Shown: positions 1-64,000 of the stretch, in pieces
Position numbering within the stretch: position 1 is the stretch's first letter
How the letters are laid out: each line of letters opens with the position of its first letter
Origin: Burkholderiales bacterium
GTDB taxonomy: Bacteria > Pseudomonadota > Gammaproteobacteria > Burkholderiales > SG8-39
Direction of reading: 5' to 3'
Assembly (NCBI GenBank): GCA_014860445.1
Contig: JACZJT010000031.1
Location: forward strand, 1-64,000
DNA length: 64,000 nt
Program-made: the position numbers and the translations under genes
Notes under the pieces: model-generated
The model's input: only the letters and a program-made list of their open reading frames with translations
What the model was told of the DNA's origin: nothing
The model's database searches: none

Positions 1-1
1 G

Positions 2-39
2 CCCCGGCCCTCTCCCGCTCGGGCGGGAGAGGGCCGGGG
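2..39. repeat. GC-rich perfect hairpin, dispersed repeat copy
   Basis: A perfect 17-bp stem (CCCCGGCCCTCTCCCGC and its complement) closes a 4-nt TCGG loop, followed by GTGAGGGTGGGG. The same CCTCTCCC...GGGAGAGG core recurs twice at 22590-22674. Such intergenic CCCTCACCCC/CCTCTCCC elements are common in proteobacterial genomes. It lies downstream of the minus-strand gene that ends at 84 and could also end its transcript. Confidence 0.7.
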
Positions 40-83
40 TGAGGGTGGGGCTGTCAGTCGGAAGCGCAATATTCCATAGGCTC

Positions 84-1166
84 TCAGTAAAACGATTTCT
101 CCTCCAGCGAGAGCAGCGGGAATGCGCCCAGGGTGTCGCCCGTGCCGACCGGAGTGGACGGATGCAGATACGACAGGTCAAGTCCGGCCCATGCGTTCAC
201 ACCCAGCAGTCCTAGGCAGATCTGGATTTCCTGCTCCAGGATTTCCAGCATGCGCACCAGGCCCGCTTCACCGCCTGCCGCCAGACCGATGCACTGCATG
301 CGTCCGATGCCGACCAGGTCCGCGCCTGCCGCCATCGCCTTGACGATGTCTGCGCCGCGATTGAATCCACCGTCGATCAGGATGGGCGCGCGCCCGCCGA
401 CTGCCGCGGCGATCTCCGGCAGGATTTCCATGGTGCCGCGGCCGTGATCGAGCTGGCGTCCGCCGTGGTTCGACACGTAGATCGCGTCCACGCCGTGTTC
501 CAGCGCGAGATCCGCATCCTCGGCGGTGGCGATGCCCTTGAGAATCAGCGGAATGTCGAATTTGTCCTTGAGCCTGGCCACGTCGCTCCAGGTGAGCCGC
601 GCCTGAAATTCGCGCGCCGGCATGGGACCGCTGCGCGAATGGCGTTTCGCCAGGTCGCGTTCGCGCCGGCTGTAATAGGCGGTGTCGACCGTAAGGCAGA
701 ACGCGCCATAGCCTGCGGCGATGGCGCGCTCGGCCATCGCATCGACCCAGTCGGCGTCGCCGCGCGCATAGAGCTGAAACATACGCAAGGCATCGGGCGC
801 CGCCTGCGCCACCGCTTCGAGGCCGGGTTCGCAAACCGAACTCAGCATGTGGGAGACGCCGAACTGCTGCGCCGCCCCGGCCGCGGCGGCGCCGCCTTCG
901 GGTGCGAACAGTTCCAGACCGCCGATGGGCGCAAGCACGAGAGGCAGCCGCAGCTTGCGGCCGAGAAAGCGGGTGGAGGCATCGATCTCGCTGACGTCAC
1001 GCAGCACGCGCGGCCGGAAGGCGAGCGAATCGAGTGCGAGGCGGTTGCGCCTGACGGTGGTCTCGGTTTCGGTTCCGCCGACGATATAGTCCCAACGGTC
1101 CTGGTTCAGCTTTTGCCGTGCTTTCTTTACGAATTCGTGCAGTGTCAGGAAAAGAGGTGCATTCAT
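84..1166 (-). CDS. FMN-dependent alpha-hydroxy acid dehydrogenase/oxidase
   Basis: This 360-residue protein belongs to the FMN-dependent TIM-barrel family of L-lactate dehydrogenase (LldD), glycolate oxidase and mandelate dehydrogenase, which oxidise 2-hydroxy acids to 2-keto acids. The family active-site motif SNHGGRQLD, with the catalytic His, is near residue 235. It is followed by the FMN phosphate-binding stretch ILIDGGFNRGADIVKAMAAGAD and GIGR. The LTVDTAYYSRRERD segment matches the flavin/substrate loop. The length is usual for the family. The ATG lies beside another minus-strand gene, 42 bp away. The exact substrate cannot be read from the sequence; lactate or glycolate is likely. Confidence 0.85.
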   Translation of the reverse strand: MNAPLFLTLHEFVKKARQKLNQDRWDYIVGGTETETTVRRNRLALDSLAFRPRVLRDVSEIDASTRFLGRKLRLPLVLAPIGGLELFAPEGGAAAAGAAQQFGVSHMLSSVCEPGLEAVAQAAPDALRMFQLYARGDADWVDAMAERAIAAGYGAFCLTVDTAYYSRRERDLAKRHSRSGPMPAREFQARLTWSDVARLKDKFDIPLILKGIATAEDADLALEHGVDAIYVSNHGGRQLDHGRGTMEILPEIAAAVGGRAPILIDGGFNRGADIVKAMAAGADLVGIGRMQCIGLAAGGEAGLVRMLEILEQEIQICLGLLGVNAWAGLDLSYLHPSTPVGTGDTLGAFPLLSLEEKSFY

Positions 1167-1207
1167 GCTTGGTCTTTCAACAAAACAGGATCATAGCAGC
1201 GGCGCAA

Positions 1208-2854
1208 TCAATCGTGCTTGCGCGAAAAGCGCCGCGGCGTGGCAATGCCGAATCCCTGGGCGTAATCGACGCCGACCGCGCGCAGCTTCTCCAGAATTTC
1301 GTCGCTCTCCACCATTTCGGCGATCGTGCGCACGCCGATCACCTTGGACACCCTCTGTATCGCGCGCACTTTGGCCAGCGCCTCTGGAATGCGCTGTATC
1401 TGCAAAATGATGCTGCCGTCGATTTTCAGGAAGTTCAGAGGGAGCGCTTTGACGTGCTCGAAGCCGATGCCGCCGCGGCCAAAGCCGTCGAGGGTGAACT
1501 GGCATCCCAGCGGCTTGAGTTTGTTTGCGAGGCGCACGGCGTCGGCGAGGCCGGCGATCGCATCACCATCGGCGATCTCGAAGCACAGCGTTTGCGCGGG
1601 TATCCGGCTTTGCTTGAGCGCGTCCGCGACGAATCCCGGGAAGGTTTCATCCTCGATGGTGCTGCGCGCAAGGTTGATGCACAGCACCATCGAAGAGGTC
1701 TCGCTTGCCGCTGCGCGCGCCGCGATGGCCTTTCTGACGACGAGGCGGTCGATGTCGGGCATCATGTTGAAGCGCTCGGCAATCGGCAGGAAGGTGCCCG
1801 GAGGCACCATGTTCTGTTCCTCGTCGTGCATGCGGATGAGCAATTCGTGCATTTTCTCGAAGGGTGCATCCGCGCCCAGTGGGACGATGTCCTGGGCGTA
1901 TAGATCGAAGCCGTCGTTCCGTATCGCCTGCAGGATGCGCTCGCGCGGATTGCCCCAGCCGCTCAGTTCTTCGGTGAGCGAACTGAGGTATACCGCGTTG
2001 CCGCCCTCGTCCGCGATCAGCAGCTTGGTCGCCCCACCCGGCGTTTCCTCTGCGGCGTAAAACGCGTCTTCCTGCGGCGTGTCCGCGGTTTGCGTATCTG
2101 CGCCTTCCACCGAGGACTGCGGCTCCTTGATCAGCAGCAAGGTGCCGGTGACGACGTTTTCGTCGTCGCGCTGCGGCAGGAAGTCGACCACTACGCGTTG
2201 CTCCGTGTCGGTCCTGCGCTTGAGGGCGTACTCTGCGCGCCCGTCCCGACCATCCATGGCGTCGAGCAGTTGCGCGCGCAACACCTCCGCGTCGTGTGGC
2301 GGCAACACTTCCTCGAGCGCAAGCCCGTCTATGCGTCCTGAGGGGACGCCGGCCCAGGCGGCGAAGCGCCGGGTGTGAAAGCTGCAACGCCGGTCGCGAT
2401 CGACAAAAACGGCAATTTCCTCCAGATGGGTCTTGAGCATGGCGAGTCTGTTCTCGGCGGCCTGTTTGCTCGCGATCATCATTCGGTTGGCTTCGGTTTC
2501 CCTCGCGAGCCGGGTGCGGTCCTGCTGGTGCAGCCCGAGTTCGCGCTCCAGCTGCTCGCGGGTGCTGCGATGCTGCTCGATTTCAGCAGACAAGCGCTGC
2601 CTGTAGTGAACGGCTTCCGCAGTGCGCCGCGCCATGCGCCAGCTGGTTTTCCAGGTGGCGCTGATCAGCGACAGCACCGACGCGAACAGGATGCCTGCAA
2701 GAAAAGTGACCCATTGCCAGTCGAATTCGGTGAAGAACATCGTTCCCACCAGCAGCACGATCAGGACCAGCGTCGTAATCGTCGGCAGGAGAACGCGCAT
2801 CAGCGGGCCCAGTTTCCGCTTCTTGCGTCGCTGCCGTGTAGAGGGTTCAGTCAT
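1208..2854 (-). CDS. Membrane-anchored PAS-like/EAL domain protein, probably degenerate
   Basis: About 548 residues from the chosen ATG (MTEPSTRQ), which is preceded by GAGAACGGG; another ATG 18 codons upstream has no ribosome site. A basic N-terminus leads into two membrane segments (about 19-41 and 48-66), a charged coiled coil (about 75-140), a PAS-like region (about 140-245) and a C-terminal EAL domain. EAL proteins hydrolyse or bind cyclic di-GMP. Several signature positions are kept: ELLIRM for EALLRW, an Asn in LCINLA, the Glu in CFEI, the Lys in LKIDGS and the Glu in AEMVE. The metal motif DDFG reads DGFG and the TE after the Glu-Ile motif reads AD. No GGDEF motif is present. I infer a c-di-GMP sensor or weak enzyme in the inner membrane. 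Confidence 0.8.
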   Translation of the reverse strand: MTEPSTRQRRKKRKLGPLMRVLLPTITTLVLIVLLVGTMFFTEFDWQWVTFLAGILFASVLSLISATWKTSWRMARRTAEAVHYRQRLSAEIEQHRSTREQLERELGLHQQDRTRLARETEANRMMIASKQAAENRLAMLKTHLEEIAVFVDRDRRCSFHTRRFAAWAGVPSGRIDGLALEEVLPPHDAEVLRAQLLDAMDGRDGRAEYALKRRTDTEQRVVVDFLPQRDDENVVTGTLLLIKEPQSSVEGADTQTADTPQEDAFYAAEETPGGATKLLIADEGGNAVYLSSLTEELSGWGNPRERILQAIRNDGFDLYAQDIVPLGADAPFEKMHELLIRMHDEEQNMVPPGTFLPIAERFNMMPDIDRLVVRKAIAARAAASETSSMVLCINLARSTIEDETFPGFVADALKQSRIPAQTLCFEIADGDAIAGLADAVRLANKLKPLGCQFTLDGFGRGGIGFEHVKALPLNFLKIDGSIILQIQRIPEALAKVRAIQRVSKVIGVRTIAEMVESDEILEKLRAVGVDYAQGFGIATPRRFSRKHD

Positions 2855-3006
2855 GCAATCCCGTTCTCGCCTTGGCTCTCGCTGTGGATTTCGTGTTTTC
2901 GCGTGCATTCAGGCGGGCCGCAGGAACTCTGCCCGCATCGACGCGTTGATCGTGCTTCGCTTGATTCGTCCCGGGGTATTGTATAGCTTGCGCTGCGCGA
3001 GCGCGT

Positions 3007-4635
3007 TCAGGCAGGTTCCAGCCCCAACCGACGCGCGAGCGCCGCTGCCTCCGGTGCGACTGACTCGCGCGCGGCATCGAACTGCATGGCGTGGGCAAGC
3101 TCGTCCGGTGCGAGCGGCTGCGCGTTATCGAGCTGGTATTCAAGCACGGCCAATCCGGCTTCGGAGGCGTCGCGCGCCTCGCGTTCGCGCGCGAGCACGC
3201 GTGCGCGCAACGTGTGCGCTGTCGCGGTGCACGTCGCGATGAGGAAGCCGGCGCGCGCCTCGCGTGCGAGGCCGGCAAACAGCGCGCGCTGCTCGCGCTT
3301 TAAAAACGCGGCATCGACGATGAGCGGATAGCGCGCATCGAGCACCGCTCGCGCGAGCTCGGCCAGGTGCGCGTAGGTGCGCTCGCTCGACTCGGGTGCG
3401 TACAGGCCCGTATTCAGCGCGGCGCCCGAGCGCGCTTGCGCTGACAGGCCGTGCAAGCGCTTGCGTTCCACGTCCGAGCGCAGGCGCACCGCTCCCAGCG
3501 TTTCGAGCAAGCCTTGCGAGATGGTGGTCTTTCCCGATCCGGACAGTCCGTGCATGATCACAATCGCAGGCTCTGCTGCGGCGGCAAGATGTTCGGCCAG
3601 ATGCAGATGCCGCCGGTATTCGTGCTCCACTTCGCTCTTCTCGCGCGCTGCAATCCCCGGCTGGTGCGCGCGCAGGCACGACACCTTGGCCCGCACCAGT
3701 GCGCGATACACGAGGTAGAAGCGCAGCACGCGCAGGCCCGCGTAGTCGCCGGTTTGTTCCAGGTAGGCGTTGAGGAAGCGAAAGGCGAGCCGCGGCAGGC
3801 GGTGATCGAGCAGGTCCATCACCAGAAATGCGATCTCGTTCATCACGTCGGTCCAGCGAAATTCCGCGTTGAACTCGATGCAGTCGAAGGGTGTGGGCAC
3901 CGCGTCGAGCAGGGCGATGTTGCCGAGATGCAGATCGCCATGGCATTCGCGCACCCGGCCGTCGCGCTTGCGCGTGCGGAATATCGGCGCGAGCGCGGCG
4001 TGTTCGCGCGCGCTCCAGTCGCGCAGCCGCGCAAGCAGCGCGATATCCGCTTTGGCGCTCAGCAGCGGCAGCAGCTGCTCGAAATTTTGCAGGACGGGGA
4101 TCAGGATCTGTGCGGGGTCGCCGAACGCGTCGCCGCTGCCGGCGCGGTCGATTCCCGCATGAAACGCGGCGAGGCTGCGCGCAAGCGCGTCGATGTGCGC
4201 GGGTGTAAGTGCGCCGCGGTGCGCCATGCGGTCGAGCAGATCGTCCTGCTCGAAGCGGCGCATGCGCAGCGCGTATTCGATCGCGGGTCCGCCGCCGCCG
4301 ATGAGCGGCGCCGATTCGCTGCCGCCGATGGCGACCACACCCAGGTAGAGACCCGGCGCGGTACGCCGGTTGAGGCGCAGTTCTTCGTCGCAATAGCGCC
4401 GGCGCGCGTCCAGCGCGCTGAAATCCAGAAAGCCGAGGTTCACCGGCTTCTTGATCTTGTAGGCGTAGTCGCCGGCGAGGAGGACGCAGGAGATATGCGT
4501 CTGCAGCAGTTCCACGCGCCCGACGGCATGTCCCGCATGGCGATAGGTCTCGGGATCACGCAGTGCTGCGATCAGTTTGTCCAGTCGCGCGCTGCCGGTG
4601 CGATTCTCTGAAACCAGGTTCCGGGTCGTATGCAA
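3007..4635 (-). CDS. Aminoglycoside-phosphotransferase-like / P-loop kinase fusion protein
   Basis: About 542 residues. The N-terminal half is an APH-like kinase fold with the catalytic loop CHGDLHLGNIALL and the metal segment DCIEFNAEFRWTDV. The C-terminal part is an AAA_33-type P-loop kinase domain with Walker A GLSGSGKTT at about 363-371 and SDVERKRLHGL after it. Such two-domain proteins are widespread in proteobacteria, but their substrate is not established. I chose TTG at 4635 because GGAGA lies 5 bases upstream on this strand. Longer starts run into the dispersed repeat at 4680-4761, which is unlikely coding sequence. Confidence 0.78.
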   Translation of the reverse strand: MHTTRNLVSENRTGSARLDKLIAALRDPETYRHAGHAVGRVELLQTHISCVLLAGDYAYKIKKPVNLGFLDFSALDARRRYCDEELRLNRRTAPGLYLGVVAIGGSESAPLIGGGGPAIEYALRMRRFEQDDLLDRMAHRGALTPAHIDALARSLAAFHAGIDRAGSGDAFGDPAQILIPVLQNFEQLLPLLSAKADIALLARLRDWSAREHAALAPIFRTRKRDGRVRECHGDLHLGNIALLDAVPTPFDCIEFNAEFRWTDVMNEIAFLVMDLLDHRLPRLAFRFLNAYLEQTGDYAGLRVLRFYLVYRALVRAKVSCLRAHQPGIAAREKSEVEHEYRRHLHLAEHLAAAAEPAIVIMHGLSGSGKTTISQGLLETLGAVRLRSDVERKRLHGLSAQARSGAALNTGLYAPESSERTYAHLAELARAVLDARYPLIVDAAFLKREQRALFAGLAREARAGFLIATCTATAHTLRARVLAREREARDASEAGLAVLEYQLDNAQPLAPDELAHAMQFDAARESVAPEAAALARRLGLEPA

Positions 4636-4679
4636 ATCGATCTCCGACAAAAAAAATTGCAACGTCCAAAGAACCCCAG

Positions 4680-4761
4680 TTGTCATTCCGAACGCAGTGA
4701 GGAATCTGCTTTTATTCCAAGTAAGAAGCAGATTTCTCGGCCCGTGGCCCCGAAATGACAA
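4680..4761. repeat. Dispersed imperfect palindrome (TGTCATTCCGA type)
   Basis: The arms TTGTCATTCCGAACGCAGTG...AATCTGCTT and AAGCAGATTTCTCGG...GAAATGACAA are imperfect inverted copies around a short centre. A short related piece, TTTGTCATTCCGAGG, occurs near 25294, just upstream of the EamA transporter gene. This kind of short repeat lies between genes in many environmental bacteria. It carries no gene of its own and separates the minus-strand kinase fusion from plus-strand rquA. Confidence 0.7.
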
Positions 4762-4926
4762 TATAAAGCGTACTTAGCTAACTAAAAACTACACCGGCAG
4801 GGCGCAAACTCCTTGAGCAATATCAATCCCCGGCCACCGCAAGCTCGCCGGATGTGGCATATTGCGGGCATGAGGGAAGGCTGATGCCAGCGCCGACAGA
4901 ATGACAAGGAATGTGACAAGGAATGC

Positions 4927-5640
4927 ATGAGCTACAAAAATGAACAGGAGATCGCGGTCGCACCCCCGGTGCAGGCCATTCCGAGCTACCTGCAGGAGAC
5001 CTACTGGTGGGCCTATGTCCATCCGAAGGCGGTCAGCTTTTTCGAGCGGCAGTGGCTGGTCAATCTGATCCTGTGGGGCAATTTCGACCGGCTGCGCGAC
5101 GCAGCGCTGGCCGAACTCGGTCGTGAAGTACTGGGGCGCACGCTGCAGGTCGCCTGCGTCTACGGCAATTTTTCCGAGCACCTGGCGGCGCGCGTGGCGC
5201 CGGGCGGCTCGCTGGACATCGTCGACGTGCTGCCGATCCAGTTGCGCAACATGCGCGAAAAGCTGCCGGCCTCGGCGCCGGTGACGCTGCATCAGCACGA
5301 TTCGACCGCACTCGGGTTCGAGGACGCGACCTACGACCAGGCGGTGATTTTCTTTCTGCTGCACGAGCAGCCGGCCGCGGCGCGCAGGCAGACCCTGCGC
5401 GAAGCCGTGCGGGTGGTGAAACCCGGTGGCAAGCTGGTGCTGGTCGACTATCATTTGCCGCGCCGCCTGCATCCGCTGCGCTACCTGTTCCGGCCGGTGC
5501 TGCGCGCACTCGAACCCTTCGCGCTGGACCTGTGGCAGCACGAAATCGCCGAATGGCTGCCGGAGAGCATCACGCCGGCGCAGATCAGCAAACAGACTTA
5601 CTACGGCGGGCTGTACCAGAAGCTGGTCATTTCAGTTTAG
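4927..5640 (+). CDS. rquA: Probable rhodoquinone biosynthesis protein RquA
   Basis: A 237-residue UbiE-like class I methyltransferase-fold protein. The N-terminal segment IPSYLQETYWWAYVHPKAV followed by ILWGNFDRLRDAAL is the pattern I associate with RquA. So are an altered SAM motif, ACVYGNFSEHLA, in place of the usual GxGxG, and then DVLPIQLRN, FFLLHEQP and VKPGGKLVLVDYH. Established work shows that RquA converts ubiquinone to rhodoquinone, with the amino group coming from S-adenosylmethionine. Rhodoquinone is a low-potential quinone used in anaerobic electron transport. The gene stands alone, 2 kb upstream of the cytochrome island. An ordinary quinone or other small-molecule methyltransferase is the main alternative. 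Confidence 0.8.
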   Translation: MSYKNEQEIAVAPPVQAIPSYLQETYWWAYVHPKAVSFFERQWLVNLILWGNFDRLRDAALAELGREVLGRTLQVACVYGNFSEHLAARVAPGGSLDIVDVLPIQLRNMREKLPASAPVTLHQHDSTALGFEDATYDQAVIFFLLHEQPAAARRQTLREAVRVVKPGGKLVLVDYHLPRRLHPLRYLFRPVLRALEPFALDLWQHEIAEWLPESITPAQISKQTYYGGLYQKLVISV

Positions 5641-5691
5641 CCCTGGCGAAACGGATCCGATTTTCGGGCCGGCGAACTGATCGCACCAAGC

Positions 5692-5705
5692 TTGACCCTG
5701 ATCAA
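5692..5705. promoter_or_regulatory. Possible FNR/ANR-type box
   Basis: TTGACCCTGATCAA matches the FNR consensus TTGAT-N4-ATCAA at nine of ten defined positions. A candidate -10, TATAGT, lies at 5733-5738, so the box would sit near -46 rather than the classic -41.5. It precedes the Gly-rich protein and hemerythrin genes. It is weaker evidence than the boxes before the cytochrome genes. Confidence 0.45.
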
Positions 5706-5917
5706 ATGCGGCGGGATGGCGGCGGCGCGGTTTATAGTATGATTCGCCGCTGTAGGCCGCGCTTCCAGAGCGCGGCCAGACCCGCCTCACAAGGCTGGCG
5801 CAGGCGCGCAATAGCGCGCCGCACAGGGCACGGCAAAGGCCGCGCGCCGCAATCAGGCACTGGGTGCCAAAGCAGCGTTTGATCGCGTTCCTGAGGGAAT
5901 ATACGGAGAGCTATTGC

Positions 5918-6394
5918 ATGAGCACAAGAATGGCAAGCGACGAGGTCACGGACGATATCGCCGCAATTGAAATGCATCGACAGGGAACCGAGCAGGAGTC
6001 GGGCCTGGTGGTGGCATGCAGCGAGGCGCTGCGCAAATTGCACGCCCTGCTAGAGCAGGAGAAAGAAGCCCTGAGGGTGCAGGGTCCGGATACGGTGCAT
6101 GCGATCAATGTCGAAGTGGTGGCAAACCAGATCAGGCGCGTGCAATCCATGACCGGCGGCAAAGGTCAGGGCGGCCAGGGCGCGATGCCCAGAAACAACG
6201 CGCGCCCGAGAGGGCAGCAGTCTCCGCGCCCGGAAAAACCGCACAATGCGCCGCGCAACCGCGGCCGGAGAACCATGGGCCGCGCCGGCGGACGGGGCGG
6301 TGGACGCGGAGGCGGCGGTCCCGGTGGTGCTGGTGGAGCCGGCGGTGGAGGAGGTGGCGCAGCCGGAGGCGGCGACGGTTCAGGTCCTCGCTGA
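5918..6394 (+). CDS. Hypothetical protein with RGG/glycine-rich tail
   Basis: About 158 residues from the ATG at 5918, which has GGAGAG at a good distance; an ATG further upstream has no such site. The N-terminal half (to about residue 85) is helical-looking and acidic to neutral. The middle is rich in Arg, Pro and Asn. The last 40 residues are almost all Gly with interspersed Arg (GGRGGGRGGGG). No signal peptide or membrane segment is seen. I do not recognise the family. RGG-like tails often bind nucleic acid, but that is only an analogy. It lies 40 bp upstream of the hemerythrin gene, probably in one transcript, with a possible FNR box upstream. Confidence 0.65.
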   Translation: MSTRMASDEVTDDIAAIEMHRQGTEQESGLVVACSEALRKLHALLEQEKEALRVQGPDTVHAINVEVVANQIRRVQSMTGGKGQGGQGAMPRNNARPRGQQSPRPEKPHNAPRNRGRRTMGRAGGRGGGRGGGGPGGAGGAGGGGGGAAGGGDGSGPR

Positions 6395-6434
6395 TAAACA
6401 CCCATGCTCGCGCTGATACCCCCAGGGAGGCCCA

Positions 6435-6989
6435 ATGTCTGAGACCGTTGTCCTGTGGCAGGCCGAGCACAGGCATTTCGCGAAGCTGCTCGATTTGCTG
6501 GAAGTGCAGGTCGCCGCCTTTCATGTGGACGCCGAGCCGAACTTCCAGTTGATGCTCGATCTGGTCAGCTATCTGCGCTATTTTCCCGATCGTTACCACC
6601 ACGCGCGCGAGGATGTGGCGTTCCGCCGGATGGTCGAGCGCGAACCCCAACTTAAGCCTGCGGTAGACCGCCTGCTGCAGGAGCACCGGGTGATCGGGGC
6701 CGCGGGCGCCGAACTGCTCAAGTACCTGGAGCAGGTCATCGACGATGTGGTCATCGAGCGCGCCAAAGTGGAGGCAGCGGCGGCGACCTATCTGGTGTAT
6801 TACCGCCGCCATCTCGCGCTGGAAGACCGGGACATGGTGCCGCGCGCGGAGCAACTGCTGACACAGCAGGACTGGGACGCGGTCGCGGCCGCAGTTCCGC
6901 ACGGCACTGATCCGCTGTTCGGCGAGGAATCGGATGAGCGCTACCGCGAATTGCGCCGGCAGATCGCACTGGAGTCAAAGGAAGTCTGA
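6435..6989 (+). CDS. Hemerythrin-like HHE domain protein
   Basis: The 184-residue protein is a single four-helix hemerythrin domain that would hold a non-haem di-iron centre. The ligand pattern is visible: H in AEHRHF, HH and ED in YHHAREDVAF, EH in LLQEHRVIG, and H plus ED in YYRRHLALEDRDMVP. Bacterial members bind oxygen, sense it or store iron. It is soluble, with no signal peptide. AGGGAGG lies upstream of the ATG. It is the last gene before a 475-bp gap and the cytochrome island, so a role in oxygen or iron handling near an anaerobic respiratory system is plausible but unproven. Confidence 0.85.
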   Translation: MSETVVLWQAEHRHFAKLLDLLEVQVAAFHVDAEPNFQLMLDLVSYLRYFPDRYHHAREDVAFRRMVEREPQLKPAVDRLLQEHRVIGAAGAELLKYLEQVIDDVVIERAKVEAAAATYLVYYRRHLALEDRDMVPRAEQLLTQQDWDAVAAAVPHGTDPLFGEESDERYRELRRQIALESKEV

Positions 6990-7251
6990 CATTCCGCGCG
7001 CCGGACGGCCTAGATAGAGGCTCGCGCATCTGCGTGCACGGACTTTCCGACGTCAGGGTAAATCGCCTTCACGAACAGCGGCATATGAAACCAGTTTGAA
7101 ACGATGAACACGGTTGAATCTGGTCAATTCGACGCTGATTCCCGATCCGATCCCGCATTCTTTATGCCATGCGGTAAATCTTACGATAAATCAACGGACT
7201 TGGTTCGACAACAAGGTGTCGTTCAATTAGTTCAATCAAAATTCGTTCGAT

Positions 7252-7293
7252 TTGACCTAAGTCAAAAGATATCACGGTACCCGCGCGTACCCT
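7252..7293 (+). promoter_or_regulatory. FNR/ANR-type promoter of decaheme gene 1
   Basis: TTGACCTAAGTCAA (7252-7265) is a perfect inverted repeat of the FNR/ANR/DNR type. A -10-like TACCCT at 7288-7293 puts the box centre at -41.5 from a start near 7300, the spacing of a class II activator site. The rest of the 475-bp gap 6990-7464 shows only AT-rich leader sequence and a ribosome site GGGGAG before the gene. An 82-codon open frame at 7104-7352 has no support. Confidence 0.7.
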
Positions 7294-7464
7294 TTGTCCA
7301 GCGCAATAGTGCGAGCATTCTCATTGGAGTGAGGATATACGCGAGGATCTGACGACAAGAAATAGCGAGGCCGGAGAAAAGACTTGTCGTGTACCAAGGT
7401 CGCTTACCAAGACCAAGATTGTTTCGAAGTTAAGTTTGTCGTTTTTATATCTGGGGAGTAATAA

Positions 7465-10092
7465 ATGAAATATACGATACCCACAATTGTCAGATGGGGC
7501 GCGGTTGCCATGATAGTCGGTACGTTGGCAGCTTGCGGCGGCAGTTCCGACAGTACGCCTGCGGCAGGCACGGGCACGCCGACGCCTACTACACCCACAG
7601 GTAGCGTAACTGCGCCGACGGGTACGGCACCGGTTACCTTGGCTAACCTTACGGCTGCTCAAGTTGCAGCGCTCACCCCCGCGATCTCCGTCGGCAGCGT
7701 GGTTATCGCCAGCCCGCCCGTGGTCACTTTCGCGGTTTCGGACGGCGCCACGACAAACAACGCGATCATCGGCATGGGAAAGGCGACCCAGAGCGGGACA
7801 ACCCTTCCGCGTCTGGACTATCTGCGCTTCGGCCTGGCCAAACTGGTGCCGGGGACGAGCGGTGCCCCGAGCAAGTGGGTCAACTACGTCGTGAAAACGG
7901 CGCCTACGTACACGAGCGCAACCGACAAGACACTTGTCGATGGCGTAGCACAACGGCCGAACGTCGAGCGTGAAGGGACATTGGTCGACAACGGCAACGG
8001 GACCTACACCTACACCTTCATCACCGACATCACCAAGGTCAAGGATGACCTGGCAGCCGCGACCGGCGCGGCGGATTTGGGTGATCTGACCTATGATCCG
8101 ACGCTGACCCATCGCCTGACGATCCAGTTGTCCGGCGGCGACTTCGCCAACCCGGTGAACGCGATCTATGACTTTATACCCGCGACCGGTCAAGCGGTTG
8201 CAGCGACCGACACGCAGCGCCAGGTGGTTTCCATCGATAGCTGCAATCAGTGCCACGAGAAACTTGCCTTCCACGGTTCCGCGCGCATCGATACGCAATA
8301 CTGCGTCGTCTGCCATACCGACCAGCGCAAGTTTGGACGCGACGTCGTAAAGTCCACTTCGCTTGCCTTCCCGGCACTCAAAGAAACCGCCACGGTTAGT
8401 TCGACGACCGGCATTACCAGCTACAGCTATTCGCCCTCGACCTACGTCGGTGACACGGAAACCATGGGGAATTTCACCACCCTGATTCACAAAATCCACA
8501 ACGGTGCGGAGTTGAAAAAGACGGGTTACAACTACGCCAACGTCGCGTTCAACAACAAAGGCTTCTCGATGCTCGGCGGCGGGCAAAAGATGTGTTCCGT
8601 ATGCCACGACAGCACCAAGGCGGCACAGGCCGATAACTACGGCGCCGTGCCGAGCCGGCTCGCCTGCGGCGCCTGCCACGACGGCATCAACTTTGCAGAC
8701 GGATCGGGTACTACCATCGGTGGCAAGACCACGGGCCATGTGGGCAAATCGCAATCAAGCGACGCTGTCTGCGCACTGTGCCATGCTGCGGCCGATATCA
8801 AGGTCTATCACCAGACCGAGAACAAGACCGAGCACAACCCGACCGTTGCAACCGGACTGGCGAACTTCACTTATGAAATCAAGTCCGCTGCAGTGAATTC
8901 CAGCAACGTGCTGAGCGTGGTATTCAAGATCAGTAAAGACGGCACCGCGCTGACCGCGTTGCCACCTACGGGTTTCACGGGTTCGCCGAGTTTCATTCTG
9001 GCCTGGGCGGAAGCGCAGGACGGGATCGCGGCGCCTGCCGACTTCAATAACCCAAGCAATGGCAAGGGGGAGGCGTCGACCCTTACTATCGCCAACACGA
9101 CCATAAGCGGCCCGGATTCAAGCGGCTATCTCACAGCGACTGCAAAGGCTGCTGGTTCGTTCCCGACCGGCGCGAAAATGCGCACGGTGGCGTTGCAGGG
9201 CTATTACACGCAGACTTCCCCGTCGGCGGCCCGCCACACAGTTTCTGCGGTCAAGACCGTCACTGGCGACACAGCGCGTCGCCAAGTCTTCGATTCGGCC
9301 AAGTGCGCCAATTGCCACGAGTTCTTCGAAGGGCATGGCGGCAACCGAGTATTCTCGAAAGACACGCCGGCCACGGAGACGTCGGTTTGCGTGATGTGTC
9401 ACGTGCCGGCCAAAGCCACCAGCGGCCGTGGGATTTCCGATACGGCTTTGAATACCTATGCTGCAGCCGGAAATTTCTCGACGGCAGACCTGAAGAAACT
9501 GGGCGAATGGGGCCTCAGCACGACCTTCCCGGTCACGGTTGGCAGCAACTGGGCGCTGAAACTCCCGGTGACGGCCAACAACATGAAGGACATGATCCAC
9601 GGCATTCACGCAGGTCGTGAGCGCGTCACGCCGTTCAAGGATGCGCGCGACCGCTTGTCGAGCGCGATCACGCTGCTGGACTTCAGGAGAATGGATTTCC
9701 CGGGCAAGTTGAACAACTGCGAGACCTGCCACATCGCCGGTACCTATGCGAGCGTGCCCACGGGAGCGTTGGCTTCGACCTACGAGTCGATCGATGCGAC
9801 CTACAAGGCAACGGCGAACACCACCAACGCCAAGGCTGCTTACGGGCAGGCGAATCCCGAAGATAAGGTGACCTCGCCGTTTGCGGCAGCCTGCGTCGCA
9901 TGTCATGACTCGGTGGCAGCGCAGAGCCACATGTCAACCCAGGGCGGCCTGATCCAGGTGGAACGTGGTGTGACGGCTACACCCGTCGCAGGTACCTTCA
10001 CCTACAGCATCGCCACCGCGGGCAAGGGTGAGGCATGCGCGACCTGCCATGGTGTCGGCAAGGCCGAGGACATCACGGTCAAGCATAAGTAG
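7465..10092 (+). CDS. OmcA/MtrC-family decaheme outer-membrane lipoprotein 1
   Basis: 875 residues. The signal peptide ends in lipobox LAAC (Cys24), followed by a Thr/Pro/Gly-rich linker, so the protein should be lipid-anchored. A beta-rich domain (about 70-255) precedes five CXXCH motifs (CNQCH, CVVCH, CSVCH, CGACH, CALCH). A second beta-rich domain (about 455-610) and five more motifs follow (CANCH, CVMCH, CETCH, CVACH, CATCH). The first haem site is near residue 260 and the last near 858. This two-pentahaem, two-beta-domain layout is that of MtrC, MtrF and OmcA, which move electrons at the cell surface. It is the most divergent of the first three paralogues, with long insertions after haems 2 and 7. 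It has its own promoter and terminator. Confidence 0.92.
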   Translation: MKYTIPTIVRWGAVAMIVGTLAACGGSSDSTPAAGTGTPTPTTPTGSVTAPTGTAPVTLANLTAAQVAALTPAISVGSVVIASPPVVTFAVSDGATTNNAIIGMGKATQSGTTLPRLDYLRFGLAKLVPGTSGAPSKWVNYVVKTAPTYTSATDKTLVDGVAQRPNVEREGTLVDNGNGTYTYTFITDITKVKDDLAAATGAADLGDLTYDPTLTHRLTIQLSGGDFANPVNAIYDFIPATGQAVAATDTQRQVVSIDSCNQCHEKLAFHGSARIDTQYCVVCHTDQRKFGRDVVKSTSLAFPALKETATVSSTTGITSYSYSPSTYVGDTETMGNFTTLIHKIHNGAELKKTGYNYANVAFNNKGFSMLGGGQKMCSVCHDSTKAAQADNYGAVPSRLACGACHDGINFADGSGTTIGGKTTGHVGKSQSSDAVCALCHAAADIKVYHQTENKTEHNPTVATGLANFTYEIKSAAVNSSNVLSVVFKISKDGTALTALPPTGFTGSPSFILAWAEAQDGIAAPADFNNPSNGKGEASTLTIANTTISGPDSSGYLTATAKAAGSFPTGAKMRTVALQGYYTQTSPSAARHTVSAVKTVTGDTARRQVFDSAKCANCHEFFEGHGGNRVFSKDTPATETSVCVMCHVPAKATSGRGISDTALNTYAAAGNFSTADLKKLGEWGLSTTFPVTVGSNWALKLPVTANNMKDMIHGIHAGRERVTPFKDARDRLSSAITLLDFRRMDFPGKLNNCETCHIAGTYASVPTGALASTYESIDATYKATANTTNAKAAYGQANPEDKVTSPFAAACVACHDSVAAQSHMSTQGGLIQVERGVTATPVAGTFTYSIATAGKGEACATCHGVGKAEDITVKHK

Positions 10093-10103
10093 TTGACCGA
10101 CGG

Positions 10104-10174
10104 GGCACGGTTCGCCGTGCCTTGATCCAAGCTTAAAAATGACCCGGATGCGGTAACGCATCCGGGTTTTTTTT
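10104..10174 (+). terminator. UUCG hairpin plus intrinsic terminator after decaheme gene 1
   Basis: A 7-bp stem with a TTCG loop (GGCACGG/CCGTGCC, 10104-10121) is followed by an 11-bp stem ACCCGGATGCG/CGCATCCGGGT with loop GTAA (10142-10167) and a run of eight T. Beyond it, at 10285-10307, is an 8-bp inverted repeat GTACGAAG/CTTCGTAC of unknown role. Confidence 0.9.
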
Positions 10175-10368
10175 CGTCCAGCGACTGCGTCCGAAGCGAT
10201 GCGCCTCGTACGCCCGGCGCAGACGCGTGCGCCAATCCCGTCCGGAGCGAAAGCGTGACTGATCGTTCCTGGCGCCATCATCGCGTACGAAGCGGTGGTC
10301 TTCGTACTCGCGTGCAGATGGAACAAGTGCATATGACTCCCCGATGAAGTACGCCTATCGCCTTCGTT

Positions 10369-10410
10369 TTGATCTAGATCAAGCCCAAATGCGGTGCAGC
10401 ATAGTATTTT
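10369..10410 (+). promoter_or_regulatory. FNR/ANR box and promoter of decaheme gene 2
   Basis: TTGATCTAGATCAA (10369-10382) is a perfect consensus FNR site and a full palindrome. A -10-like TATTTT at 10405-10410 places its centre at -41.5 from a start near 10417. The 413-bp gap 10093-10505 holds this promoter, the preceding terminator and nothing else that I can support as a gene. Confidence 0.8.
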
Positions 10411-10505
10411 CACACTAGTCATTTTGCTAAATATCATTGGTCGTAATATCTTGTCTCGAAATCGCTAGATTATTTGCGATTGCTATTAACGGAGAGGGGG
10501 CTGCA

Positions 10506-13103
10506 ATGAAAAACCAAAAGCTGTCAACCAGGAATCGAACTCTGCCCGGATGGGCTGGCTGTATCGCGGCGGGCTTGCTGACAGTCGCGCTGGCGGGTTG
10601 TGGCGGCAGTAGCAGCGATGCCCCAGCAGCGGCCCCGGCCGCAGGCGGCGGCGCGGTGACGCCTGCAACGGCAGCTGCCAATATAGCGACGGCCACGGCA
10701 TTGGCTGCCAACGACACGGCGACCACTCCGACCGCGGCGTTCTCCGTTGTGCAGGCCGCCGGCGTTCCGGCGGTGACGATAAACAGCCCGCCCAAGGTCA
10801 ATTTCACCGTGATCTCCGACGGTGCAGTGGTGAAGGATCTGCCCCCCGGCAATGCGCGTTTCATCATCGCCAAGCTGGTACCGGGCACCAACGGCGCGCC
10901 CGACCAGTGGGCAAGCTACATCAATCGCACCGAGACGGCGACGGCGACGGTCGGCCCGAGCGGCGCACCAGTGCTGGCAAGCGCGGTACAGGCGACGACC
11001 GAAACCGCTACCGCGGATACCCTCGTCTATAACGATGCCGGTTACTATACCTACACCTTTACGACGGACATCAAGGATACCGCCCAGACCAACGGCTTAG
11101 CCTTTGATGCCAGCGCCACGCATCGCGTTGCCATTCAACTGAGTTACACCAACAAGGCTGGCGCAACGGTGCTGGTCAATCCGTATTTCGACTTCACGGT
11201 TGACGCCAACGGCAACGCGGTGGAAGTCACCGACACCGCGAAGACGCGCAAGGTGGTGGACATCGCGAGCTGCAACGAGTGTCACTCGGCGCTCGCCCTG
11301 CACGGCGGCGGCCGCGTCGATACGCAGTACTGCGTGCTGTGCCACAACTCGGGCACTACCGATGCCAACAGCGGCAACGTGCTTGATCTGCGCATCATGG
11401 CGCACAAGATCCACAACGGCGAGCATGCGAAGGAATACTTCGGCTATGACTATGCCATCTGGGGATTCCGCGACAGCAAGCACGACTACGCTGAAGTGAC
11501 CTATCCGCAGCCACTGGCCAATTGCACCAAGTGTCACGACGGCGCGAAGACACCCCAGGGCGATAACTGGAAGACCAAACCCAGCCGTGCAGCCTGCGGC
11601 GCCTGCCATACCGGCATCGACTTCGCCACCGGCAAAGGCGTGACCATGGAAGACGGACACAAGGCTGCGGCGGCAGATGCGGTGACCGCGGGATCGGGTA
11701 CTGCAATCCGTACCGCGAGCATCGGCCACATCGGCGGTTCCAAGGCCGACGACAGTCAGTGCGTGCTGTGCCATGGCGAGGCCGACATCCCGGTCTATCA
11801 CGTCACAGTTGATCCCACAGGCTCGGAAGGTCGTGGCGGTTATCCGGTCAACACTGCAACCGATGTCCCCACAGCAGGTTACCCACGTGGCCAGGGACCT
11901 GGCATACCGCTTGCGGCGCAGATGAATCTGCCGGCCGGGGTGTACAAACTCGACTATGAAATCAAGCAGGTCACCGTAGCTGGTGCCGCCGGCGCCAAGA
12001 AGGCGACAGTGGTCTATCGCATTCTTCTGGATGGAGCGCCGCTGAAATTGAATGCCACTGGTAAGTTGAAGGACGATCTTGACGGTTCGCCTGGCGTCTA
12101 CGTCGCTTGGGGACACACCCAGGATGGTATTGCCAAGCCGGCCGATTGGAACACTTACGGAAACTCGAGTGTAACGGCACTGCGTGACGGCACCGACGGC
12201 TCCCAGACCGGGCCGGACGCCGAGGGCTATTACACGGCGACCTTGCCCGACATTATCCCCGACGCCGCTACCCACGTAACCGCCGCCATTGGTGTCGATT
12301 ACCAGGGGTTCGTTCAATCGGGTCTTACGGCCTATCCAAAGGGGATACGCTTGCGCGAGCCGAAGTTTGTGATGAAGGTTGCCGACGGCTATGACGCCCG
12401 CCGACCCATCGTCAGCGCCGACAAGTGCAACGCCTGCCACGCCCAGTTGGGTGTCGCCCCGTCGTTCCATAGCGGCGCGCGCAACAACGGCGAAGGCTGC
12501 GCCATCTGTCACGACGCCAACAGGGCTACCAGCCATGGCGGCAGCTGGAATGTCGGTGTCAAGAACCTGGTTCACGGAATCCACGGCGGGTCCAAGCGGG
12601 CACAGGATTTCAGCTACGAAGCAACCGCGACAAACACCAAGGGCTTCGGCAAGGTTACTTATCCGGGCGTGCTGAAGAACTGCGAGCAATGTCACGTTGA
12701 GGGCAGCTACGACTTCAGCGGCACGGCTAACAAGGCTGCTCTGCCCAATCTGCTCTGGACTACCGATGCAAATGGGGATGAGAGAGCTGCGGCGGACCTC
12801 GGCCTTTCGCCCTGGTTGACGGCCTTGGCTACCGGAAAAGACGACTACAGGACCGATAATCTTGTAACCTCGCCGATTACCTCTGCCTGCTTCGGTTGCC
12901 ATGACAGCACGACCGCAGTAACGCATATGCAGAGCAATGGTGGCAGCATCTACGCGAAGTTTTCAAGCGTAGCGTCGGTCGCGACACGCCCGGCCGAGGG
13001 CACAGCTTCCACCATGACCTTTACCAAGGCGGAGCAGTGCATGACCTGCCATAGCTCGAGCAGCACGTATGGCTTGGGCATCAAGGCGGTGCATGCAAAA
13101 TAA
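10506..13103 (+). CDS. OmcA/MtrC-family decaheme outer-membrane lipoprotein 2
   Basis: 865 residues from the ATG at 10506, which follows GGAGAGGGGG. Signal peptide with lipobox LAGC and an Ala/Pro-rich linker. The layout is beta domain, five CXXCH (CNECH, CVLCH, CTKCH, CGACH, CVLCH), beta domain (roughly 440-620), and five CXXCH (CNACH, CAICH, CEQCH, CFGCH, CMTCH), from about residue 256 to 845. It is closely similar to the next gene over nearly its whole length. Shared features include the N-terminal MKNQKLS, the stretch YHVTVDPTGS, and the C-terminal GIKAVHAK. It is a single-gene unit with its own FNR-type promoter and terminator. An extracellular redox role is inferred from the family. Confidence 0.92.
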   Translation: MKNQKLSTRNRTLPGWAGCIAAGLLTVALAGCGGSSSDAPAAAPAAGGGAVTPATAAANIATATALAANDTATTPTAAFSVVQAAGVPAVTINSPPKVNFTVISDGAVVKDLPPGNARFIIAKLVPGTNGAPDQWASYINRTETATATVGPSGAPVLASAVQATTETATADTLVYNDAGYYTYTFTTDIKDTAQTNGLAFDASATHRVAIQLSYTNKAGATVLVNPYFDFTVDANGNAVEVTDTAKTRKVVDIASCNECHSALALHGGGRVDTQYCVLCHNSGTTDANSGNVLDLRIMAHKIHNGEHAKEYFGYDYAIWGFRDSKHDYAEVTYPQPLANCTKCHDGAKTPQGDNWKTKPSRAACGACHTGIDFATGKGVTMEDGHKAAAADAVTAGSGTAIRTASIGHIGGSKADDSQCVLCHGEADIPVYHVTVDPTGSEGRGGYPVNTATDVPTAGYPRGQGPGIPLAAQMNLPAGVYKLDYEIKQVTVAGAAGAKKATVVYRILLDGAPLKLNATGKLKDDLDGSPGVYVAWGHTQDGIAKPADWNTYGNSSVTALRDGTDGSQTGPDAEGYYTATLPDIIPDAATHVTAAIGVDYQGFVQSGLTAYPKGIRLREPKFVMKVADGYDARRPIVSADKCNACHAQLGVAPSFHSGARNNGEGCAICHDANRATSHGGSWNVGVKNLVHGIHGGSKRAQDFSYEATATNTKGFGKVTYPGVLKNCEQCHVEGSYDFSGTANKAALPNLLWTTDANGDERAAADLGLSPWLTALATGKDDYRTDNLVTSPITSACFGCHDSTTAVTHMQSNGGSIYAKFSSVASVATRPAEGTASTMTFTKAEQCMTCHSSSSTYGLGIKAVHAK

Positions 13104-13105
13104 TA

Positions 13106-13122
13106 TGACCTGAGTCAGGTCA
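13106..13122. repeat. 17-bp palindrome just after decaheme gene 2
   Basis: TGACCTGAGTCAGGTCA begins two bases after the stop codon. It could be the base of a 3' structure ahead of the UUCG hairpin, or a protein binding site. A remnant, CTGGTCACAG, is found at the same place after decaheme gene 3. Confidence 0.5.
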
Positions 13123-13130
13123 CAGAAGTA

Positions 13131-13206
13131 TTGCCGGTTGCGGTTCGCCGCCTCCGGCAAGGCAAAAAGATCGACCCGGAGGCGGGAACGCCTCCGGGTT
13201 TTTTTT
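13131..13206 (+). terminator. UUCG hairpin plus intrinsic terminator after decaheme gene 2
   Basis: Stem TTGCCGG/CCGGCAA with inner GCGG-TTCG-CCGC (13131-13160) is followed by the 11-bp stem ACCCGGAGGCG/CGCCTCCGGGT with loop GGAA (13174-13199) and eight T. The order of elements is the same as after genes 1 and 3. Confidence 0.9.
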
Positions 13207-13314
13207 GCACTTCGGAATTGCGTAACACGCTAATTATTGTCATCAAGTTGTGGTACTTGACAACAATACTATTTTAGTCGCAAGTAATTGATATATCGGG
13301 AAAAATCTCCATCG

Positions 13315-13355
13315 TTGATCTAGATCAAAGGCGTTCTGGAACCCAGGAGTATTTT
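13315..13355 (+). promoter_or_regulatory. FNR/ANR box and promoter of decaheme gene 3
   Basis: TTGATCTAGATCAA (13315-13328) is identical to the box before decaheme gene 2. The -10-like TATTTT at 13350-13355 is also the same, one base closer. The box centre falls near -40.5 to -41.5. The 351-bp gap 13104-13454 contains the previous terminator, an AT-rich stretch and this promoter. Confidence 0.8.
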
Positions 13356-13454
13356 GCATGCCATCTGGGCGAAATAGGGACAGTTGAGGTTCTTGCCCCC
13401 GTAGTTACGCCAGACGGACAGGCAATTTACATTAACGTGCGAAAGGGAGCGGGA

Positions 13455-16313
13455 GTGAAAAACCAAAAGCTGTCAAGCAGGGATCGAACTTTGTACAGAT
13501 GGACGAGTTGTATCGCGGCGGGCTTACTGACAGTCGCGCTGGCGGGTTGCGGCGGCAGTAGCAGTAGCGATGCTCCGGCCGCTACTACAGGCGGCACCAC
13601 CACCACTACTACTACCTCAGGCGCGCCAGTCGGCACGGCCGTCATTACAGCGGCTGCGGCGAGCCCGACCACGACCAATACCGCGGGCAACCCTGCACAG
13701 GCATTTGGCCTCATCGCGGATACCGGCGCGGCGACAGTTACCATTCAAAGTCCGCCCGTCGTTAACTTCACCGTGATCGATTCCGCTGGCAAATTCGTGC
13801 CCGGCCTGAAACTGATTGTGGACGCCGGCAAGGCAGACCCAGCGTGCACCACTAGCACCACATCCACGGCCGGTCACGTGACCTTTGCCATGGCCAAATG
13901 GAATGAAACCGCTGGCTGGCAGAGCCTTATCTCCCGCCAGAGACTGGAAGCGGATACCACGACGCCTGCAGTCAAATATGCGGTGGTGGAGGGGACGACC
14001 GATCCGAAGCCCACCACAACCCTCACCAATCCAGACACCGCGGTTAGTGATGCCAGCACCCGGGTGGTGGGGATTTTGGAAGAAAATGCCGCGGGCGGTT
14101 ATTACACTTACCGTTTCGCTACGGACGTGGTGACGCCGCTGCTGATGCAAGACGCGGTTGCAGGCAAGAGCATTGCTGCGTCGGCCGCAACCAAGACAGC
14201 CCCCGCCTATATGAACAAGGTCGCCAACAACGGCAACGTGGTGGTCAAGGACGGGAAGTCCATCTATCGCGTCGGCGTGCAGTTGTGCTACACCGACCCG
14301 GCGTCGAGCGCCAAAGTCGTGGTTAATCCCATCATGGACTTCACTGTCGGAACCGATGGCGTGGCGGTGCCGGTCAAGGCCGCGGACGGCAAGACCCTGG
14401 CGCCCTACAGAAAAGTAGTTGGCGCGGAATCCTGCAACGAGTGTCACTCGACGCTGAAAGTCCACGGCACGCGCGTCGATCCGAATTATTGCGTGATCTG
14501 CCACAACGCCGCCAGCACCGACTACAACACCAAGAACCCGATTGAGTTGAAGGTGATGGTTCACAAGATTCACGCAGGCGAGCACCTGAAAGAATGGTTC
14601 AACGAAAGCTTTAAGGTCGCCTCGGTGGATTTCTCCGAAGTCACCTACCCGCAGCCGCTGACCAACTGCACCAAGTGTCACTCCGCCGACAAGAAGGATG
14701 CCGCCGGTATCCAGTTGGCCGCAGATGGCGACAACTGGAAGAAAGTACCGACGCGTGCTGGCTGCGGCGCTTGCCATAGCGGCATTAACTTCGCCACCGG
14801 CAAAGGCCCAACTATTGGCAATGCGGAAGCGGATATTGAAGCGGGCAAGGCGATCGGTACGACGTCCACCGGGCACATCGGCGGCTCGAAGCAGGATGAC
14901 ACGCAGTGCGTCCTCTGCCATACCTCTGCCGACATTCCCGTGTATCACGTGACGGTCGATCCCACGGGATCCAGCGGTCGCGCCGGCTACCCGGCAAATA
15001 CCGCAACCAATGTTCCGACTGCCGGGTTCTCTTCCGGTCAAGGACCGTCCATCCCGCTGGCCTCCCAGCTGAATCTGCCGGCCGGCGTCTACAAGATCGA
15101 TTTTGAGATCAAGCAGGTGTCAGTCGCCGGTGCCGCAGGCGCCAAGAAAGCCACGGTCGTGTATCGCATTCTGAAAGACGGAAAACCGGTGACCTTGAAC
15201 GCTACAGGGTACCTGATCGACAACGTCGACGGCTCGCCCGGCGTCTACGTGGCCTATGCAATTGCCCAGGACGGTATTACCGCCCCTGCCGATTGGAATG
15301 CCAGCACCAACGCCACTGTCAAGGCTTTACGTGACGGCAAGCTTCAGACTGGACCCGACGCAGACGGTTATTACACCGCGACACTGAGCGCCACCATCCC
15401 CGATGCGGCGACGATGGTAACCGCCGGTGTTGGCATTGACTACCAGGGCTTTGTTCAACTGGGTTTGACGGCATATCCGAAAGGAATCCGGCTGCGTGAG
15501 CCCAAGTTCGCGATGAAGGTCGCGGATGGCTATACCGCCCGCCGCTCCATCGTCAGCGCCGACAGTTGCAACAACTGCCATGGCCAGTTGGGGGTAGGTC
15601 CCTCGTTCCACGGCGGCGCACGCAACAACGGCGAAGGCTGCGCTTTGTGCCATACGCCTAACAATGCTACGGGTCATGTCGGTTCAACCTATGACTTTGG
15701 CGGCGGCTGGTCGGTTCAGAGTAAAAACCTGATCCACTCCATCCACGGTTCAGGCAAGCGGGCGCAAGCTTTCACCTACGAAGCGACCGCCGCGAATCCG
15801 AACGGCTTCAAGAAGGTAACGTATCCGGGCATATTGAAGAATTGTGAGCAATGTCACGTTGCCGGCAGCTATGACTTCAGCGGCACGGATAACAAGGCGG
15901 CGTTGGGCAACCTGCTCTGGACCACGGATGCAAGGGGAGACATGAGCAATCCTACCAGCGCCAAGTCCATCGGACTTTCGCCCTGGGTAACGACCTTGGG
16001 CTCAGGACAGGTTGACTACAACAGCGATAATCTGGTGTCTTCGCCGATCGCCTCAGCCTGCTTCGGTTGCCACGATAGTTCGACAGCAGTTACGCACATG
16101 GTATCGAACGGCGGCACACTGGTTTCGCGTGCCTCCACCGTTTCTACCGGCGCGCGACCGGTGTATCAGGTGAAGGTTGGTAGCGTGACCACCACGAAGC
16201 AGCCGACTGACGCATCCAATACGCTGAAATTCACCAAGTCCGAGCAGTGCATGACCTGCCATAGCTCGACCAGCACCTATGGTCTGGGCATCAAGGCGGT
16301 GCATGCGAAATAG
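13455..16313 (+). CDS. OmcA/MtrC-family decaheme outer-membrane lipoprotein 3
   Basis: 952 residues. I chose GTG at 13455 because the following codons (KNQKLS) align with the start of gene 2 and GGGAGCGGGA precedes it. Lipobox LAGC, then a Ser/Thr-rich linker. Ten CXXCH: CNECH, CVICH, CTKCH, CGACH, CVLCH, then CNNCH, CALCH, CEQCH, CFGCH, CMTCH, from about residue 327 to 932. The first beta domain is about 70 residues longer than in gene 2. It holds two cysteines that are not in haem motifs (DPACTT and VQLCYT), which may form a disulphide. The rest is close to gene 2, which points to tandem duplication followed by change in the outer domain. Confidence 0.92.
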   Translation: MKNQKLSSRDRTLYRWTSCIAAGLLTVALAGCGGSSSSDAPAATTGGTTTTTTTSGAPVGTAVITAAAASPTTTNTAGNPAQAFGLIADTGAATVTIQSPPVVNFTVIDSAGKFVPGLKLIVDAGKADPACTTSTTSTAGHVTFAMAKWNETAGWQSLISRQRLEADTTTPAVKYAVVEGTTDPKPTTTLTNPDTAVSDASTRVVGILEENAAGGYYTYRFATDVVTPLLMQDAVAGKSIAASAATKTAPAYMNKVANNGNVVVKDGKSIYRVGVQLCYTDPASSAKVVVNPIMDFTVGTDGVAVPVKAADGKTLAPYRKVVGAESCNECHSTLKVHGTRVDPNYCVICHNAASTDYNTKNPIELKVMVHKIHAGEHLKEWFNESFKVASVDFSEVTYPQPLTNCTKCHSADKKDAAGIQLAADGDNWKKVPTRAGCGACHSGINFATGKGPTIGNAEADIEAGKAIGTTSTGHIGGSKQDDTQCVLCHTSADIPVYHVTVDPTGSSGRAGYPANTATNVPTAGFSSGQGPSIPLASQLNLPAGVYKIDFEIKQVSVAGAAGAKKATVVYRILKDGKPVTLNATGYLIDNVDGSPGVYVAYAIAQDGITAPADWNASTNATVKALRDGKLQTGPDADGYYTATLSATIPDAATMVTAGVGIDYQGFVQLGLTAYPKGIRLREPKFAMKVADGYTARRSIVSADSCNNCHGQLGVGPSFHGGARNNGEGCALCHTPNNATGHVGSTYDFGGGWSVQSKNLIHSIHGSGKRAQAFTYEATAANPNGFKKVTYPGILKNCEQCHVAGSYDFSGTDNKAALGNLLWTTDARGDMSNPTSAKSIGLSPWVTTLGSGQVDYNSDNLVSSPIASACFGCHDSSTAVTHMVSNGGTLVSRASTVSTGARPVYQVKVGSVTTTKQPTDASNTLKFTKSEQCMTCHSSTSTYGLGIKAVHAK

Positions 16314-16343
16314 GGTGGCTGAAATCTGGTCACAGTAAGCACG

Positions 16344-16424
16344 CCGGGGCGTGGTTCGCCGGGCCCCGGAAAATCCGCAACACTGAACAACCCGGCGGCG
16401 GCAACGCTTCCGGGTTGTTTTTTT
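16344..16424 (+). terminator. UUCG hairpin plus intrinsic terminator after decaheme gene 3
   Basis: Stem CCGGGGC/GCCCCGG around GG-TTCG-CC (16344-16369), then CAACCCGG/CCGGGTTG (16388-16417) with a T run to 16424. The second stem is less perfect than after genes 1 and 2, but the order and spacing are the same. Confidence 0.85.
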
Positions 16425-16502
16425 GTGCCAGCCCCGCAAGGACGGCCATGCGGGCCCTGTTCGCATTACAATCGCTATTCAAGTAAATTCAGGAGCCATT
16501 TC

Positions 16503-16922
16503 ATGAAATCCAGCATCTTCCAAACCGCATTTCTCGCGGCAGCGCTGATTCTCTTGCCCGGATTGTCCCTCGCAGCAACCGACAAAGCGCCGGCGGCGGG
16601 CGAGCCCAAGGCCGCCACCAAGGCGAAAGCCGCCGAGAAAGGCGACAAGGCAAAGGGCAGCAAGGCCGCCGCCAAAATCAAGCTTGTGGACATCAACAGC
16701 GCCGGCAAGGCGGAACTGAAGTCGCTGCCCGGGATCAGCGATGCGGACGCTGACAAGATCATCGCCGGCCGGCCCTACCTCAGCAAGGCCAATCTCGCGA
16801 CCCACAACATTATTTCACGCGAGGTGTACGATGCACTCAAGACGCGTGTGATCGCCAAGCAGAACAAGGCGACCGAGGCCAAGGTCAAGGAAAAGCAGCA
16901 GGAGAAGCAGAAAGCGCGATGA
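16503..16922 (+). CDS. Exported ComEA-like helix-hairpin-helix protein
   Basis: 139 residues from the ATG at 16503, with AGGAG seven bases upstream. A signal peptide (MKSSIFQTAFLAAALILLPGLSLAA) leads to a Lys/Ala-rich linker and one HhH domain: LVDINSAGKAELKSLPGI...ADKIIAGRPYLSKANL. The C-terminal tail is Lys/Gln-rich. HhH domains of this type bind DNA, and the best-known exported one is ComEA of DNA uptake. Short exported forms with this RPY motif are common in proteobacteria with no proven role. It sits alone between the third and fourth decaheme genes, with no other competence gene nearby. Confidence 0.82.
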   Translation: MKSSIFQTAFLAAALILLPGLSLAATDKAPAAGEPKAATKAKAAEKGDKAKGSKAAAKIKLVDINSAGKAELKSLPGISDADADKIIAGRPYLSKANLATHNIISREVYDALKTRVIAKQNKATEAKVKEKQQEKQKAR

Positions 16923-17087
16923 CCCTTATCGCCGCCTTGGAAACAGGGCACAATGCGTTTGCAACAGGCCGTAAACTACTTTAGCATTACACGCGCTTTT
17001 CAAAGCGGTGGAGCGTTTGTGAATAGCGCAGCGCCGCCGATGTTTGTAGAGCGAGGGAGCAGCTTGCATTCAATCAAAAGGGTAGTC

Positions 17088-19415
17088 ATGAACAAGCAGC
17101 GATCAGGGTTTCAACATTGGATCGGTCTTCTTCCCCGGCGCGGGAATCTTGTTGCGAGCTTTGCAGTGAGCCTGCTGGCTTTGGCATTGGCGGGCTGCGG
17201 AGGCGGCGGTTCGGGTGGCGCTACGGCTGCCACCGGGACCGGTTTGGTGACGAGCGGGAATGCCAGCGCTCCGGCCGCATTGGCGGCTTCAACGGCCCTG
17301 AATGTGGGCATTACCGGGGTCACCATCAACAGCCCGCCGGTGGTCAACTTCACCGTCACCAACCAGGCCGGCGTCGGCATGGGCGGCCTGGTCGACTCCG
17401 ATCTGCGCTTCAATATCGCAAAGTTGGTTCCAGATTCAGGCGGGGGACCAAGCGTCTGGCAGAATTACATCAATCGGGAACGGGACGGTGCGGTACAGGG
17501 GAGCCAGGAGCGCTCGGCCACAGGTTACGCTTTCGGCACCTTGGTCAATAACGGGAACGGCAGTTACAGCTATACCTTTGCCACCGACATCAAAAGCGCA
17601 ACCTGCCCGGCACCCTGCACCGATGCAGACGGCAAAGCGCTCGATATCAGCTATCAGTCGGGCCTGACGCACCGAGTAAGTATCCAGCAGGCCAACGGTG
17701 CTTATCCGAAGGCGGCGGGCGTCTATGATTTCGTGCCGAGCGGCGGCAGCGGTGTAAAGCGCGATATCGTCGCCACGGCGACGTGCAACAGCTGCCACAA
17801 CGAGCTTACGGTACACGGCACGCGCGTGGATACCAAGCTGTGCGTTACCTGCCACAACCCGGGTTCCTGGGTCGCGGGTACGACCAATACGCCGGTGGAT
17901 TTCAAGGTGATGATCCACAAAATACATTACAACAAGGCCGGTGCGGCACTGCCCAGCGTGCTCGCCGGCACGCCGTACACCATCGGCAGCAAGGACTACT
18001 CCAGCGTGGTTTTCCCGCAGGATGCGCGCAGCTGCACCCGATGCCACGATGGCACTGGTGGTGCGAGCGTAACGGCCACTACGCAGGGCGACAACTGGAA
18101 AACCCAGCCGAGCCGAGGCGCCTGCGGTGCGTGTCATGACGATGTTTATTTCGGCACCGCACCCGACGCGGCCAAGCCCTATCAGACCAAGGCGCATTCG
18201 GGCGGCGTCATGAGCGACGACAGCAATTGCGCGCTATGCCATGCGGCAGGGAGGTTCACCGATAACAAGGATATTGTCGTAGCGCATAATTTCCAGGTGA
18301 GGTTCAAGGCTGCGACGGCCAAGTTCAAGTACAACATCCTCAGCGCGACACCGACCAGCGCCGGCAGTTTCCCGGTGATTACTTTTTCAGTCACCGACCC
18401 GACCAATGCCGATGCGCCCTACGATATCAAGACTGCGGCTGCATTTACGGCAGGCGGTGCGAGCACGCTTAACGTGAAACTCGGCTGGAGCACCTCGGAC
18501 TTCAGCAACGAGGGCAGCGGCCAAAATTTCGGGCAGCCGGTCAGCATCAATGCGCTGACGTCCGCCGTAGCTGGCGCTACCGCAGGCACGTACACGGTTA
18601 CATCGACGGTTGCCGTGCCGGCCGCGCAAACGGGGACGTTGCGCGTCATGATGGACGGGCATCCCGCCGGAGATGTGACTACCGCCGGGACGTTTGCCGA
18701 CCGTTTGCCGGTAACCAGCGCATTCAAGGATTATGCGATCACCGGAACCGCCACGGCGCGGCGAGTGGTGGTCGACGTGGCCAAGTGCGACGTCTGCCAC
18801 GATGTGCTCAGCCTGCACGGCAACAACCGTAGCGAAGAGCCAGGCGTCTGCGCGGTTTGCCACAATCCCAACGCGACCGATGCCAGCCGGCGTCCGAGCA
18901 CCGCAGGTGTGCTCACCGGCGGCACGGACGGCAAGCTGGAAGAATCGATCGATTTCAAGACCATGATCCACGCGATCCATGCCGGACAATCGAGCAATGG
19001 CGGGTTCCGCACCAAGGGAATCACCGTCTATGGCTTCGGCGGCAGCGTCAACGACTTCAGCAAAGTCGTGTTCCCGGGCAAGCTGAAGGATTGCTCAACC
19101 TGTCACGCGGGGACCTCGTATCAACTGGCCGGTACCTGGGCCACGCCGACGGCAAGCGGGATACTGGGCAACACCATCAGCACAGGCGCGCTGACCGCCA
19201 ATCCGGCGGACAACCTGAGAATTTCGCCGACCGCGGCGGTATGTTCGTCCTGCCACGATGGCGCTGCGGCGAAGCTTCATATGCAGGACGCGTTCAACGG
19301 CGGGAACTTCTCGGCTACGCAAGCGGCGCTCACTGCTGGCGCGGTGGAAAACTGCTCGTTCTGCCACGGCGCTGGCAGATCCTATGACGTGAAGACAGTC
19401 CACGGCGTGCAGTGA
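17088..19415 (+). CDS. OmcA/MtrC-family decaheme outer-membrane lipoprotein 4
   Basis: 775 residues from the ATG at 17088, preceded by AAAGGG; longer starts would put a non-secretory stretch before the signal peptide. Lipobox LAGC, then a Gly-rich linker. Ten CXXCH: CNSCH, CVTCH, CTRCH, CGACH, CALCH, CDVCH, CAVCH, CSTCH, CSSCH, CSFCH, from about residue 233 to 756. An extra Cys pair (CPAPC) lies in the first beta domain. It is the shortest and closest in size to MtrC/OmcA. It ends 20 bp before the MtrA-like gene, so it is the member most likely to be the true MtrC partner of the MtrAB conduit. I see no FNR box directly upstream. Confidence 0.92.
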   Translation: MNKQRSGFQHWIGLLPRRGNLVASFAVSLLALALAGCGGGGSGGATAATGTGLVTSGNASAPAALAASTALNVGITGVTINSPPVVNFTVTNQAGVGMGGLVDSDLRFNIAKLVPDSGGGPSVWQNYINRERDGAVQGSQERSATGYAFGTLVNNGNGSYSYTFATDIKSATCPAPCTDADGKALDISYQSGLTHRVSIQQANGAYPKAAGVYDFVPSGGSGVKRDIVATATCNSCHNELTVHGTRVDTKLCVTCHNPGSWVAGTTNTPVDFKVMIHKIHYNKAGAALPSVLAGTPYTIGSKDYSSVVFPQDARSCTRCHDGTGGASVTATTQGDNWKTQPSRGACGACHDDVYFGTAPDAAKPYQTKAHSGGVMSDDSNCALCHAAGRFTDNKDIVVAHNFQVRFKAATAKFKYNILSATPTSAGSFPVITFSVTDPTNADAPYDIKTAAAFTAGGASTLNVKLGWSTSDFSNEGSGQNFGQPVSINALTSAVAGATAGTYTVTSTVAVPAAQTGTLRVMMDGHPAGDVTTAGTFADRLPVTSAFKDYAITGTATARRVVVDVAKCDVCHDVLSLHGNNRSEEPGVCAVCHNPNATDASRRPSTAGVLTGGTDGKLEESIDFKTMIHAIHAGQSSNGGFRTKGITVYGFGGSVNDFSKVVFPGKLKDCSTCHAGTSYQLAGTWATPTASGILGNTISTGALTANPADNLRISPTAAVCSSCHDGAAAKLHMQDAFNGGNFSATQAALTAGAVENCSFCHGAGRSYDVKTVHGVQ

Positions 19416-19435
19416 GGATAAGGATCAACAAGACC

Positions 19436-20428
19436 ATGGCTAACGGACAGACAACGATGACTATCAAGAAACTTCTATTTGCCGCGCTGCTGTCCGGTTT
19501 CGCGTTCGGCGCCTTCGCTGCGGACAAGCCAGCCGACAAGGCCGCCGAGCCGCCCGCGCCGCCACCCAGCATGGGCACCGAATACACCGATACCGGCGCC
19601 GACACCTGTTTGATGTGTCACGTGGAGGGTGGCGATTTTCCGGTACATGCGATATTCAAGACCAAGCATGCAAACCGCGCCGACAAGCGCACGCCTTTTG
19701 CACCAGGGAACCTGCAATGTGAGGCCTGCCATGGTCCGGGCAAGAAGCACGCCGATGCTGGCGGCGGACCGGACGGCATCAATAGCCAGGAGCGCAGTTC
19801 CTTCCTGACGCCGCAGCAGCGCAACAAGTACTGTTTGGAGTGTCACCAAAACGGACCACGCACCGGCTGGCATGCCAGTACGCACGACAGCAATAATGTC
19901 GCCTGCGCCAGTTGTCACAAGATTCACGCCGAGCGCGATCCTGTATTGGCGACGGCGACCCAGCCCGAGGTCTGCTACAAGTGCCATCGCAAGGAGCGCG
20001 CGGACTTTTCCAAGCCGTCCACGCATCCGGTGCGCTTCGGCAAGATGGCCTGCAGCGATTGCCACAGCCCGCACGGGTCGACCAGCACCGGCATGTTGAT
20101 CAAGCCGACAGTGAACCAGACCTGCTATACCTGCCACGCGGAAAAGCGCGGCCCCTTCCTCTGGGAACACGCGCCCGTGGCCGAAGATTGCACGTTGTGC
20201 CACCACCCGCATGGCTCGGTCAATCCGGCGCGATTGAAGAAGAACCCGCCGCTGCTGTGCCAGCAGTGCCATTCGGTGGCAGGGCATCCTTCGGTGGCGC
20301 GTACCCCGGCTGGGCTGCCGGGCGGCGGCGCAGGCGGGCAGGCGTTCCTGCTTGCCGGGAGTTGCCTCAATTGCCATTCGCAGATCCACGGCTCGAACCA
20401 CCCGTCCGGCGTGAAGTTGATGCGCTAA
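19436..20428 (+). CDS. mtrA: DmsE/MtrA-family periplasmic decaheme c-type cytochrome
   Basis: About 330 residues, close to MtrA (333). A Sec signal peptide (TIKKLLFAALLSGFAFGAFA) has no lipobox. Ten CXXCH are evenly spread: CLMCH, CEACH, CLECH, CASCH, CYKCH, CSDCH, CYTCH, CTLCH, CQQCH, CLNCH. SPHGS and HPHGS after haems 6 and 8 are typical of DmsE/MtrA. In known systems the protein is threaded into the MtrB barrel as a haem wire across the outer membrane. I chose ATG 19436, with AAGGAT upstream. ATG 19457 is equally possible, and GTG 19412 overlaps the previous stop. It is part of an operon with the fourth lipoprotein and mtrB. Confidence 0.92.
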   Translation: MANGQTTMTIKKLLFAALLSGFAFGAFAADKPADKAAEPPAPPPSMGTEYTDTGADTCLMCHVEGGDFPVHAIFKTKHANRADKRTPFAPGNLQCEACHGPGKKHADAGGGPDGINSQERSSFLTPQQRNKYCLECHQNGPRTGWHASTHDSNNVACASCHKIHAERDPVLATATQPEVCYKCHRKERADFSKPSTHPVRFGKMACSDCHSPHGSTSTGMLIKPTVNQTCYTCHAEKRGPFLWEHAPVAEDCTLCHHPHGSVNPARLKKNPPLLCQQCHSVAGHPSVARTPAGLPGGGAGGQAFLLAGSCLNCHSQIHGSNHPSGVKLMR

Positions 20429-20479
20429 CCGGTCGATGCGAAATCCGGTAACGAGACAAACTGCAAACAGGATCAGATC

Positions 20480-22567
20480 ATGAAGACCTCGAATCAACTG
20501 CTTTTGCTTGGTGCGCTGTCGGCACTGTCCCCCGTTGCTGTGGCGGACGGCCCTGCCGCCCCGGATACGGCGAATTGGAAATGCGAGTCCTGCAAATTCG
20601 AGCAAGGGGTTAGCGGGACGCTGGATGCCGGCGTGGGTTCGGTGTCGGACAAGTCGTCCGAGTTCGGTCAATACAACGGTCTTTACAAGAAGGGTGGCTA
20701 TTTCATCGGCGGCACCTCGGTGCGCTCGCGCGGCGCGGACGGCGCCTATTGGAATCTCGATGCATCCGATCTCGGGCTGGATACTCGCTCTATCGGTGCC
20801 GAAGGCGGAAAGCAGGGCAGCTACAAGCTGAGCTTCAAGTACGACGAGACGCCGCACCGCATCGGGAACGACGCGCTGACGCCGTTTTCGGGCAACGGCG
20901 GCGCATCGCTGACTTTGCCGGCCGGCTTTGCAACGACTACCACGGCGGGTATGCCCCTGGCTGCGTCACAGCAGCAGGTCGATCTGTACACGCAAAGAAA
21001 AATGCTGGGCGTCGGCGCGTCCTGGAATCGCACCACCCAGTGGGAATACGCGGTCAACTTCCGCCATGAGACGCGCGACGGCAACATCCTGCGCACCGGC
21101 GGCGCATTTTTCGTCAATACGGCGCAGCTGATCGAACCGGTGGACTACGTCACCGACCAGATGGATGCCTCGGCTTCCTATGCCGGCAGGAAATTTCAGA
21201 TGAAGCTCGCCTATTACGCATCGAAATTCAGCAACGGCAATCAGGCGCTGAATTGGCAAAACCCCTATACGCCGATCGTCGGCGAGACCGCCGGTCAGAT
21301 TGCGTTGCCGCCGGATAACCAGTTTCACCAGGTGTCGGCGTCCCTGGGATACCAGTTGAGCGACAAGACCCGCGCCAGCGCCGATATCGCGTTCGGGCGC
21401 ATGACGCAGAACGACAGTTTCCTGGGGTCTACGCAGAATGCCGCGCTGGTCGTGCCCGGCCTGCCGGGAACCTCGCTGAACGGGCGTGCGGAGACCATGG
21501 ACGCAAATCTGAAACTCAGTTCCGCGGTCACGGACAAGCTGCGGCTGAATGCGCTGTATTCGCACAACGATCGCGACAATCAGACGCCGCAGGCATCGTA
21601 TCCTTCGGTGGCGACCGATATGTTCCTCGGGACGGCACGAACCAATCTGCCGTATAGCTTTACCCAGGACAAAGTGAAGCTGAGCGCCGATTACCGCGCG
21701 ACATCGCGGCTGCGGGGCGCTATCGGCGCGGATTTCGATTCGAACAAGCGCAGCTACCAGGAGATCGATACGACGCGCGAGGACACGGCCTGGGGCAAGA
21801 TCAGTTCCCGCGTAACCGACAAAATCGACCTGAGCCTGAAGCTAGCGCATGGCGAGCGCAGGAACACCGGCTCCTTCCAGGTGATACCGGGCATCACCCC
21901 TGCGGAGAATCCGCTGCTCAGAAGGTTCAACATGGCCAATCGCACGCGCGAAACCGTCGGGTTGCGCGCGGACATCGGCGTCGCGGAGAATTTCAACCTT
22001 GGACTCGGTGTGGATTCGTCGGACGACAAGTATGAAGATTCCAGCATCGGCCTGACCAGCGCCAAAGACCTGAGCGTCAACGGCGACCTCTCCTGGACGG
22101 TGTCGGAGAAAACCAGGCTGCACTTTTTCGCGAACCACCAGGTGATCAAGTCCAGGCAAGCCGGCAGCCAGACGTTTTCGCTGCCTGACTGGAACGCGGA
22201 CAACAAGGACACAATCGATACCTTCGGCCTGGGCGTGAAGCACGCGGCGATCAAGGACAAGCTCGATATCGGTGCAGACTATGCGGTGACACGCTCGCGC
22301 AGCGAGATCAACGTCAATAACGGGGCAGGCAATCCGGCCTTCCCCGAGGTCACCGCGAATCTCAACGGCCTGAAACTCTATGCCGATTACCGCTTGAAAG
22401 AGAACGTATCGCTGCAGGCGGGTTATTGGCACGAGCGCTACGACAGCAAAGACTGGATGACCGAAGGCATCGCGCCCGCCACCATCCCGAACGTGCTGAC
22501 ACTGGGGCTGCAGTCGCCGCAGTACAGCGTGAATGTGGTCAGACTGTCGGTTAGATACAAGTTCTAG
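20480..22567 (+). CDS. mtrB: MtrB/PioB-family outer-membrane beta-barrel
   Basis: 695 residues, matching MtrB (about 697). A signal peptide is followed by a CXXC pair (CESC, residues 35-38), as in Shewanella MtrB. The remainder is alternating amphipathic strands, many ending in aromatic residues, with the C-terminal strand VVRLSVRYKF ending in Phe as outer-membrane barrels do. MtrB sheathes MtrA and allows contact with surface decaheme proteins. It lies 51 bp after mtrA and is the last gene of the operon, followed by two GC hairpins. Confidence 0.92.
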   Translation: MKTSNQLLLLGALSALSPVAVADGPAAPDTANWKCESCKFEQGVSGTLDAGVGSVSDKSSEFGQYNGLYKKGGYFIGGTSVRSRGADGAYWNLDASDLGLDTRSIGAEGGKQGSYKLSFKYDETPHRIGNDALTPFSGNGGASLTLPAGFATTTTAGMPLAASQQQVDLYTQRKMLGVGASWNRTTQWEYAVNFRHETRDGNILRTGGAFFVNTAQLIEPVDYVTDQMDASASYAGRKFQMKLAYYASKFSNGNQALNWQNPYTPIVGETAGQIALPPDNQFHQVSASLGYQLSDKTRASADIAFGRMTQNDSFLGSTQNAALVVPGLPGTSLNGRAETMDANLKLSSAVTDKLRLNALYSHNDRDNQTPQASYPSVATDMFLGTARTNLPYSFTQDKVKLSADYRATSRLRGAIGADFDSNKRSYQEIDTTREDTAWGKISSRVTDKIDLSLKLAHGERRNTGSFQVIPGITPAENPLLRRFNMANRTRETVGLRADIGVAENFNLGLGVDSSDDKYEDSSIGLTSAKDLSVNGDLSWTVSEKTRLHFFANHQVIKSRQAGSQTFSLPDWNADNKDTIDTFGLGVKHAAIKDKLDIGADYAVTRSRSEINVNNGAGNPAFPEVTANLNGLKLYADYRLKENVSLQAGYWHERYDSKDWMTEGIAPATIPNVLTLGLQSPQYSVNVVRLSVRYKF

Positions 22568-22575
22568 GGCACACC

Positions 22576-22690
22576 CCCCTCACCCCGGGCCTCTCCCCCG
22601 TTTCCGGGGGAGAGGGAGCAAACACCTCTTCCGCCTGATTTAGAAAGCCACCTCTCCCGCCCAAGCGGGAGAGGGTTGGGGTGAAGGTGG
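22576..22690. repeat. Two GC-rich hairpins of the dispersed repeat family
   Basis: CCTCTCCCCCG/CGGGGGAGAGG with loop TTTC lies at 22590-22615, and CCTCTCCCGC/GCGGGAGAGG with loop CCAA at 22651-22674. They are flanked by CCCCTCACCCC and by GGTTGGGGTGAAGGTGGG. The core matches the hairpin at 2-39. They lie between convergent mtrB and srkA and probably stop transcription from both sides. Confidence 0.7.
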
Positions 22691-22698
22691 GCTACGGG

Positions 22699-23709
22699 TC
22701 AGTTCGACCAAAGAGGCGGCTCATCCATCAATGCGATTTGTTCGCGCAATTCAAGAATTCTGTCCTGCCAGTAACGCTGCGTATTGAACCAGGGGAAGGC
22801 GGCGGGGAAGGCGGGGTCGTCCCAGCGGCGCGCAATCCAGGCCGAGTAATGGATGAGGCGCAGCGTGCGCAGCGCCTCGACCAGATGCAGTTCGCGGGGA
22901 TCGAATTCGTGGAAATCCTCGTAGCCGGCGAGCAGGTCGGCGAACTGGCGCACCATGGCGGCACGCTCGCCCGATAGCAGCATCCACAAATCCTGAACCG
23001 CCGGCCCCATGCGCGCGTCGTCGAAGTCGACGAAGTGCGGGCCGTGCGATTCCGCGCCTTCGGTCCAGAGCACGTTGCCGGCGTGGCAATCGCCGTGCAG
23101 GCGCAAATGTTTCACTACACCGGCGCGCTCATAGCAGCGGCGCACGCCTTCGAGCGCCTGCGCTACCACGCTGGTCCAGGCCGCGGCCAGATCGGTCGGA
23201 ATAAAGCCGTGGGCAAGCAGATAGTCGCGCGGCTCCGTGCCGAAGCTCTCGGGGTCCAGGGTCGGCCGCGCGCCGAAGGGGGCGAGCGCGCCCACCGCGT
23301 GGATGCGGCCAATGAAGCGTCCCATCCATTCCAGGGTTTCCCGGTCCTCTAGCTCGGGCGCACGTCCGCCGCGCTTGGGATAGACGGCGAAGCGATAGCC
23401 GCCGAAGCTGTGCAGGGTCTTGCCGCCGGGGGCGAGCGGCGCGACCACCGGAAGCTCGCGCTCCGCGAGTTCCTGCACGAAACCGTGCTCTTCGGCGATC
23501 TGGGCTTCGCTCCAGCGTTCCGGGCGGTAGAACTTCGCCACCACCACCGCGGGTTCGTCTTCGCGCCAGATCTGATAGACGCGATTCTCGTAGCTGTTCA
23601 ATCCGAGCATGCGCCCGTCGCCGCGCAGTCCCACGCTGTCGAGCGCGTCGAGTACGCAATCCGGCGTGAGTCCGGTGTAGGGTGCACGCTTGCTGCTTTT
23701 TTTATCCAT
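22699..23709 (-). CDS. srkA: SrkA/YihE-type stress response kinase
   Basis: 336 residues of the YihE/RdoA family, a Ser/Thr protein kinase with an APH-like fold. Seen are YENRVYQI (glycine-poor nucleotide loop), VVAKFYRPERWS with the ATP-binding Lys, the catalytic loop LRLHGDCHAGNVLW and the metal motif FVDFDDARMGPAVQDLW. The length is close to the E. coli protein (328). In E. coli this kinase counters stress-induced cell death and affects envelope stress signalling. It is convergent with mtrB and 54 bp from msrB on the same strand. Confidence 0.88.
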   Translation of the reverse strand: MDKKSSKRAPYTGLTPDCVLDALDSVGLRGDGRMLGLNSYENRVYQIWREDEPAVVVAKFYRPERWSEAQIAEEHGFVQELAERELPVVAPLAPGGKTLHSFGGYRFAVYPKRGGRAPELEDRETLEWMGRFIGRIHAVGALAPFGARPTLDPESFGTEPRDYLLAHGFIPTDLAAAWTSVVAQALEGVRRCYERAGVVKHLRLHGDCHAGNVLWTEGAESHGPHFVDFDDARMGPAVQDLWMLLSGERAAMVRQFADLLAGYEDFHEFDPRELHLVEALRTLRLIHYSAWIARRWDDPAFPAAFPWFNTQRYWQDRILELREQIALMDEPPLWSN

Positions 23710-23763
23710 GCGCGCATTGTACGGGGTGCGGCGTCCCGTAATCGCATGGTCGGGGAAAAGCGC

Positions 23764-24330
23764 TCAGGCCTTGCCGGCCTTGGGAATGAATGCGAGTGCG
23801 ACACCGTTGTTGCAGTAGCGCAGCCCGGTCGGTTGCGGCCCGTCGTTGAATACATGGCCGTGGTGCCCGCCGCAGCGCGCGCAATGGTATTCGGTGCGCG
23901 GCAGGATCAGCTTGAAATCGCGGCTGGTGTCGAAGGCGCCTGGAATGGTGGTGAAAAAGCTGGGCCAGCCTGTGCCGCTGTCGAATTTCATGGCCGAGCT
24001 GAACAGTGGCAGGCGGCAGCCGGCGCAGACGAACACACCGGGGCGCTTTTCGTGGTCCAAGGCGCTGGTGCCGGGGGGCTCGGTACCTTCGTGCCTCAGC
24101 ACTTTGTATGCCGCAGGCGAGAGGCGCTGCTTCCACTCGGCGTCCGACAGCTTCAGCGGCGTGGCGCTGCCGGCCACATCGGCGCCGTCGGCCAGCAGGG
24201 ATTTCCAGTTCTTCTGCAATTCTTCCACGTTCGCTGCTCCTTTTGCATAGGCCGGCCGCGCCAGCCACGACCCGGTGAGACCGGTCAAGGGTGCCAAAGC
24301 CAGGATTCTGAGCCAGCTGCGTCTGTCCAT
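23764..24330 (-). CDS. msrB: Methionine-R-sulfoxide reductase MsrB with Tat-like signal
   Basis: About 188 residues from the ATG at 24330, with AGGAG seven bases upstream. An N-terminal RRSWLR followed by a hydrophobic stretch and ARPAYA looks like a twin-arginine signal, so the enzyme is probably periplasmic. The MsrB domain has two zinc CXXC pairs (CAGC and CARC), FDSGTGWPSF, GGHHGHVFNDGP and the catalytic Cys in RYCNNGVALAF. It reduces methionine-R-sulfoxide in oxidised proteins. Most MsrB proteins are cytosolic, so export is the notable trait. Confidence 0.88.
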   Translation of the reverse strand: MDRRSWLRILALAPLTGLTGSWLARPAYAKGAANVEELQKNWKSLLADGADVAGSATPLKLSDAEWKQRLSPAAYKVLRHEGTEPPGTSALDHEKRPGVFVCAGCRLPLFSSAMKFDSGTGWPSFFTTIPGAFDTSRDFKLILPRTEYHCARCGGHHGHVFNDGPQPTGLRYCNNGVALAFIPKAGKA

Positions 24331-24455
24331 GCGGGTCTCCTGTTTATGAACCGAACTATACGCGAGGCGCCCGAGGCCGGCAGCCGCGCTTCTCGCGTCG
24401 TCCCCGCCGAAAGCCGTGTAAAATCGCAAAAACCCCGCGCGGCACATCCTACTTC

Positions 24456-25262
24456 ATGAATTCCCCTTCCGATATCTTGGTCGACGTCGACGACGTAAAG
24501 TTCAACTACGGCGGGCGCGAAGTGCTCAAAGGCCTCAGCCTGAAGATTCCGCGCGGCAAGGTCGTTGCGATCCTCGGGGCGAGCGGCTGCGGCAAGTCCA
24601 CCCTGCTGCGGCTGATCGGCGGGCAGGAGAAGCCGGAGCAGGGCTCGATCCGGGTCGACGGGGAATTGGTGCAGGAACTCGACACCGACGCCCTGTACCA
24701 ACTGCGTCGCAAGATGGGCATGATGTTCCAGGCGGGCGGGCTGTTCACGGATCTGTCTGTCTACGACAACATCGCGTTTCCCCTGCGCGAAAACTCGGAC
24801 CTGTCCGAGGACATGATACGCTCCATGATCCTGATGAAACTGCAGGTGGTCGGGCTGCGCGGCGCGCGCAAGCTCATGCCGAGCGAGCTTTCCGGCGGCA
24901 TGGCGCGCCGGGTCGCGCTTGCCCGCGCAATCGTGCACGATCCCATGCTGGCGATGTACGACGAACCTTTTGCCGGCCTGGACCCCATTTCGCTCAACGT
25001 CATCGCCGACTTGATTCGCAGATTGAACGATGCACTGGGCACCACGTCGATCATCGTTACCTACGACGTGAGCGAGTCGCTCAAGCTGGTCGACTATCTG
25101 TACGTCATTGCCGACGGTGTCGTCGTCGGAGAGGGTACGCCGGAGGAGATGCTCGCATCGGATAATCCGGTGGTTTCCCAGTTTGTGCATTCCGAGCCCG
25201 ACGGTCCGATTCCCTTCCACTACCCTGCACAACCCATCGGGGAGCAGCTCGGTCTGAAATAA
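24456..25262 (+). CDS. MlaF-like ABC transporter ATP-binding protein
   Basis: 268 residues with Walker A GASGCGKST, Q-loop FQAGGLF, signature LSGGMARRVALARAI and Walker B LAMYDEPFAGLDPI. GGMxRRVALAR and DEPFAGLDPI are typical of MlaF, the ATPase of the phospholipid/MCE transporter that maintains outer-membrane asymmetry. The H-loop His of most ABC ATPases is replaced: IIVTYDVSE. No MlaE permease, MCE or MlaC gene lies nearby; the next gene is an unrelated exporter. The partners must be elsewhere, or it serves another system. Confidence 0.82.
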   Translation: MNSPSDILVDVDDVKFNYGGREVLKGLSLKIPRGKVVAILGASGCGKSTLLRLIGGQEKPEQGSIRVDGELVQELDTDALYQLRRKMGMMFQAGGLFTDLSVYDNIAFPLRENSDLSEDMIRSMILMKLQVVGLRGARKLMPSELSGGMARRVALARAIVHDPMLAMYDEPFAGLDPISLNVIADLIRRLNDALGTTSIIVTYDVSESLKLVDYLYVIADGVVVGEGTPEEMLASDNPVVSQFVHSEPDGPIPFHYPAQPIGEQLGLK

Positions 25263-25325
25263 CGCGCAGGCTGATCTGCGGAATTCTATTCATTTGTCAT
25301 TCCGAGGGGGAGGAGTAGTGCCGCC

Positions 25326-26210
25326 GTGCGCAAACCCGTAGACGCATTGGCCGTGTCGACGATGATCGTGCTGTGCATGTGCTGGGGCTTCAATCAGATC
25401 ACGATCAAGTTCGCCGCCGCCGGCATTTCGCCGATCATGCAGGCGGGACTGCGCTCGATCATCGCCACCACCCTGCTGCTGATCTGGGCGCAACTGCGCG
25501 GCATCCGCCTGTTCGGGCGCGACGGCACGCTCGCCGCCGGCGTCGTGGCGGGTGCGCTGTTCGCGGTCGAGTTCGTTTTTATCTATGCCGGCCTTGCCTA
25601 CACTGCCGCGTCGCGCATGGTCGTGTTCATCTACCTCGCGCCCTGTTTTACCGCACTGGGCCTGCAGTGGTTTGTGCCGGGCGAGCGCCTGAACCTGAGC
25701 CAGTGGGCCGGGGTGCTGCTCGCGTTCCTGGGTGTGGCGCTGGCATTCGCAGACGGGTTCAGCACCGCAGCGGGTTCGACTCTGATCGGTGATGCGTTCG
25801 GCGTCATCGCTGCGGCGCTTTGGGCCGCGACGACGGTGGTGATCCGTTCCACTCGACTGGGCGCGACCAGCGCAACCAAGACCTTGTTCTATCAGCTCGG
25901 CATTTCCGCGCTGGTCCTGCCCGTTGCATCGATGCTTGCAGGCGAGCCCGGCATCATCGCGCTGACGCCCAAAGTACTGGCGAGCCTTGCCTACCAGAGC
26001 GTAATCGTCGCCTTCGCGAGTTACCTCGCCTGGTTCTGGCTGCTGACGCGCTATCTTGCCGGGAGGTTGGCGGTATTTTCGTTCCTGACGCCCTTGTTCG
26101 GCGTCGCGTTCGGTGTGTTTTTCCTTTCCGAGCCGCTGAGTGCCGCGTTCCTGTCCGCGGCCTTGTTGGTCGGTGCCGGAATCGTGCTGGTCAATCGCCC
26201 GACGAAGTAG
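25326..26210 (+). CDS. EamA/DMT-family transporter
   Basis: 294 residues with about ten hydrophobic segments in two EamA repeats, each opening with the family pattern (MCWGFNQITIKFAA; GVIAAALWAATTVVIRS). Members export amino acids, metabolites or drugs from the cytoplasm; the substrate cannot be read. The start is GTG, with AGGAG ten bases upstream. A short TTTGTCATTCCGAGG repeat piece separates it from the MlaF-like gene. Confidence 0.88.
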   Translation: MRKPVDALAVSTMIVLCMCWGFNQITIKFAAAGISPIMQAGLRSIIATTLLLIWAQLRGIRLFGRDGTLAAGVVAGALFAVEFVFIYAGLAYTAASRMVVFIYLAPCFTALGLQWFVPGERLNLSQWAGVLLAFLGVALAFADGFSTAAGSTLIGDAFGVIAAALWAATTVVIRSTRLGATSATKTLFYQLGISALVLPVASMLAGEPGIIALTPKVLASLAYQSVIVAFASYLAWFWLLTRYLAGRLAVFSFLTPLFGVAFGVFFLSEPLSAAFLSAALLVGAGIVLVNRPTK

Positions 26211-26322
26211 CGCGTAGCTCGTCCATGGTTCGCGGGGACTGCGCGCACAATGTTTTCACCGGCTTGGCAGCCAGGCGCGCCTTGGTCTAAACTGCGGTTC
26301 GTTCTTTGCGGAGGAGGACATC

Positions 26323-26757
26323 ATGCAACTGCGCGAAATACTTAGAATAAAAGGCAGCCTGCTGATCACCACGACGCCTGATGCGATGGTCAGCGACGGG
26401 GTCAGTGTGATGTCGGAGAAGGACATCGGTTCGCTGGTGGTGATGAACGAAGGACGTCTGGTGGGCATGTTGACCTTTCGCGAGATCCTGCAGGCCGTGC
26501 ACAAGAACAAGGGCTCGATTCAGGGCGTGCGCGTGGACGCAGTCATGGTGAAAAACCCGAGGACGATAGCGCCGAACGTCGAAGTGGACGAACTGCGCAG
26601 CGTGATGCTCGAGCACCATATTCGCTACATGCCGGTGATTGAAGGCGAGGCGCTGATCGGCGTGCTGTCGTTTCACGACGTGGCAAGAGCGGTGCTGGAG
26701 GAGCAGGCATTCGAGAACCGCATGCTCAAAGGCTATATCAAGGATTCGCCGACCTAA
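26323..26757 (+). CDS. Two-CBS-domain protein
   Basis: 144 residues made of two CBS motifs, ending their strands with GSLVVMNEGRLVGMLTFREIL and IRYMPVIEGEALIGVLSFHDVA. Stand-alone CBS pairs bind adenosyl nucleotides and act as energy sensors or regulators of partner proteins. GGAGG lies before the ATG. The stop codon is ten bases upstream of the proposed start of the exported amidohydrolase, so the two may be cotranscribed. Confidence 0.88.
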   Translation: MQLREILRIKGSLLITTTPDAMVSDGVSVMSEKDIGSLVVMNEGRLVGMLTFREILQAVHKNKGSIQGVRVDAVMVKNPRTIAPNVEVDELRSVMLEHHIRYMPVIEGEALIGVLSFHDVARAVLEEQAFENRMLKGYIKDSPT

Positions 26758-26767
26758 CCGCACCATT

Positions 26768-28039
26768 CTGAGCAACTCGCGCAGACAATTTCTTGCGGCC
26801 GGCGCCGGTCTTTGCCTGGGGGCGGCCGGACTCGCAGGCTGGCGCTACTGGCCGGAGCAGGGCTTCTTCAACCCCTGCCGCGCTGCGCTACCGCTGTCGT
26901 TGGCCCGGCACGAACTGGTGCGAGCGGCCTGGGACGGCATCGACGCGCGCAAGGTGTGGGACAGCCATTGTCACCTGGCCGGCAACGGCGATTCCGGAGG
27001 CGGCATACGTTTGAATGTGGCGGCTGAGGACCTGCGTGATCCCCTGGAGTACATGCAGCGCTTGTTCTTCACGAACGCAGCCTGCGCGCAGGATGCGCCG
27101 GGGCAGGTGGACCGTCGCTATGTCGAGCGCCTACGGGCTTTGACGGACGACATGCCGTCCGGAACGAAGCTTCTGCTGCTTGCGTTCGACGCGGTGGTGA
27201 ACCAGGCGGGTGAAGAGTCATGGGAGCAGACCAGTCTTTATGTTCCCAACGCTTACGCCGCGCAAATCGCGCGTCTCCATCCGCAGTCCTTCGAATGGGC
27301 GGCCTCGGTGCATCCGTATCGGCGCGACGGCGTCGAGCGGCTGGAGGCGGCGGCAGGGCAGGGTGCACGCGCGCTCAAGTGGCTGCCTGCGACCATGGGC
27401 ATGGACCCGGCGTCCGAGCGCTGCGATCCGTTCTACGAAGCGCTGGTGCGGCTCGATCTGCCGCTGATCACGCACGCTGGGATGGAACGCGCGCTGCGCG
27501 GTGTCGACGCGCAGGACCTGGGCAATCCGCTGCGCCTGCGGCGCGCGCTCGATCACGGTGTGCGCGTGGTCGTGGCGCACTGCGCTTCGATGGGCCAGGA
27601 CCGCGATACCGACCGCGGTGCGAACGGCCCGCTGGTCGACGATTTCGAATTGTTCGCGCGCCTCATGGACGAGCCGCGCTACGCGGGCAAGCTCTATGGC
27701 GACATCTCCGCCATGACGCAGACGGCGCGCGCCGGCGCGGCGCTAGCGCGGGTGATCGAGCGCGAGGATTGGCACCCGCGCCTGCTGAACGGTTCAGACT
27801 ACCCCCTGCCGGGCGTGTTTCCGCTGTATTCCGTGAAGTACATGGTCGAGCAGGCTTACATCGAAAAAAGCGCCGCGCCCTTGTTCAAGGGGCTGCGCGA
27901 GCACAATGCGCTGCTGTTCGACTTCGTGCTCAAGCGCAGCCTGCGCGCGGGCGGCAAGCGACTCGCGGCGGGAATATTCGAGACGCGCGCATTCTTTGAC
28001 CGGCGCACGATACCCGAGGCCGCGCAGTCGCAGGGGTAG
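26768..28039 (+). CDS. Tat-exported amidohydrolase-family protein, apparent CTG start
   Basis: About 423 residues if it starts at CTG 26768. Reading the frame back from the body gives (M)SNSRRQFLAAGAGLCLGAAG, a clear twin-arginine signal. No in-frame ATG, GTG or TTG precedes it, and the first conventional start (TTG 26900) would lose the signal. The body has DSHCHL (metal-binding HxH), ALKWLPATMGMDP, ITHAGM, VVVAHCASMG and LLNGSDYPLP, the order of metal ligands of an amidohydrolase TIM barrel. It probably hydrolyses a small molecule in the periplasm; the substrate is unknown. Confidence 0.72.
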   Translation: MSNSRRQFLAAGAGLCLGAAGLAGWRYWPEQGFFNPCRAALPLSLARHELVRAAWDGIDARKVWDSHCHLAGNGDSGGGIRLNVAAEDLRDPLEYMQRLFFTNAACAQDAPGQVDRRYVERLRALTDDMPSGTKLLLLAFDAVVNQAGEESWEQTSLYVPNAYAAQIARLHPQSFEWAASVHPYRRDGVERLEAAAGQGARALKWLPATMGMDPASERCDPFYEALVRLDLPLITHAGMERALRGVDAQDLGNPLRLRRALDHGVRVVVAHCASMGQDRDTDRGANGPLVDDFELFARLMDEPRYAGKLYGDISAMTQTARAGAALARVIEREDWHPRLLNGSDYPLPGVFPLYSVKYMVEQAYIEKSAAPLFKGLREHNALLFDFVLKRSLRAGGKRLAAGIFETRAFFDRRTIPEAAQSQG

Positions 28040-28041
28040 AT

Positions 28042-28845
28042 TTACTTGTTGCGCGAGGGATAGCTCGCGCCCATGCCTGCGCGCACGTCGGCCTGGATGC
28101 CGTATTGCGGAATCGGATAGCGGAGGCCGTTCGCCGACAGCGCCTGCATGCCCGCGATCGCCTTGGGCAAAAAATGAGGCGGCAGTGCGATTAACATTTC
28201 GTCGTCGAGCACGCCGCCATAGCGCCGCTCCGCATAGCAGGGCACGGACAGGCTGGGTTTGCCGGTGGCGAGCGCGCGGCCCCAGGAATCGGCGCAGGCC
28301 GATTCGCCCACCACGCTCCAGTCGAACTTCGTGTAGCCGGACCATTGCAATCCGCTGATGAGGATGATCATCTGCCCCGGCGTGGCGTAGATGAGGCAGA
28401 TGTCCGGCGGGTCAAGGCGGCCGCTTGCGAGGGGCGATACCGCCATCGCCCGGTATTTCCCGTGCGGGACCACGTCCATCGCATGCTGGTGCGCCGATGC
28501 ATCGGCCACGGTCGCGTACCATACCCCGGCCATGTGCGCGCCCGAGCGCCACCCATCGTCCTGCGGCGCGAGGCCGATGACCGCGCCGCATTGCGCGCCG
28601 ACGAGATCTTCGCGTGTGATCCCGATGGTAAAGCCCAGGCGCGCGGCTTGCGCCACGATCTGATCAGTGGTGTGGATGGCGGTCGGGCGGCGCAGTTTCG
28701 GGATTGCCTGCATGTCCTCGACGCGCTCGAACAGCTTCATGCCGATAGGCGTGGTTTTCAGGCGCAGCAAGCGGTTCAGGTCATCGACCATTGCGGGCCA
28801 GTCGAGGCTCGCGTCCGTGGCGGCGGGTGGAGTGGCGTTGGACAA
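28042..28845 (-). CDS. DUF169-family protein
   Basis: About 267 residues from a TTG at 28845 with GGAGG six bases upstream; a longer start would overlap the aroC promoter region. Recognised as DUF169 from [11 protein letters not shown] near the start, a conserved Cys in [31 protein letters not shown], the segment [13 protein letters not shown] and [10 protein letters not shown]. The family has no settled function, though some members occur near anaerobic or C1 metabolism genes. It is divergent from aroC and soluble. Confidence 0.78.
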
Positions 28846-28915
28846 GACTGGCCTCCTTCCGGGCTGTGATGAACGGTATGTTAAACTCGACTCAGCAATT
28901 GCGCGAGCGAAAACC

Positions 28916-30079
28916 ATGTCCGGCAACACCCTGGGAAAACTGTTCTGCGTGACCTCGTTCGGTGAATCGCACGGCCCTGCCTATGGTTGCGTGGTGGACG
29001 GATGCCCGCCCGGATTGGAACTTTGCGAAGCGGACATCCAGCAGGAACTTGATCGCAGGAAACCCGGCACGTCGCGCCATGTGACGCAGCGGCGCGAGGC
29101 CGACCGCGTGGAAATTCTCTCCGGCGTGTTCGAAGGACGGACCACAGGGACCGCCATCGGGCTGCTGGTGCGCAACGAAGACCAGAAAAGCAAGGACTAC
29201 GGCAATATTGCCGAGAGTTTCCGGCCGGGGCACGCCGACTATACCTACTGGCAGAAATACGGCATACGCGACTACCGGGGCGGTGGGCGCGCGTCGGCGC
29301 GCGAGACGCTCGTGCGGGTGGCTGCAGGCGCGATCGCGAAAAAGTGGCTCAGAGAAAAATACGGCATCACGGTGCGCGGTTATCTTTCGCAGCTCGGACC
29401 GAATTCCGTCGCGCTGAAAGACTGGAGCGCGGTCGAAAACAATCCGTTTTTCGTGCCGGACATGGCTGCCGTGCCGGCGCTTGAAGCCTACATGGATGCG
29501 CTGCGCAAATCCGGAGATTCATGCGGCGCGAAAATAACGGTCGTCGCCGAGGGTGTTCCTGTGGGATGGGGCGAGCCGGTGTACGACCGGCTGGACGCAG
29601 ATATCGCGTATGCCATGATGGGTATCAACGCGGTGAAAGGTGTGGAAATCGGCGCGGGCTTCGCATCGATCGCTCAAAAAGGCAGCGAGCATTCCGACGA
29701 ACTTACGCCGGACGGGTTCCTGTCAAATCATGCGGGGGGTGTCCTGGGCGGTATATCCACAGGGCAGGACCTGCTGGTGAATCTGGCGATCAAGCCTACG
29801 TCGAGTATTCGCCTTGCGCGCCGCTCGATCAACAAGAAAGGCGAAGCGGTGAGCCTTGCGACCCATGGTCGACACGACCCCTGTGTCGGGATTCGCGCGA
29901 CGCCCATCGCCGAGGCAATGCTGGCGCTGGTGTTGGCCGATCACGCACTCAGACAGCGCGCGCAAAACGCAGATGTAAGCACGGTGACGCCGAAAATTGC
30001 AGCGCGGGTATCGGCTTCCAAGCTTGCTGCGAAGTATGCGACGAAGCGCGTAGACGATCCGGATCCGGAGGAAGCTTAG
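28916..30079 (+). CDS. aroC: Chorismate synthase
   Basis: 387 residues starting [10 protein letters not shown]. It catalyses the last shikimate step, converting EPSP to chorismate, with reduced FMN. Family signatures are seen: [24 protein letters not shown], the [10 protein letters not shown] motif, and RHDPCVGIR with [14 protein letters not shown] at the C-terminus. The usual length is about 360. It supplies the tryptophan branch encoded downstream. The short divergent region (28846-28915) must hold promoters for it and for the DUF169 gene. Confidence 0.95.
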
Positions 30080-30197
30080 GACTCGTCGCAAAAACATTTT
30101 GCGACCCGTTAGACGGGCGCGAAAAAAACCCTGCGCTCTTGAATTGAAAGCCAGGGGCTGTCCAGATTCAGCACAGGCATACGCTGGTCGGCGCATG

Positions 30198-30240
30198 CCC
30201 CTCTCCCTGATCTCAGGCGAATTCCTGGGATCAGAGAGGG
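30198..30240. terminator. Bidirectional hairpin between aroC and small exported protein gene
   Basis: CCCTCTC...CTGATC...CAGG pairs with CCTG...GATCAG...GAGGG across a short CGAATT loop. It lies between two convergent genes. There is no long T run, so it may act as a stem that protects or ends both transcripts. Confidence 0.55.
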
Positions 30241-30249
30241 TGTAGCGGG

Positions 30250-30492
30250 CTACTGTGTTGTGGTCGTGGTGGTGGTTGCAGCTTCGGCGGCCGGATTGTC
30301 GTTGGACGACGAGGCCGCGACGGCAACTGCTGCAACCGCCACGGCTGCGGCGATCATGCCCGCGGTAATTCCGCCGGCAGCTGCTCCGGCCGCACCCCCG
30401 GCCCCGCCTGCACCGCCGGAACCGCTGGACTGCGCGAAAGCACTGGCCGCCAGGAACAGCGAAGCCACCAGAACCGCGAATGCTTTTTTCAT
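30250..30492 (-). CDS. Small exported Gly/Ala-rich protein with poly-Thr tail
   Basis: About 80 residues. ATG 30492 is chosen because GGGAG lies six bases upstream; an ATG two codons earlier overlaps that site. Signal peptide MKKAFAVLVASLFLAASAFA, then a Gly/Ser/Gly/Ala block, a hydrophobic Ala/Val segment of about 20 residues (TAGMIAAAVAVAAVAVAA), SSSNDNP and a tail of seven Thr. Similar low-complexity exported peptides are frequent in betaproteobacteria, some near exopolysaccharide genes. No function is proposed here. Long AT-rich sequence upstream (30541-30771) holds no gene. Confidence 0.72.
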   Translation of the reverse strand: MKKAFAVLVASLFLAASAFAQSSGSGGAGGAGGAAGAAAGGITAGMIAAAVAVAAVAVAASSSNDNPAAEAATTTTTTTQ

Positions 30493-30771
30493 TTTCATCT
30501 CCCGTGCAACATTGAAAATCGCTTGGCCGGCCGATTTCAAAGCGCCGACGCTAAGACGGAGTGTAGGCGCTGAGGACGTGCAATAGAATTGGCCAAACGG
30601 TCTAGTTAGAGGTGATCAATCGGGCCGGACTAGATCGAATGGCCTAGTCAGGCAGTTGTCTACCCGGGAGAACGCCCCGTTCGGAACGCCTGAATGGCAT
30701 GACGAAGTAAGCTATCCTTCATGGCGCGCCTTTGCCTGAGTTCCTCTCCAATTCACAATATCGTCTAGCCG

Positions 30772-31914
30772 ATGCCCGTACCGTACTGGCGCCTGTCCGC
30801 CTTCTATTTCGCGTACTTCGCCTACGTAGGCGCTTCCGCGCCGTATTTCAGCCTGTATCTGGCCTCCCTGGGGCTGGCCGCGGCACAAATCGGCGTACTG
30901 CTTTCGCTCGGCTCGCTGATGCGCGTCATCGGCCCGAATTTCTGGGGCTGGGTCGCCGACCGCACTGCGCAGCGCGCGCGCATCGTCGCCATCACCATGG
31001 CGCTGGGTGGCATTTGCTTCAGCGGTTTTTTCTTCGTGCAATCGTTCTGGGGACTGTTTGCCTTGCTGATTGCGACGGGGTTTTTCACCAGCGCGTCCAT
31101 GCCGCTCACCGAGTCGCTTACGCTGTCGCACCTGCGTCCCGCGGTGAGCCGCTACGGGTCCATCCGTTTGTGGGGATCGGTGGGCTTCATCATCACCGTG
31201 ACGATGGTCGGATACGTGCTCGACGTGTTGCCCGTCGCGAGTCTGCTGTGGATGGTGCTCGCGACTTATGTATTGAGCTGGATGTGCGCGCTTGCCGTGC
31301 CGGATGCGCCCGCAGGCGCGGTCCACGCCGAGCCCGAACCGGTGTGGGACATTCTGCGGCGGCCGGAGGTGGCGGCTTTGCTCGGAGCCTGTTTCCTGAT
31401 GAGCTTCGCGCATGGCCCGCTGTACGCGTTTTTCTCGATCTATCTCGTGGGGCATGGCTACAGCAAGGCCGCGGTGGGCTGGATGTGGACCGTAGGCGTG
31501 ATCGCGGAGATTGGCGTGTTCCTGCTGATGCCGGCACTGATGCGGCGCTATTCGCTCTCCGTCATCCTGCTGGCTTGTTTCGCCGCCGCGTCGGTACGCT
31601 TCATGATGATCGGATGGGGCGTGGATTCCGCGCCGGTGCTGTTCGGCGCGCAGTTGCTGCACGGCTTGAGTTTCGGCGCCCACCATGCCGCGGCGGTCAC
31701 CGCGATACACCGCTGGTTTCAGGGAGCGCATCAAGTGCGCGGCCAGGCGATCTACCTGTCCGTGTCCTTCGGCGCGGGCGGCGTGCTGGGAAGCGCGCTT
31801 TCCGGCCTTGCATGGGAAACTGTCGGTCCCGCCTGGACATTCAGCGGTGCGGCGATTGCGGCCATGGTTGGTTACGCTTTGCTGCAATGGAAAGTACGAC
31901 CTGCACAAATCTGA
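30772..31914 (+). CDS. MFS transporter (MFS_1-like, HcaT/LacY-type)
   Basis: 380 residues with twelve hydrophobic segments. The start MPVPYWRLSAFYFAYFAYVG, GPNFWGWVADRTAQRARI (loop 2-3 motif) and LRPAVSRYGSIRLWGSVGFI (loop 4-5) are typical of the 3-phenylpropionate/nucleoside-like MFS branch. It should be an inner-membrane symporter or exporter; the substrate is not decidable. It lies 111 bp upstream of leuC on the same strand but separately promoted. Confidence 0.85.
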   Translation: MPVPYWRLSAFYFAYFAYVGASAPYFSLYLASLGLAAAQIGVLLSLGSLMRVIGPNFWGWVADRTAQRARIVAITMALGGICFSGFFFVQSFWGLFALLIATGFFTSASMPLTESLTLSHLRPAVSRYGSIRLWGSVGFIITVTMVGYVLDVLPVASLLWMVLATYVLSWMCALAVPDAPAGAVHAEPEPVWDILRRPEVAALLGACFLMSFAHGPLYAFFSIYLVGHGYSKAAVGWMWTVGVIAEIGVFLLMPALMRRYSLSVILLACFAAASVRFMMIGWGVDSAPVLFGAQLLHGLSFGAHHAAAVTAIHRWFQGAHQVRGQAIYLSVSFGAGGVLGSALSGLAWETVGPAWTFSGAAIAAMVGYALLQWKVRPAQI

Positions 31915-32025
31915 AGCGATGTGTCGTCTTCAGCGCTGCAAAGCGCGGCGTTTCGGTTTCATTGTCGGCTCCAAATCCCTGTTTTTTGTGGCATAATTCT
32001 GCGCTGTTCAATCCCGTTTCTGACC

Positions 32026-33432
32026 ATGCCACAAACCCTTTACGACAAGCTTTGGGCCAGCCATGTTGTGCACGTCGAGGACGACGGCACGGCGCTGCTT
32101 TACATTGACCGTCATCTGGTGCACGAAGTCACCAGTCCGCAGGCCTACGAGGGGCTGCGACTGGCAGGGCGCAAGCCTTGGCGTATCGATTCCATCGTGG
32201 CCACGGCCGATCACAATACGCCCACGACCGACTGGAACGAGGGCATCAAGGACCCGATATCGCGGCTGCAGGTGGAGACCCTGGACGCGAATATCCGCGA
32301 ATACGGCGCCAAGGCGTACTTTCCATTTCTCGACAAACGCCAGGGCATCGTGCATGTGATCGGACCGGAGCAGGGCGCGACACTGCCAGGCATGACGGTG
32401 GTGTGCGGCGATTCGCACACCAGCACCCATGGCGCATTCGCGTGTCTTGCGCATGGCATCGGCACCTCGGAAGTCGAGCACGTGATGGCGACGCAGTGTC
32501 TGGTTCAGCAGAAAATGCAGAACATGCTGGTTGCGGTGGAGGGGCCGCTGGCGCGCGGCGTCACTGCCAAGGATGTGGCGCTTGCCATCATCGGAAAGAT
32601 CGGCACGGCAGGCGGAACGCAATGCGCGGTTGAGTTCGCGGGCAGCAGCATTCGTGCGCTGAGCATGGAAGGCCGCATGACCTTGTGCAATATGGCAATC
32701 GAGGCGGGAGCGCGAGCGGGCATGGTGGCGGTGGACGACACTACCATCGCCTACCTAAAGGGACGGACCTTCGCCCCGACCGGCGAGAACTGGAACCGCG
32801 CTGTCGCTTACTGGCGCACGCTGGTGTCGGACCCGGGCGCGCAGTTCGACCGCGTGGTGCGTCTGGATGCGCGCGAAATCGGGCCGCAGGTTACCTGGGG
32901 GACGTCGCCGGAAATGGTGGTCGCGGTAAATGCGCGCGTGCCCGATCCGGACAAGGAGAAGGATCCTACGCGGCGCGAGGGCATGGAGCGCGCGCTGATT
33001 TATATGGGATTGAAGCCGAATACGCGCATCGAGGACATACGCCTGGACAAGGTGTTCATCGGTTCCTGCACCAACTCGCGCATCGAAGATCTGCGCGCGG
33101 CAGCGGCGGTGGTGCGCGGCAAGCGCGTCGCCGCGAATGTTCGCCTTGCTTTGGTGGTGCCGGGTTCCGGTCTGGTGAAAGCGCAGGCCGAGCAGGAAGG
33201 GCTGGATCGCGTGTTCCGGGAGTCGGGTTTTCAGTGGCGCGAGCCGGGTTGCTCCATGTGCCTCGCAATGAACGCCGACCGCCTCGAGGCGGGCGAGCGC
33301 TGCGCGTCGACCTCGAATCGCAATTTCGAAGGCCGCCAGGGTGCCGGCGGCCGCACGCATTTGGTCAGCCCGGAAATGGCGGCGGCGGCCGCAATATCCG
33401 GTCATTTTGTCGACGTACGCAACTGGCGATAG
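32026..33432 (+). CDS. leuC: 3-isopropylmalate dehydratase large subunit
   Basis: 468 residues beginning [16 protein letters not shown]. With LeuD it isomerises 2- to 3-isopropylmalate in leucine synthesis. The aconitase signature [28 protein letters not shown] is near residue 130. The [4Fe-4S] cysteines are in [13 protein letters not shown] and [11 protein letters not shown]. The length matches the family. No strong ribosome site is visible before the ATG. It starts the leuC-leuD-leuB-asd run. Confidence 0.96.
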
Positions 33433-33443
33433 GAGATAGAGCA

Positions 33444-33575
33444 ATGCGCAACATCAATATTCTCTTGCTGGTGCTGCTCGCCGCGCTATTTTCCGGTGGA
33501 TGCAATACTTTGCAGGGCATGGGCAAGGACATGAAGCAGGGCGGCGAAGCGATCGAGCGCGCAGCGAAGAAGTAG
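33444..33575 (+). CDS. Entericidin A/B-type small lipoprotein
   Basis: 43 residues: MRNINILLLVLLAALFSGGC ends in a lipobox, followed by NTLQGMGKDMKQGGEAIERAAKK, the entericidin pattern. AGGAG lies seven bases before the ATG. Entericidins are small membrane lipoproteins with an antidote/toxin or stress role in enteric bacteria; their role in betaproteobacteria is unclear. A position between leuC and leuD is frequent in betaproteobacteria. It begins 11 bp after leuC. Confidence 0.88.
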   Translation: MRNINILLLVLLAALFSGGCNTLQGMGKDMKQGGEAIERAAKK

Positions 33576-33591
33576 CACATGGAAAAAGCAC

Positions 33592-33687
33592 ATGGAAAAC
33601 TTTACCGTATTGAACGGAATTGTGGCGCCGCTCGATAGAGACCTATGGATCGCCCGCGCTGCTGCGCGCGCTCGCGCGGGCTGTTAG
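33592..33687 (+). pseudogene. Duplicated 5' fragment of leuD
   Basis: The first 49 bases (33592-33640) match the first 49 bases of leuD (33702-33750) with only two differences. Translation gives [16 protein letters not shown] and then unrelated sequence to a TAG after 31 codons. A GC hairpin (GCCCGCGC/GCGCGGGC, about 33651-33680) fills the space before the real leuD. It may be a relic of a local duplication or a short translated leader. Confidence 0.8.
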
Positions 33688-33701
33688 AGAGACTGGATCG
33701 C

Positions 33702-34343
33702 ATGGAAAAATTTACTGTATTGAACGGAATTGTGGCGCCGCTCGATAGAGCTAATGTCGACACCGACGCCATCATCCCCAAGCAGTTCCTGAAATCGATC
33801 AAGCGCTCGGGCTTCGGCCCCAATTTGTTCGACGCCTGGCGCTACAAGGACGTCGGCGAGCCGGGGATGGATAACACAAAGCGTCCGCTGAATCCGGATT
33901 TCGTGTTGAACCAGGCGCGTTACAAGGGCGCGAGCATTCTGCTCGCGCGCAAGAATTTCGGCTGCGGTTCGAGCCGCGAGCATGCGCCCTGGGCTTTGAC
34001 TGACTACGGCTTTCGAGCGGTCATCGCGCCGTCGTTCGCCGACATTTTTTACAATAACTGCTTCAAGAACGGTTTGCTGCCGATCGTGCTGACTGAAATG
34101 CGCATCGACCATCTGTTCAATGAAGTCAATGCTTTCCCGGGCTACAAGCTGACCGTCGACCTGCAGCAACAGGTGGTGGTGACGCCGGACGGCGCCACGC
34201 GGATCGCCTTTGACGTCGATGCGCATCGCAAGCAATGCCTGTTGAACGGCCATGACGACATCGGCCTGTCATTGCTTCATGCTGACAAGATCCGCGCATT
34301 CGAGGCGAGTCGGCGCGCGGAGCAGCCCTGGCTGTTCAACTGA
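33702..34343 (+). CDS. leuD: 3-isopropylmalate dehydratase small subunit
   Basis: 213 residues: [30 protein letters not shown] at the start, [10 protein letters not shown], and the swivel-domain motif [15 protein letters not shown]. It partners LeuC. The length is normal. The ribosome site is poor (GAGACTGG), and a second, truncated copy of the gene start lies 110 bp upstream, so translation may be affected by the intervening hairpin. leuB follows after 23 bp. Confidence 0.96.
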
Positions 34344-34366
34344 CAAACGTGTTGCGTGGTGACTAA

Positions 34367-35431
34367 ATGAAAATAGCGGTACTACCCGGTGACGGCATTG
34401 GCCACGAGATCGTGGCGCAGGCTCTGCAGGTATTGGGCGTTCTGGCCAAGGACGGCCTCAAGCTCGAGATCGAACAGGCGCCGGTAGGTGGCGCGGCTTA
34501 TGATGCGGCTGGCGATCCTCTGCCCGCTGCTACCTTAAAGCTTGCGCGCGACGCAGACGCGATCTTGTTCGGCGCCGTGGGCGGCTGGCAGTACGACGCG
34601 CTGCCTCGTGCGAAGCGTCCCGAGCAGGCGCTGCTCGGCCTGCGAAAAGAACTGAGCTTGTTCGCCAATCTACGACCGGCCAAGGTGTTTCCTGAACTTG
34701 TGGCGGCCTCGACGCTGCGCCCCGAAGTGGTTTCGGGAATGGATATATTGATCGTGCGCGAACTCACGGGCGATGTCTATTTCGGCCAGCCGCGCGGCAT
34801 GCGCACTCTGGAAAACGGTGAACGCGAAGGATTCGATACGATGCGCTACAGCGAATCCGAGATCCGGCGTATCGCGCATGCCGGTTTTCGCGCCGCGATG
34901 AAGCGCTCGAAAAAATTATGCTCGGTGGACAAATGCAATGTTCTCGAGACCTCGCAGTTGTGGCGCGACGTCGTGACCGAGGTGGCAAAGGAATACCCCG
35001 GCGTGGCCTTGTCGCACATGTACGTCGACAACGCAGCGATGCAGTTGCTGCGCGACCCGAAGCAGTTCGACGTCATGGTTACCGGCAACCTGTTCGGCGA
35101 CATCCTTTCCGACGAAGCATCCATGTTGACCGGTTCGATCGGGATGCTGCCCTCGGCTTCGCTCGACGCGAACAACAAGGGCCTGTACGAGCCCATCCAC
35201 GGCTCGGCGCCGGATATTGCCGGCAAGAATCTTGCGAATCCCCTGGCGACCATACTGTCGGTGGCGATGATGCTGCGCTATAGTTTCAGTCAGGACGAGG
35301 CGGCCGATCGGGTCGACACCGCAGTGAACAGAGTGTTGGCGCGCGGGCTGCGAACCGCGGACATCTATCAGCAAGGGACGGAAAAGGTCGGCACCATGGA
35401 AATGGGCGATGCGGTGGTGGCGGCATTGTGA
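34367..35431 (+). CDS. leuB: 3-isopropylmalate dehydrogenase
   Basis: 354 residues. It oxidises and decarboxylates 3-isopropylmalate with NAD. The family motifs are [25 protein letters not shown], the substrate-binding [40 protein letters not shown] and the NAD-binding [18 protein letters not shown]. It ends 28 bp before asd. Confidence 0.96.
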
Positions 35432-35459
35432 TTTCAGCGTTTATGTCAGGAAGACACTC

Positions 35460-36626
35460 ATGAAAAAAGTAGGATTTGTAGGCTGGCGCGGCATGGTGGG
35501 CTCGGTATTGATGGACCGCATGCAGGCGGAGAATGATTTTTCTTACATCGATCCGGTGTTTTTCACCACCTCCAATATCGGAGGAAAGGGGCCACGCCAG
35601 AGCAATACGCCACTGACGGATGCGAAATCCATTGCCGATCTGAAGGGGATGGACGTGGTCGTCACCTGCCAGGGCGGCGACTACACGAATGAGATCTATC
35701 CGAAGCTGCGTGCAGCCGGCTGGGACGGCTACTGGATCGACGCGGCCTCCGCACTGCGTATGAAAGACGACGCGGTCATCATTCTCGATCCGGTGAACAT
35801 GCAGGTGATCAAGGGCGCGCTGGCGCGCGGCGTGAAGAATTATGTCGGCGGCAACTGCACTGTCAGCCTGATGCTGATGGCATTGCACGGCCTGTTCAAG
35901 GAAGGCCTGGTCGAGTGGATGACCGCGATGACCTATCAGGCGGCATCGGGTGCCGGCGCGCAGAACATGCGTGAATTGCTTGCCCAGATGGGCGCGGCAC
36001 ACGCCGCGGTCGGCGGCTTGCTGGCGGATCCAGCATCGGCCATTCTGGAAATCGACCGGCGCGTGGCCGATACCCTGCGCGGCGATGCGCTGCCCAAGGA
36101 GAATTTTGGCGTTGCACTGGCGGGAAGTCTGATTCCGTGGATAGATAAAGAAATGGAGAACGGTCAGAGCCGTGAGGAGTGGAAAGGCCAGGCGGAAGGC
36201 AACAAGATTCTCGGGAGCGAAAATCGTCCGATCCCCATTGACGGCCTTTGCGTGCGCATCGGCGCCATGCGCTGCCACAGCCAGGCGCTCACGATCAAGC
36301 TGACGCGCGACCTGCCGCTCGCGGAGATCGAGGCTATTCTCGCCTCGGCCAACGATTGGGTAAAAGTGATTCCGAATACCCGCGAAGCGAGCATACGGGA
36401 GCTGAGCCCGGCGAAAGTGACGGGCAGTCTGAGCGTGCCAGTCGGCCGGCTGCGCAAACTCAATATGGGGGGGCAATACCTGTCCGCGTTTACGGTTGGC
36501 GATCAGCTGCTGTGGGGTGCGGCCGAACCATTGCGCCGGATGTTGCGTGTATTGCTCGCGGAGGAAGCGCAGCTTGCGGCGCCGAAATCGCAGGCGGCAA
36601 ATGTGAAGGTGGAAGCAGGGGTCTAG
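35460..36626 (+). CDS. asd: Aspartate-semialdehyde dehydrogenase
   Basis: 388 residues from the ATG at 35460, with AGGAAG upstream. It reduces aspartyl phosphate to the semialdehyde for lysine, threonine and methionine. Seen are the NADP motif [17 protein letters not shown], the active-site Cys in [17 protein letters not shown] and the [14 protein letters not shown] segment. A GCGGATA/TATCCGC inverted repeat starts at its stop codon (36626-36658) with T- and A-rich arms and may end the leu transcript. Confidence 0.95.
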
Positions 36627-36751
36627 CGGATACGGTTTTTTGGTTGAAAAATATCCGCCTTGAGGCACTTTCATGACAAGAAAGATTAGCTTGCAAGGCT
36701 AAGGCTATGATGTTAATTTAGTTAGTCCACAAACGTCTTCAGGGGTGGAAG

Positions 36752-39409
36752 GTGGGTAAATCCGTCATAAGAACAAGCACGCTGGCCTTGGCGTTATTGT
36801 TGTTGCCGTCGCTCGCGGTTGCAGCTGGGTTGGGCAAGCTGACCGTGTTTTCCGGTCTGGGACAACCTTTGAAGGCAGAGATCGAGCTTCTCACCCTGCA
36901 AAAGGGCGAAGCCGACACGCTCAGCGTACGCCTGCCGCCAGCGGAAGCTTTCCGAAAAGCCAACATCGACTATGGCGGCGCGCTGCTGTCGATCAAATTC
37001 AACATCGAACAGCGTGGCGAAGGTAACTACGTCATCGTGCTCAGTTCGTCGCAGGCGATGAACGAGCCATTTCTCGATTTGCTCGTGGAAGTCGACTGGT
37101 CAACCGGGCGACTGGTTCGTGAGTACACTTTCCTGCTGGATCCTCCCGAATACAAGGGACCGCAAGCGGCGCCCGTCGTAGCCGCGCCGGCAACGGGTTC
37201 GCCCGCAGTCAAGTCGGTGGAGATGCCGAAGCAGCCTGCGCCAGCGGCCCCTGCGTCTGTTGTGCAACGGCCCTTGGCCGCGCCTGCGTCCGCACCCAAA
37301 GAGAATAAGCGCTACGAGGTGAAGCCGGGTGACACGCTTACAAAGATAGCCAATGCCAACCGGTCGGAGAGCGTCAGCCTGCAGCAAATGCTGATAGCCC
37401 TGTATCGCAGCAATACCGATGCGTTCGATGGCGCCAATATCAACCGCATGCGTTCCGGGAAGATCCTCAATATTCCGGATATGGAGACGGCCGCGTCGAT
37501 CGATCAGAGTGAGGCGATGCGCACGGTTCTGGCGCAAGGTACCGAATTCAATGAATACCGGCGCAAGCTGGCTGCAGCAGTGACGGCAGCGCCCGAGAGG
37601 GAGGATCGGCGCGGCCAAAGTGCGAGCGGCAAGATCACGGCGAAAATCGAGGACAAGCCGGCGCCTGCGAAGGGCGGCAAGGACCAATTGAAGCTCTCCA
37701 AGGCGGAGGAGGCGGGAAAACCCGGCGCCAAGCGCAGCGCGAGCGGTTTGCAGGAAGACTTGTTCGCAAAAGAGAAAGCGCTCCAGGAAGCGAACGAACG
37801 CATCGCGATGCTCGAAAAGAACGTGCGGGATATGCAAAAACTGCTCGAGCTCAAGAGTCAGTCCGGGGCACAATTGCAGCAGCAGGCTGCCAAAGCGGCG
37901 CAGGCAACACCTGTCGAACCGACGAAGCCGGCGCCACCCAAACCAGCGGTCGAGGCCAAGGCGCCGACACCACCCAATGCGGCTGAACCCGCGAAAGCCG
38001 AAGCGAAGGTCGCGGTACCGCCTGCTCCGCCCAAGCCTGCCCCGACCGTCGCTGCACCCAAAGCACCGGCCAAAGTCGTCCCGCCTCCCCCGCCTCCGCC
38101 GGAACTGAGCTTGATCGACGAAATTCTCGGCAACGAACTGGCGCTTTATGGTGGTGGCGGCTTCCTCCTGCTTCTTTTCGGCGGTTACGGATATTACGCA
38201 TGGCGGCGCAAGAAGTCCTTGCAGCAAATGGAAAGCAGCGTCATGGGTGCGCCCAGCATGGCCACGGATTCCGTATTCGGTGCGGCGGGTGGCGCCAAAG
38301 TCGATACCGGCCAGAGCGAGGCCCAGAGCGATTTAGGCCAGGGCGAAGCGGTTGCGCTAACGGATACAGACGATGTGGACCCCGTAGCGGAAGCCGATGT
38401 CTACATGGCTTATGGCAGGGATGTGCAGGCCGAGGAAATCCTAAAGGAGGCTCTGGCCAAGGATCCGTCGCGCCAGCCGATCCGCGCCAAATTGCTTGAA
38501 ATCTATGCCAATCGCAAGGATGCGACTGCATTCGGCGCCGTAGCGACCGAACTTCATGCTGCTACCAATGGGGAGGGGCCTGAGTGGCAAAAGGCCCTCG
38601 TTCTGGGCGCGCAGCTGGATCCGGGTAATCCACTCTATAGCGGCGGACAGGCGCCAGATGCAGTGGGGCGTGCGGATACGGACACCCAGGTGGTTGCCGG
38701 CGCGGAAGCCGCGCCGGATATCGACCTCGATATCGGTGGAGAGGCCGAAGCGTCGCCAGGTCTGGATTTTGATCTCGGTTTGAGCGGGTCCGAGCCTGCC
38801 GCAGAGCAGCCTCAAGTTCCGCCGGGGGGCGCTGCCGCTCAGGCAAGCGATGCCACTGGCGACCTTGGCTTCGATCTTGACCTCGGCGGTGGCGATGAGA
38901 AGGCGGCGGCTGCCCCGGCCGAACCTCAGTCGGAGCCCGCTGGTATTGCAGCGCCCAGTCTTGAGTCCCAGGCAGCGGAGGCGCAAGCCGACGCCGGCTC
39001 GTCCATAGATTTCGATTTTGAACTACCGAATTCTGCTGCCGCGCCTGCTGAAACTGCATCGAATGCCGCACCCGCGGTTCCCGCTGCAGCGGCAGGGGAA
39101 GGCGGTGGTATAGACTTCGATTTCAACCTCGATCTGCCCTCCGACGGAGCGGCGGCGCCACAAGAGGAAGCACCCTCGGCTCCGCTGGATCTGTCAGCAA
39201 TCAGCTTGGATCTCGGCGCGCCGGGCGAAGAAACTGCCGCAGCGCCAGATGCGCACTGGCAGGAAGTGGCGACCAAACTCGATCTGGCGAAAGCTTACCA
39301 GGAGATGGGCGACAAGGACGGCGCGCGAGAATTGCTGAGCGAGGTTCTAAAGGAGGGTGACGCCGCTCAGCAGGAACAAGCTCAGGCCATGCTCACGGCC
39401 CTGGGCTGA
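36752..39409 (+). CDS. fimV: FimV/HubP-type pole-organising protein
   Basis: 885 residues from GTG, with AGGGGTGGAAG upstream. Signal peptide, then the conserved FimV N-terminal domain (GLGKLTVFSGLGQPLKAEIEL). A LysM domain (about 188-248; YEVKPGDTLTKIANAN...LQQMLIALYRSN) follows, then a coiled coil around 335-370 and a Pro/Ala-rich stretch. One membrane segment is near 468-487 (FLLLLFGGYGYYAW) with a basic stop. The cytoplasmic part has TPR-like helices, acidic Asp-rich repeats (LDFDLGL type) and the C-terminal FimV domain (LAKAYQEMGDKDGARELL). FimV binds peptidoglycan and organises type IV pili and twitching at the pole. Confidence 0.93.
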   Translation: MGKSVIRTSTLALALLLLPSLAVAAGLGKLTVFSGLGQPLKAEIELLTLQKGEADTLSVRLPPAEAFRKANIDYGGALLSIKFNIEQRGEGNYVIVLSSSQAMNEPFLDLLVEVDWSTGRLVREYTFLLDPPEYKGPQAAPVVAAPATGSPAVKSVEMPKQPAPAAPASVVQRPLAAPASAPKENKRYEVKPGDTLTKIANANRSESVSLQQMLIALYRSNTDAFDGANINRMRSGKILNIPDMETAASIDQSEAMRTVLAQGTEFNEYRRKLAAAVTAAPEREDRRGQSASGKITAKIEDKPAPAKGGKDQLKLSKAEEAGKPGAKRSASGLQEDLFAKEKALQEANERIAMLEKNVRDMQKLLELKSQSGAQLQQQAAKAAQATPVEPTKPAPPKPAVEAKAPTPPNAAEPAKAEAKVAVPPAPPKPAPTVAAPKAPAKVVPPPPPPPELSLIDEILGNELALYGGGGFLLLLFGGYGYYAWRRKKSLQQMESSVMGAPSMATDSVFGAAGGAKVDTGQSEAQSDLGQGEAVALTDTDDVDPVAEADVYMAYGRDVQAEEILKEALAKDPSRQPIRAKLLEIYANRKDATAFGAVATELHAATNGEGPEWQKALVLGAQLDPGNPLYSGGQAPDAVGRADTDTQVVAGAEAAPDIDLDIGGEAEASPGLDFDLGLSGSEPAAEQPQVPPGGAAAQASDATGDLGFDLDLGGGDEKAAAAPAEPQSEPAGIAAPSLESQAAEAQADAGSSIDFDFELPNSAAAPAETASNAAPAVPAAAAGEGGGIDFDFNLDLPSDGAAAPQEEAPSAPLDLSAISLDLGAPGEETAAAPDAHWQEVATKLDLAKAYQEMGDKDGARELLSEVLKEGDAAQQEQAQAMLTALG

Positions 39410-39428
39410 TCCTTCCTGCAATTGAGCG

Positions 39429-39461
39429 ACCCCGGGGCTTGCCCCGGGGTTTTGTTTTTTT
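39429..39461 (+). terminator. Intrinsic terminator after fimV
   Basis: Perfect 10-bp stem ACCCCGGGGC/GCCCCGGGGT with a TT loop, followed by TTTGTTTTTTT. Confidence 0.92.
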
Positions 39462-39556
39462 GGCGGTCCGCTTGCGCGTCGGTTGGACGCGGCCCGTGGA
39501 GGCGACAGGCATCGAATTGCGACCTAAGCACAACGCTGTGGATTGAAGCGGGAACG

Positions 39557-40354
39557 ATGAAGATCGCTATAGGCATTGAGTACGATGGCAGCCGTTTCCA
39601 TGGCTGGCAGTCACAGCCGTCCGGAGAAACCATACAGGATCACCTGGAGCGGGCGATTGCATCCGTCGCCGGGGAACCGATACGCCTTGCAGCAGCGGGC
39701 CGTACGGATACGGGCGTACATGCCCTGGCGCAGGTAGCACACTTCGAGACCTCTGCCGTACGTCCCGATTCTGCCTGGGTGCGCGGCGTCAATGCGCTTC
39801 TGGCGCACTCCATTGCGGTGCAATGGGCAGTTCCCGTGTCCAAGGATTTTCATGCCCGCTACTCGGCCGTATCGCGCAGTTATCGTTATGTGCTCTACAA
39901 CCATCCGGTGCGCCCTGCATTGCACCATGGCCGCGTCGGCTGGTTTCATCTGCCGCTGGATGTGGATGCAATGCGCATTGCTTTGGCGCATCTTTCAGGC
40001 GAGCACGATTTCAGCGCTTTTCGTTCGAGTGAATGCCAGGCGAAAAGTCCGGTGAGGACGCTGCATCGCGTGGCCATTGAGCGACGCGGACGTTACATCG
40101 GCTTCGAGTTTACCGCGAACGGTTTTCTGCACCATATGGTGCGCAATATCGTCGGTTGTCTGGTCTATGTGGGAAAGGGAAAGTATCCTGCCGAGCGGCT
40201 GGCCGAGGTGCTGGCGGGACGCGACCGCACTCAGGCGGCGCCGACATTTCCCCCGGACGGGCTGTACCTTGACGCCGTAGAATATGCACCCGGGTGGAAG
40301 CTGCCCGCCTTTGAGTCGAGCCGAACGGTTTTCCCGGAGCAAACGCTGGCGTGA
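39557..40354 (+). CDS. truA: tRNA pseudouridine synthase A
   Basis: 265 residues from the ATG at 39557. It makes pseudouridine at positions 38-40 of tRNA. The catalytic Asp is in [26 protein letters not shown] opens the fold, and [16 protein letters not shown] is the conserved C-terminal motif. It overlaps trpF by four bases (GTGA), so the two are translationally coupled. That truA-trpF coupling is common in related bacteria. Confidence 0.95.
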
Positions 40355-40974
40355 GGACGCGTATCAAGATTTGCGGCATCACACGCGTCGAGGACGCACG
40401 TGCCGCGGCGGAATTGGGTGCTGATGCCGTCGGCATGGTGTTCTACGCGCCCAGTCCGCGCAACGTTGGTCTGGACCAGGCTCGTGAAATTGTCGCGTCG
40501 ATTCCACCTTTCGTAAGCGTGGTCGGCCTGTTCGTCAATCCGACACCGGAATGGGTCGAATCGGTGCAGCAAGCCTGTGCTCTCGAACTGCTGCAATTTC
40601 ACGGTGACGAAGCCCCCGACTTTTGCGGCAGGTTCGGATTGCCTTACATCAAGGCGGCGCGGGTTAGGGCGGGTGCCGATTTGGTACAATGCCTGTCGCC
40701 TTATCAAGCGGCGCGAGGCTGGCTGTTGGACGCCTACGATGATCAACGCTACGGCGGCACCGGCGCGACGTTCGACTGGAAGCTGATCCCTCGCGAACTG
40801 GCAAGACCCCTCATACTCTCGGGTGGGCTTACGCCGGAAAATGTGGGTGCAGCCGTACGCCAGGTCAGTCCATGGGCCGTGGATGTGTCCAGCGGCGTGG
40901 AAGCGGCCAAAGGGATTAAAGACGCCGCAAAAATTGCGGCCTTCATAGCGGGAGTGAAGAATGAAATTGCATGA
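40351..40974 (+). CDS. trpF: Phosphoribosylanthranilate isomerase
   Basis: 207 residues, GTG start inside the truA stop. It catalyses the Amadori step of tryptophan synthesis in a TIM barrel. Catalytic Cys is in KICGIT and Asp in [20 protein letters not shown] is the phosphate-binding loop. It overlaps the start of trpB by 14 bases. Confidence 0.95.
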
Positions 40975-42160
40975 CCTTCCAGACAGCCATGGACATTTCG
41001 GCCCGTACGGCGGAGTTTTCGTCGCCGAAACCCTGATCCAGGCACTGGACGAACTCAAGATTGCCTACGAAAAATATCGCAGCGATCCAGAATTCATCGC
41101 GGAATTCCGCTACGATCTGAAGCACTACGTCGGCCGTCCGAGCCCAATCTATCACTGCAAGCGCTGGTCGGAAGCGATCGGCGGTGCGCAGATCTATCTC
41201 AAGCGCGAGGACCTGAACCATACCGGCGCACACAAGATCAACAATACGCTCGGGCAAGCCATGCTCGCGCGGCGCATGGGCAAGCAGCGCATCATTGCAG
41301 AGACCGGCGCAGGCATGCACGGCGTGGCTTCGGCCACGGTCGCTGCCCGCTATGGCCTGGAATGCGTGGTGTACATGGGGTCGGAGGATATCCGGCGCCA
41401 GGCGGCGAACGTGCACCGCATGAAGATTCTCGGCGCCACGGTGGTGCCCGTGGAGTCCGGTTCGAAGACGCTGAAAGACGCGCTGAACGAAGCAATGCGC
41501 GACTGGGTAACGAATATCCACAATACCTATTACATCATCGGTACGGTTGCTGGACCGCACCCGTATCCCATGATGGTGCGCGATTTCCAGTCGGTGATTG
41601 GGGAGGAGTGCCTGCAGCAAATGCCGGAACTTGCCGGGCGCCAGCCGGATGCGGTCATCGCCTGTGTCGGCGGCGGCTCCAACGCGATGGGCATTTTTTA
41701 CCCGTATATTCAGGTGGATGGAGTGCGTTTGATCGGCGTGGAGGCAGCCGGCCACGGCCTCGCGAGCGGCAAGCACGCCGCGTCTTTGACCGCCGGCCGG
41801 CCGGGCGTGCTGCATGGGAACCGAACCTATCTATTGCAGGATGCAAACGGACAGATTGTGGAGACGCATTCGATTTCCGCCGGTCTCGATTACCCGGGCG
41901 TGGGCCCGGAGCACGCCTGGCTGAAGGACAGCGGCCGAGCGGAGTACGCCACAATCACGGACGACGAGGCGCTCAAGGCCTTTCATGATCTTTGTCACTT
42001 CGAGGGCATCATTCCGGCACTGGAATCCAGCCACGCGCTGGCACATGCGGCGAAATTGGCGACCGGCATGTCGAAAGATAGAATTCTTCTCGTGAACTTG
42101 TCCGGCCGTGGCGACAAGGACATGCATACGGTGGCCGAGAAGTCCGGTATCCAGTTCTGA
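40961..42160 (+). CDS. trpB: Tryptophan synthase beta subunit
   Basis: 399 residues. PLP enzyme joining indole and serine. Opening [19 protein letters not shown], the PLP Lys in HTGAHKINN, the phosphate loop GGGSNAMG and the [22 protein letters not shown] segment are all present. It is separated from its partner trpA by a DNA methyltransferase gene. Confidence 0.96.
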
Positions 42161-42171
42161 GCAATATTTTA

Positions 42172-42966
42172 ATGAGCACCTTGCTCTACAACGAGGATGC
42201 GCTGACCGGGGTCGGGCGTTTCGCCGACGCATCCGTCGATCTGGTCATTGCGGATCCGCCCTACGGACTGGGCAAGGATTACGGCAACGATTCGGATCGT
42301 TTAGACGCGCGCGAGTATCTGATATGGAGCCGGCGCTGGATCGATGCGGTGCTGCCGAAACTCAAGGCGAACGGCAGTCTGTACGTGTTTCTAACCTGGC
42401 AGCACAGCCCCGAGATCTTTAGCTATCTCAAGATGCGGCTGACCATGGTGAACGAAATCATCTGGGATCGCCGTGTGCCGAGTATGGGCGGCAGCACGCG
42501 CAAGTTTTCCTCGGTGCACGACAATATCGGGTTTTTCGTCAACTCGCGTGACTATCATTTCGATGTCGACGCAGTACGCATCCCGTACGACGCCGTGACC
42601 AAGAAGGCGCGTACGCGCTCGATCTTCGTCGGCAAGAAATGGCTGGAGGCGGGTTACAACCCGAAGGATGTGTGGAGCGTATCGCGTCTGCATCGCCAGC
42701 ATGCGGAGCGCGAGGATCATCCAACACAAAAGCCTCTCGAGATCGTTGAACGCATGGTGCTTGCGAGTTGCCCTCGTGACGGCACCGTGCTCGACCCTTT
42801 CATGGGCAGCGGCACGACGGCCGTCGCGGCGGCCAGGCATGGCCGAAACTTTGTCGGATTCGAACTTAACCCGGACTATTTCGCAATTGTCGAAAAGCGC
42901 GTCGCCGAGGCTGCCGGCAGCCGAAGTGGCGTGAAGCGCGAAGCCAGTCTGTCTTCGGTACTGTGA
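42172..42966 (+). CDS. Orphan DNA (adenine-N6 type) methyltransferase
   Basis: 264 residues. Motif IV DPPYGLG comes before motif [10 protein letters not shown] (beta-class order), with [10 protein letters not shown] after it. [14 protein letters not shown] and [14 protein letters not shown] are typical of N6-adenine or N4-cytosine enzymes. There is no restriction gene nearby, so it is solitary. A methyltransferase between trpB and trpA is a conserved feature of many betaproteobacteria; from memory of Ralstonia and Burkholderia methylome work, the homologue there modifies GTWWAC. That specificity is inferred here. It starts 11 bp after trpB and ends 7 bp before trpA, so it is in the operon. 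Confidence 0.88.
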
Positions 42967-42973
42967 AACTCTG

Positions 42974-43774
42974 ATGTCACGCATCCAGGCTCGCTTCGAG
43001 CAACTCGCAAAAAATCGTCGCAAGGCGCTGATACCCTTCGTTACCGCCGGCGATCCCGAGCCCGGCATGACCGTGCCCTTGATGCATGCACTTGTCGAGG
43101 CAGGTGCGGACGTGATCGAACTCGGCGTACCGTTCTCCGATCCAATGGCCGATGGTCCGGTAGTCCAGCGTGCCAGCGACCGGGCTCTGCTGCACGGGGT
43201 GGGCCTGGAGCGGGTGCTGGCGTTTGTGCGCGAGTTTCGAGACAAGAATCAGGACACGCCGGTGGTGCTGATGGGCTATGCCAATCCCATCGAAGCGATG
43301 GGGGTGGAGCGCTACGTCGAGAACGCGCGACAAGCCGGCGTGGACGGCACTCTGGTGGTCGACTATCCACCGGAAGAATGCGGGTATTTTGCCGATCTTG
43401 TGCGCAAGCACGGCATGGACCTGATTTTTTTGCTCGCGCCAACCTCCAGCGATGCGCGCATTGCCCAAGTGGCCAAGCTGGCGAGCGGTTACCTGTATTA
43501 CGTTTCGCTAAAAGGTGTCACCGGAGCCGGGAACCTCGACCTGAGCGAAGTTGGGGAGAGAATTCCACGGATTCGCCGTGAGACCAAGCTGCCTGTAGGG
43601 GTGGGTTTCGGCATACGCGACGCCGCCACCGCCAAGGCGGTTGCGGCGTTTGCCGATGCGGTCGTCATAGGCAGCGCCATCATTCAGGAGATGGAGGCGG
43701 CCCCTGCAGGGGAACAGGTGCAGTCCGCGGCCCGTTTCTTGAAGGGCATACGCGCGGCAATGGATGCAGCATGA
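42974..43774 (+). CDS. trpA: Tryptophan synthase alpha subunit
   Basis: 266 residues. It cleaves indole-3-glycerol phosphate. Catalytic Glu in [20 protein letters not shown] and the Asp ten residues later are seen, as are [19 protein letters not shown] and the phosphate loop [11 protein letters not shown]. Its stop overlaps the accD start by four bases. Confidence 0.96.
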
Positions 43775-44640
43775 GTTGGCTGCAAAAACTGCTGCCGCCG
43801 AAGATCAAACGCGCGATCGGCCCGAACAAGCGCGCCGTACCGGAGGGGCTGTGGATCAAGTGCGAATCCTGCGACGCGGTGTTGTACGCCACCGATCTCG
43901 AAAAAAACCTCAACGTCTGTCCCAAGTGCAGCCACCACAACCGCCTTTCGGCGCGGTCCCGCATAGACATGCTGCTCGATCCGGAGGGACGCTATGAAAT
44001 CGGCGCCGAGGTTTTGCCGGTGGACGGTCTCAAGTTCAAGGACAGCAAACGCTACGTAGACCGTCTCGAGGATGCGCAGGAGCAGACCGGAGAGACCGAT
44101 GCATTGGTCGTGATGCAGGGTGCGATCAAGAATATACCGCTGGTTGCAGCGGTATTCGAGTTCGAGTTCATGGGTGGCTCAATGGGTTCGGTGGTGGGCG
44201 AGCGCTTTGTCCGAGGGGTACAGGTCTGCCTGGAACAGAACCTGCCATTCGTTTGCTTCACGGCATCGGGTGGAGCGCGCATGCAGGAGGGCTTGCTCTC
44301 GCTGATGCAGATGGCCAAGACCACCGCGGTGCTGACCCAGCTGGCTGCGCAAAAGTTGCCCTTCATTTCGGTGCTGACGGATCCGACCATGGGGGGTGTG
44401 TCGGCAAGTTTTGCCATGCTGGGCGATGTCATTGTCGCCGAGCCCAGGGCACTCATCGGCTTTGCCGGCCCGCGTGTCATCGAGCAGACCGTGCGCGAAA
44501 AATTGCCGGAAGGATTTCAGCGCGCGGAGTTCCTGCTCGAGAAGGGTGCGATCGACATGATCGTCGACCGTCGTCAGATGCGCGACCAGCTGGCGAGGTT
44601 GATAACGCTGCTGCTGCGCATCCCGCAGGAGAACAGCTGA
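43771..44640 (+). CDS. accD: Acetyl-CoA carboxylase carboxyltransferase beta subunit
   Basis: 289 residues. An N-terminal zinc ribbon has Cys31, 34, 50 and 53 (CESC...CPKC). The carboxyltransferase core contains [35 protein letters not shown] and [18 protein letters not shown]. With AccA it transfers CO2 to acetyl-CoA to start fatty acid synthesis. It is translationally coupled to trpA; 121 non-coding bases separate it from folC. Confidence 0.96.
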
Positions 44641-44761
44641 CGGCCCGACCGGATGTCCAAAGTAGCGGAGGAAAGAGGTCCGACCTTTCGAATTTCCTGA
44701 ATCGGCGATGGCTGCGAGCAAAGTGATCTGTCGATGGCGCGCCGTACCCTTGTGAACCCTG

Positions 44762-46054
44762 ATGAACCTGGTTACTCAACAGCCTCGAACTAGCCTGGCC
44801 GGCTGGCTCGCCTATATCGATCAGCAGCATCCTCAGTCGATTGCGCTCGGGCTGGATCGGGTAGAGCAAGTGCGCGCTGCGATGAACCTCGTGCCCACCG
44901 TGCCCGTGATTACGGTCGCAGGCACCAATGGCAAGGGATCGACCTGCGCCATGCTCGAATCCATGCTCCAGGCTGACGGGTACCGCGTCGGCCTGTACAG
45001 TTCGCCGCATCTACTGCGCTACAACGAGCGGGTACGCATAGGCGGGCGGGAAGCCGACGATGCGGCGCTCATCGCGGCGTTCGCGCGTGTGGAACTGGCC
45101 AGGACCGCGGCCGGTGACAATGTTCCGCTGACCTATTTCGAGTTTGGCACGCTTGCGGCAGTCGATATGTTCCTGCGCAGCGAGGTTCAGGTGATGGTGC
45201 TCGAAGTCGGATTGGGGGGCCGCCTGGACGCGGTGAACGTGTTTGACGCGGACTGCGCCGTGGTAACCAGTATCGGGATGGATCACATGGATTACCTTGG
45301 CGCAACGCTAGAGGCGATCGGCCGAGAAAAAGCGGGCATATTTCGTGCGGGAAAACCGGCAGTGCTCTCCGATCCGGGGGCGCCCGCATCGGTGATGGCG
45401 CACGCGCGCTCCGTCGGCGCGTCCTTGCTGCGAATCGGCAAGGATTTCGGCTACGAAAGGGAGCCTGAGCACTGGACGTTCCGGGGGACTAGCGGAATTA
45501 AGGCCGGGCTGCCATTCCCGGCGGTCCGTGGCGAAATCCAACTGCAAAACGCGTGCGCGGCTCTGGCAGCGTTGGAGTGTTTGCGCGAACGCCTGCCCGT
45601 GACCCTGCATGGTCTTCGACAGGGCTTGGCCGAAGTCGAATTGGCCGGACGCTTTCAGTGTCTGCCGGGGCGCCCCCTGCGGGTTCTCGATGTCGGACAT
45701 AACCCGCAGGCGGCCGAGGTGCTCGCGAAGAATCTGTCGGACATGGGGTCTTATCCCCGCACAATCGCGGTTTTCGGGATGCTGCGCGACAAGGACATTG
45801 CCACTGTGGTGAAGTTGCTCGCCGGTCACATAGATCAGTGGCTAGTCTGCACCCTTCCGCCACCGCGCGGCGCACGGTCGTCCGAACTGGCTAAAGCCTT
45901 GCGGATGGCGGGTGTGGATGCGGTGCGCGAGTTCGAAAATCCGGCAGCAGCCTACGCGGCCGCATGCAGCAGCGCCGCCGAAAATGATAGAATCCTCGTG
46001 TTCGGATCTTTTCACACTGTGGCTGACGTGATCGCGATCCTGGAACGGACTTGA
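44762..46054 (+). CDS. folC: Dihydrofolate synthase / folylpolyglutamate synthase
   Basis: 430 residues of the Mur-ligase family. The P-loop VAGTNGKGSTCAMLESML is at about 57-74, YSSPHLLRYNERVRI follows, and LEVGLGGRLDAVNVFDAD is the metal region. GMDHMDYLGATLEAIGREKAGIF and DVGHNPQAA complete the set. It adds glutamate to dihydropteroate and folates. It precedes the SPOR gene by 108 bp, the usual order. Confidence 0.94.
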   Translation: MNLVTQQPRTSLAGWLAYIDQQHPQSIALGLDRVEQVRAAMNLVPTVPVITVAGTNGKGSTCAMLESMLQADGYRVGLYSSPHLLRYNERVRIGGREADDAALIAAFARVELARTAAGDNVPLTYFEFGTLAAVDMFLRSEVQVMVLEVGLGGRLDAVNVFDADCAVVTSIGMDHMDYLGATLEAIGREKAGIFRAGKPAVLSDPGAPASVMAHARSVGASLLRIGKDFGYEREPEHWTFRGTSGIKAGLPFPAVRGEIQLQNACAALAALECLRERLPVTLHGLRQGLAEVELAGRFQCLPGRPLRVLDVGHNPQAAEVLAKNLSDMGSYPRTIAVFGMLRDKDIATVVKLLAGHIDQWLVCTLPPPRGARSSELAKALRMAGVDAVREFENPAAAYAAACSSAAENDRILVFGSFHTVADVIAILERT

Positions 46055-46162
46055 AGCCGGTTTCGGTTTTTCGAAATGGCCCGTGGCGCAGGGAAGGCGG
46101 GGCGAAATGAGGCCTTTCCGTATCCTCGATTTGCCTAGACTTGCATGGACTAAAAGGCGTAG

Positions 46163-46789
46163 ATGGCGGAAAGCGAAGAAGCCCTGCAGCTGAAGCGGCG
46201 CGCCAGGCGCCGTTTGGTCGGCGCTATCGCACTGGTGACCTTTGCCGTCATCATTCTGCCGCTCATTCTGGACAAGGAACCCGGACCGGCGGGCCCTCCG
46301 CTTAACGTTCAGATTCCCAGCCCCGAATCCGGAGGGTTTGCTCCCGGCGTCATGCCGTCCGCGCCAGCAGTCCCCGCCGCTCCGGCGTCAGAAAAAAAGG
46401 CCGAAATCGCGCCGAAGACGAGCGACTCGCAGAAGCTTGCGCCGCCCAAGATCGCGGTGGCAAACCCTGCGCCGAAGTCAGAACCCAAGCTTGATACGCC
46501 AGCCCCTAAAGCATCCGGCGACGCCGAGGCATTGCGGGCGCGGGCCGCGCTCAATGACCAGGCCTGGATGGTGCCGCTCGAGGCGTTTTCCGATATGAAG
46601 AACGTAAAGCAACTGCGCGCAAAGTTATCTGCCGCTGGTTTGAAGTCCTATACTGAACCGGTAAAGACCGCCAAAGGCACGCTGACGCGGGTGCGCGCAG
46701 GGCCTTTTTCCAGCACTGAAGCTGCCGAGAAGGCGCGCGCAAAATTGGACGCGATGGGACTGAAGCCTGGCGCCGTCGCGCTCCGATGA
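46163..46789 (+). CDS. SPOR-domain cell division protein (DedD-like)
   Basis: 208 residues. A basic cytoplasmic start (LKRRARRRLVG), one membrane segment (AIALVTFAVIILPLIL), a Pro/Ala/Lys linker and a C-terminal SPOR domain (about 130-205; AWMVPLEAFSDMKNVKQLRAKL...TRVRAGPFSSTEAAEKA). SPOR domains bind denuded septal peptidoglycan. Its place between folC and cvpA is that of dedD. It overlaps cvpA by four bases. Confidence 0.88.
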   Translation: MAESEEALQLKRRARRRLVGAIALVTFAVIILPLILDKEPGPAGPPLNVQIPSPESGGFAPGVMPSAPAVPAAPASEKKAEIAPKTSDSQKLAPPKIAVANPAPKSEPKLDTPAPKASGDAEALRARAALNDQAWMVPLEAFSDMKNVKQLRAKLSAAGLKSYTEPVKTAKGTLTRVRAGPFSSTEAAEKARAKLDAMGLKPGAVALR

Positions 46790-47274
46790 CATGGTTTGAC
46801 TATGCAGTAATCGCCATCATCGGCCTTTCGGTTCTGTTGGCGGTGTTTCGAGGGGTGGTGAGGGAAATCATGGCGCTGGCGGGGTGGGCGGCAGCCCTGA
46901 TCCTGTCGGGACTGTTTGCGCAGGAACTGGCACAATGGCTGCCGGCGAGTTTGTCGCACATGCTCAGGGCGGTCATCGCGTATCTGGTGATTTTCCTCGG
47001 TGTGCTATTGTTGTCCGGAGTGACCGGCTTGGTGCTGGCGAAGTTGTTTCACGCGGCAGGCCTGGGTTTTACCGACCGCGCTGTAGGCGCTGTGTTCGGA
47101 CTTCTGCGCGGCGCGGTGATCGTGTTCGTCGGAGTAATGTTTGCCGGATTGACCAGTCTGCCGAAGGAGCCTTTTTGGCGCGAGGCGGCCTTATCCGGGC
47201 CCGTTGAAACCGCAGTGCTGGCCGCGAGGCCGGTGCTACCGAAAGATTTGGCGCAGCGTATCCGTTTCAGGTGA
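46786..47274 (+). CDS. cvpA: CvpA family membrane protein
   Basis: 162 residues with four hydrophobic segments, the first in [29 protein letters not shown], the CvpA opening. CvpA was named for colicin V production and is linked to envelope homeostasis. It is coupled to the upstream SPOR gene and lies four bases from purF, the conserved cvpA-purF pair. Confidence 0.92.
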
Positions 47275-47278
47275 AACC

Positions 47279-48802
47279 ATGTGCGGGATTCTCGGTGTAG
47301 TGTCAAGATCTCCGGTAAACCAGCTGCTCTACGACGGGTTGCTGGTGCTGCAGCATCGCGGCCAGGACGCAGCAGGCATCGCCACGTCCGAAGGGCAAAC
47401 CTTCCACATGCACAAAGGCGGGGGGCTGGTGCGCGACGTTTTTCATACGCGCAACATGCGCGCCCTGCCGGGCAACGTGGGCATTGCGCACTGCCGCTAT
47501 CCCACCGCGGGCTCGGCTTCCAGCGCTGCCGAATCGCAACCGTTCTACGTCAATTCGCCTTTCGGCATTGTGCTCGGTCACAACGGCAACCTCACCAATT
47601 CGGAAAGCCTGAAGCAGGAGATGTTCCGCCAGGACCTGCGGCACATCAACACAAATTCCGATTCGGAGGTGCTGTTGAACGTGCTGGCGCACGAGTTGCA
47701 GGAGGCATCGGCCAACTACAAGCTCGATCCGCAGATCATCTTTACCGCGGTGGCCAATGTGCACAGGCGCTGCCGCGGTGCCTACGCGGTGGTGGCGATG
47801 ATCGCAGGTTACGGCCTGCTCGCTTTTCGCGACCCATATGGCATACGCCCGCTCGTAATCGGACGCGTTGAGACCGGCAAGGGTTACGAATACCTGGTGG
47901 CTTCCGAATCGGTGGCGCTGGATACGCTGGGCTTCCAGATGGTGCGCGATGTCGCGCCCGGCGAGGCCGTATTCATCGACGAAGACGGCAACTTCTACAG
48001 CCGCCAGTGCGCGGGGAAGACCTCGCTCAACCCCTGTATCTTCGAGTACGTCTATCTCGCGCGCCCGGATTCGCTCATGGACGGGGTGTCGGTGTACGAA
48101 ACACGTCTGCATATGGGAGAAGAACTGGCGGCGAAAATCAGGACCCAGTACGCGCATCTGGACATCGACGTGGTGATACCGATTCCGGACTCCAGCCGGC
48201 CAAGTGCCATGCAACTTGCCCTGAATCTGGGTCTGTCTTACCGCGAAGGTTTCGTAAAGAACCGCTACATCGGTCGTACTTTCATCATGCCCGGTCAGAA
48301 AGAGCGCAAGAAATCGGTGCGGCAAAAGCTGAATGCCGTCGCAATGGAATTCAAGGGCAAGAACGTGCTGCTCGTGGACGATTCAATCGTGCGCGGCACC
48401 ACCAGCCATGAGATCGTAATGATGGCGCGCGAGTCCGGGGCCAACCGCGTGTTCTTTGCATCGGCCGCGCCGCCGGTACGCTATCCCAATGTCTACGGGA
48501 TCGACATGCCCACGCGCCAGGAGTTGATCGCCAACGGACGCAGCGATGAAGAGATTGCGCGCGAGATCGGCGCCGACGCACTGATCTATCAGGACCTCGA
48601 CGCGCTCAAGGCGGCGGTGCGCGAGGCCAACCCGCGGCTGACTGAATTCGAAACGTCATGCTTCGACGGAAATTACATTACCGGCGATGTAACGCGCGAG
48701 TATCTGGACAGTGTGGAAAATCACCGCAATTGTGCACGCGACGGCTCGTTCGAGGATGAGGAAAGCAGCCAGTTGGACCTGGGGTTGGTGGAAACGGACT
48801 AG
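47279..48802 (+). CDS. purF: Amidophosphoribosyltransferase
   Basis: 507 residues. Starts MCGILGVVS; removal of Met exposes the catalytic Cys1 of the glutaminase domain. [23 protein letters not shown] and GHNGNLTNS are glutaminase motifs. The phosphoribosyltransferase loop is [18 protein letters not shown]. It commits PRPP to purine synthesis. No Fe-S or propeptide pattern of the Bacillus type is seen. Confidence 0.96.
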
Positions 48803-48811
48803 CCGCGGTAT

Positions 48812-48963
48812 TTGACACCTGAGCGCTGCGGTAGTAACGTAGTGCTGCGCCGATTTGATGCATAGCTTGCGGGCGCCGCCGACTCGTTCCGGGGATCGGC
48901 AAATAAATACTGCTAAAGCGTGGGAAACCCGTCTTAGCGAAAGCTGAGCGGGTTTTTTCTTTT
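48812..48963 (+). ncRNA. Structured leader or small RNA between purF and metZ, with terminator
   Basis: A promoter-like TTGACA-N17-TAACGT (48812-48840) is followed by a stem GCCGA/TCGGC (48878-48900) and AAATAAATACTGCTAAAG. Two mutually exclusive hairpins come next. One pairs GCTAA (48912-48916) with TTAGC (48934-48938) around GGG-AAA-CCC. The other is a strong terminator, AACCCG-T-CTTAGC / GCTGAG-CGGGTT with a GAAA loop (48926-48954) and a T run. This may be only the purF terminator, a short RNA, or an attenuator/riboswitch for metZ, whose start codon is 100 bp further on. The stretch ATAAA...GCTAAA recalls the SAM-II riboswitch 3' core, but the loop before it does not match. Confidence 0.45.
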
Positions 48964-49060
48964 GGGGTCCGCTCGCGCGAATCGATTGCGCGGGCTGTTT
49001 TTAGACACGTGCGTCGCGATGCGCTGCAAACCGGGCACGACCATTACTACGGACGCAATC

Positions 49061-50233
49061 ATGGCCGATCAAGTTGAATTCGATACTCTGGCGCTGCGCG
49101 CCGGCATCCATCGCAGTCAGTTCGGTGAACATTCCGAGGCGATGTATCTCACCTCGAGTTTCGTATTCGAAAACGCTGCACAGGCGGCGGCGCGATTCAC
49201 CGGCGGCGCCGAAGGGAATATCTATTCGCGCTTCACAAACCCGACGGTAAGCGCGTTTCAGGAGCGCCTCGCCGCGCTTGAAGGCGCGCAGGCCTGTGTC
49301 GCCACCGCATCGGGAATGTCCGCCATCCTGGCGATGGCCATGGCGGTGCTCAAGGCGGGCGATCATGTTGTCTGTTCCGCCAGCGTGTTTGGATCGACGG
49401 TGCAGCTGTTTTCCAATGTCATGTGCAAGTTCGGCGTCGATACCAGTTTCGTCGCTGGCGCCAGTCTCGCCGCCTGGGAGGGCGCGCTGCGCAAGAATAC
49501 GAAGCTGTTGTTTCTGGAGACGCCGTCCAATCCGCTTACCGAAATTGCGGACATCGCCGCGCTCGCCGCGCTGGCCAAGCGCGCGGGTGCACTTCTGGCG
49601 GTGGATAACTGCTTCTGCACGCCCGCGCTGCAGCAGCCGCTCCGACTCGGCGCGGATCTGGTCATCCATTCTGCGACCAAGTATCTGGACGGTCAGGGCA
49701 GGGTGCTGGGCGGCGCGGTGGTAGGCGAGCGCGGACCGGTCATGGACGGCATCTACGGCTTTCTGCGCACCGCAGGGCCGAGCCTGTCGCCGTTCAACGC
49801 ATGGGTACTGCTGAAGGGCCTGGAAACACTGCGCATACGCATGGACGCGCAATCGCAGGCCGCCCTGCAGCTTGCTCAGTGGCTGGAGCAGCGCCCCGGC
49901 ATCGAGCGCGTGTACTATCCCGGGCTGAATTCGCATCCACAATACGAGCTGGCGAAACAGCAGCAGCGGCTCGGGGGGGCGGTGGTGTCTTTCGAAGTCA
50001 AAGGCGGGCGCGAAGCCGCGTGGCGGGTGGTGGATGCAACGCGCATGATTTCGATCACCGCCAATCTGGGCGATACGAAGACCACGATCACCCATCCCGC
50101 GACCACCACGCACGGTCGTATCAGCGCGGACGCGCGCAAGGCCGCCGGCATAGGCGAAGGGCTGCTGCGCGTCGCGGTCGGCCTGGAAGCGCTGGTCGAC
50201 ATCCAGGCCGACCTCGAACGCGGCCTGGGCTAG
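49061..50233 (+). CDS. metZ: O-succinylhomoserine sulfhydrylase
   Basis: 390 residues, a Cys/Met-metabolism PLP enzyme. The PLP Lys is in HSATKYLDGQGRVLGG; YSRFTNPTV, ETPSNPL and VDNCFCTP are present, and ANLGDTKTTITHPATTTH closes the active site. It makes homocysteine directly from O-succinylhomoserine and sulphide. Its position after purF is conserved in betaproteobacteria and pseudomonads, which favours metZ over metB or metC. It is convergent with lpxH. Confidence 0.9.
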   Translation: MADQVEFDTLALRAGIHRSQFGEHSEAMYLTSSFVFENAAQAAARFTGGAEGNIYSRFTNPTVSAFQERLAALEGAQACVATASGMSAILAMAMAVLKAGDHVVCSASVFGSTVQLFSNVMCKFGVDTSFVAGASLAAWEGALRKNTKLLFLETPSNPLTEIADIAALAALAKRAGALLAVDNCFCTPALQQPLRLGADLVIHSATKYLDGQGRVLGGAVVGERGPVMDGIYGFLRTAGPSLSPFNAWVLLKGLETLRIRMDAQSQAALQLAQWLEQRPGIERVYYPGLNSHPQYELAKQQQRLGGAVVSFEVKGGREAAWRVVDATRMISITANLGDTKTTITHPATTTHGRISADARKAAGIGEGLLRVAVGLEALVDIQADLERGLG

Positions 50234-50248
50234 CAACGCGGATCAGGT

Positions 50249-50977
50249 TCAGCCGGGACTCAGTTGCAGCGCGCGGCAGCCTGAGGCGTCGCAGGCGAGA
50301 TAGCTGCCATCCTGATACCAATCAGCGAGCACCCAGCGTTCGCAGTGATGGCCATCTACGGTGTGTACATGACGGGCCGGGCGGTGCGTATGGCCATGGA
50401 TCAGCAGCGGATAGCCGTAGCGGCGCAGGGTGGATTCGACTTCCGCTGGCGCCACGTCCATGATTTCGGTCGACTTGCCGCGCTTTTCCTGCTCGCTCTT
50501 GCGGCGCAGGGCTTCGACCGCGGCCTTGCGCTCGGTGAGCGGCTGCCGCAGTAGATTGTCTTTCCAGGACTGACTGCGTGCCTCGCGCCGGAATGCCTGG
50601 TATTCCAGATCCAGTGTGCACAGGGTATCGCCGTGCATCAGCAGGGCCGTCCGGCCGTACAGGTCTATTTGACTGGGGTCCGGCAGTATTGTCACTCCGC
50701 TGGCGCGCGCGAAGGCGTCACCGATCAGGAAATCGCGATTGCCGTGCATGAGAAAGGCGGGGACACCGCCGGCGACGAGGCGGGCGAGGGCGGCGATCAC
50801 CGAAGTGTTGAACGGGTCGTCGATGTCATCGTCCCCCACCCAATACTCGAACAAATCGCCGAGGATGTAGAGAGCATGCGCGCGGGACGCTTCCTGCTCG
50901 AGAAAGCGGAAAAAACCGCGGTTGCTCCGCGGCCGGCCGGAGCACAGGTGCAGGTCGGAGATGAATAGCGTTGACAT
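50249..50977 (-). CDS. lpxH: UDP-2,3-diacylglucosamine diphosphatase
   Basis: 242 residues of the calcineurin-like metallophosphatase family. Metal motifs are FISDLHL, ILGDLFEYWVGDDD, MHGNRDFLIG, LMHGDTLCT and IHGHTHRPA. It makes lipid X in lipid A synthesis, as a peripheral inner-membrane enzyme. The length matches E. coli LpxH (240). Confidence 0.94.
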   Translation of the reverse strand: MSTLFISDLHLCSGRPRSNRGFFRFLEQEASRAHALYILGDLFEYWVGDDDIDDPFNTSVIAALARLVAGGVPAFLMHGNRDFLIGDAFARASGVTILPDPSQIDLYGRTALLMHGDTLCTLDLEYQAFRREARSQSWKDNLLRQPLTERKAAVEALRRKSEQEKRGKSTEIMDVAPAEVESTLRRYGYPLLIHGHTHRPARHVHTVDGHHCERWVLADWYQDGSYLACDASGCRALQLSPG

Positions 50978-51069
50978 TCGCCTACGGGGGAGCGCGTGGC
51001 GCGCGACGAAACTAAATCTGGACGCCGCCGACCGAGCCGCTATGCTTCATCCGAAGCAATCGCGATCGT

Positions 51070-51561
51070 TCAGCAGAGCTCGGCGCGCTGCAGCAGCACG
51101 TCTTCCGTGGGCACGTCCTGGTGGCCGCCTCGGCTGCCGGTTTTGACGCCTTTGATCTTGTCCACCACGTCCATGCCCTCGATCACCTTTCCGAACACGC
51201 AATAGCCCCAACCCTGCGGCGTCGGCGCGCTATGGTTGAGAAAGCTGTTGTTCTTGACGTTGATGAAGAACTGCGCGCTGGCCGAATGCGGGTCCGACGT
51301 GCGCGCCATGGCGACCGTATATTGCTCGTTCTTGAGGCCGTTGGCGGCCTCGTTGTCTATCTGCGCCTGCGTCGGTTTCTGTTTCATGCCGGGCTCGAAT
51401 CCGCCTCCCTGAATCATGAAGCCGTCGATGACACGGTGAAATATCGTGTTGTCGTAGTGCCCGCTTTTTACGTAGGCGAGAAAATTCTCCACTGTCTTGG
51501 GGGCTTTGGCCGCGTCGAGTTCCAGGGAGATGATGCCGTGATTGGTGTGCAATTTGACCAT
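51070..51561 (-). CDS. ppiB: Cytosolic cyclophilin-type peptidyl-prolyl isomerase
   Basis: 163 residues, no signal peptide. Cyclophilin motifs include [37 protein letters not shown] and [19 protein letters not shown]. It speeds proline isomerisation during folding. It lies ten bases downstream of the periplasmic paralogue, so the two form an operon. Confidence 0.92.
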
Positions 51562-51571
51562 GATGTGCTCG

Positions 51572-52147
51572 CTATTTATCGGAAATGAGGGAGATGGATT
51601 CGATGATTACCGTTTTTCGTGGTACGTCCTTGGCAAACGGCCCGCCCGGGCCGGTCGGCATGTTCGCGATGCGCATCACCACGTCCATGCCCTGGGTGAC
51701 CTTGCCGAATACCGCGTAACCGTATTCCGCTCGATTGGGTGCGCGGAAATCGAGAAAGCGATTGTCGGCGACATTGATGAAAAACTGCGCCGTTGCGGAG
51801 TGAGGATCGGGCGTGCGCGCCATGGCAAGGGTGCCGACCTCGTTTTTCAGACCGTTTCCGGCCTCGTTCTCGACGGGCGGGCGTTTGCCTTTCTTCTCCG
51901 TGAAGTCCGCGTTGTAGCCGCCTCCCTGGATCATGAATCCGTTGATGACGCGGTGGAAGATCGCACCCTCATAGAAACCGCTCTTCACGTACTGCAGGAA
52001 ATTCTCCACGGACTTGGGCGCCTTGTCGGCGTAGAGTTCGACGCGCACAGCCCCTGCGCTGGTCTTCATCTCGACCAGGGGATTGGCGGCGAGAACCTGT
52101 GCCGACCAGAGCAGGATGCTCGATATCAGAAACGGCGATACACGCAT
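51572..52147 (-). CDS. ppiA: Periplasmic cyclophilin-type peptidyl-prolyl isomerase
   Basis: 191 residues. A signal peptide ([20 protein letters not shown]) is followed by the same fold as the next gene: [52 protein letters not shown]. It would act on secreted and outer-membrane proteins. It is about 100 bp downstream of the L,D-transpeptidase gene. Confidence 0.92.
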
Positions 52148-52250
52148 GCTTCACAACCCTAAAAAGGGAAAAAACGAGAGTTCTCAACCACGGGCGTCAG
52201 TGCGACATCGATGCAGCGCCGCGTACGTCTAGCCGGGTACGGACGCTACG

Positions 52251-53441
52251 CTAGGCCGCGCCTTCGTAAATGATGCGCCACTTGCCGCCTTCCTTGGTCC
52301 AGTATTGGCGTTTCTTCATTCTGTTGGACAGGTTGCTCGAGCGGTAATCCTGGTCGAAAGTCACGACCACCAACTCCTCTTTGCCCGGATTGCGGAACAC
52401 GCTGAAATTCGAAAGTCCCAGCTTGATCCAGTTCTTTCCCTTGTTGACTTTGCGTTTGTGCTGTCCCCAGTCGGCGTAGCTTTCGCTGCCTGTTGAGAAT
52501 TTCTTCGAGTAGTGGGACAGATAGCGGTCGGTATCGCGGCTTTCCCAGTCGCTGCGCCAGCGCTCGATTTCCGCGTTGAGTGCGTTGCGTTCCGCATTCC
52601 AGTCATCCAGGGAAAGCCATTCGACCTGTTCGCTGATGATTACCGGCGTAAGTCCGATTTGCATCTTATTGGATAGCGCGTCCAGATCTGCATTGGCCAA
52701 CACCACGCAGCCGTTGCTCGCGCGCGGCGCGCGGCTGTAGGTGTCGCTGGGCGAGCCATGCAGCCATATTCCAGAGCCATTTCGGCCGTGGCGCTTGTCC
52801 CATTCGTTGGGATAGTTGATGGGGAAGGCGCCGCTGCCGTAGAAGTCGGAGAGCTTGTTGCGCGGCAGGCTGGCAGTGACGTGGTACACGCCGACCGGCG
52901 TTCTTTCGTCTCCTTCGCGCCGTTTTTCCCCGCCGCGTTTGCCGATGCTGATGTAATAATCGGCGACGAAACGCGGGCGGCCTTTCTCGTTCTGGTACAG
53001 ATACAGACGCGAGCGCTTGTTGTCGACGACGATGGCATAGCGCTGGTCCGCGCGCAATTGCATCAGGTAGCGTGGTACGCGGTCCTTGGGCGGTCGGTCG
53101 CGATAGGCATGCAGGCGGGCCAGTGCCTCGGCGCGCAGATCGTCGAGCCGCCCGCTTGATCCCTGCGGGGCGTTTCCAAAGGATTTCAGCTCCCGGCCGC
53201 GAGCCAGCAGCAAATCCCCTTTGATCAGATAAGCGAGCCGAAAATTCGGTTTGGCACGGAGCAGCGCTTCGACGTGCGTGAGCGCAACATCGAGGTGGTT
53301 GCGCTCGATTTCCTCGAATACCTTGCCGAGCAGGTCGTCAGTGCTCTGCTCGGCGTGTGCTGGAGAAAGGAAGAGGACGCTGGCGAGGCCCAGTGCTCCG
53401 GCGATTAAGAAGTTGAAAATTCCGCGCTGCAACTGTATCAA
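52251..53441 (-). CDS. Exported L,D-transpeptidase with NTF2-like C-terminal domain
   Basis: 396 residues. TTG start directly after the stop of the upstream TPR gene. A signal peptide, a short helical repeat region and a YkuD domain follow (about 120-270), with the catalytic motif WLHGSP...RASNGCVVL. The last 120 residues (YLSHYSKKF...YRSSNLSNRMKKRQYW...GGKWRIIYEG) form an NTF2/SnoaL-like domain. YkuD enzymes make 3-3 cross-links in peptidoglycan or attach proteins to it. The C-terminal domain resembles the one in the TPR protein encoded immediately upstream. Confidence 0.87.
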   Translation of the reverse strand: MIQLQRGIFNFLIAGALGLASVLFLSPAHAEQSTDDLLGKVFEEIERNHLDVALTHVEALLRAKPNFRLAYLIKGDLLLARGRELKSFGNAPQGSSGRLDDLRAEALARLHAYRDRPPKDRVPRYLMQLRADQRYAIVVDNKRSRLYLYQNEKGRPRFVADYYISIGKRGGEKRREGDERTPVGVYHVTASLPRNKLSDFYGSGAFPINYPNEWDKRHGRNGSGIWLHGSPSDTYSRAPRASNGCVVLANADLDALSNKMQIGLTPVIISEQVEWLSLDDWNAERNALNAEIERWRSDWESRDTDRYLSHYSKKFSTGSESYADWGQHKRKVNKGKNWIKLGLSNFSVFRNPGKEELVVVTFDQDYRSSNLSNRMKKRQYWTKEGGKWRIIYEGAA

Positions 53442-54482
53442 TTAGTTGACCTGTTCTTCACGTATTAACCATTTCCCATTGGTTTTGACCATGATCAGCG
53501 TTTTGGTTCCCGACGCTTTGACGATATCGGATCGGTAGTTTTGGTGGAACCTTACGCTGGCTGCGTTATCGCCACTGATGCTGACCTTGGGCGACTCGAT
53601 CTCGACTTCGATTTTCTTCGGCGCGCTGACGCGCTGCTTGCGCAGCTTTTCCCAATCGGCGCGCGGTTCACCCTTGGGCGTCTTGAAGTCCTTGGCGTAG
53701 TGCGCAAGATAGCCGGGCACGTCTTTTCTGGACCACGCGCTGGCCCAGGCGCGCACGGCCTTGAGTACCGCTTCGGATTCGGCCCCGGGTTCGCTGGCTT
53801 TTGCAGCAGGCGCGGCGGGTTTAGGTTCGGCGGCTTTGGGTTCCGCGGCTTTGGGCGCTGCGCTCGGTGCTGCACTCGCTACGACGGCAGGCTTGGCGGG
53901 CTCGGCCGCCTTGACGGGCGGCGCTTCTGCGGTCTTCGCAGGTTCTGCTCGGACAGGGGCCCGGGCGGCGCGCGTTCCCCCGCCGATCAACTCACCTATC
54001 ATGGCCAGCTTGGTCTTGGCGCCGGTATTGGAAGAGTCCAGTTGCAGTGCCTTGTCGTAGGCCTGGCTCGCAAGCTTGGCGTAAATATCACCCAGATTTT
54101 CGTGGGCGGTCGCGTAGCTCGGGTGCGTGCGGATCGAGCTTTCCAGCGCGGTCCTGGCTTTTTCGTACTGCCCCTGGGAGGCATAAAGTACCGCCAGATT
54201 ATTGTACGGTTCGGGCAACTCCGGATAGTCCTCGGACAGTTTCAAGAACACCTGGATCGCTTCGGTGGAACGGTTCATCTCCGTCAGAATCAGGCCTTTC
54301 AGAAAGCGGCCCTGCGCGTCGCGCGGCTTGCCTGCAAGGTACTTGTCGACCCGCTCCAGGGACTGGGGCAACTGGCCCTGCCGCATCATGCGCGTAATGT
54401 CCTGCAATTCGTCCGCGTGGACGGCGGCGGCGGCCAAAGCGAGGCCAAGACCGAGGGCGATGCGGCGAAGGACCAGATGCAT
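53442..54482 (-). CDS. Exported TPR protein with NTF2-like C-terminal domain
   Basis: About 346 residues from the ATG at 54482. A signal peptide (MHLVLRRIALGLGLALAAAAVHA) is followed by three to four TPR units (about 25-150; PEPYNNLAVLYASQGQYEKARTAL). A long Ala/Pro/Lys linker leads to a C-terminal NTF2/SnoaL-like domain (YLAHYAKDFKTP...RFHQNYRSD...NGKWLIREEQ). It is probably periplasmic. The L,D-transpeptidase begins on the next base, so the two proteins may work as a pair on the cell wall. A possible promoter TATAAC sits just upstream in the short divergent gap with cysS. Confidence 0.82.
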   Translation of the reverse strand: MHLVLRRIALGLGLALAAAAVHADELQDITRMMRQGQLPQSLERVDKYLAGKPRDAQGRFLKGLILTEMNRSTEAIQVFLKLSEDYPELPEPYNNLAVLYASQGQYEKARTALESSIRTHPSYATAHENLGDIYAKLASQAYDKALQLDSSNTGAKTKLAMIGELIGGGTRAARAPVRAEPAKTAEAPPVKAAEPAKPAVVASAAPSAAPKAAEPKAAEPKPAAPAAKASEPGAESEAVLKAVRAWASAWSRKDVPGYLAHYAKDFKTPKGEPRADWEKLRKQRVSAPKKIEVEIESPKVSISGDNAASVRFHQNYRSDIVKASGTKTLIMVKTNGKWLIREEQVN

Positions 54483-54638
54483 TATGTTATACTTTCCTGA
54501 GCCAGTTGAATTAACTCTGCATTCTAACAACAACACTCGAACCTCCACAATAGAGGCTACCGTCAAAATTTCCGCGGTGGCGCCACCTTCCGGTGAAAGG
54601 TGCTGCGTACCCGAGCGCATCCAGGCGGCTTCTCGAGC

Positions 54639-56063
54639 ATGCTGAAGATATACAACACACTTGCCCGTCGCAAGCAGGAGTTCGTCCCGATCGAACCGGG
54701 CAGGGTGCGCATGTACGTATGCGGAATGACCGTCTACGATTACTGTCATCTTGGTCATGCGCGCGTCATGGTGGTATTCGACATGGTGCAGCGCTGGTTG
54801 CGCGCAAGCGGCTACGAACTGACCTACGTACGCAATATCACCGATGTCGACGACAAAATAATCCGCCGCGCGGTCGAAAACGGCGAAACCATAGGCGAGC
54901 TGACAGCGCGCTATATCGCCTACATGGACGAAGATGCGGCAGCGCTGGGGGTGCAAAAACCCGACCATGAGCCGCGTGCGACCCAATATATCGGCGGCAT
55001 GCTCGACATGATCGCGGTGCTGCAGTCCCGGGGCCTGGCCTATCAGGCACAGAGCGGCGACGTTAACTACTCAGTGCGAAAGTTTCCCGGCTACGGCAGG
55101 CTGTCAGGCAAGACGCTGGATGAATTGCGGGCGGGCGAGCGCGTAGAAACCGATCCCAGCAAGCACGACCCGCTCGATTTCGTGCTCTGGAAGCGGGCGA
55201 AGGAGGGCGAGCCGGCGTGGCCCTCGCACTGGGGCGACGGCCGTCCCGGCTGGCATCTTGAGTGTTCGGTCATGTCCTGCAAATTGCTCGGCGAACATTT
55301 CGATATCCACGGCGGCGGCCAGGATCTTCAGTTTCCTCATCACGAGAACGAGATTGCGCAATCCGAAGGTGCCAACGGCGGGGTTTTTGTGAACTGCTGG
55401 ATGCACAATGGATTTGTGCGCATCGACAACGAGAAGATGTCGAAGTCGCTCGGAAATTTCTTCACCATCCGGGAAGTGCTGAAGCAATACGACGCCGAGG
55501 TCGTGCGCTTTTTCATCCTGCGTGCGCATTACCGCAGCCCGCTCAATTATTCCGACCGGCATTTGGACGACGCGAGGAGCGCGCTGTCGCGCCTGTACAC
55601 TGCCTTGAAAGAGGTGCCGCGCGCAGAGCGTGGCATCGATTGGGGCGATGACTACGCGGCGCGCTTCCGGGCGGCGATGGACGATGATTTCAATACGCCG
55701 GAAGCAGTCGCCGTCCTGTTCGAACTTGCTAGCGAGGTCAACACCGGGCGCGATGCAGCGAAAGGCGCGCTATTGCGCGGGCTCGGAGGAATACTCGGGC
55801 TGTTGCAACGCGACGCTTCAGCGTTTTTACAAGGGCGCAAGGATACGGCGGCGACGGATGCGGGTAAGGATTCGAAAGGCGGGGGCGATCCGGCCAATGC
55901 GCTGATCGACGACCCCGGCCGCATTGAAGTGCTGATTGGTTTGCGCGCCAAGGCCAAGCAGGCGAAGAACTACGCCGAGGCCGATCGCATCCGGCAAGAA
56001 CTGCTGGCGGCTGGAATCGTGCTCGAGGACACGCCGCAGGCGACGACCTGGCGGCGTGCCTGA
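54639..56063 (+). CDS. cysS: Cysteinyl-tRNA synthetase
   Basis: 474 residues from the ATG at 54639. Class I synthetase. The zinc Cys is in [10 protein letters not shown], the HIGH motif reads CHLGHAR, and the other zinc ligands are in WHLECSVMS and [23 protein letters not shown] is the second class signature. The C-terminal helical domain holds an anticodon-binding region with a Gly/Asp-rich insert near 420. Divergent from the TPR gene. Confidence 0.96.
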
Positions 56064-56187
56064 AGCTTGAAGCAGCTTTAGCAGCTTTTTATTCGTTCCA
56101 GTTGCGTAGTGATGGAAGTCTTGTGGCTTCGGCCGCGCGCTCCGCGCGCTTAACAACCCACGCTGCGCGTGTGTTAGCCTACGCCGC

Positions 56188-56233
56188 AAGGTGAAGGAGT
56201 TTTTTGCTATTCAGCAAAAAACTCCTTCACCTT
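56188..56233. repeat. Perfect 21-bp inverted repeat at the 3' end of dnaJ
   Basis: The left arm 56188-56208 and right arm 56213-56233 are exact complements around ATTC. On the minus strand the first arm is the last dnaJ codons (for KVKEFFA), and the second begins just after the stop. The stem contains internal T and A runs and may end transcription in both directions. Confidence 0.85.
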
Positions 56234-57334
56234 GTCCATCCAGGATTTGGCACGCGGGTTGTGACGGTCGGAATCGGTTACGTTAATCGACTCCAGTTCG
56301 CGCAGAAGTTCCTTTTGCCGCTCGGTCAGATGCACCGGGGTCTCGACTACGACATGACATAGCAGATCACCGTGGGCGTGGCTGCGCACGCCTTTGATGC
56401 CTTTGCCGCGCAGGCGAAAGATCTTGCCGCTCTGGGTTTCCGCTGGTACCTTGATTCTGGCCGAGCCGGAAAGCGTCGGAATTTCGATTTCTCCGCCCAG
56501 CGCGGCAACCGTAAAACTGACCGGCATTTCGCAGTGCAGATCGTCATGGTCGCGCTGGAATACGGCGTGCGGCTTCAGGTGCAGTTGCACGTAAAGGTCG
56601 CCCGGCGGACCACCGTTGACGCCCGCCTCGCCTTCTCCGCTCAGCCGTATGCGGTCGCCCTCGTCCACGCCGGAGGGAATCTTGACTGACAGGGTCTTGT
56701 GCTGCTTGACGCGACCCGCTCCCTGGCAAGTGATGCAAGGGTCGGAGATGACCTTGCCGGTCCCGTGGCATTTCGGACAGGATTGCTGGATCGAGAAGAA
56801 ACCCTGCTGCATGCGCACCTGTCCCTGTCCGTTGCAGGTCGGACAAGTCTTGGGTTGCGTGCCGGGCTTGGCGCCCGATCCGTGGCAGGTCGCGCACGCA
56901 TCCATGGTGGGTATGCGGATCTTGGTCTCCGTGCCGTGCGCGGCGGCTTCCAGCGATATTTCCAGGTTGTAGCGCAAATCCGCGCCGCGGTAGACGTTCG
57001 ACCGGCCGCCGCGCGCCTGACCAAAAATGTCGCCAAAAATGTCGCCGAACGCATCGGTGAAATTGGAGAATCCCGCGCCGTGCGCGCCGCCCCCGACGGA
57101 CGGATCGACGCCCGCATGGCCGTAGCGGTCATAGGCCGCGCGCTTGTCCGCGTCGGACAGCACCTCGTAGGCTTCCTTTGCCTCCTTGAACTTGTCCTCC
57201 GCACCCTTGCCCTTGTCGTCCGGATTGCGGTCCGGGTGATGTTTCATCGCGAGCCGGCGATAGGCTTTCTTGATCGCGCTTTCGTCCGCGTCGCGATTGA
57301 CACCCAGGATTTCGTAGTAGTCGCGCTTTGCCAT
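56207..57334 (-). CDS. dnaJ: Chaperone DnaJ
   Basis: 375 residues, full type I DnaJ. J-domain with HPD in [11 protein letters not shown], a Gly/Phe-rich linker ([12 protein letters not shown]), four zinc repeats ([32 protein letters not shown]) and two substrate-binding domains. It delivers substrates to DnaK. It follows dnaK after 94 bp containing a hairpin. Confidence 0.97.
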
Positions 57335-57378
57335 AAGGTCGGTGAGAAGTAATGAATTTAAACTGAAATGGAAACGGC

Positions 57379-57408
57379 AAAAGGGGCGAGGGTATCAGCC
57401 CTCGCCCC
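57379..57408 (-). terminator. Hairpin between dnaK and dnaJ
   Basis: On the minus strand GGGGCGAGGG pairs with CCCTCGCCCC across CTGATA, followed by TTTT. It may reduce readthrough into dnaJ and set the higher ratio of DnaK to DnaJ. Confidence 0.7.
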
Positions 57409-57428
57409 GGCCGCCTAGCAAACTTGCC

Positions 57429-59354
<1,926 letters not shown>

Positions 59355-59391
59355 GGTGTGTTCCTCGATGAATGAGTTAAGCCTGTCTGGA

Positions 59392-59419
59392 ATGTGGGGT
59401 TGAATCTCCGCGCTTCAAG
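59392..59419 (-). promoter_or_regulatory. Probable sigma-32 promoter before dnaK
   Basis: On the minus strand CTTGAAG-N13-CCCCACAT is close to the heat-shock consensus (CTTGAAA, CCCCATNT). The -35 overlaps the grpE stop codon. Confidence 0.6.
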
Positions 59420-59939
59420 CGTCCTTTGCCTTGGAAACGGTCACCAGCGCCGGACGCACGACGCGATCGTGCAGTAGATAGCCCTTCTGCATCACCTGCA
59501 CCACCTGATTGGGCTCGCCCGGGTGCTCGACCATGGTCATGGCCTGATGCTTGTGCGGGTCGAACTTTTCGCCGACCGGATTGATTTCCCGGAGGTTGGC
59601 TTTCTCGAACACTGCGTTGAGCTGTTTCAAGGTCAGCTCCACGCCGCTTTTCAGGCTCTCGAGCGTGATATTTTCGATGGCCAGCGAGGCTTCCAGGCCG
59701 TCGCGCACCGGCAGCAGCGCTTCGGCCAGGTTTTCCACGCCGTATTTGTGCGCGCTGGCGATGTCTGCCTGGGCGCGCCTGCGCATATTCTCGGTTTCCG
59801 CCTTGGCGCGCAGCCATAAATCCTGATGCTCCTGGGCCTTTTGCTCGGCCAGACGCAACTGCTCCTCCAGGCCGGGCGCGGCATCCTCCGTAGGTGCCGC
59901 CGATTGGGATTGGATATTCTCAGATTCTTGATCAGCCAT
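59415..59939 (-). CDS. grpE: Nucleotide exchange factor GrpE
   Basis: 174 residues. A long N-terminal coiled coil ([34 protein letters not shown]) and a C-terminal beta domain ([20 protein letters not shown]...[24 protein letters not shown]). It releases ADP from DnaK. AGGCAGG precedes the ATG. Confidence 0.96.
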
Positions 59940-59972
59940 TTCCTGCCTCTAGTCTTCCAATAACCTTTCGTC

Positions 59973-60000
59973 ATATGGGGGCAAATCAAAGCGTTTCAAG
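59973..60000 (-). promoter_or_regulatory. Sigma-32 heat-shock promoter before grpE
   Basis: On the minus strand CTTGAAA (60000-59994), 13 bases, then CCCCATAT (59980-59973) matches the sigma-32 consensus fully. The start site would be near 59967, about 28 bases before the grpE ATG. Confidence 0.88.
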
Positions 60001-60062
60001 AGGGGGCGAGGACGGGAAATGCGGGGGGTGGCCGGGCAACGGCCCCGGCCGTCGTACAGAGA

Positions 60063-61154
60063 CTAGGCCGAGGCTCCCAGCGCCGTCGCGCGCTGGCGCG
60101 AGCGCTCGAGTTCGCCGGCATCCGGGACGGGCGCAGCCCAGTTTCCGGCATGATTCAGGGTGATTTGGGCCAGCGCCTCGATCCAGGCGTCGCTTTCGTT
60201 GAGGCAGGGGATGGCGTGAAATTCCTTGCCTCCCGCCTTCAGAAATTCGGTCTTGCCTTCCATGCCGATTTCCTCCAGCGTCTCCAGGCAATCAGCGACG
60301 AATCCCGGGCAAACCACGTCAACCCGGCGCACGCCCTGTTTGCCCCATTGTGCCAGCGTCGCCGCGGTGTAGGGTTGTAGCCATTCCGTGCGGCCAAAGC
60401 GCGACTGGAAACTCAGCTGCCATTGCGCAGGCGTCAGATCCAGCGCATCGGCGAGCAGGCGCCCGGTCTTCTGGCACTCGCAGTGATAGGGGTCGCCCCG
60501 TTCCAGCGTGAATCGCGGCAATCCGTGAAAGCTCATCAGGAGCCTGTCCGGTCTGCCGTTCAGGGCCCAGTGCTTGCGCACGCCCTCGGCCAGCGCCGCG
60601 ATGTAGGCGGGGTGATCGTGAAAATGCTTGACCATCCGCAGTTCGGGAATGTTGCGCGTGCGCCGGAAATAATCGGACACTGCATCAAACGCGGTTGCCG
60701 TGGTGCTGGCGGCATACTGTGGGTACAGGGGCAAGACCAGTATGCGCTCGCAGCGCTGCTGTTTCAGGCGCGCCAGTACCGAGGCGATCGAGGGGCTGCC
60801 GTAGCGCATGGCGAAATCCACGACCAGTGCAGGGTGGCCTTGCGCACCCAGAAGACCGCGCAGAAGCTTTGCCTGGCGCTCGGTGTGTACCCGCAGGGGC
60901 GATCCTTCCTGGCCCCAGATCTGAGCGTACTTCGCCGCCGATTTCGCCGGCCGGAGGTTGAGGATGACGCCGTTCAGGATCAGCCACCAGACCAGCCGTG
61001 GAATTTCTACGACACGCGGGTCGGATAGGAATTCCTTCAGATAGCGGCGTACTGCGGCGCGTGTCGGCGCTTCGGGCGTGCCCAAATTGATGAGCAGTAT
61101 CGCCGTGCGCTCGGGGGTGCCGTGCGTATGGCTTGGTTCGGGCAGGGACTGCAT
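60063..61154 (-). CDS. hemH: Ferrochelatase
   Basis: 363 residues. It inserts iron into protoporphyrin [14 protein letters not shown] opens the protein, [19 protein letters not shown] binds porphyrin, the metal His is in [10 protein letters not shown], and [16 protein letters not shown] and [15 protein letters not shown] follow. hrcA is 20 bp upstream and grpE 123 bp downstream. A link to the 50-haem island is only by need, not by position. Confidence 0.95.
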
Positions 61155-61174
61155 GGACTGTTGCCGCGCTCCGA

Positions 61175-62194
61175 TCAGCTGCTCGAGAGCGCGCTTGAGA
61201 GAAGCTTCGCGGTGATGTCCACGATCGGAATCACCCGCTCATAGGCCATGCGCGTAGGTCCGATCACGCCAACGGTGCCGACCACGCGCCCGTCCACCGT
61301 ATAGGGGGCGGTGACCACGCTGCATTCGTCGAGCACCGATGCGCCTGATTCGCCGCCAATGAAAATCTGCACGCCCTGCGCGCGCGTGCTCATGTCGAGA
61401 ATCTGGATGAACAGCGTCTTCTTGTCGAACAGATCGAACAGCTCCCGCAACCGCGACATATTGGAGGCGAGATCGGCCGAGTCGAGCAGGTTCTTCTCGC
61501 CGGAGATGACGTAATTTTCCTCATTTTCATTCAATGCCTGGTCGCCTGCGTCCAGGGCCGCGGTCATGAGCGAGGTCATATCCTCGTGCAGTTGTTTCAG
61601 TTCGGCCTGCACCCGTCGCCGGATTTCATCGAACGTAAATCCCGCATAGTGCTGGTTCAGAAAATTGGCCGCCATCGTGAGCTGTGCCGGCGTATAGACC
61701 TTGTCGGTAAACAGGATCCGGTTCTGCACGTCTCCGTCCGGCGTGACGATGATGAGCAGAATCCGCTTTTCCGACAATGCGAGAAATTCGATATGCCGGA
61801 AGGCTGCGCTCTTTCTCCTCGGCGACGCCACTACGCCGGCAAAATGCGATAGCTGCGAAAGCAATTGCGAGGCGGAACTGATCAGGCGCTGCGGGTTGTC
61901 GGGATGCAGATTGCCTTCGATCTCCCGCATTTCCACCTGATCGAGCGGTTTGATGGTAAGCAGGGAGTCGACAAAAATGCGGTAACCGCGGGGTGTTGGT
62001 ACGCGACCCGCCGAGGTGTGGGGACTGGAAATAAACCCCAGTTCTTCGAGGTCCGACATGATGTTGCGGATTGTTGCAGGCGAGAGGTCCAGACCGGAAT
62101 AGCGGGACAATGCGCGCGAGCCGACCGGCTGGCCTTCGGCGATATAGCGCTCTACCAGCGTCTTGAGCAGAATTTGGGCGCGACGATCAAGCAT
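61175..62194 (-). CDS. hrcA: Heat-inducible transcription repressor HrcA
   Basis: 339 residues. An N-terminal winged helix ([38 protein letters not shown]) and a GAF-like domain with [19 protein letters not shown] and [15 protein letters not shown]. It represses groE/dnaK-type genes at CIRCE sites. I see no CIRCE (TTAGCACTC-N9-GAGTGCTAA) in the window, so its targets are elsewhere. The 73-bp gap to nadK holds its promoter; TAGAAT lies only six bases before the ATG. Confidence 0.95.
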
Positions 62195-62267
62195 GGCCGT
62201 ATTCTAACCAATAATTGCGCTTCTCCATCAACACGAGATGGGGGCGATGTGGTTTAATTTCAATGTG

Positions 62268-63140
62268 ATGCTCCCTGCGTTCAAAACCGTCGCGTTGATC
62301 GGTCGCTACAACACAACCGAAATCGCCGAGTCCTTGCTCGGCCTGGCGGAGTTGCTGCAGCAGCGCGGCTGCACCGTGCTGATCGAGAAGGAAACGGCGG
62401 CCAACATCGGCAGAAACGGTTTTACCACCGCAGACTACTCCGTGATCGGTGCTCAGGCCGAGCTTGCCGTGGTCCTGGGCGGCGACGGCAGCATGCTCTC
62501 GGCCGCGCGTCATCTCGCCGTACACGGTGTGCCGCTGGTGGGGGTAAACCAGGGCCGCCTCGGGTTCATGACCGATATCGCGTTTTCGCGCATGCGCGAG
62601 ACCATCGAACTGTTGCTCTCCGGAAAGTACACCATAGGTGAGCGCACGATGCTCGAAGCGCAGGTACTGCGCGGCGACAAGGAAATATTCAGCACGCAGG
62701 CGCTCAACGATGTCGTCGTCAACAAGGGCGGCACCGGCCGCATGATCGAATTTCTCGTGCACATCGACGGCCAGTTCGTCTACGATCTGCGTTCCGACGG
62801 GATCATCGTGGCCACTCCGACCGGTTCCACTGCCTACGCGCTTTCTTCGAACGGGCCGATTCTGCAGCCGAACGTTCCGGGTATTGCCCTGGTCCCGGTA
62901 TGCCCGCATACGCTGTCCAACCGGCCGATTACCGTGAGCGATCGCTGCGTGGTCGAGATTTCCATCAAGAAGCGCGCGGTCGGGGCGCGGCTGCACGTTG
63001 ACGGACAGCCGCACTCCGAACTGGCCGCCGAAGACAGAGTGATCGTGCGCCGCTCGGCACATTCGATCCGTTTTGTGCATCCGCCCGGCTACAGCTACTA
63101 CGCCATGCTGCGCGAGAAGTTGCACTGGAGCGAAATGTAA
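62268..63140 (+). CDS. nadK: NAD kinase
   Basis: About 290 residues from the ATG at 62268 (MLPAFKTVALIGRYN), the usual betaproteobacterial start; an in-frame ATG 30 bases earlier is also open. It phosphorylates NAD to NADP. The GGDGSML motif is present, with NQGRLGFMTDI, NDVVVNKG and the substrate motif SDGIIVATPTGSTAYALSSNGPI. Divergent from hrcA and two bases upstream of recN. Confidence 0.95.
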   Translation: MLPAFKTVALIGRYNTTEIAESLLGLAELLQQRGCTVLIEKETAANIGRNGFTTADYSVIGAQAELAVVLGGDGSMLSAARHLAVHGVPLVGVNQGRLGFMTDIAFSRMRETIELLLSGKYTIGERTMLEAQVLRGDKEIFSTQALNDVVVNKGGTGRMIEFLVHIDGQFVYDLRSDGIIVATPTGSTAYALSSNGPILQPNVPGIALVPVCPHTLSNRPITVSDRCVVEISIKKRAVGARLHVDGQPHSELAAEDRVIVRRSAHSIRFVHPPGYSYYAMLREKLHWSEM

Positions 63141-63142
63141 GC

Positions 63143-64000
63143 ATGCTGCGGACGCTCAGCATCCGCGATTTCGTCATCGTCGATTCGCTCGAACTTGAAT
63201 TCCATTCGGGTTTTACCGTGCTCACCGGTGAAACCGGCGCGGGCAAATCCATCCTCATCGATGCGCTCGCACTGACCCTGGGCGAGCGCGGCGACGCAGC
63301 CGTGGTGCGCGCCGGCTGCGACCGCGCCGATATCGGTGCCGAATTCGACATCCAGCTTCTGCCCGGACTCGGCGAATGGCTGCGTGCGGCGGAACTCGAG
63401 GGCGATCCGGGATCGATTCTGCTGCGGCGAGTCATCGACAAGAGCGGCCGCTCGCGGGCATTTGTCAACGGCCGGCCGGCGACACTCAGCCAGTTGCGTG
63501 AAGCGGGGGAGTGGTTGGTGGACATCCATGGCCAGCACGCACACCAGTCCCTGCTCAAAGCCGATGCGCAGCGCGTTCTGCTCGATGCACATGCCGGCCT
63601 CGCCACCCTGGCAGCCCAGGTTGCGGATGCCTACCGGCGATGGCAGAAGCTTGCACAGGCGCGAGCGGAATACGAGACGCACGCGTCGCAACGCAATGCC
63701 GAGCGCGAGCAACTGCAATGGCAGGTGGAGGAGCTCGAGCAACTGGCGCTGGCACCGGACGAATGGGAGGCGGTGCAGGCCGAACACGCCCGACTGGCCC
63801 ATGCCGCCAGCCTGATCGAGGGCGTGCAGGTTGTGCTCAGTACCCTCTCCGAACCCGACGCTGCCTGTTTGCCGCAGCTCTCGGGCGCGGGTGCGCGCCT
63901 GGAGCTTCTGTTGGGCTACGACCAGCGTTTGCGCGAGGCGCTCGATCTGATCCAATCCGGCGCGGCGCAGGTACAGGAGGCGGTGTACGCGTTGCGCCAC
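63143..64000 (+). CDS. recN: DNA repair protein RecN (N-terminal part, cut by window end)
   Basis: 286 codons are visible and the frame runs open off the end. MLRTLSIRDFVIVDSLELEF opens an SMC-like ATPase, with Walker A LTGETGAGKSILIDALAL, GRSRAFVNGRP and the RecN motif DIHGQHAHQSLL. The visible part then enters the coiled coil (EREQLQWQVEELEQL). Walker B and the signature lie beyond 64000. RecN acts in double-strand break repair. The nadK-recN pair is conserved. Confidence 0.95.
   Translation, partial: MLRTLSIRDFVIVDSLELEFHSGFTVLTGETGAGKSILIDALALTLGERGDAAVVRAGCDRADIGAEFDIQLLPGLGEWLRAAELEGDPGSILLRRVIDKSGRSRAFVNGRPATLSQLREAGEWLVDIHGQHAHQSLLKADAQRVLLDAHAGLATLAAQVADAYRRWQKLAQARAEYETHASQRNAEREQLQWQVEELEQLALAPDEWEAVQAEHARLAHAASLIEGVQVVLSTLSEPDAACLPQLSGAGARLELLLGYDQRLREALDLIQSGAAQVQEAVYALRH

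Follow-up and report, generated by a model that had tools for sequence, protein, structure and literature searches.

The omcA-mtrCAB cluster of Shewanella oneidensis shares OmcA/MtrC-family decahaem lipoproteins, MtrA and MtrB with the locus described here, and the placing of an ancillary OMC gene under its own promoter is a further likeness (PMC4417206). According to the 2025 account of Shewanella MtrC (PMC12304082), the N-terminal half of this protein alone docks on MtrAB and the C-terminal half holds the substrate sites; such half roles are known only from this MtrC, a core protein. The clusters of Groups 3 and 4 that Baker et al. 2022 describe in Betaproteobacteria (PMC8805035) are like the present one in that they carry mtrC-mtrA-mtrB and an adjoining extra mtrC. 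In the passages cited from that paper, one or more extra mtrC genes are present in 44% of the mtrCAB clusters, the extras numbering one to four, and the unit of exchange is the whole mtrC gene, whereas here it is the half. Half-gene mosaics are not stated in that paper among the matches listed (12 of 17), the word 'mosaic' occurring in the reference list only. Half-gene exchange among such cytochromes was likewise not found among the titles and abstract beginnings listed from the openly licensed literature (in one search, 20 of 155 papers).

The window (the whole stretch of 64,000 nucleotides that was analysed, bases 1–64000 of contig C55) belongs to a 4.61 Mb genome of 73 contigs, with an estimated completeness of 99.52% and an estimated contamination of 2.64%. 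Between 7465 and 22567, all on the + strand, it encodes four decahaem lipoproteins (c1 to c4), a decahaem MtrA and an MtrB/PioB barrel. The ancillary genes c1 (7465..10092, 875 aa), c2 (10506..13103, 865 aa) and c3 (13455..16313, 952 aa, with a likely GTG start at 13455 by comparison with c2) are separated by gaps of 413 bp (c1-c2) and 351 bp (c2-c3). The core MtrC-type gene c4 (17088..19415, likely start ATG 17088) lies directly 5' of mtrA (19457..20428), and is tightly packed with it and with mtrB (20480..22567, 695 aa). Six-frame translation of the window gives exactly ten CXXCH in each of the five cytochrome frames, and one or two motifs in each of the remaining CXXCH-bearing frames of more than 60 aa. 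The NCBIfam cut-offs are 209.3 bits for TIGR03507 (OmcA/MtrC), 192.2 bits for TIGR03508 (DmsE/MtrA family) and 240.05 bits for TIGR03509 (MtrB/PioB). Over the whole protein, c1 to c4 score 407.9, 562.4, 471 and 500.4 bits with the first of these models; MtrA scores 302.8 bits with the second, and the barrel 514.5 bits with the third and 593.4 bits with PF11854. These results confirm three claims of an earlier note made from the letters of this DNA: five proteins with ten CXXCH each beside a 695-residue barrel (six-frame translation and NCBIfam), four surface proteins of the OmcA/MtrC family (408–562 bits with the curated model, against 209.3) and a single MtrA-MtrB conduit, on which Pfam agrees.

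PF22113 is above its cut-off in c1 to c4 and PF22112 in c1, c2 and c4 only; the haem motifs of all four form two groups of five, and a motif match places a lipobox-like motif in c1 to c5 (LAAC or LAGC in c1 to c4). As regards the four-domain fold of the family, with split-barrel domains I and III and haem domains II and IV, sequence searches give c4 one solved structure match (MtrF 3pmq, E 2.3e-36) and c3 seven solved MtrF, MtrC and OmcA chains. A decahaem MtrA and an MtrB/PioB barrel adjoin the core mtrC gene c4, the arrangement that defines an MtrCAB conduit. Judged by family models and gene order, the locus is an MtrCAB porin-cytochrome conduit (c4-mtrA-mtrB) accompanied by three ancillary OmcA-like lipoproteins (c1 to c3).

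The earlier note had regarded four surface partners on one conduit as unusual. This claim is weak, since the published extras reach four beyond the core gene, and partner number is rejected as a novelty because it lies within the range given in PMC8805035. The four of the window are the most found on one contig in the present sample. Relatives have up to three ten-motif OMCs on one contig with mtrB (G009, G017, G019), counts that are lower bounds because several contigs end inside the cluster. In one relative (G049), six OMC matches above the cut-off are spread over five contigs, one of them as two stretches; the stretches L064 and L067, which duplicate stretches of G049 and G009, are counted once. 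In the family of the genome studied here, an OMC above the cut-off occurs in 17 of 98 genomes and a barrel above its own cut-off in 42 of 98. Genomes with an OMC above the cut-off number at least 7 of 399 in a sample of the order and at least 10 of 369 in a sample of the class, lower bounds because two or three candidates were scored per genome; the genome studied here is counted in both samples and G017 in that of the order.

A small gene between c3 and c4 (16503..16922, + strand) had been overlooked in the earlier note. It encodes an HhH (ComEA-like) protein (PF12836) with a signal-like N terminus. By tblastn, an HhH gene lies directly 5' of the core gene in 11 of the 15 family-type clusters, the window included; the rest of contig C55 (L039–L042) was searched for mtrB and HhH only. 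An HhH gene beside mtrC is described in Betaproteobacteria, and its position beside Group-4-type mtrC in Baker et al. 2022 is that seen in the window (PMC8805035).

The genome has a fifth OMC, also overlooked earlier. This protein, c5, was located at C56:177223-179541 by a family search of the genome; it lies in an 873-aa frame and has ten motifs. On one side of its gene is that of a Crp-type regulator and on the other a two-component pair; no homologue of this regulator turned up in 12 kb around the c5-type gene of G013, and the G049 contig ends right after its c5-type gene. Against the family model, the C half of c5 aligns with the first half and not the second (two matches, model positions 3-361 and 4-313), and the haem spacings of its C half (18, 61, 32, 24) and N half (19, 66, 29, 35) are alike. 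Among the nine best BLAST matches of its C half, two are the C halves of c5-type proteins and the other seven are N halves of other proteins (30–32%). From these model matches, spacings and BLAST matches, c5 looks like an N+N' protein whose C half derives from an N-type half.

In an alignment of c1 to c5, c3 switches partner: its first ~50 residues and its C-terminal half are c2-like, and the part between them is c5-like. Its identity to c5 is 67–81% in nine of the first ten alignment segments and below 35% in nine of the 13 scored C-half segments; its identity to c2 is 30–50% across domain I and 60–82% in the C-half segments. Among 322 informative sites (those at which c3 is like c2 or c5 but not both), 85 of 95 are c5-like over residues 56–366 (13620..14552, + strand, reaching to haem 2 and ending before haem 3) and 184 of 202 are c2-like over residues 376–951, and none of 2000 shuffles of the site order reaches either value. 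Over haems 3–5 the signal is mixed, which puts the second breakpoint somewhere from haem 2 to the region that follows haem 5. The FNR-type palindromes of c2 and c3 begin 137 and 140 bp, respectively, ahead of the start codon; given this near-equal spacing, c3 appears to be a tandem duplicate of c2 whose first half was replaced.

The 43 ten-motif OMCs of the window and its relatives were split into halves at haem 5, and trees were built of 41 of them (without L046_1667 and L062_9304). Proteins with other than exactly ten motifs (L049_179, L064_12694, L104_10552, L106_6085, L109_15868, L112_1800, L112_3738) were excluded and five-motif frames (L037_7398, L061_4055, L061_5680, L108_7176) were not entered. 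The N-half tree contains (c3,(c5,L056)) with a support of 100/100 and places L050_8678, from G009, inside the c2 clade (99/97); the C-half tree contains (c3,(c2,L054)) (100/99) and (L050_8678,(c5,L056)) (100/100). All four pairings of c2- and c5-type N halves with c2- and c5-type C halves thus exist, in c2, c3, c5 and L050_8678, the last being the reciprocal of c3. AU tests of swapped clades, for groups named after the trees had been seen, reject the swap in six of six cases, with lnL losses of 193–647 and p-AU from 6.3e-8 down. One of the six concerns two proteins of G006, L058_4507 and L059_230, which are sisters by their N halves and far apart by their C halves. Uneven rates as the source of the conflict between trees are rejected, the lnL loss being at least 193 in both directions. 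On quick trees (59 of 60 proteins used), mapping the C classes onto the N tree takes at least 23 changes, against the 19 that 20 classes require, and mapping the N classes onto the C tree takes 17, against 13 for 14 classes; this excess implies a minimum of about four re-pairings, more being possible with unsampled donors. L107_11757 is not supported as a proven mosaic: placing its C half together with c5 was the one of three further AU tests that did not reject (p 0.235). On the evidence of these trees, some ancillary genes of this lineage are mosaics whose N (domains I/II) and C (domains III/IV) pentahaem halves were swapped between paralogues, and in this respect the ancillaries differ from those of S. 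oneidensis.

The core gene has another history. The 15 proteins of the mtrA-adjacent c4 type (own family and near relatives) form one clade in both halves (N 100/100, C 96/95). Half-to-half identity gaps of at least 25 points are seen in none of 105 core pairs, against 28 of 276 ancillary pairs, in a comparison of the 15 core proteins with 24 of the 28 ancillaries (L038_1, L046_1667, L054_9261 and L062_9304 left out). Within this family, core mtrC is thus not shuffled, as far as such comparisons of halves can tell. In S. baltica, MtrC makes its contact with MtrA at haem 5, and a hinge is also described (PMC7198977). Just after this haem, all 15 core proteins have H then N, D or K (AH in 14, with KAA just after in 13). 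YH stands there in 23 of the 28 ancillaries, including c1 to c3 and c5, and the core form in none; c4 carries the core sequence and c1 to c3 do not. Among c1 to c4, only c4 is of the core type, as judged from its place abutting mtrA, its intactness across the family and its post-haem-5 sequence.

These observations bear on the model of the earlier note, in which c1 to c4 are equivalent, interchangeable terminals selected by their promoters, each docking on the single MtrAB. One mtrAB indeed has four surface partners, intergenic gaps and palindromes precede c1 to c3, and Shewanella OmcA can draw some electrons from MtrAB without MtrC (PMC12304082). Moreover, the split between core and ancillary proteins fails in some other families of the same order or class, as far as their N halves indicate. 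The mtrA-adjacent OMCs L102_8628 (G472), L104_7837 (G354) and L116_8518 (G721) have c2-type N halves and L107_11757 (G223) has a c5-type N half, beside barrels that are 25–36% identical to the MtrB of the window; such halves may therefore dock there, on distant barrels. A core-type mosaic outside the family, L115_4174, has an N half near L109 and a C half near L111/L113 (AU p 0.0007 and 0.00003). However, the core form after the docking haem 5 is absent from all 28 ancillaries, the core halves are unshuffled in this family, and soluble OmcA was not reduced by cells with MtrAB alone in the same Shewanella work (PMC12304082). Interchangeable terminals as first stated are hence not supported, c4 alone being of the core type by position, intact halves and post-haem-5 sequence, and this model appears unlikely, although it is the best placed of the alternatives. 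A docked core MtrCAB with ancillary terminals diversified by half-gene exchange is the reading that we consider probable.

The control of these genes was approached through sequence motifs. Two perfect TTGAT-N4-ATCAA sites occur in the window, both with the sequence TTGATCTAGATCAA and on the + strand, one before c2 (10369..10382) and one before c3 (13315..13328), and six FNR-type sites with at most one mismatch are found against 0.87 expected. The Crp/Fnr-type relaxed form TTGAY-N4-RTCAA, a pattern picked after the first look, also occurs before c1 (TTGACCTAAGTCAA, 7252..7265, + strand) and once elsewhere in the window, at 5692. Across the relatives first collected, 13 of 25 ancillary genes and none of 15 core genes have it upstream (L038_1, L045_10165, L046_1667 and L054_9261, with short upstream regions, left out); the p value of 0.0005 (Fisher) is a guide only, owing to this late choice of pattern and to the relatedness of the genes. 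The form is matched eight times in 4000 dinucleotide shuffles and was found before none of 16 HhH genes; the 12 ancillary genes without it include c5. Some core-type genes outside the family have perfect palindromes (L109_8433, L114_139) or near ones (L110_375), and within the family L068_6418 has one with a single mismatch. The genome has one FNR-model match above the cut-off and four strong ones below it.

Separate promoters for c1 to c3, which the earlier note had proposed, gain indirect backing only: from the 413- and 351-bp gaps, from the Crp/Fnr-type palindrome before each gene and from hairpins after c1, c2 and, by eye, c3. The terminator-like hairpin 3' of c1 (10141..10168, + strand), among the longest stems of a scan whose total equals the chance level, is resembled by that 3' of c2 (13173..13200, + strand). 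The scans for sigma-70-type promoters (six found, 5.6 expected) and terminator-like sites (18 against 17.0) are at chance level, and neither counts as statistical evidence. Separate control of ancillary and core genes is known in kind, as omcA and mtrC of S. oneidensis have separate CRP-activated promoters with opposite responses to oxygen (PMC4417206). In MR-1, both genes are described as CRP-controlled (PMC4417206), whereas the core gene here has no palindrome. Many ancillary genes would be under a Crp/Fnr-family regulator, probably at low oxygen.

The absence of a CymA-type quinol oxidase, noticed earlier in the window, extends to the whole genome: a search for the NapC/NirT family (CymA, PF03264) gave no match in this 99.52%-complete genome and was positive in the E. 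coli control. Unlike S. oneidensis, this genome thus has no NapC/CymA-family protein, and it has one barrel match. A search for doubled CXXCH revealed on contig C51 adjacent genes for a pentahaem cytochrome, an HmcB/HybA-like Fe-S protein and an HmcC/HybB-like NrfD protein. After these come genes for a histidine kinase, for a cytochrome that has nine motifs and a stretch of hydrophobic residues at its C terminus, and for a cytochrome b561. This module is unlinked to the mtr cluster. With the HmcBC/HybAB-type NrfD quinone modules it shares the adjacent HmcB- and HmcC-like proteins and a small pentahaem cytochrome, but its proteins score below the curated NCBIfam cut-offs. An assignment to NetBCD is rejected, the matches listed including no NetB and being HmcB/HmcC and HybA/HybB-like instead. 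The module is a candidate quinol oxidase, and that it serves the conduit as a substitute for CymA is a guess.

The weakest step of the scheme is the direction of electron flow proposed here, Fe(III) reduction and not Fe(II) oxidation, which the Fnr-type sites suggest. MtoC is a NapC-family member, and no protein of this family was found in the genome; the Fnr-type palindromes suggest anaerobic expression. Both points argue against a conduit of MtoAB/PioAB type working in reverse, with electrons taken from Fe(II) or a cathode and the surface proteins as collectors. The reverse flow draws on trees of MtrA and MtrB in which MtoA/PioA and MtoB/PioB are not separate clades, and on the presence of mtoC/mtoD beside betaproteobacterial mtrCAB, both reported in PMC8805035; we regard it as improbable, slightly more so than interchangeable terminals. 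As for c3-type mosaics being artefacts of metagenome assembly that joined paralogues, the assembly does consist of 73 contigs and many relatives are fragmented, but the c3 halves are only 61% (c5) and 69% (c2) identical to their in-genome relatives and are therefore not copies joined by an assembler, and other mosaics occur in separate assemblies (L050_8678 in G009; L058_4507 versus L059_230 in G006), so that this explanation, rejected by divergence and independent assemblies, has hardly any chance of being right.

With a docked core and half-exchanged ancillaries, the working of the system can be pictured in the following way. Quinol would be oxidized by an enzyme other than CymA, possibly the HmcBC/HybAB-like module with its pentahaem cytochrome on contig C51, and the electrons would cross the periplasm to MtrA inside MtrB and then reach c4. 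This protein would dock on MtrAB via haem 5, and would pass electrons outward and on to the ancillary lipoproteins. The exchange of halves itself is read directly from the sequences; its functional meaning can be proposed by analogy with Shewanella MtrC. A swap of the C half would change the substrate that is reduced, the N half keeping its fit to the electron donor. Provided that the ancillary halves share out the work likewise, an exchange of one half would alter either the partner or the substrate and the rest would still work. The closest engineered counterpart is MtrC DI,II (Morales-Florez et al. 2025, PMC12304082), a laboratory truncation that leaves the docking half; the listed MtrC chain 9eov_A has 323 aa. 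The mosaics described here switch between haem 2 and just after haem 5, roughly at the cut of MtrC DI,II as given there, but they arose by natural recombination among ancillary OMCs, whereas MtrC DI,II was made in the laboratory from a core MtrC.

The cluster itself is already known in kind, and the half-gene exchange among its ancillary members is the new part. We lean, a little less firmly than for the overall scheme, towards seeing the ancillaries as a natural combinatorial set, in which a limited number of docking N halves and substrate C halves, including those of the c5 type, would be re-paired on one fixed conduit, and new outer-membrane terminals would come about in this way. The determinants of substrate range in surface cytochromes are an open question, for which this lineage provides ready-made natural test pairs: c2 and c3 have a common C half, and c3 and c5 a common N half. 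Since halves are exchanged, whole-protein trees of MtrC and OmcA can mix two histories, and such trees should be built for each half.

Next to the decahaem genes of the window, a hemerythrin-domain gene (6435-6989) lies immediately upstream of the cluster, and 11 of the 15 family-type clusters have the gene for the HhH (ComEA-like) protein, here at 16503-16922, as the immediate upstream neighbour of their core mtrC. The same genome carries a fifth decahaem protein of the OmcA/MtrC family (OMC), c5, on contig C56 (fetched stretch L043:9211-11832), where the gene lies between one for a Crp-type regulator and a two-component pair of histidine kinase and response regulator. The C half of c5 looks like a copy of an N-type half. 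On contig C51, a single stretch (L119:508-7668) groups a pentahaem cytochrome, a nine-motif cytochrome and a cytochrome b561 with HmcB/HybA-like and HmcC/HybB-like proteins and two-component genes.

In genome G004 (contig C2, L061:4055-6987), an ancillary OMC is split over two overlapping frames, each with five motifs; the gene may be broken, or the split may reflect a sequencing error. The core mtrC-mtrA-mtrB set of G649 (contig C14) is adjoined by frames of 640 and 959 aa containing 11 and 19 CXXCH motifs, respectively (L112:1800-6617). In G565, a core-type mtrC (L109:8433-10748) is preceded by two perfect FNR-type palindromes (TTGAT-N4-ATCAA), and a nearby 8-motif cytochrome gene (L109:15868-17970) by another two.

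In other families, four OMCs that adjoin mtrA (L102:8628-11384, L104:7837-10551, L107:11757-14297 and L116:8518-10713) carry N halves of the c2 or c5 type, a type that belongs to ancillary proteins in the family of the window.
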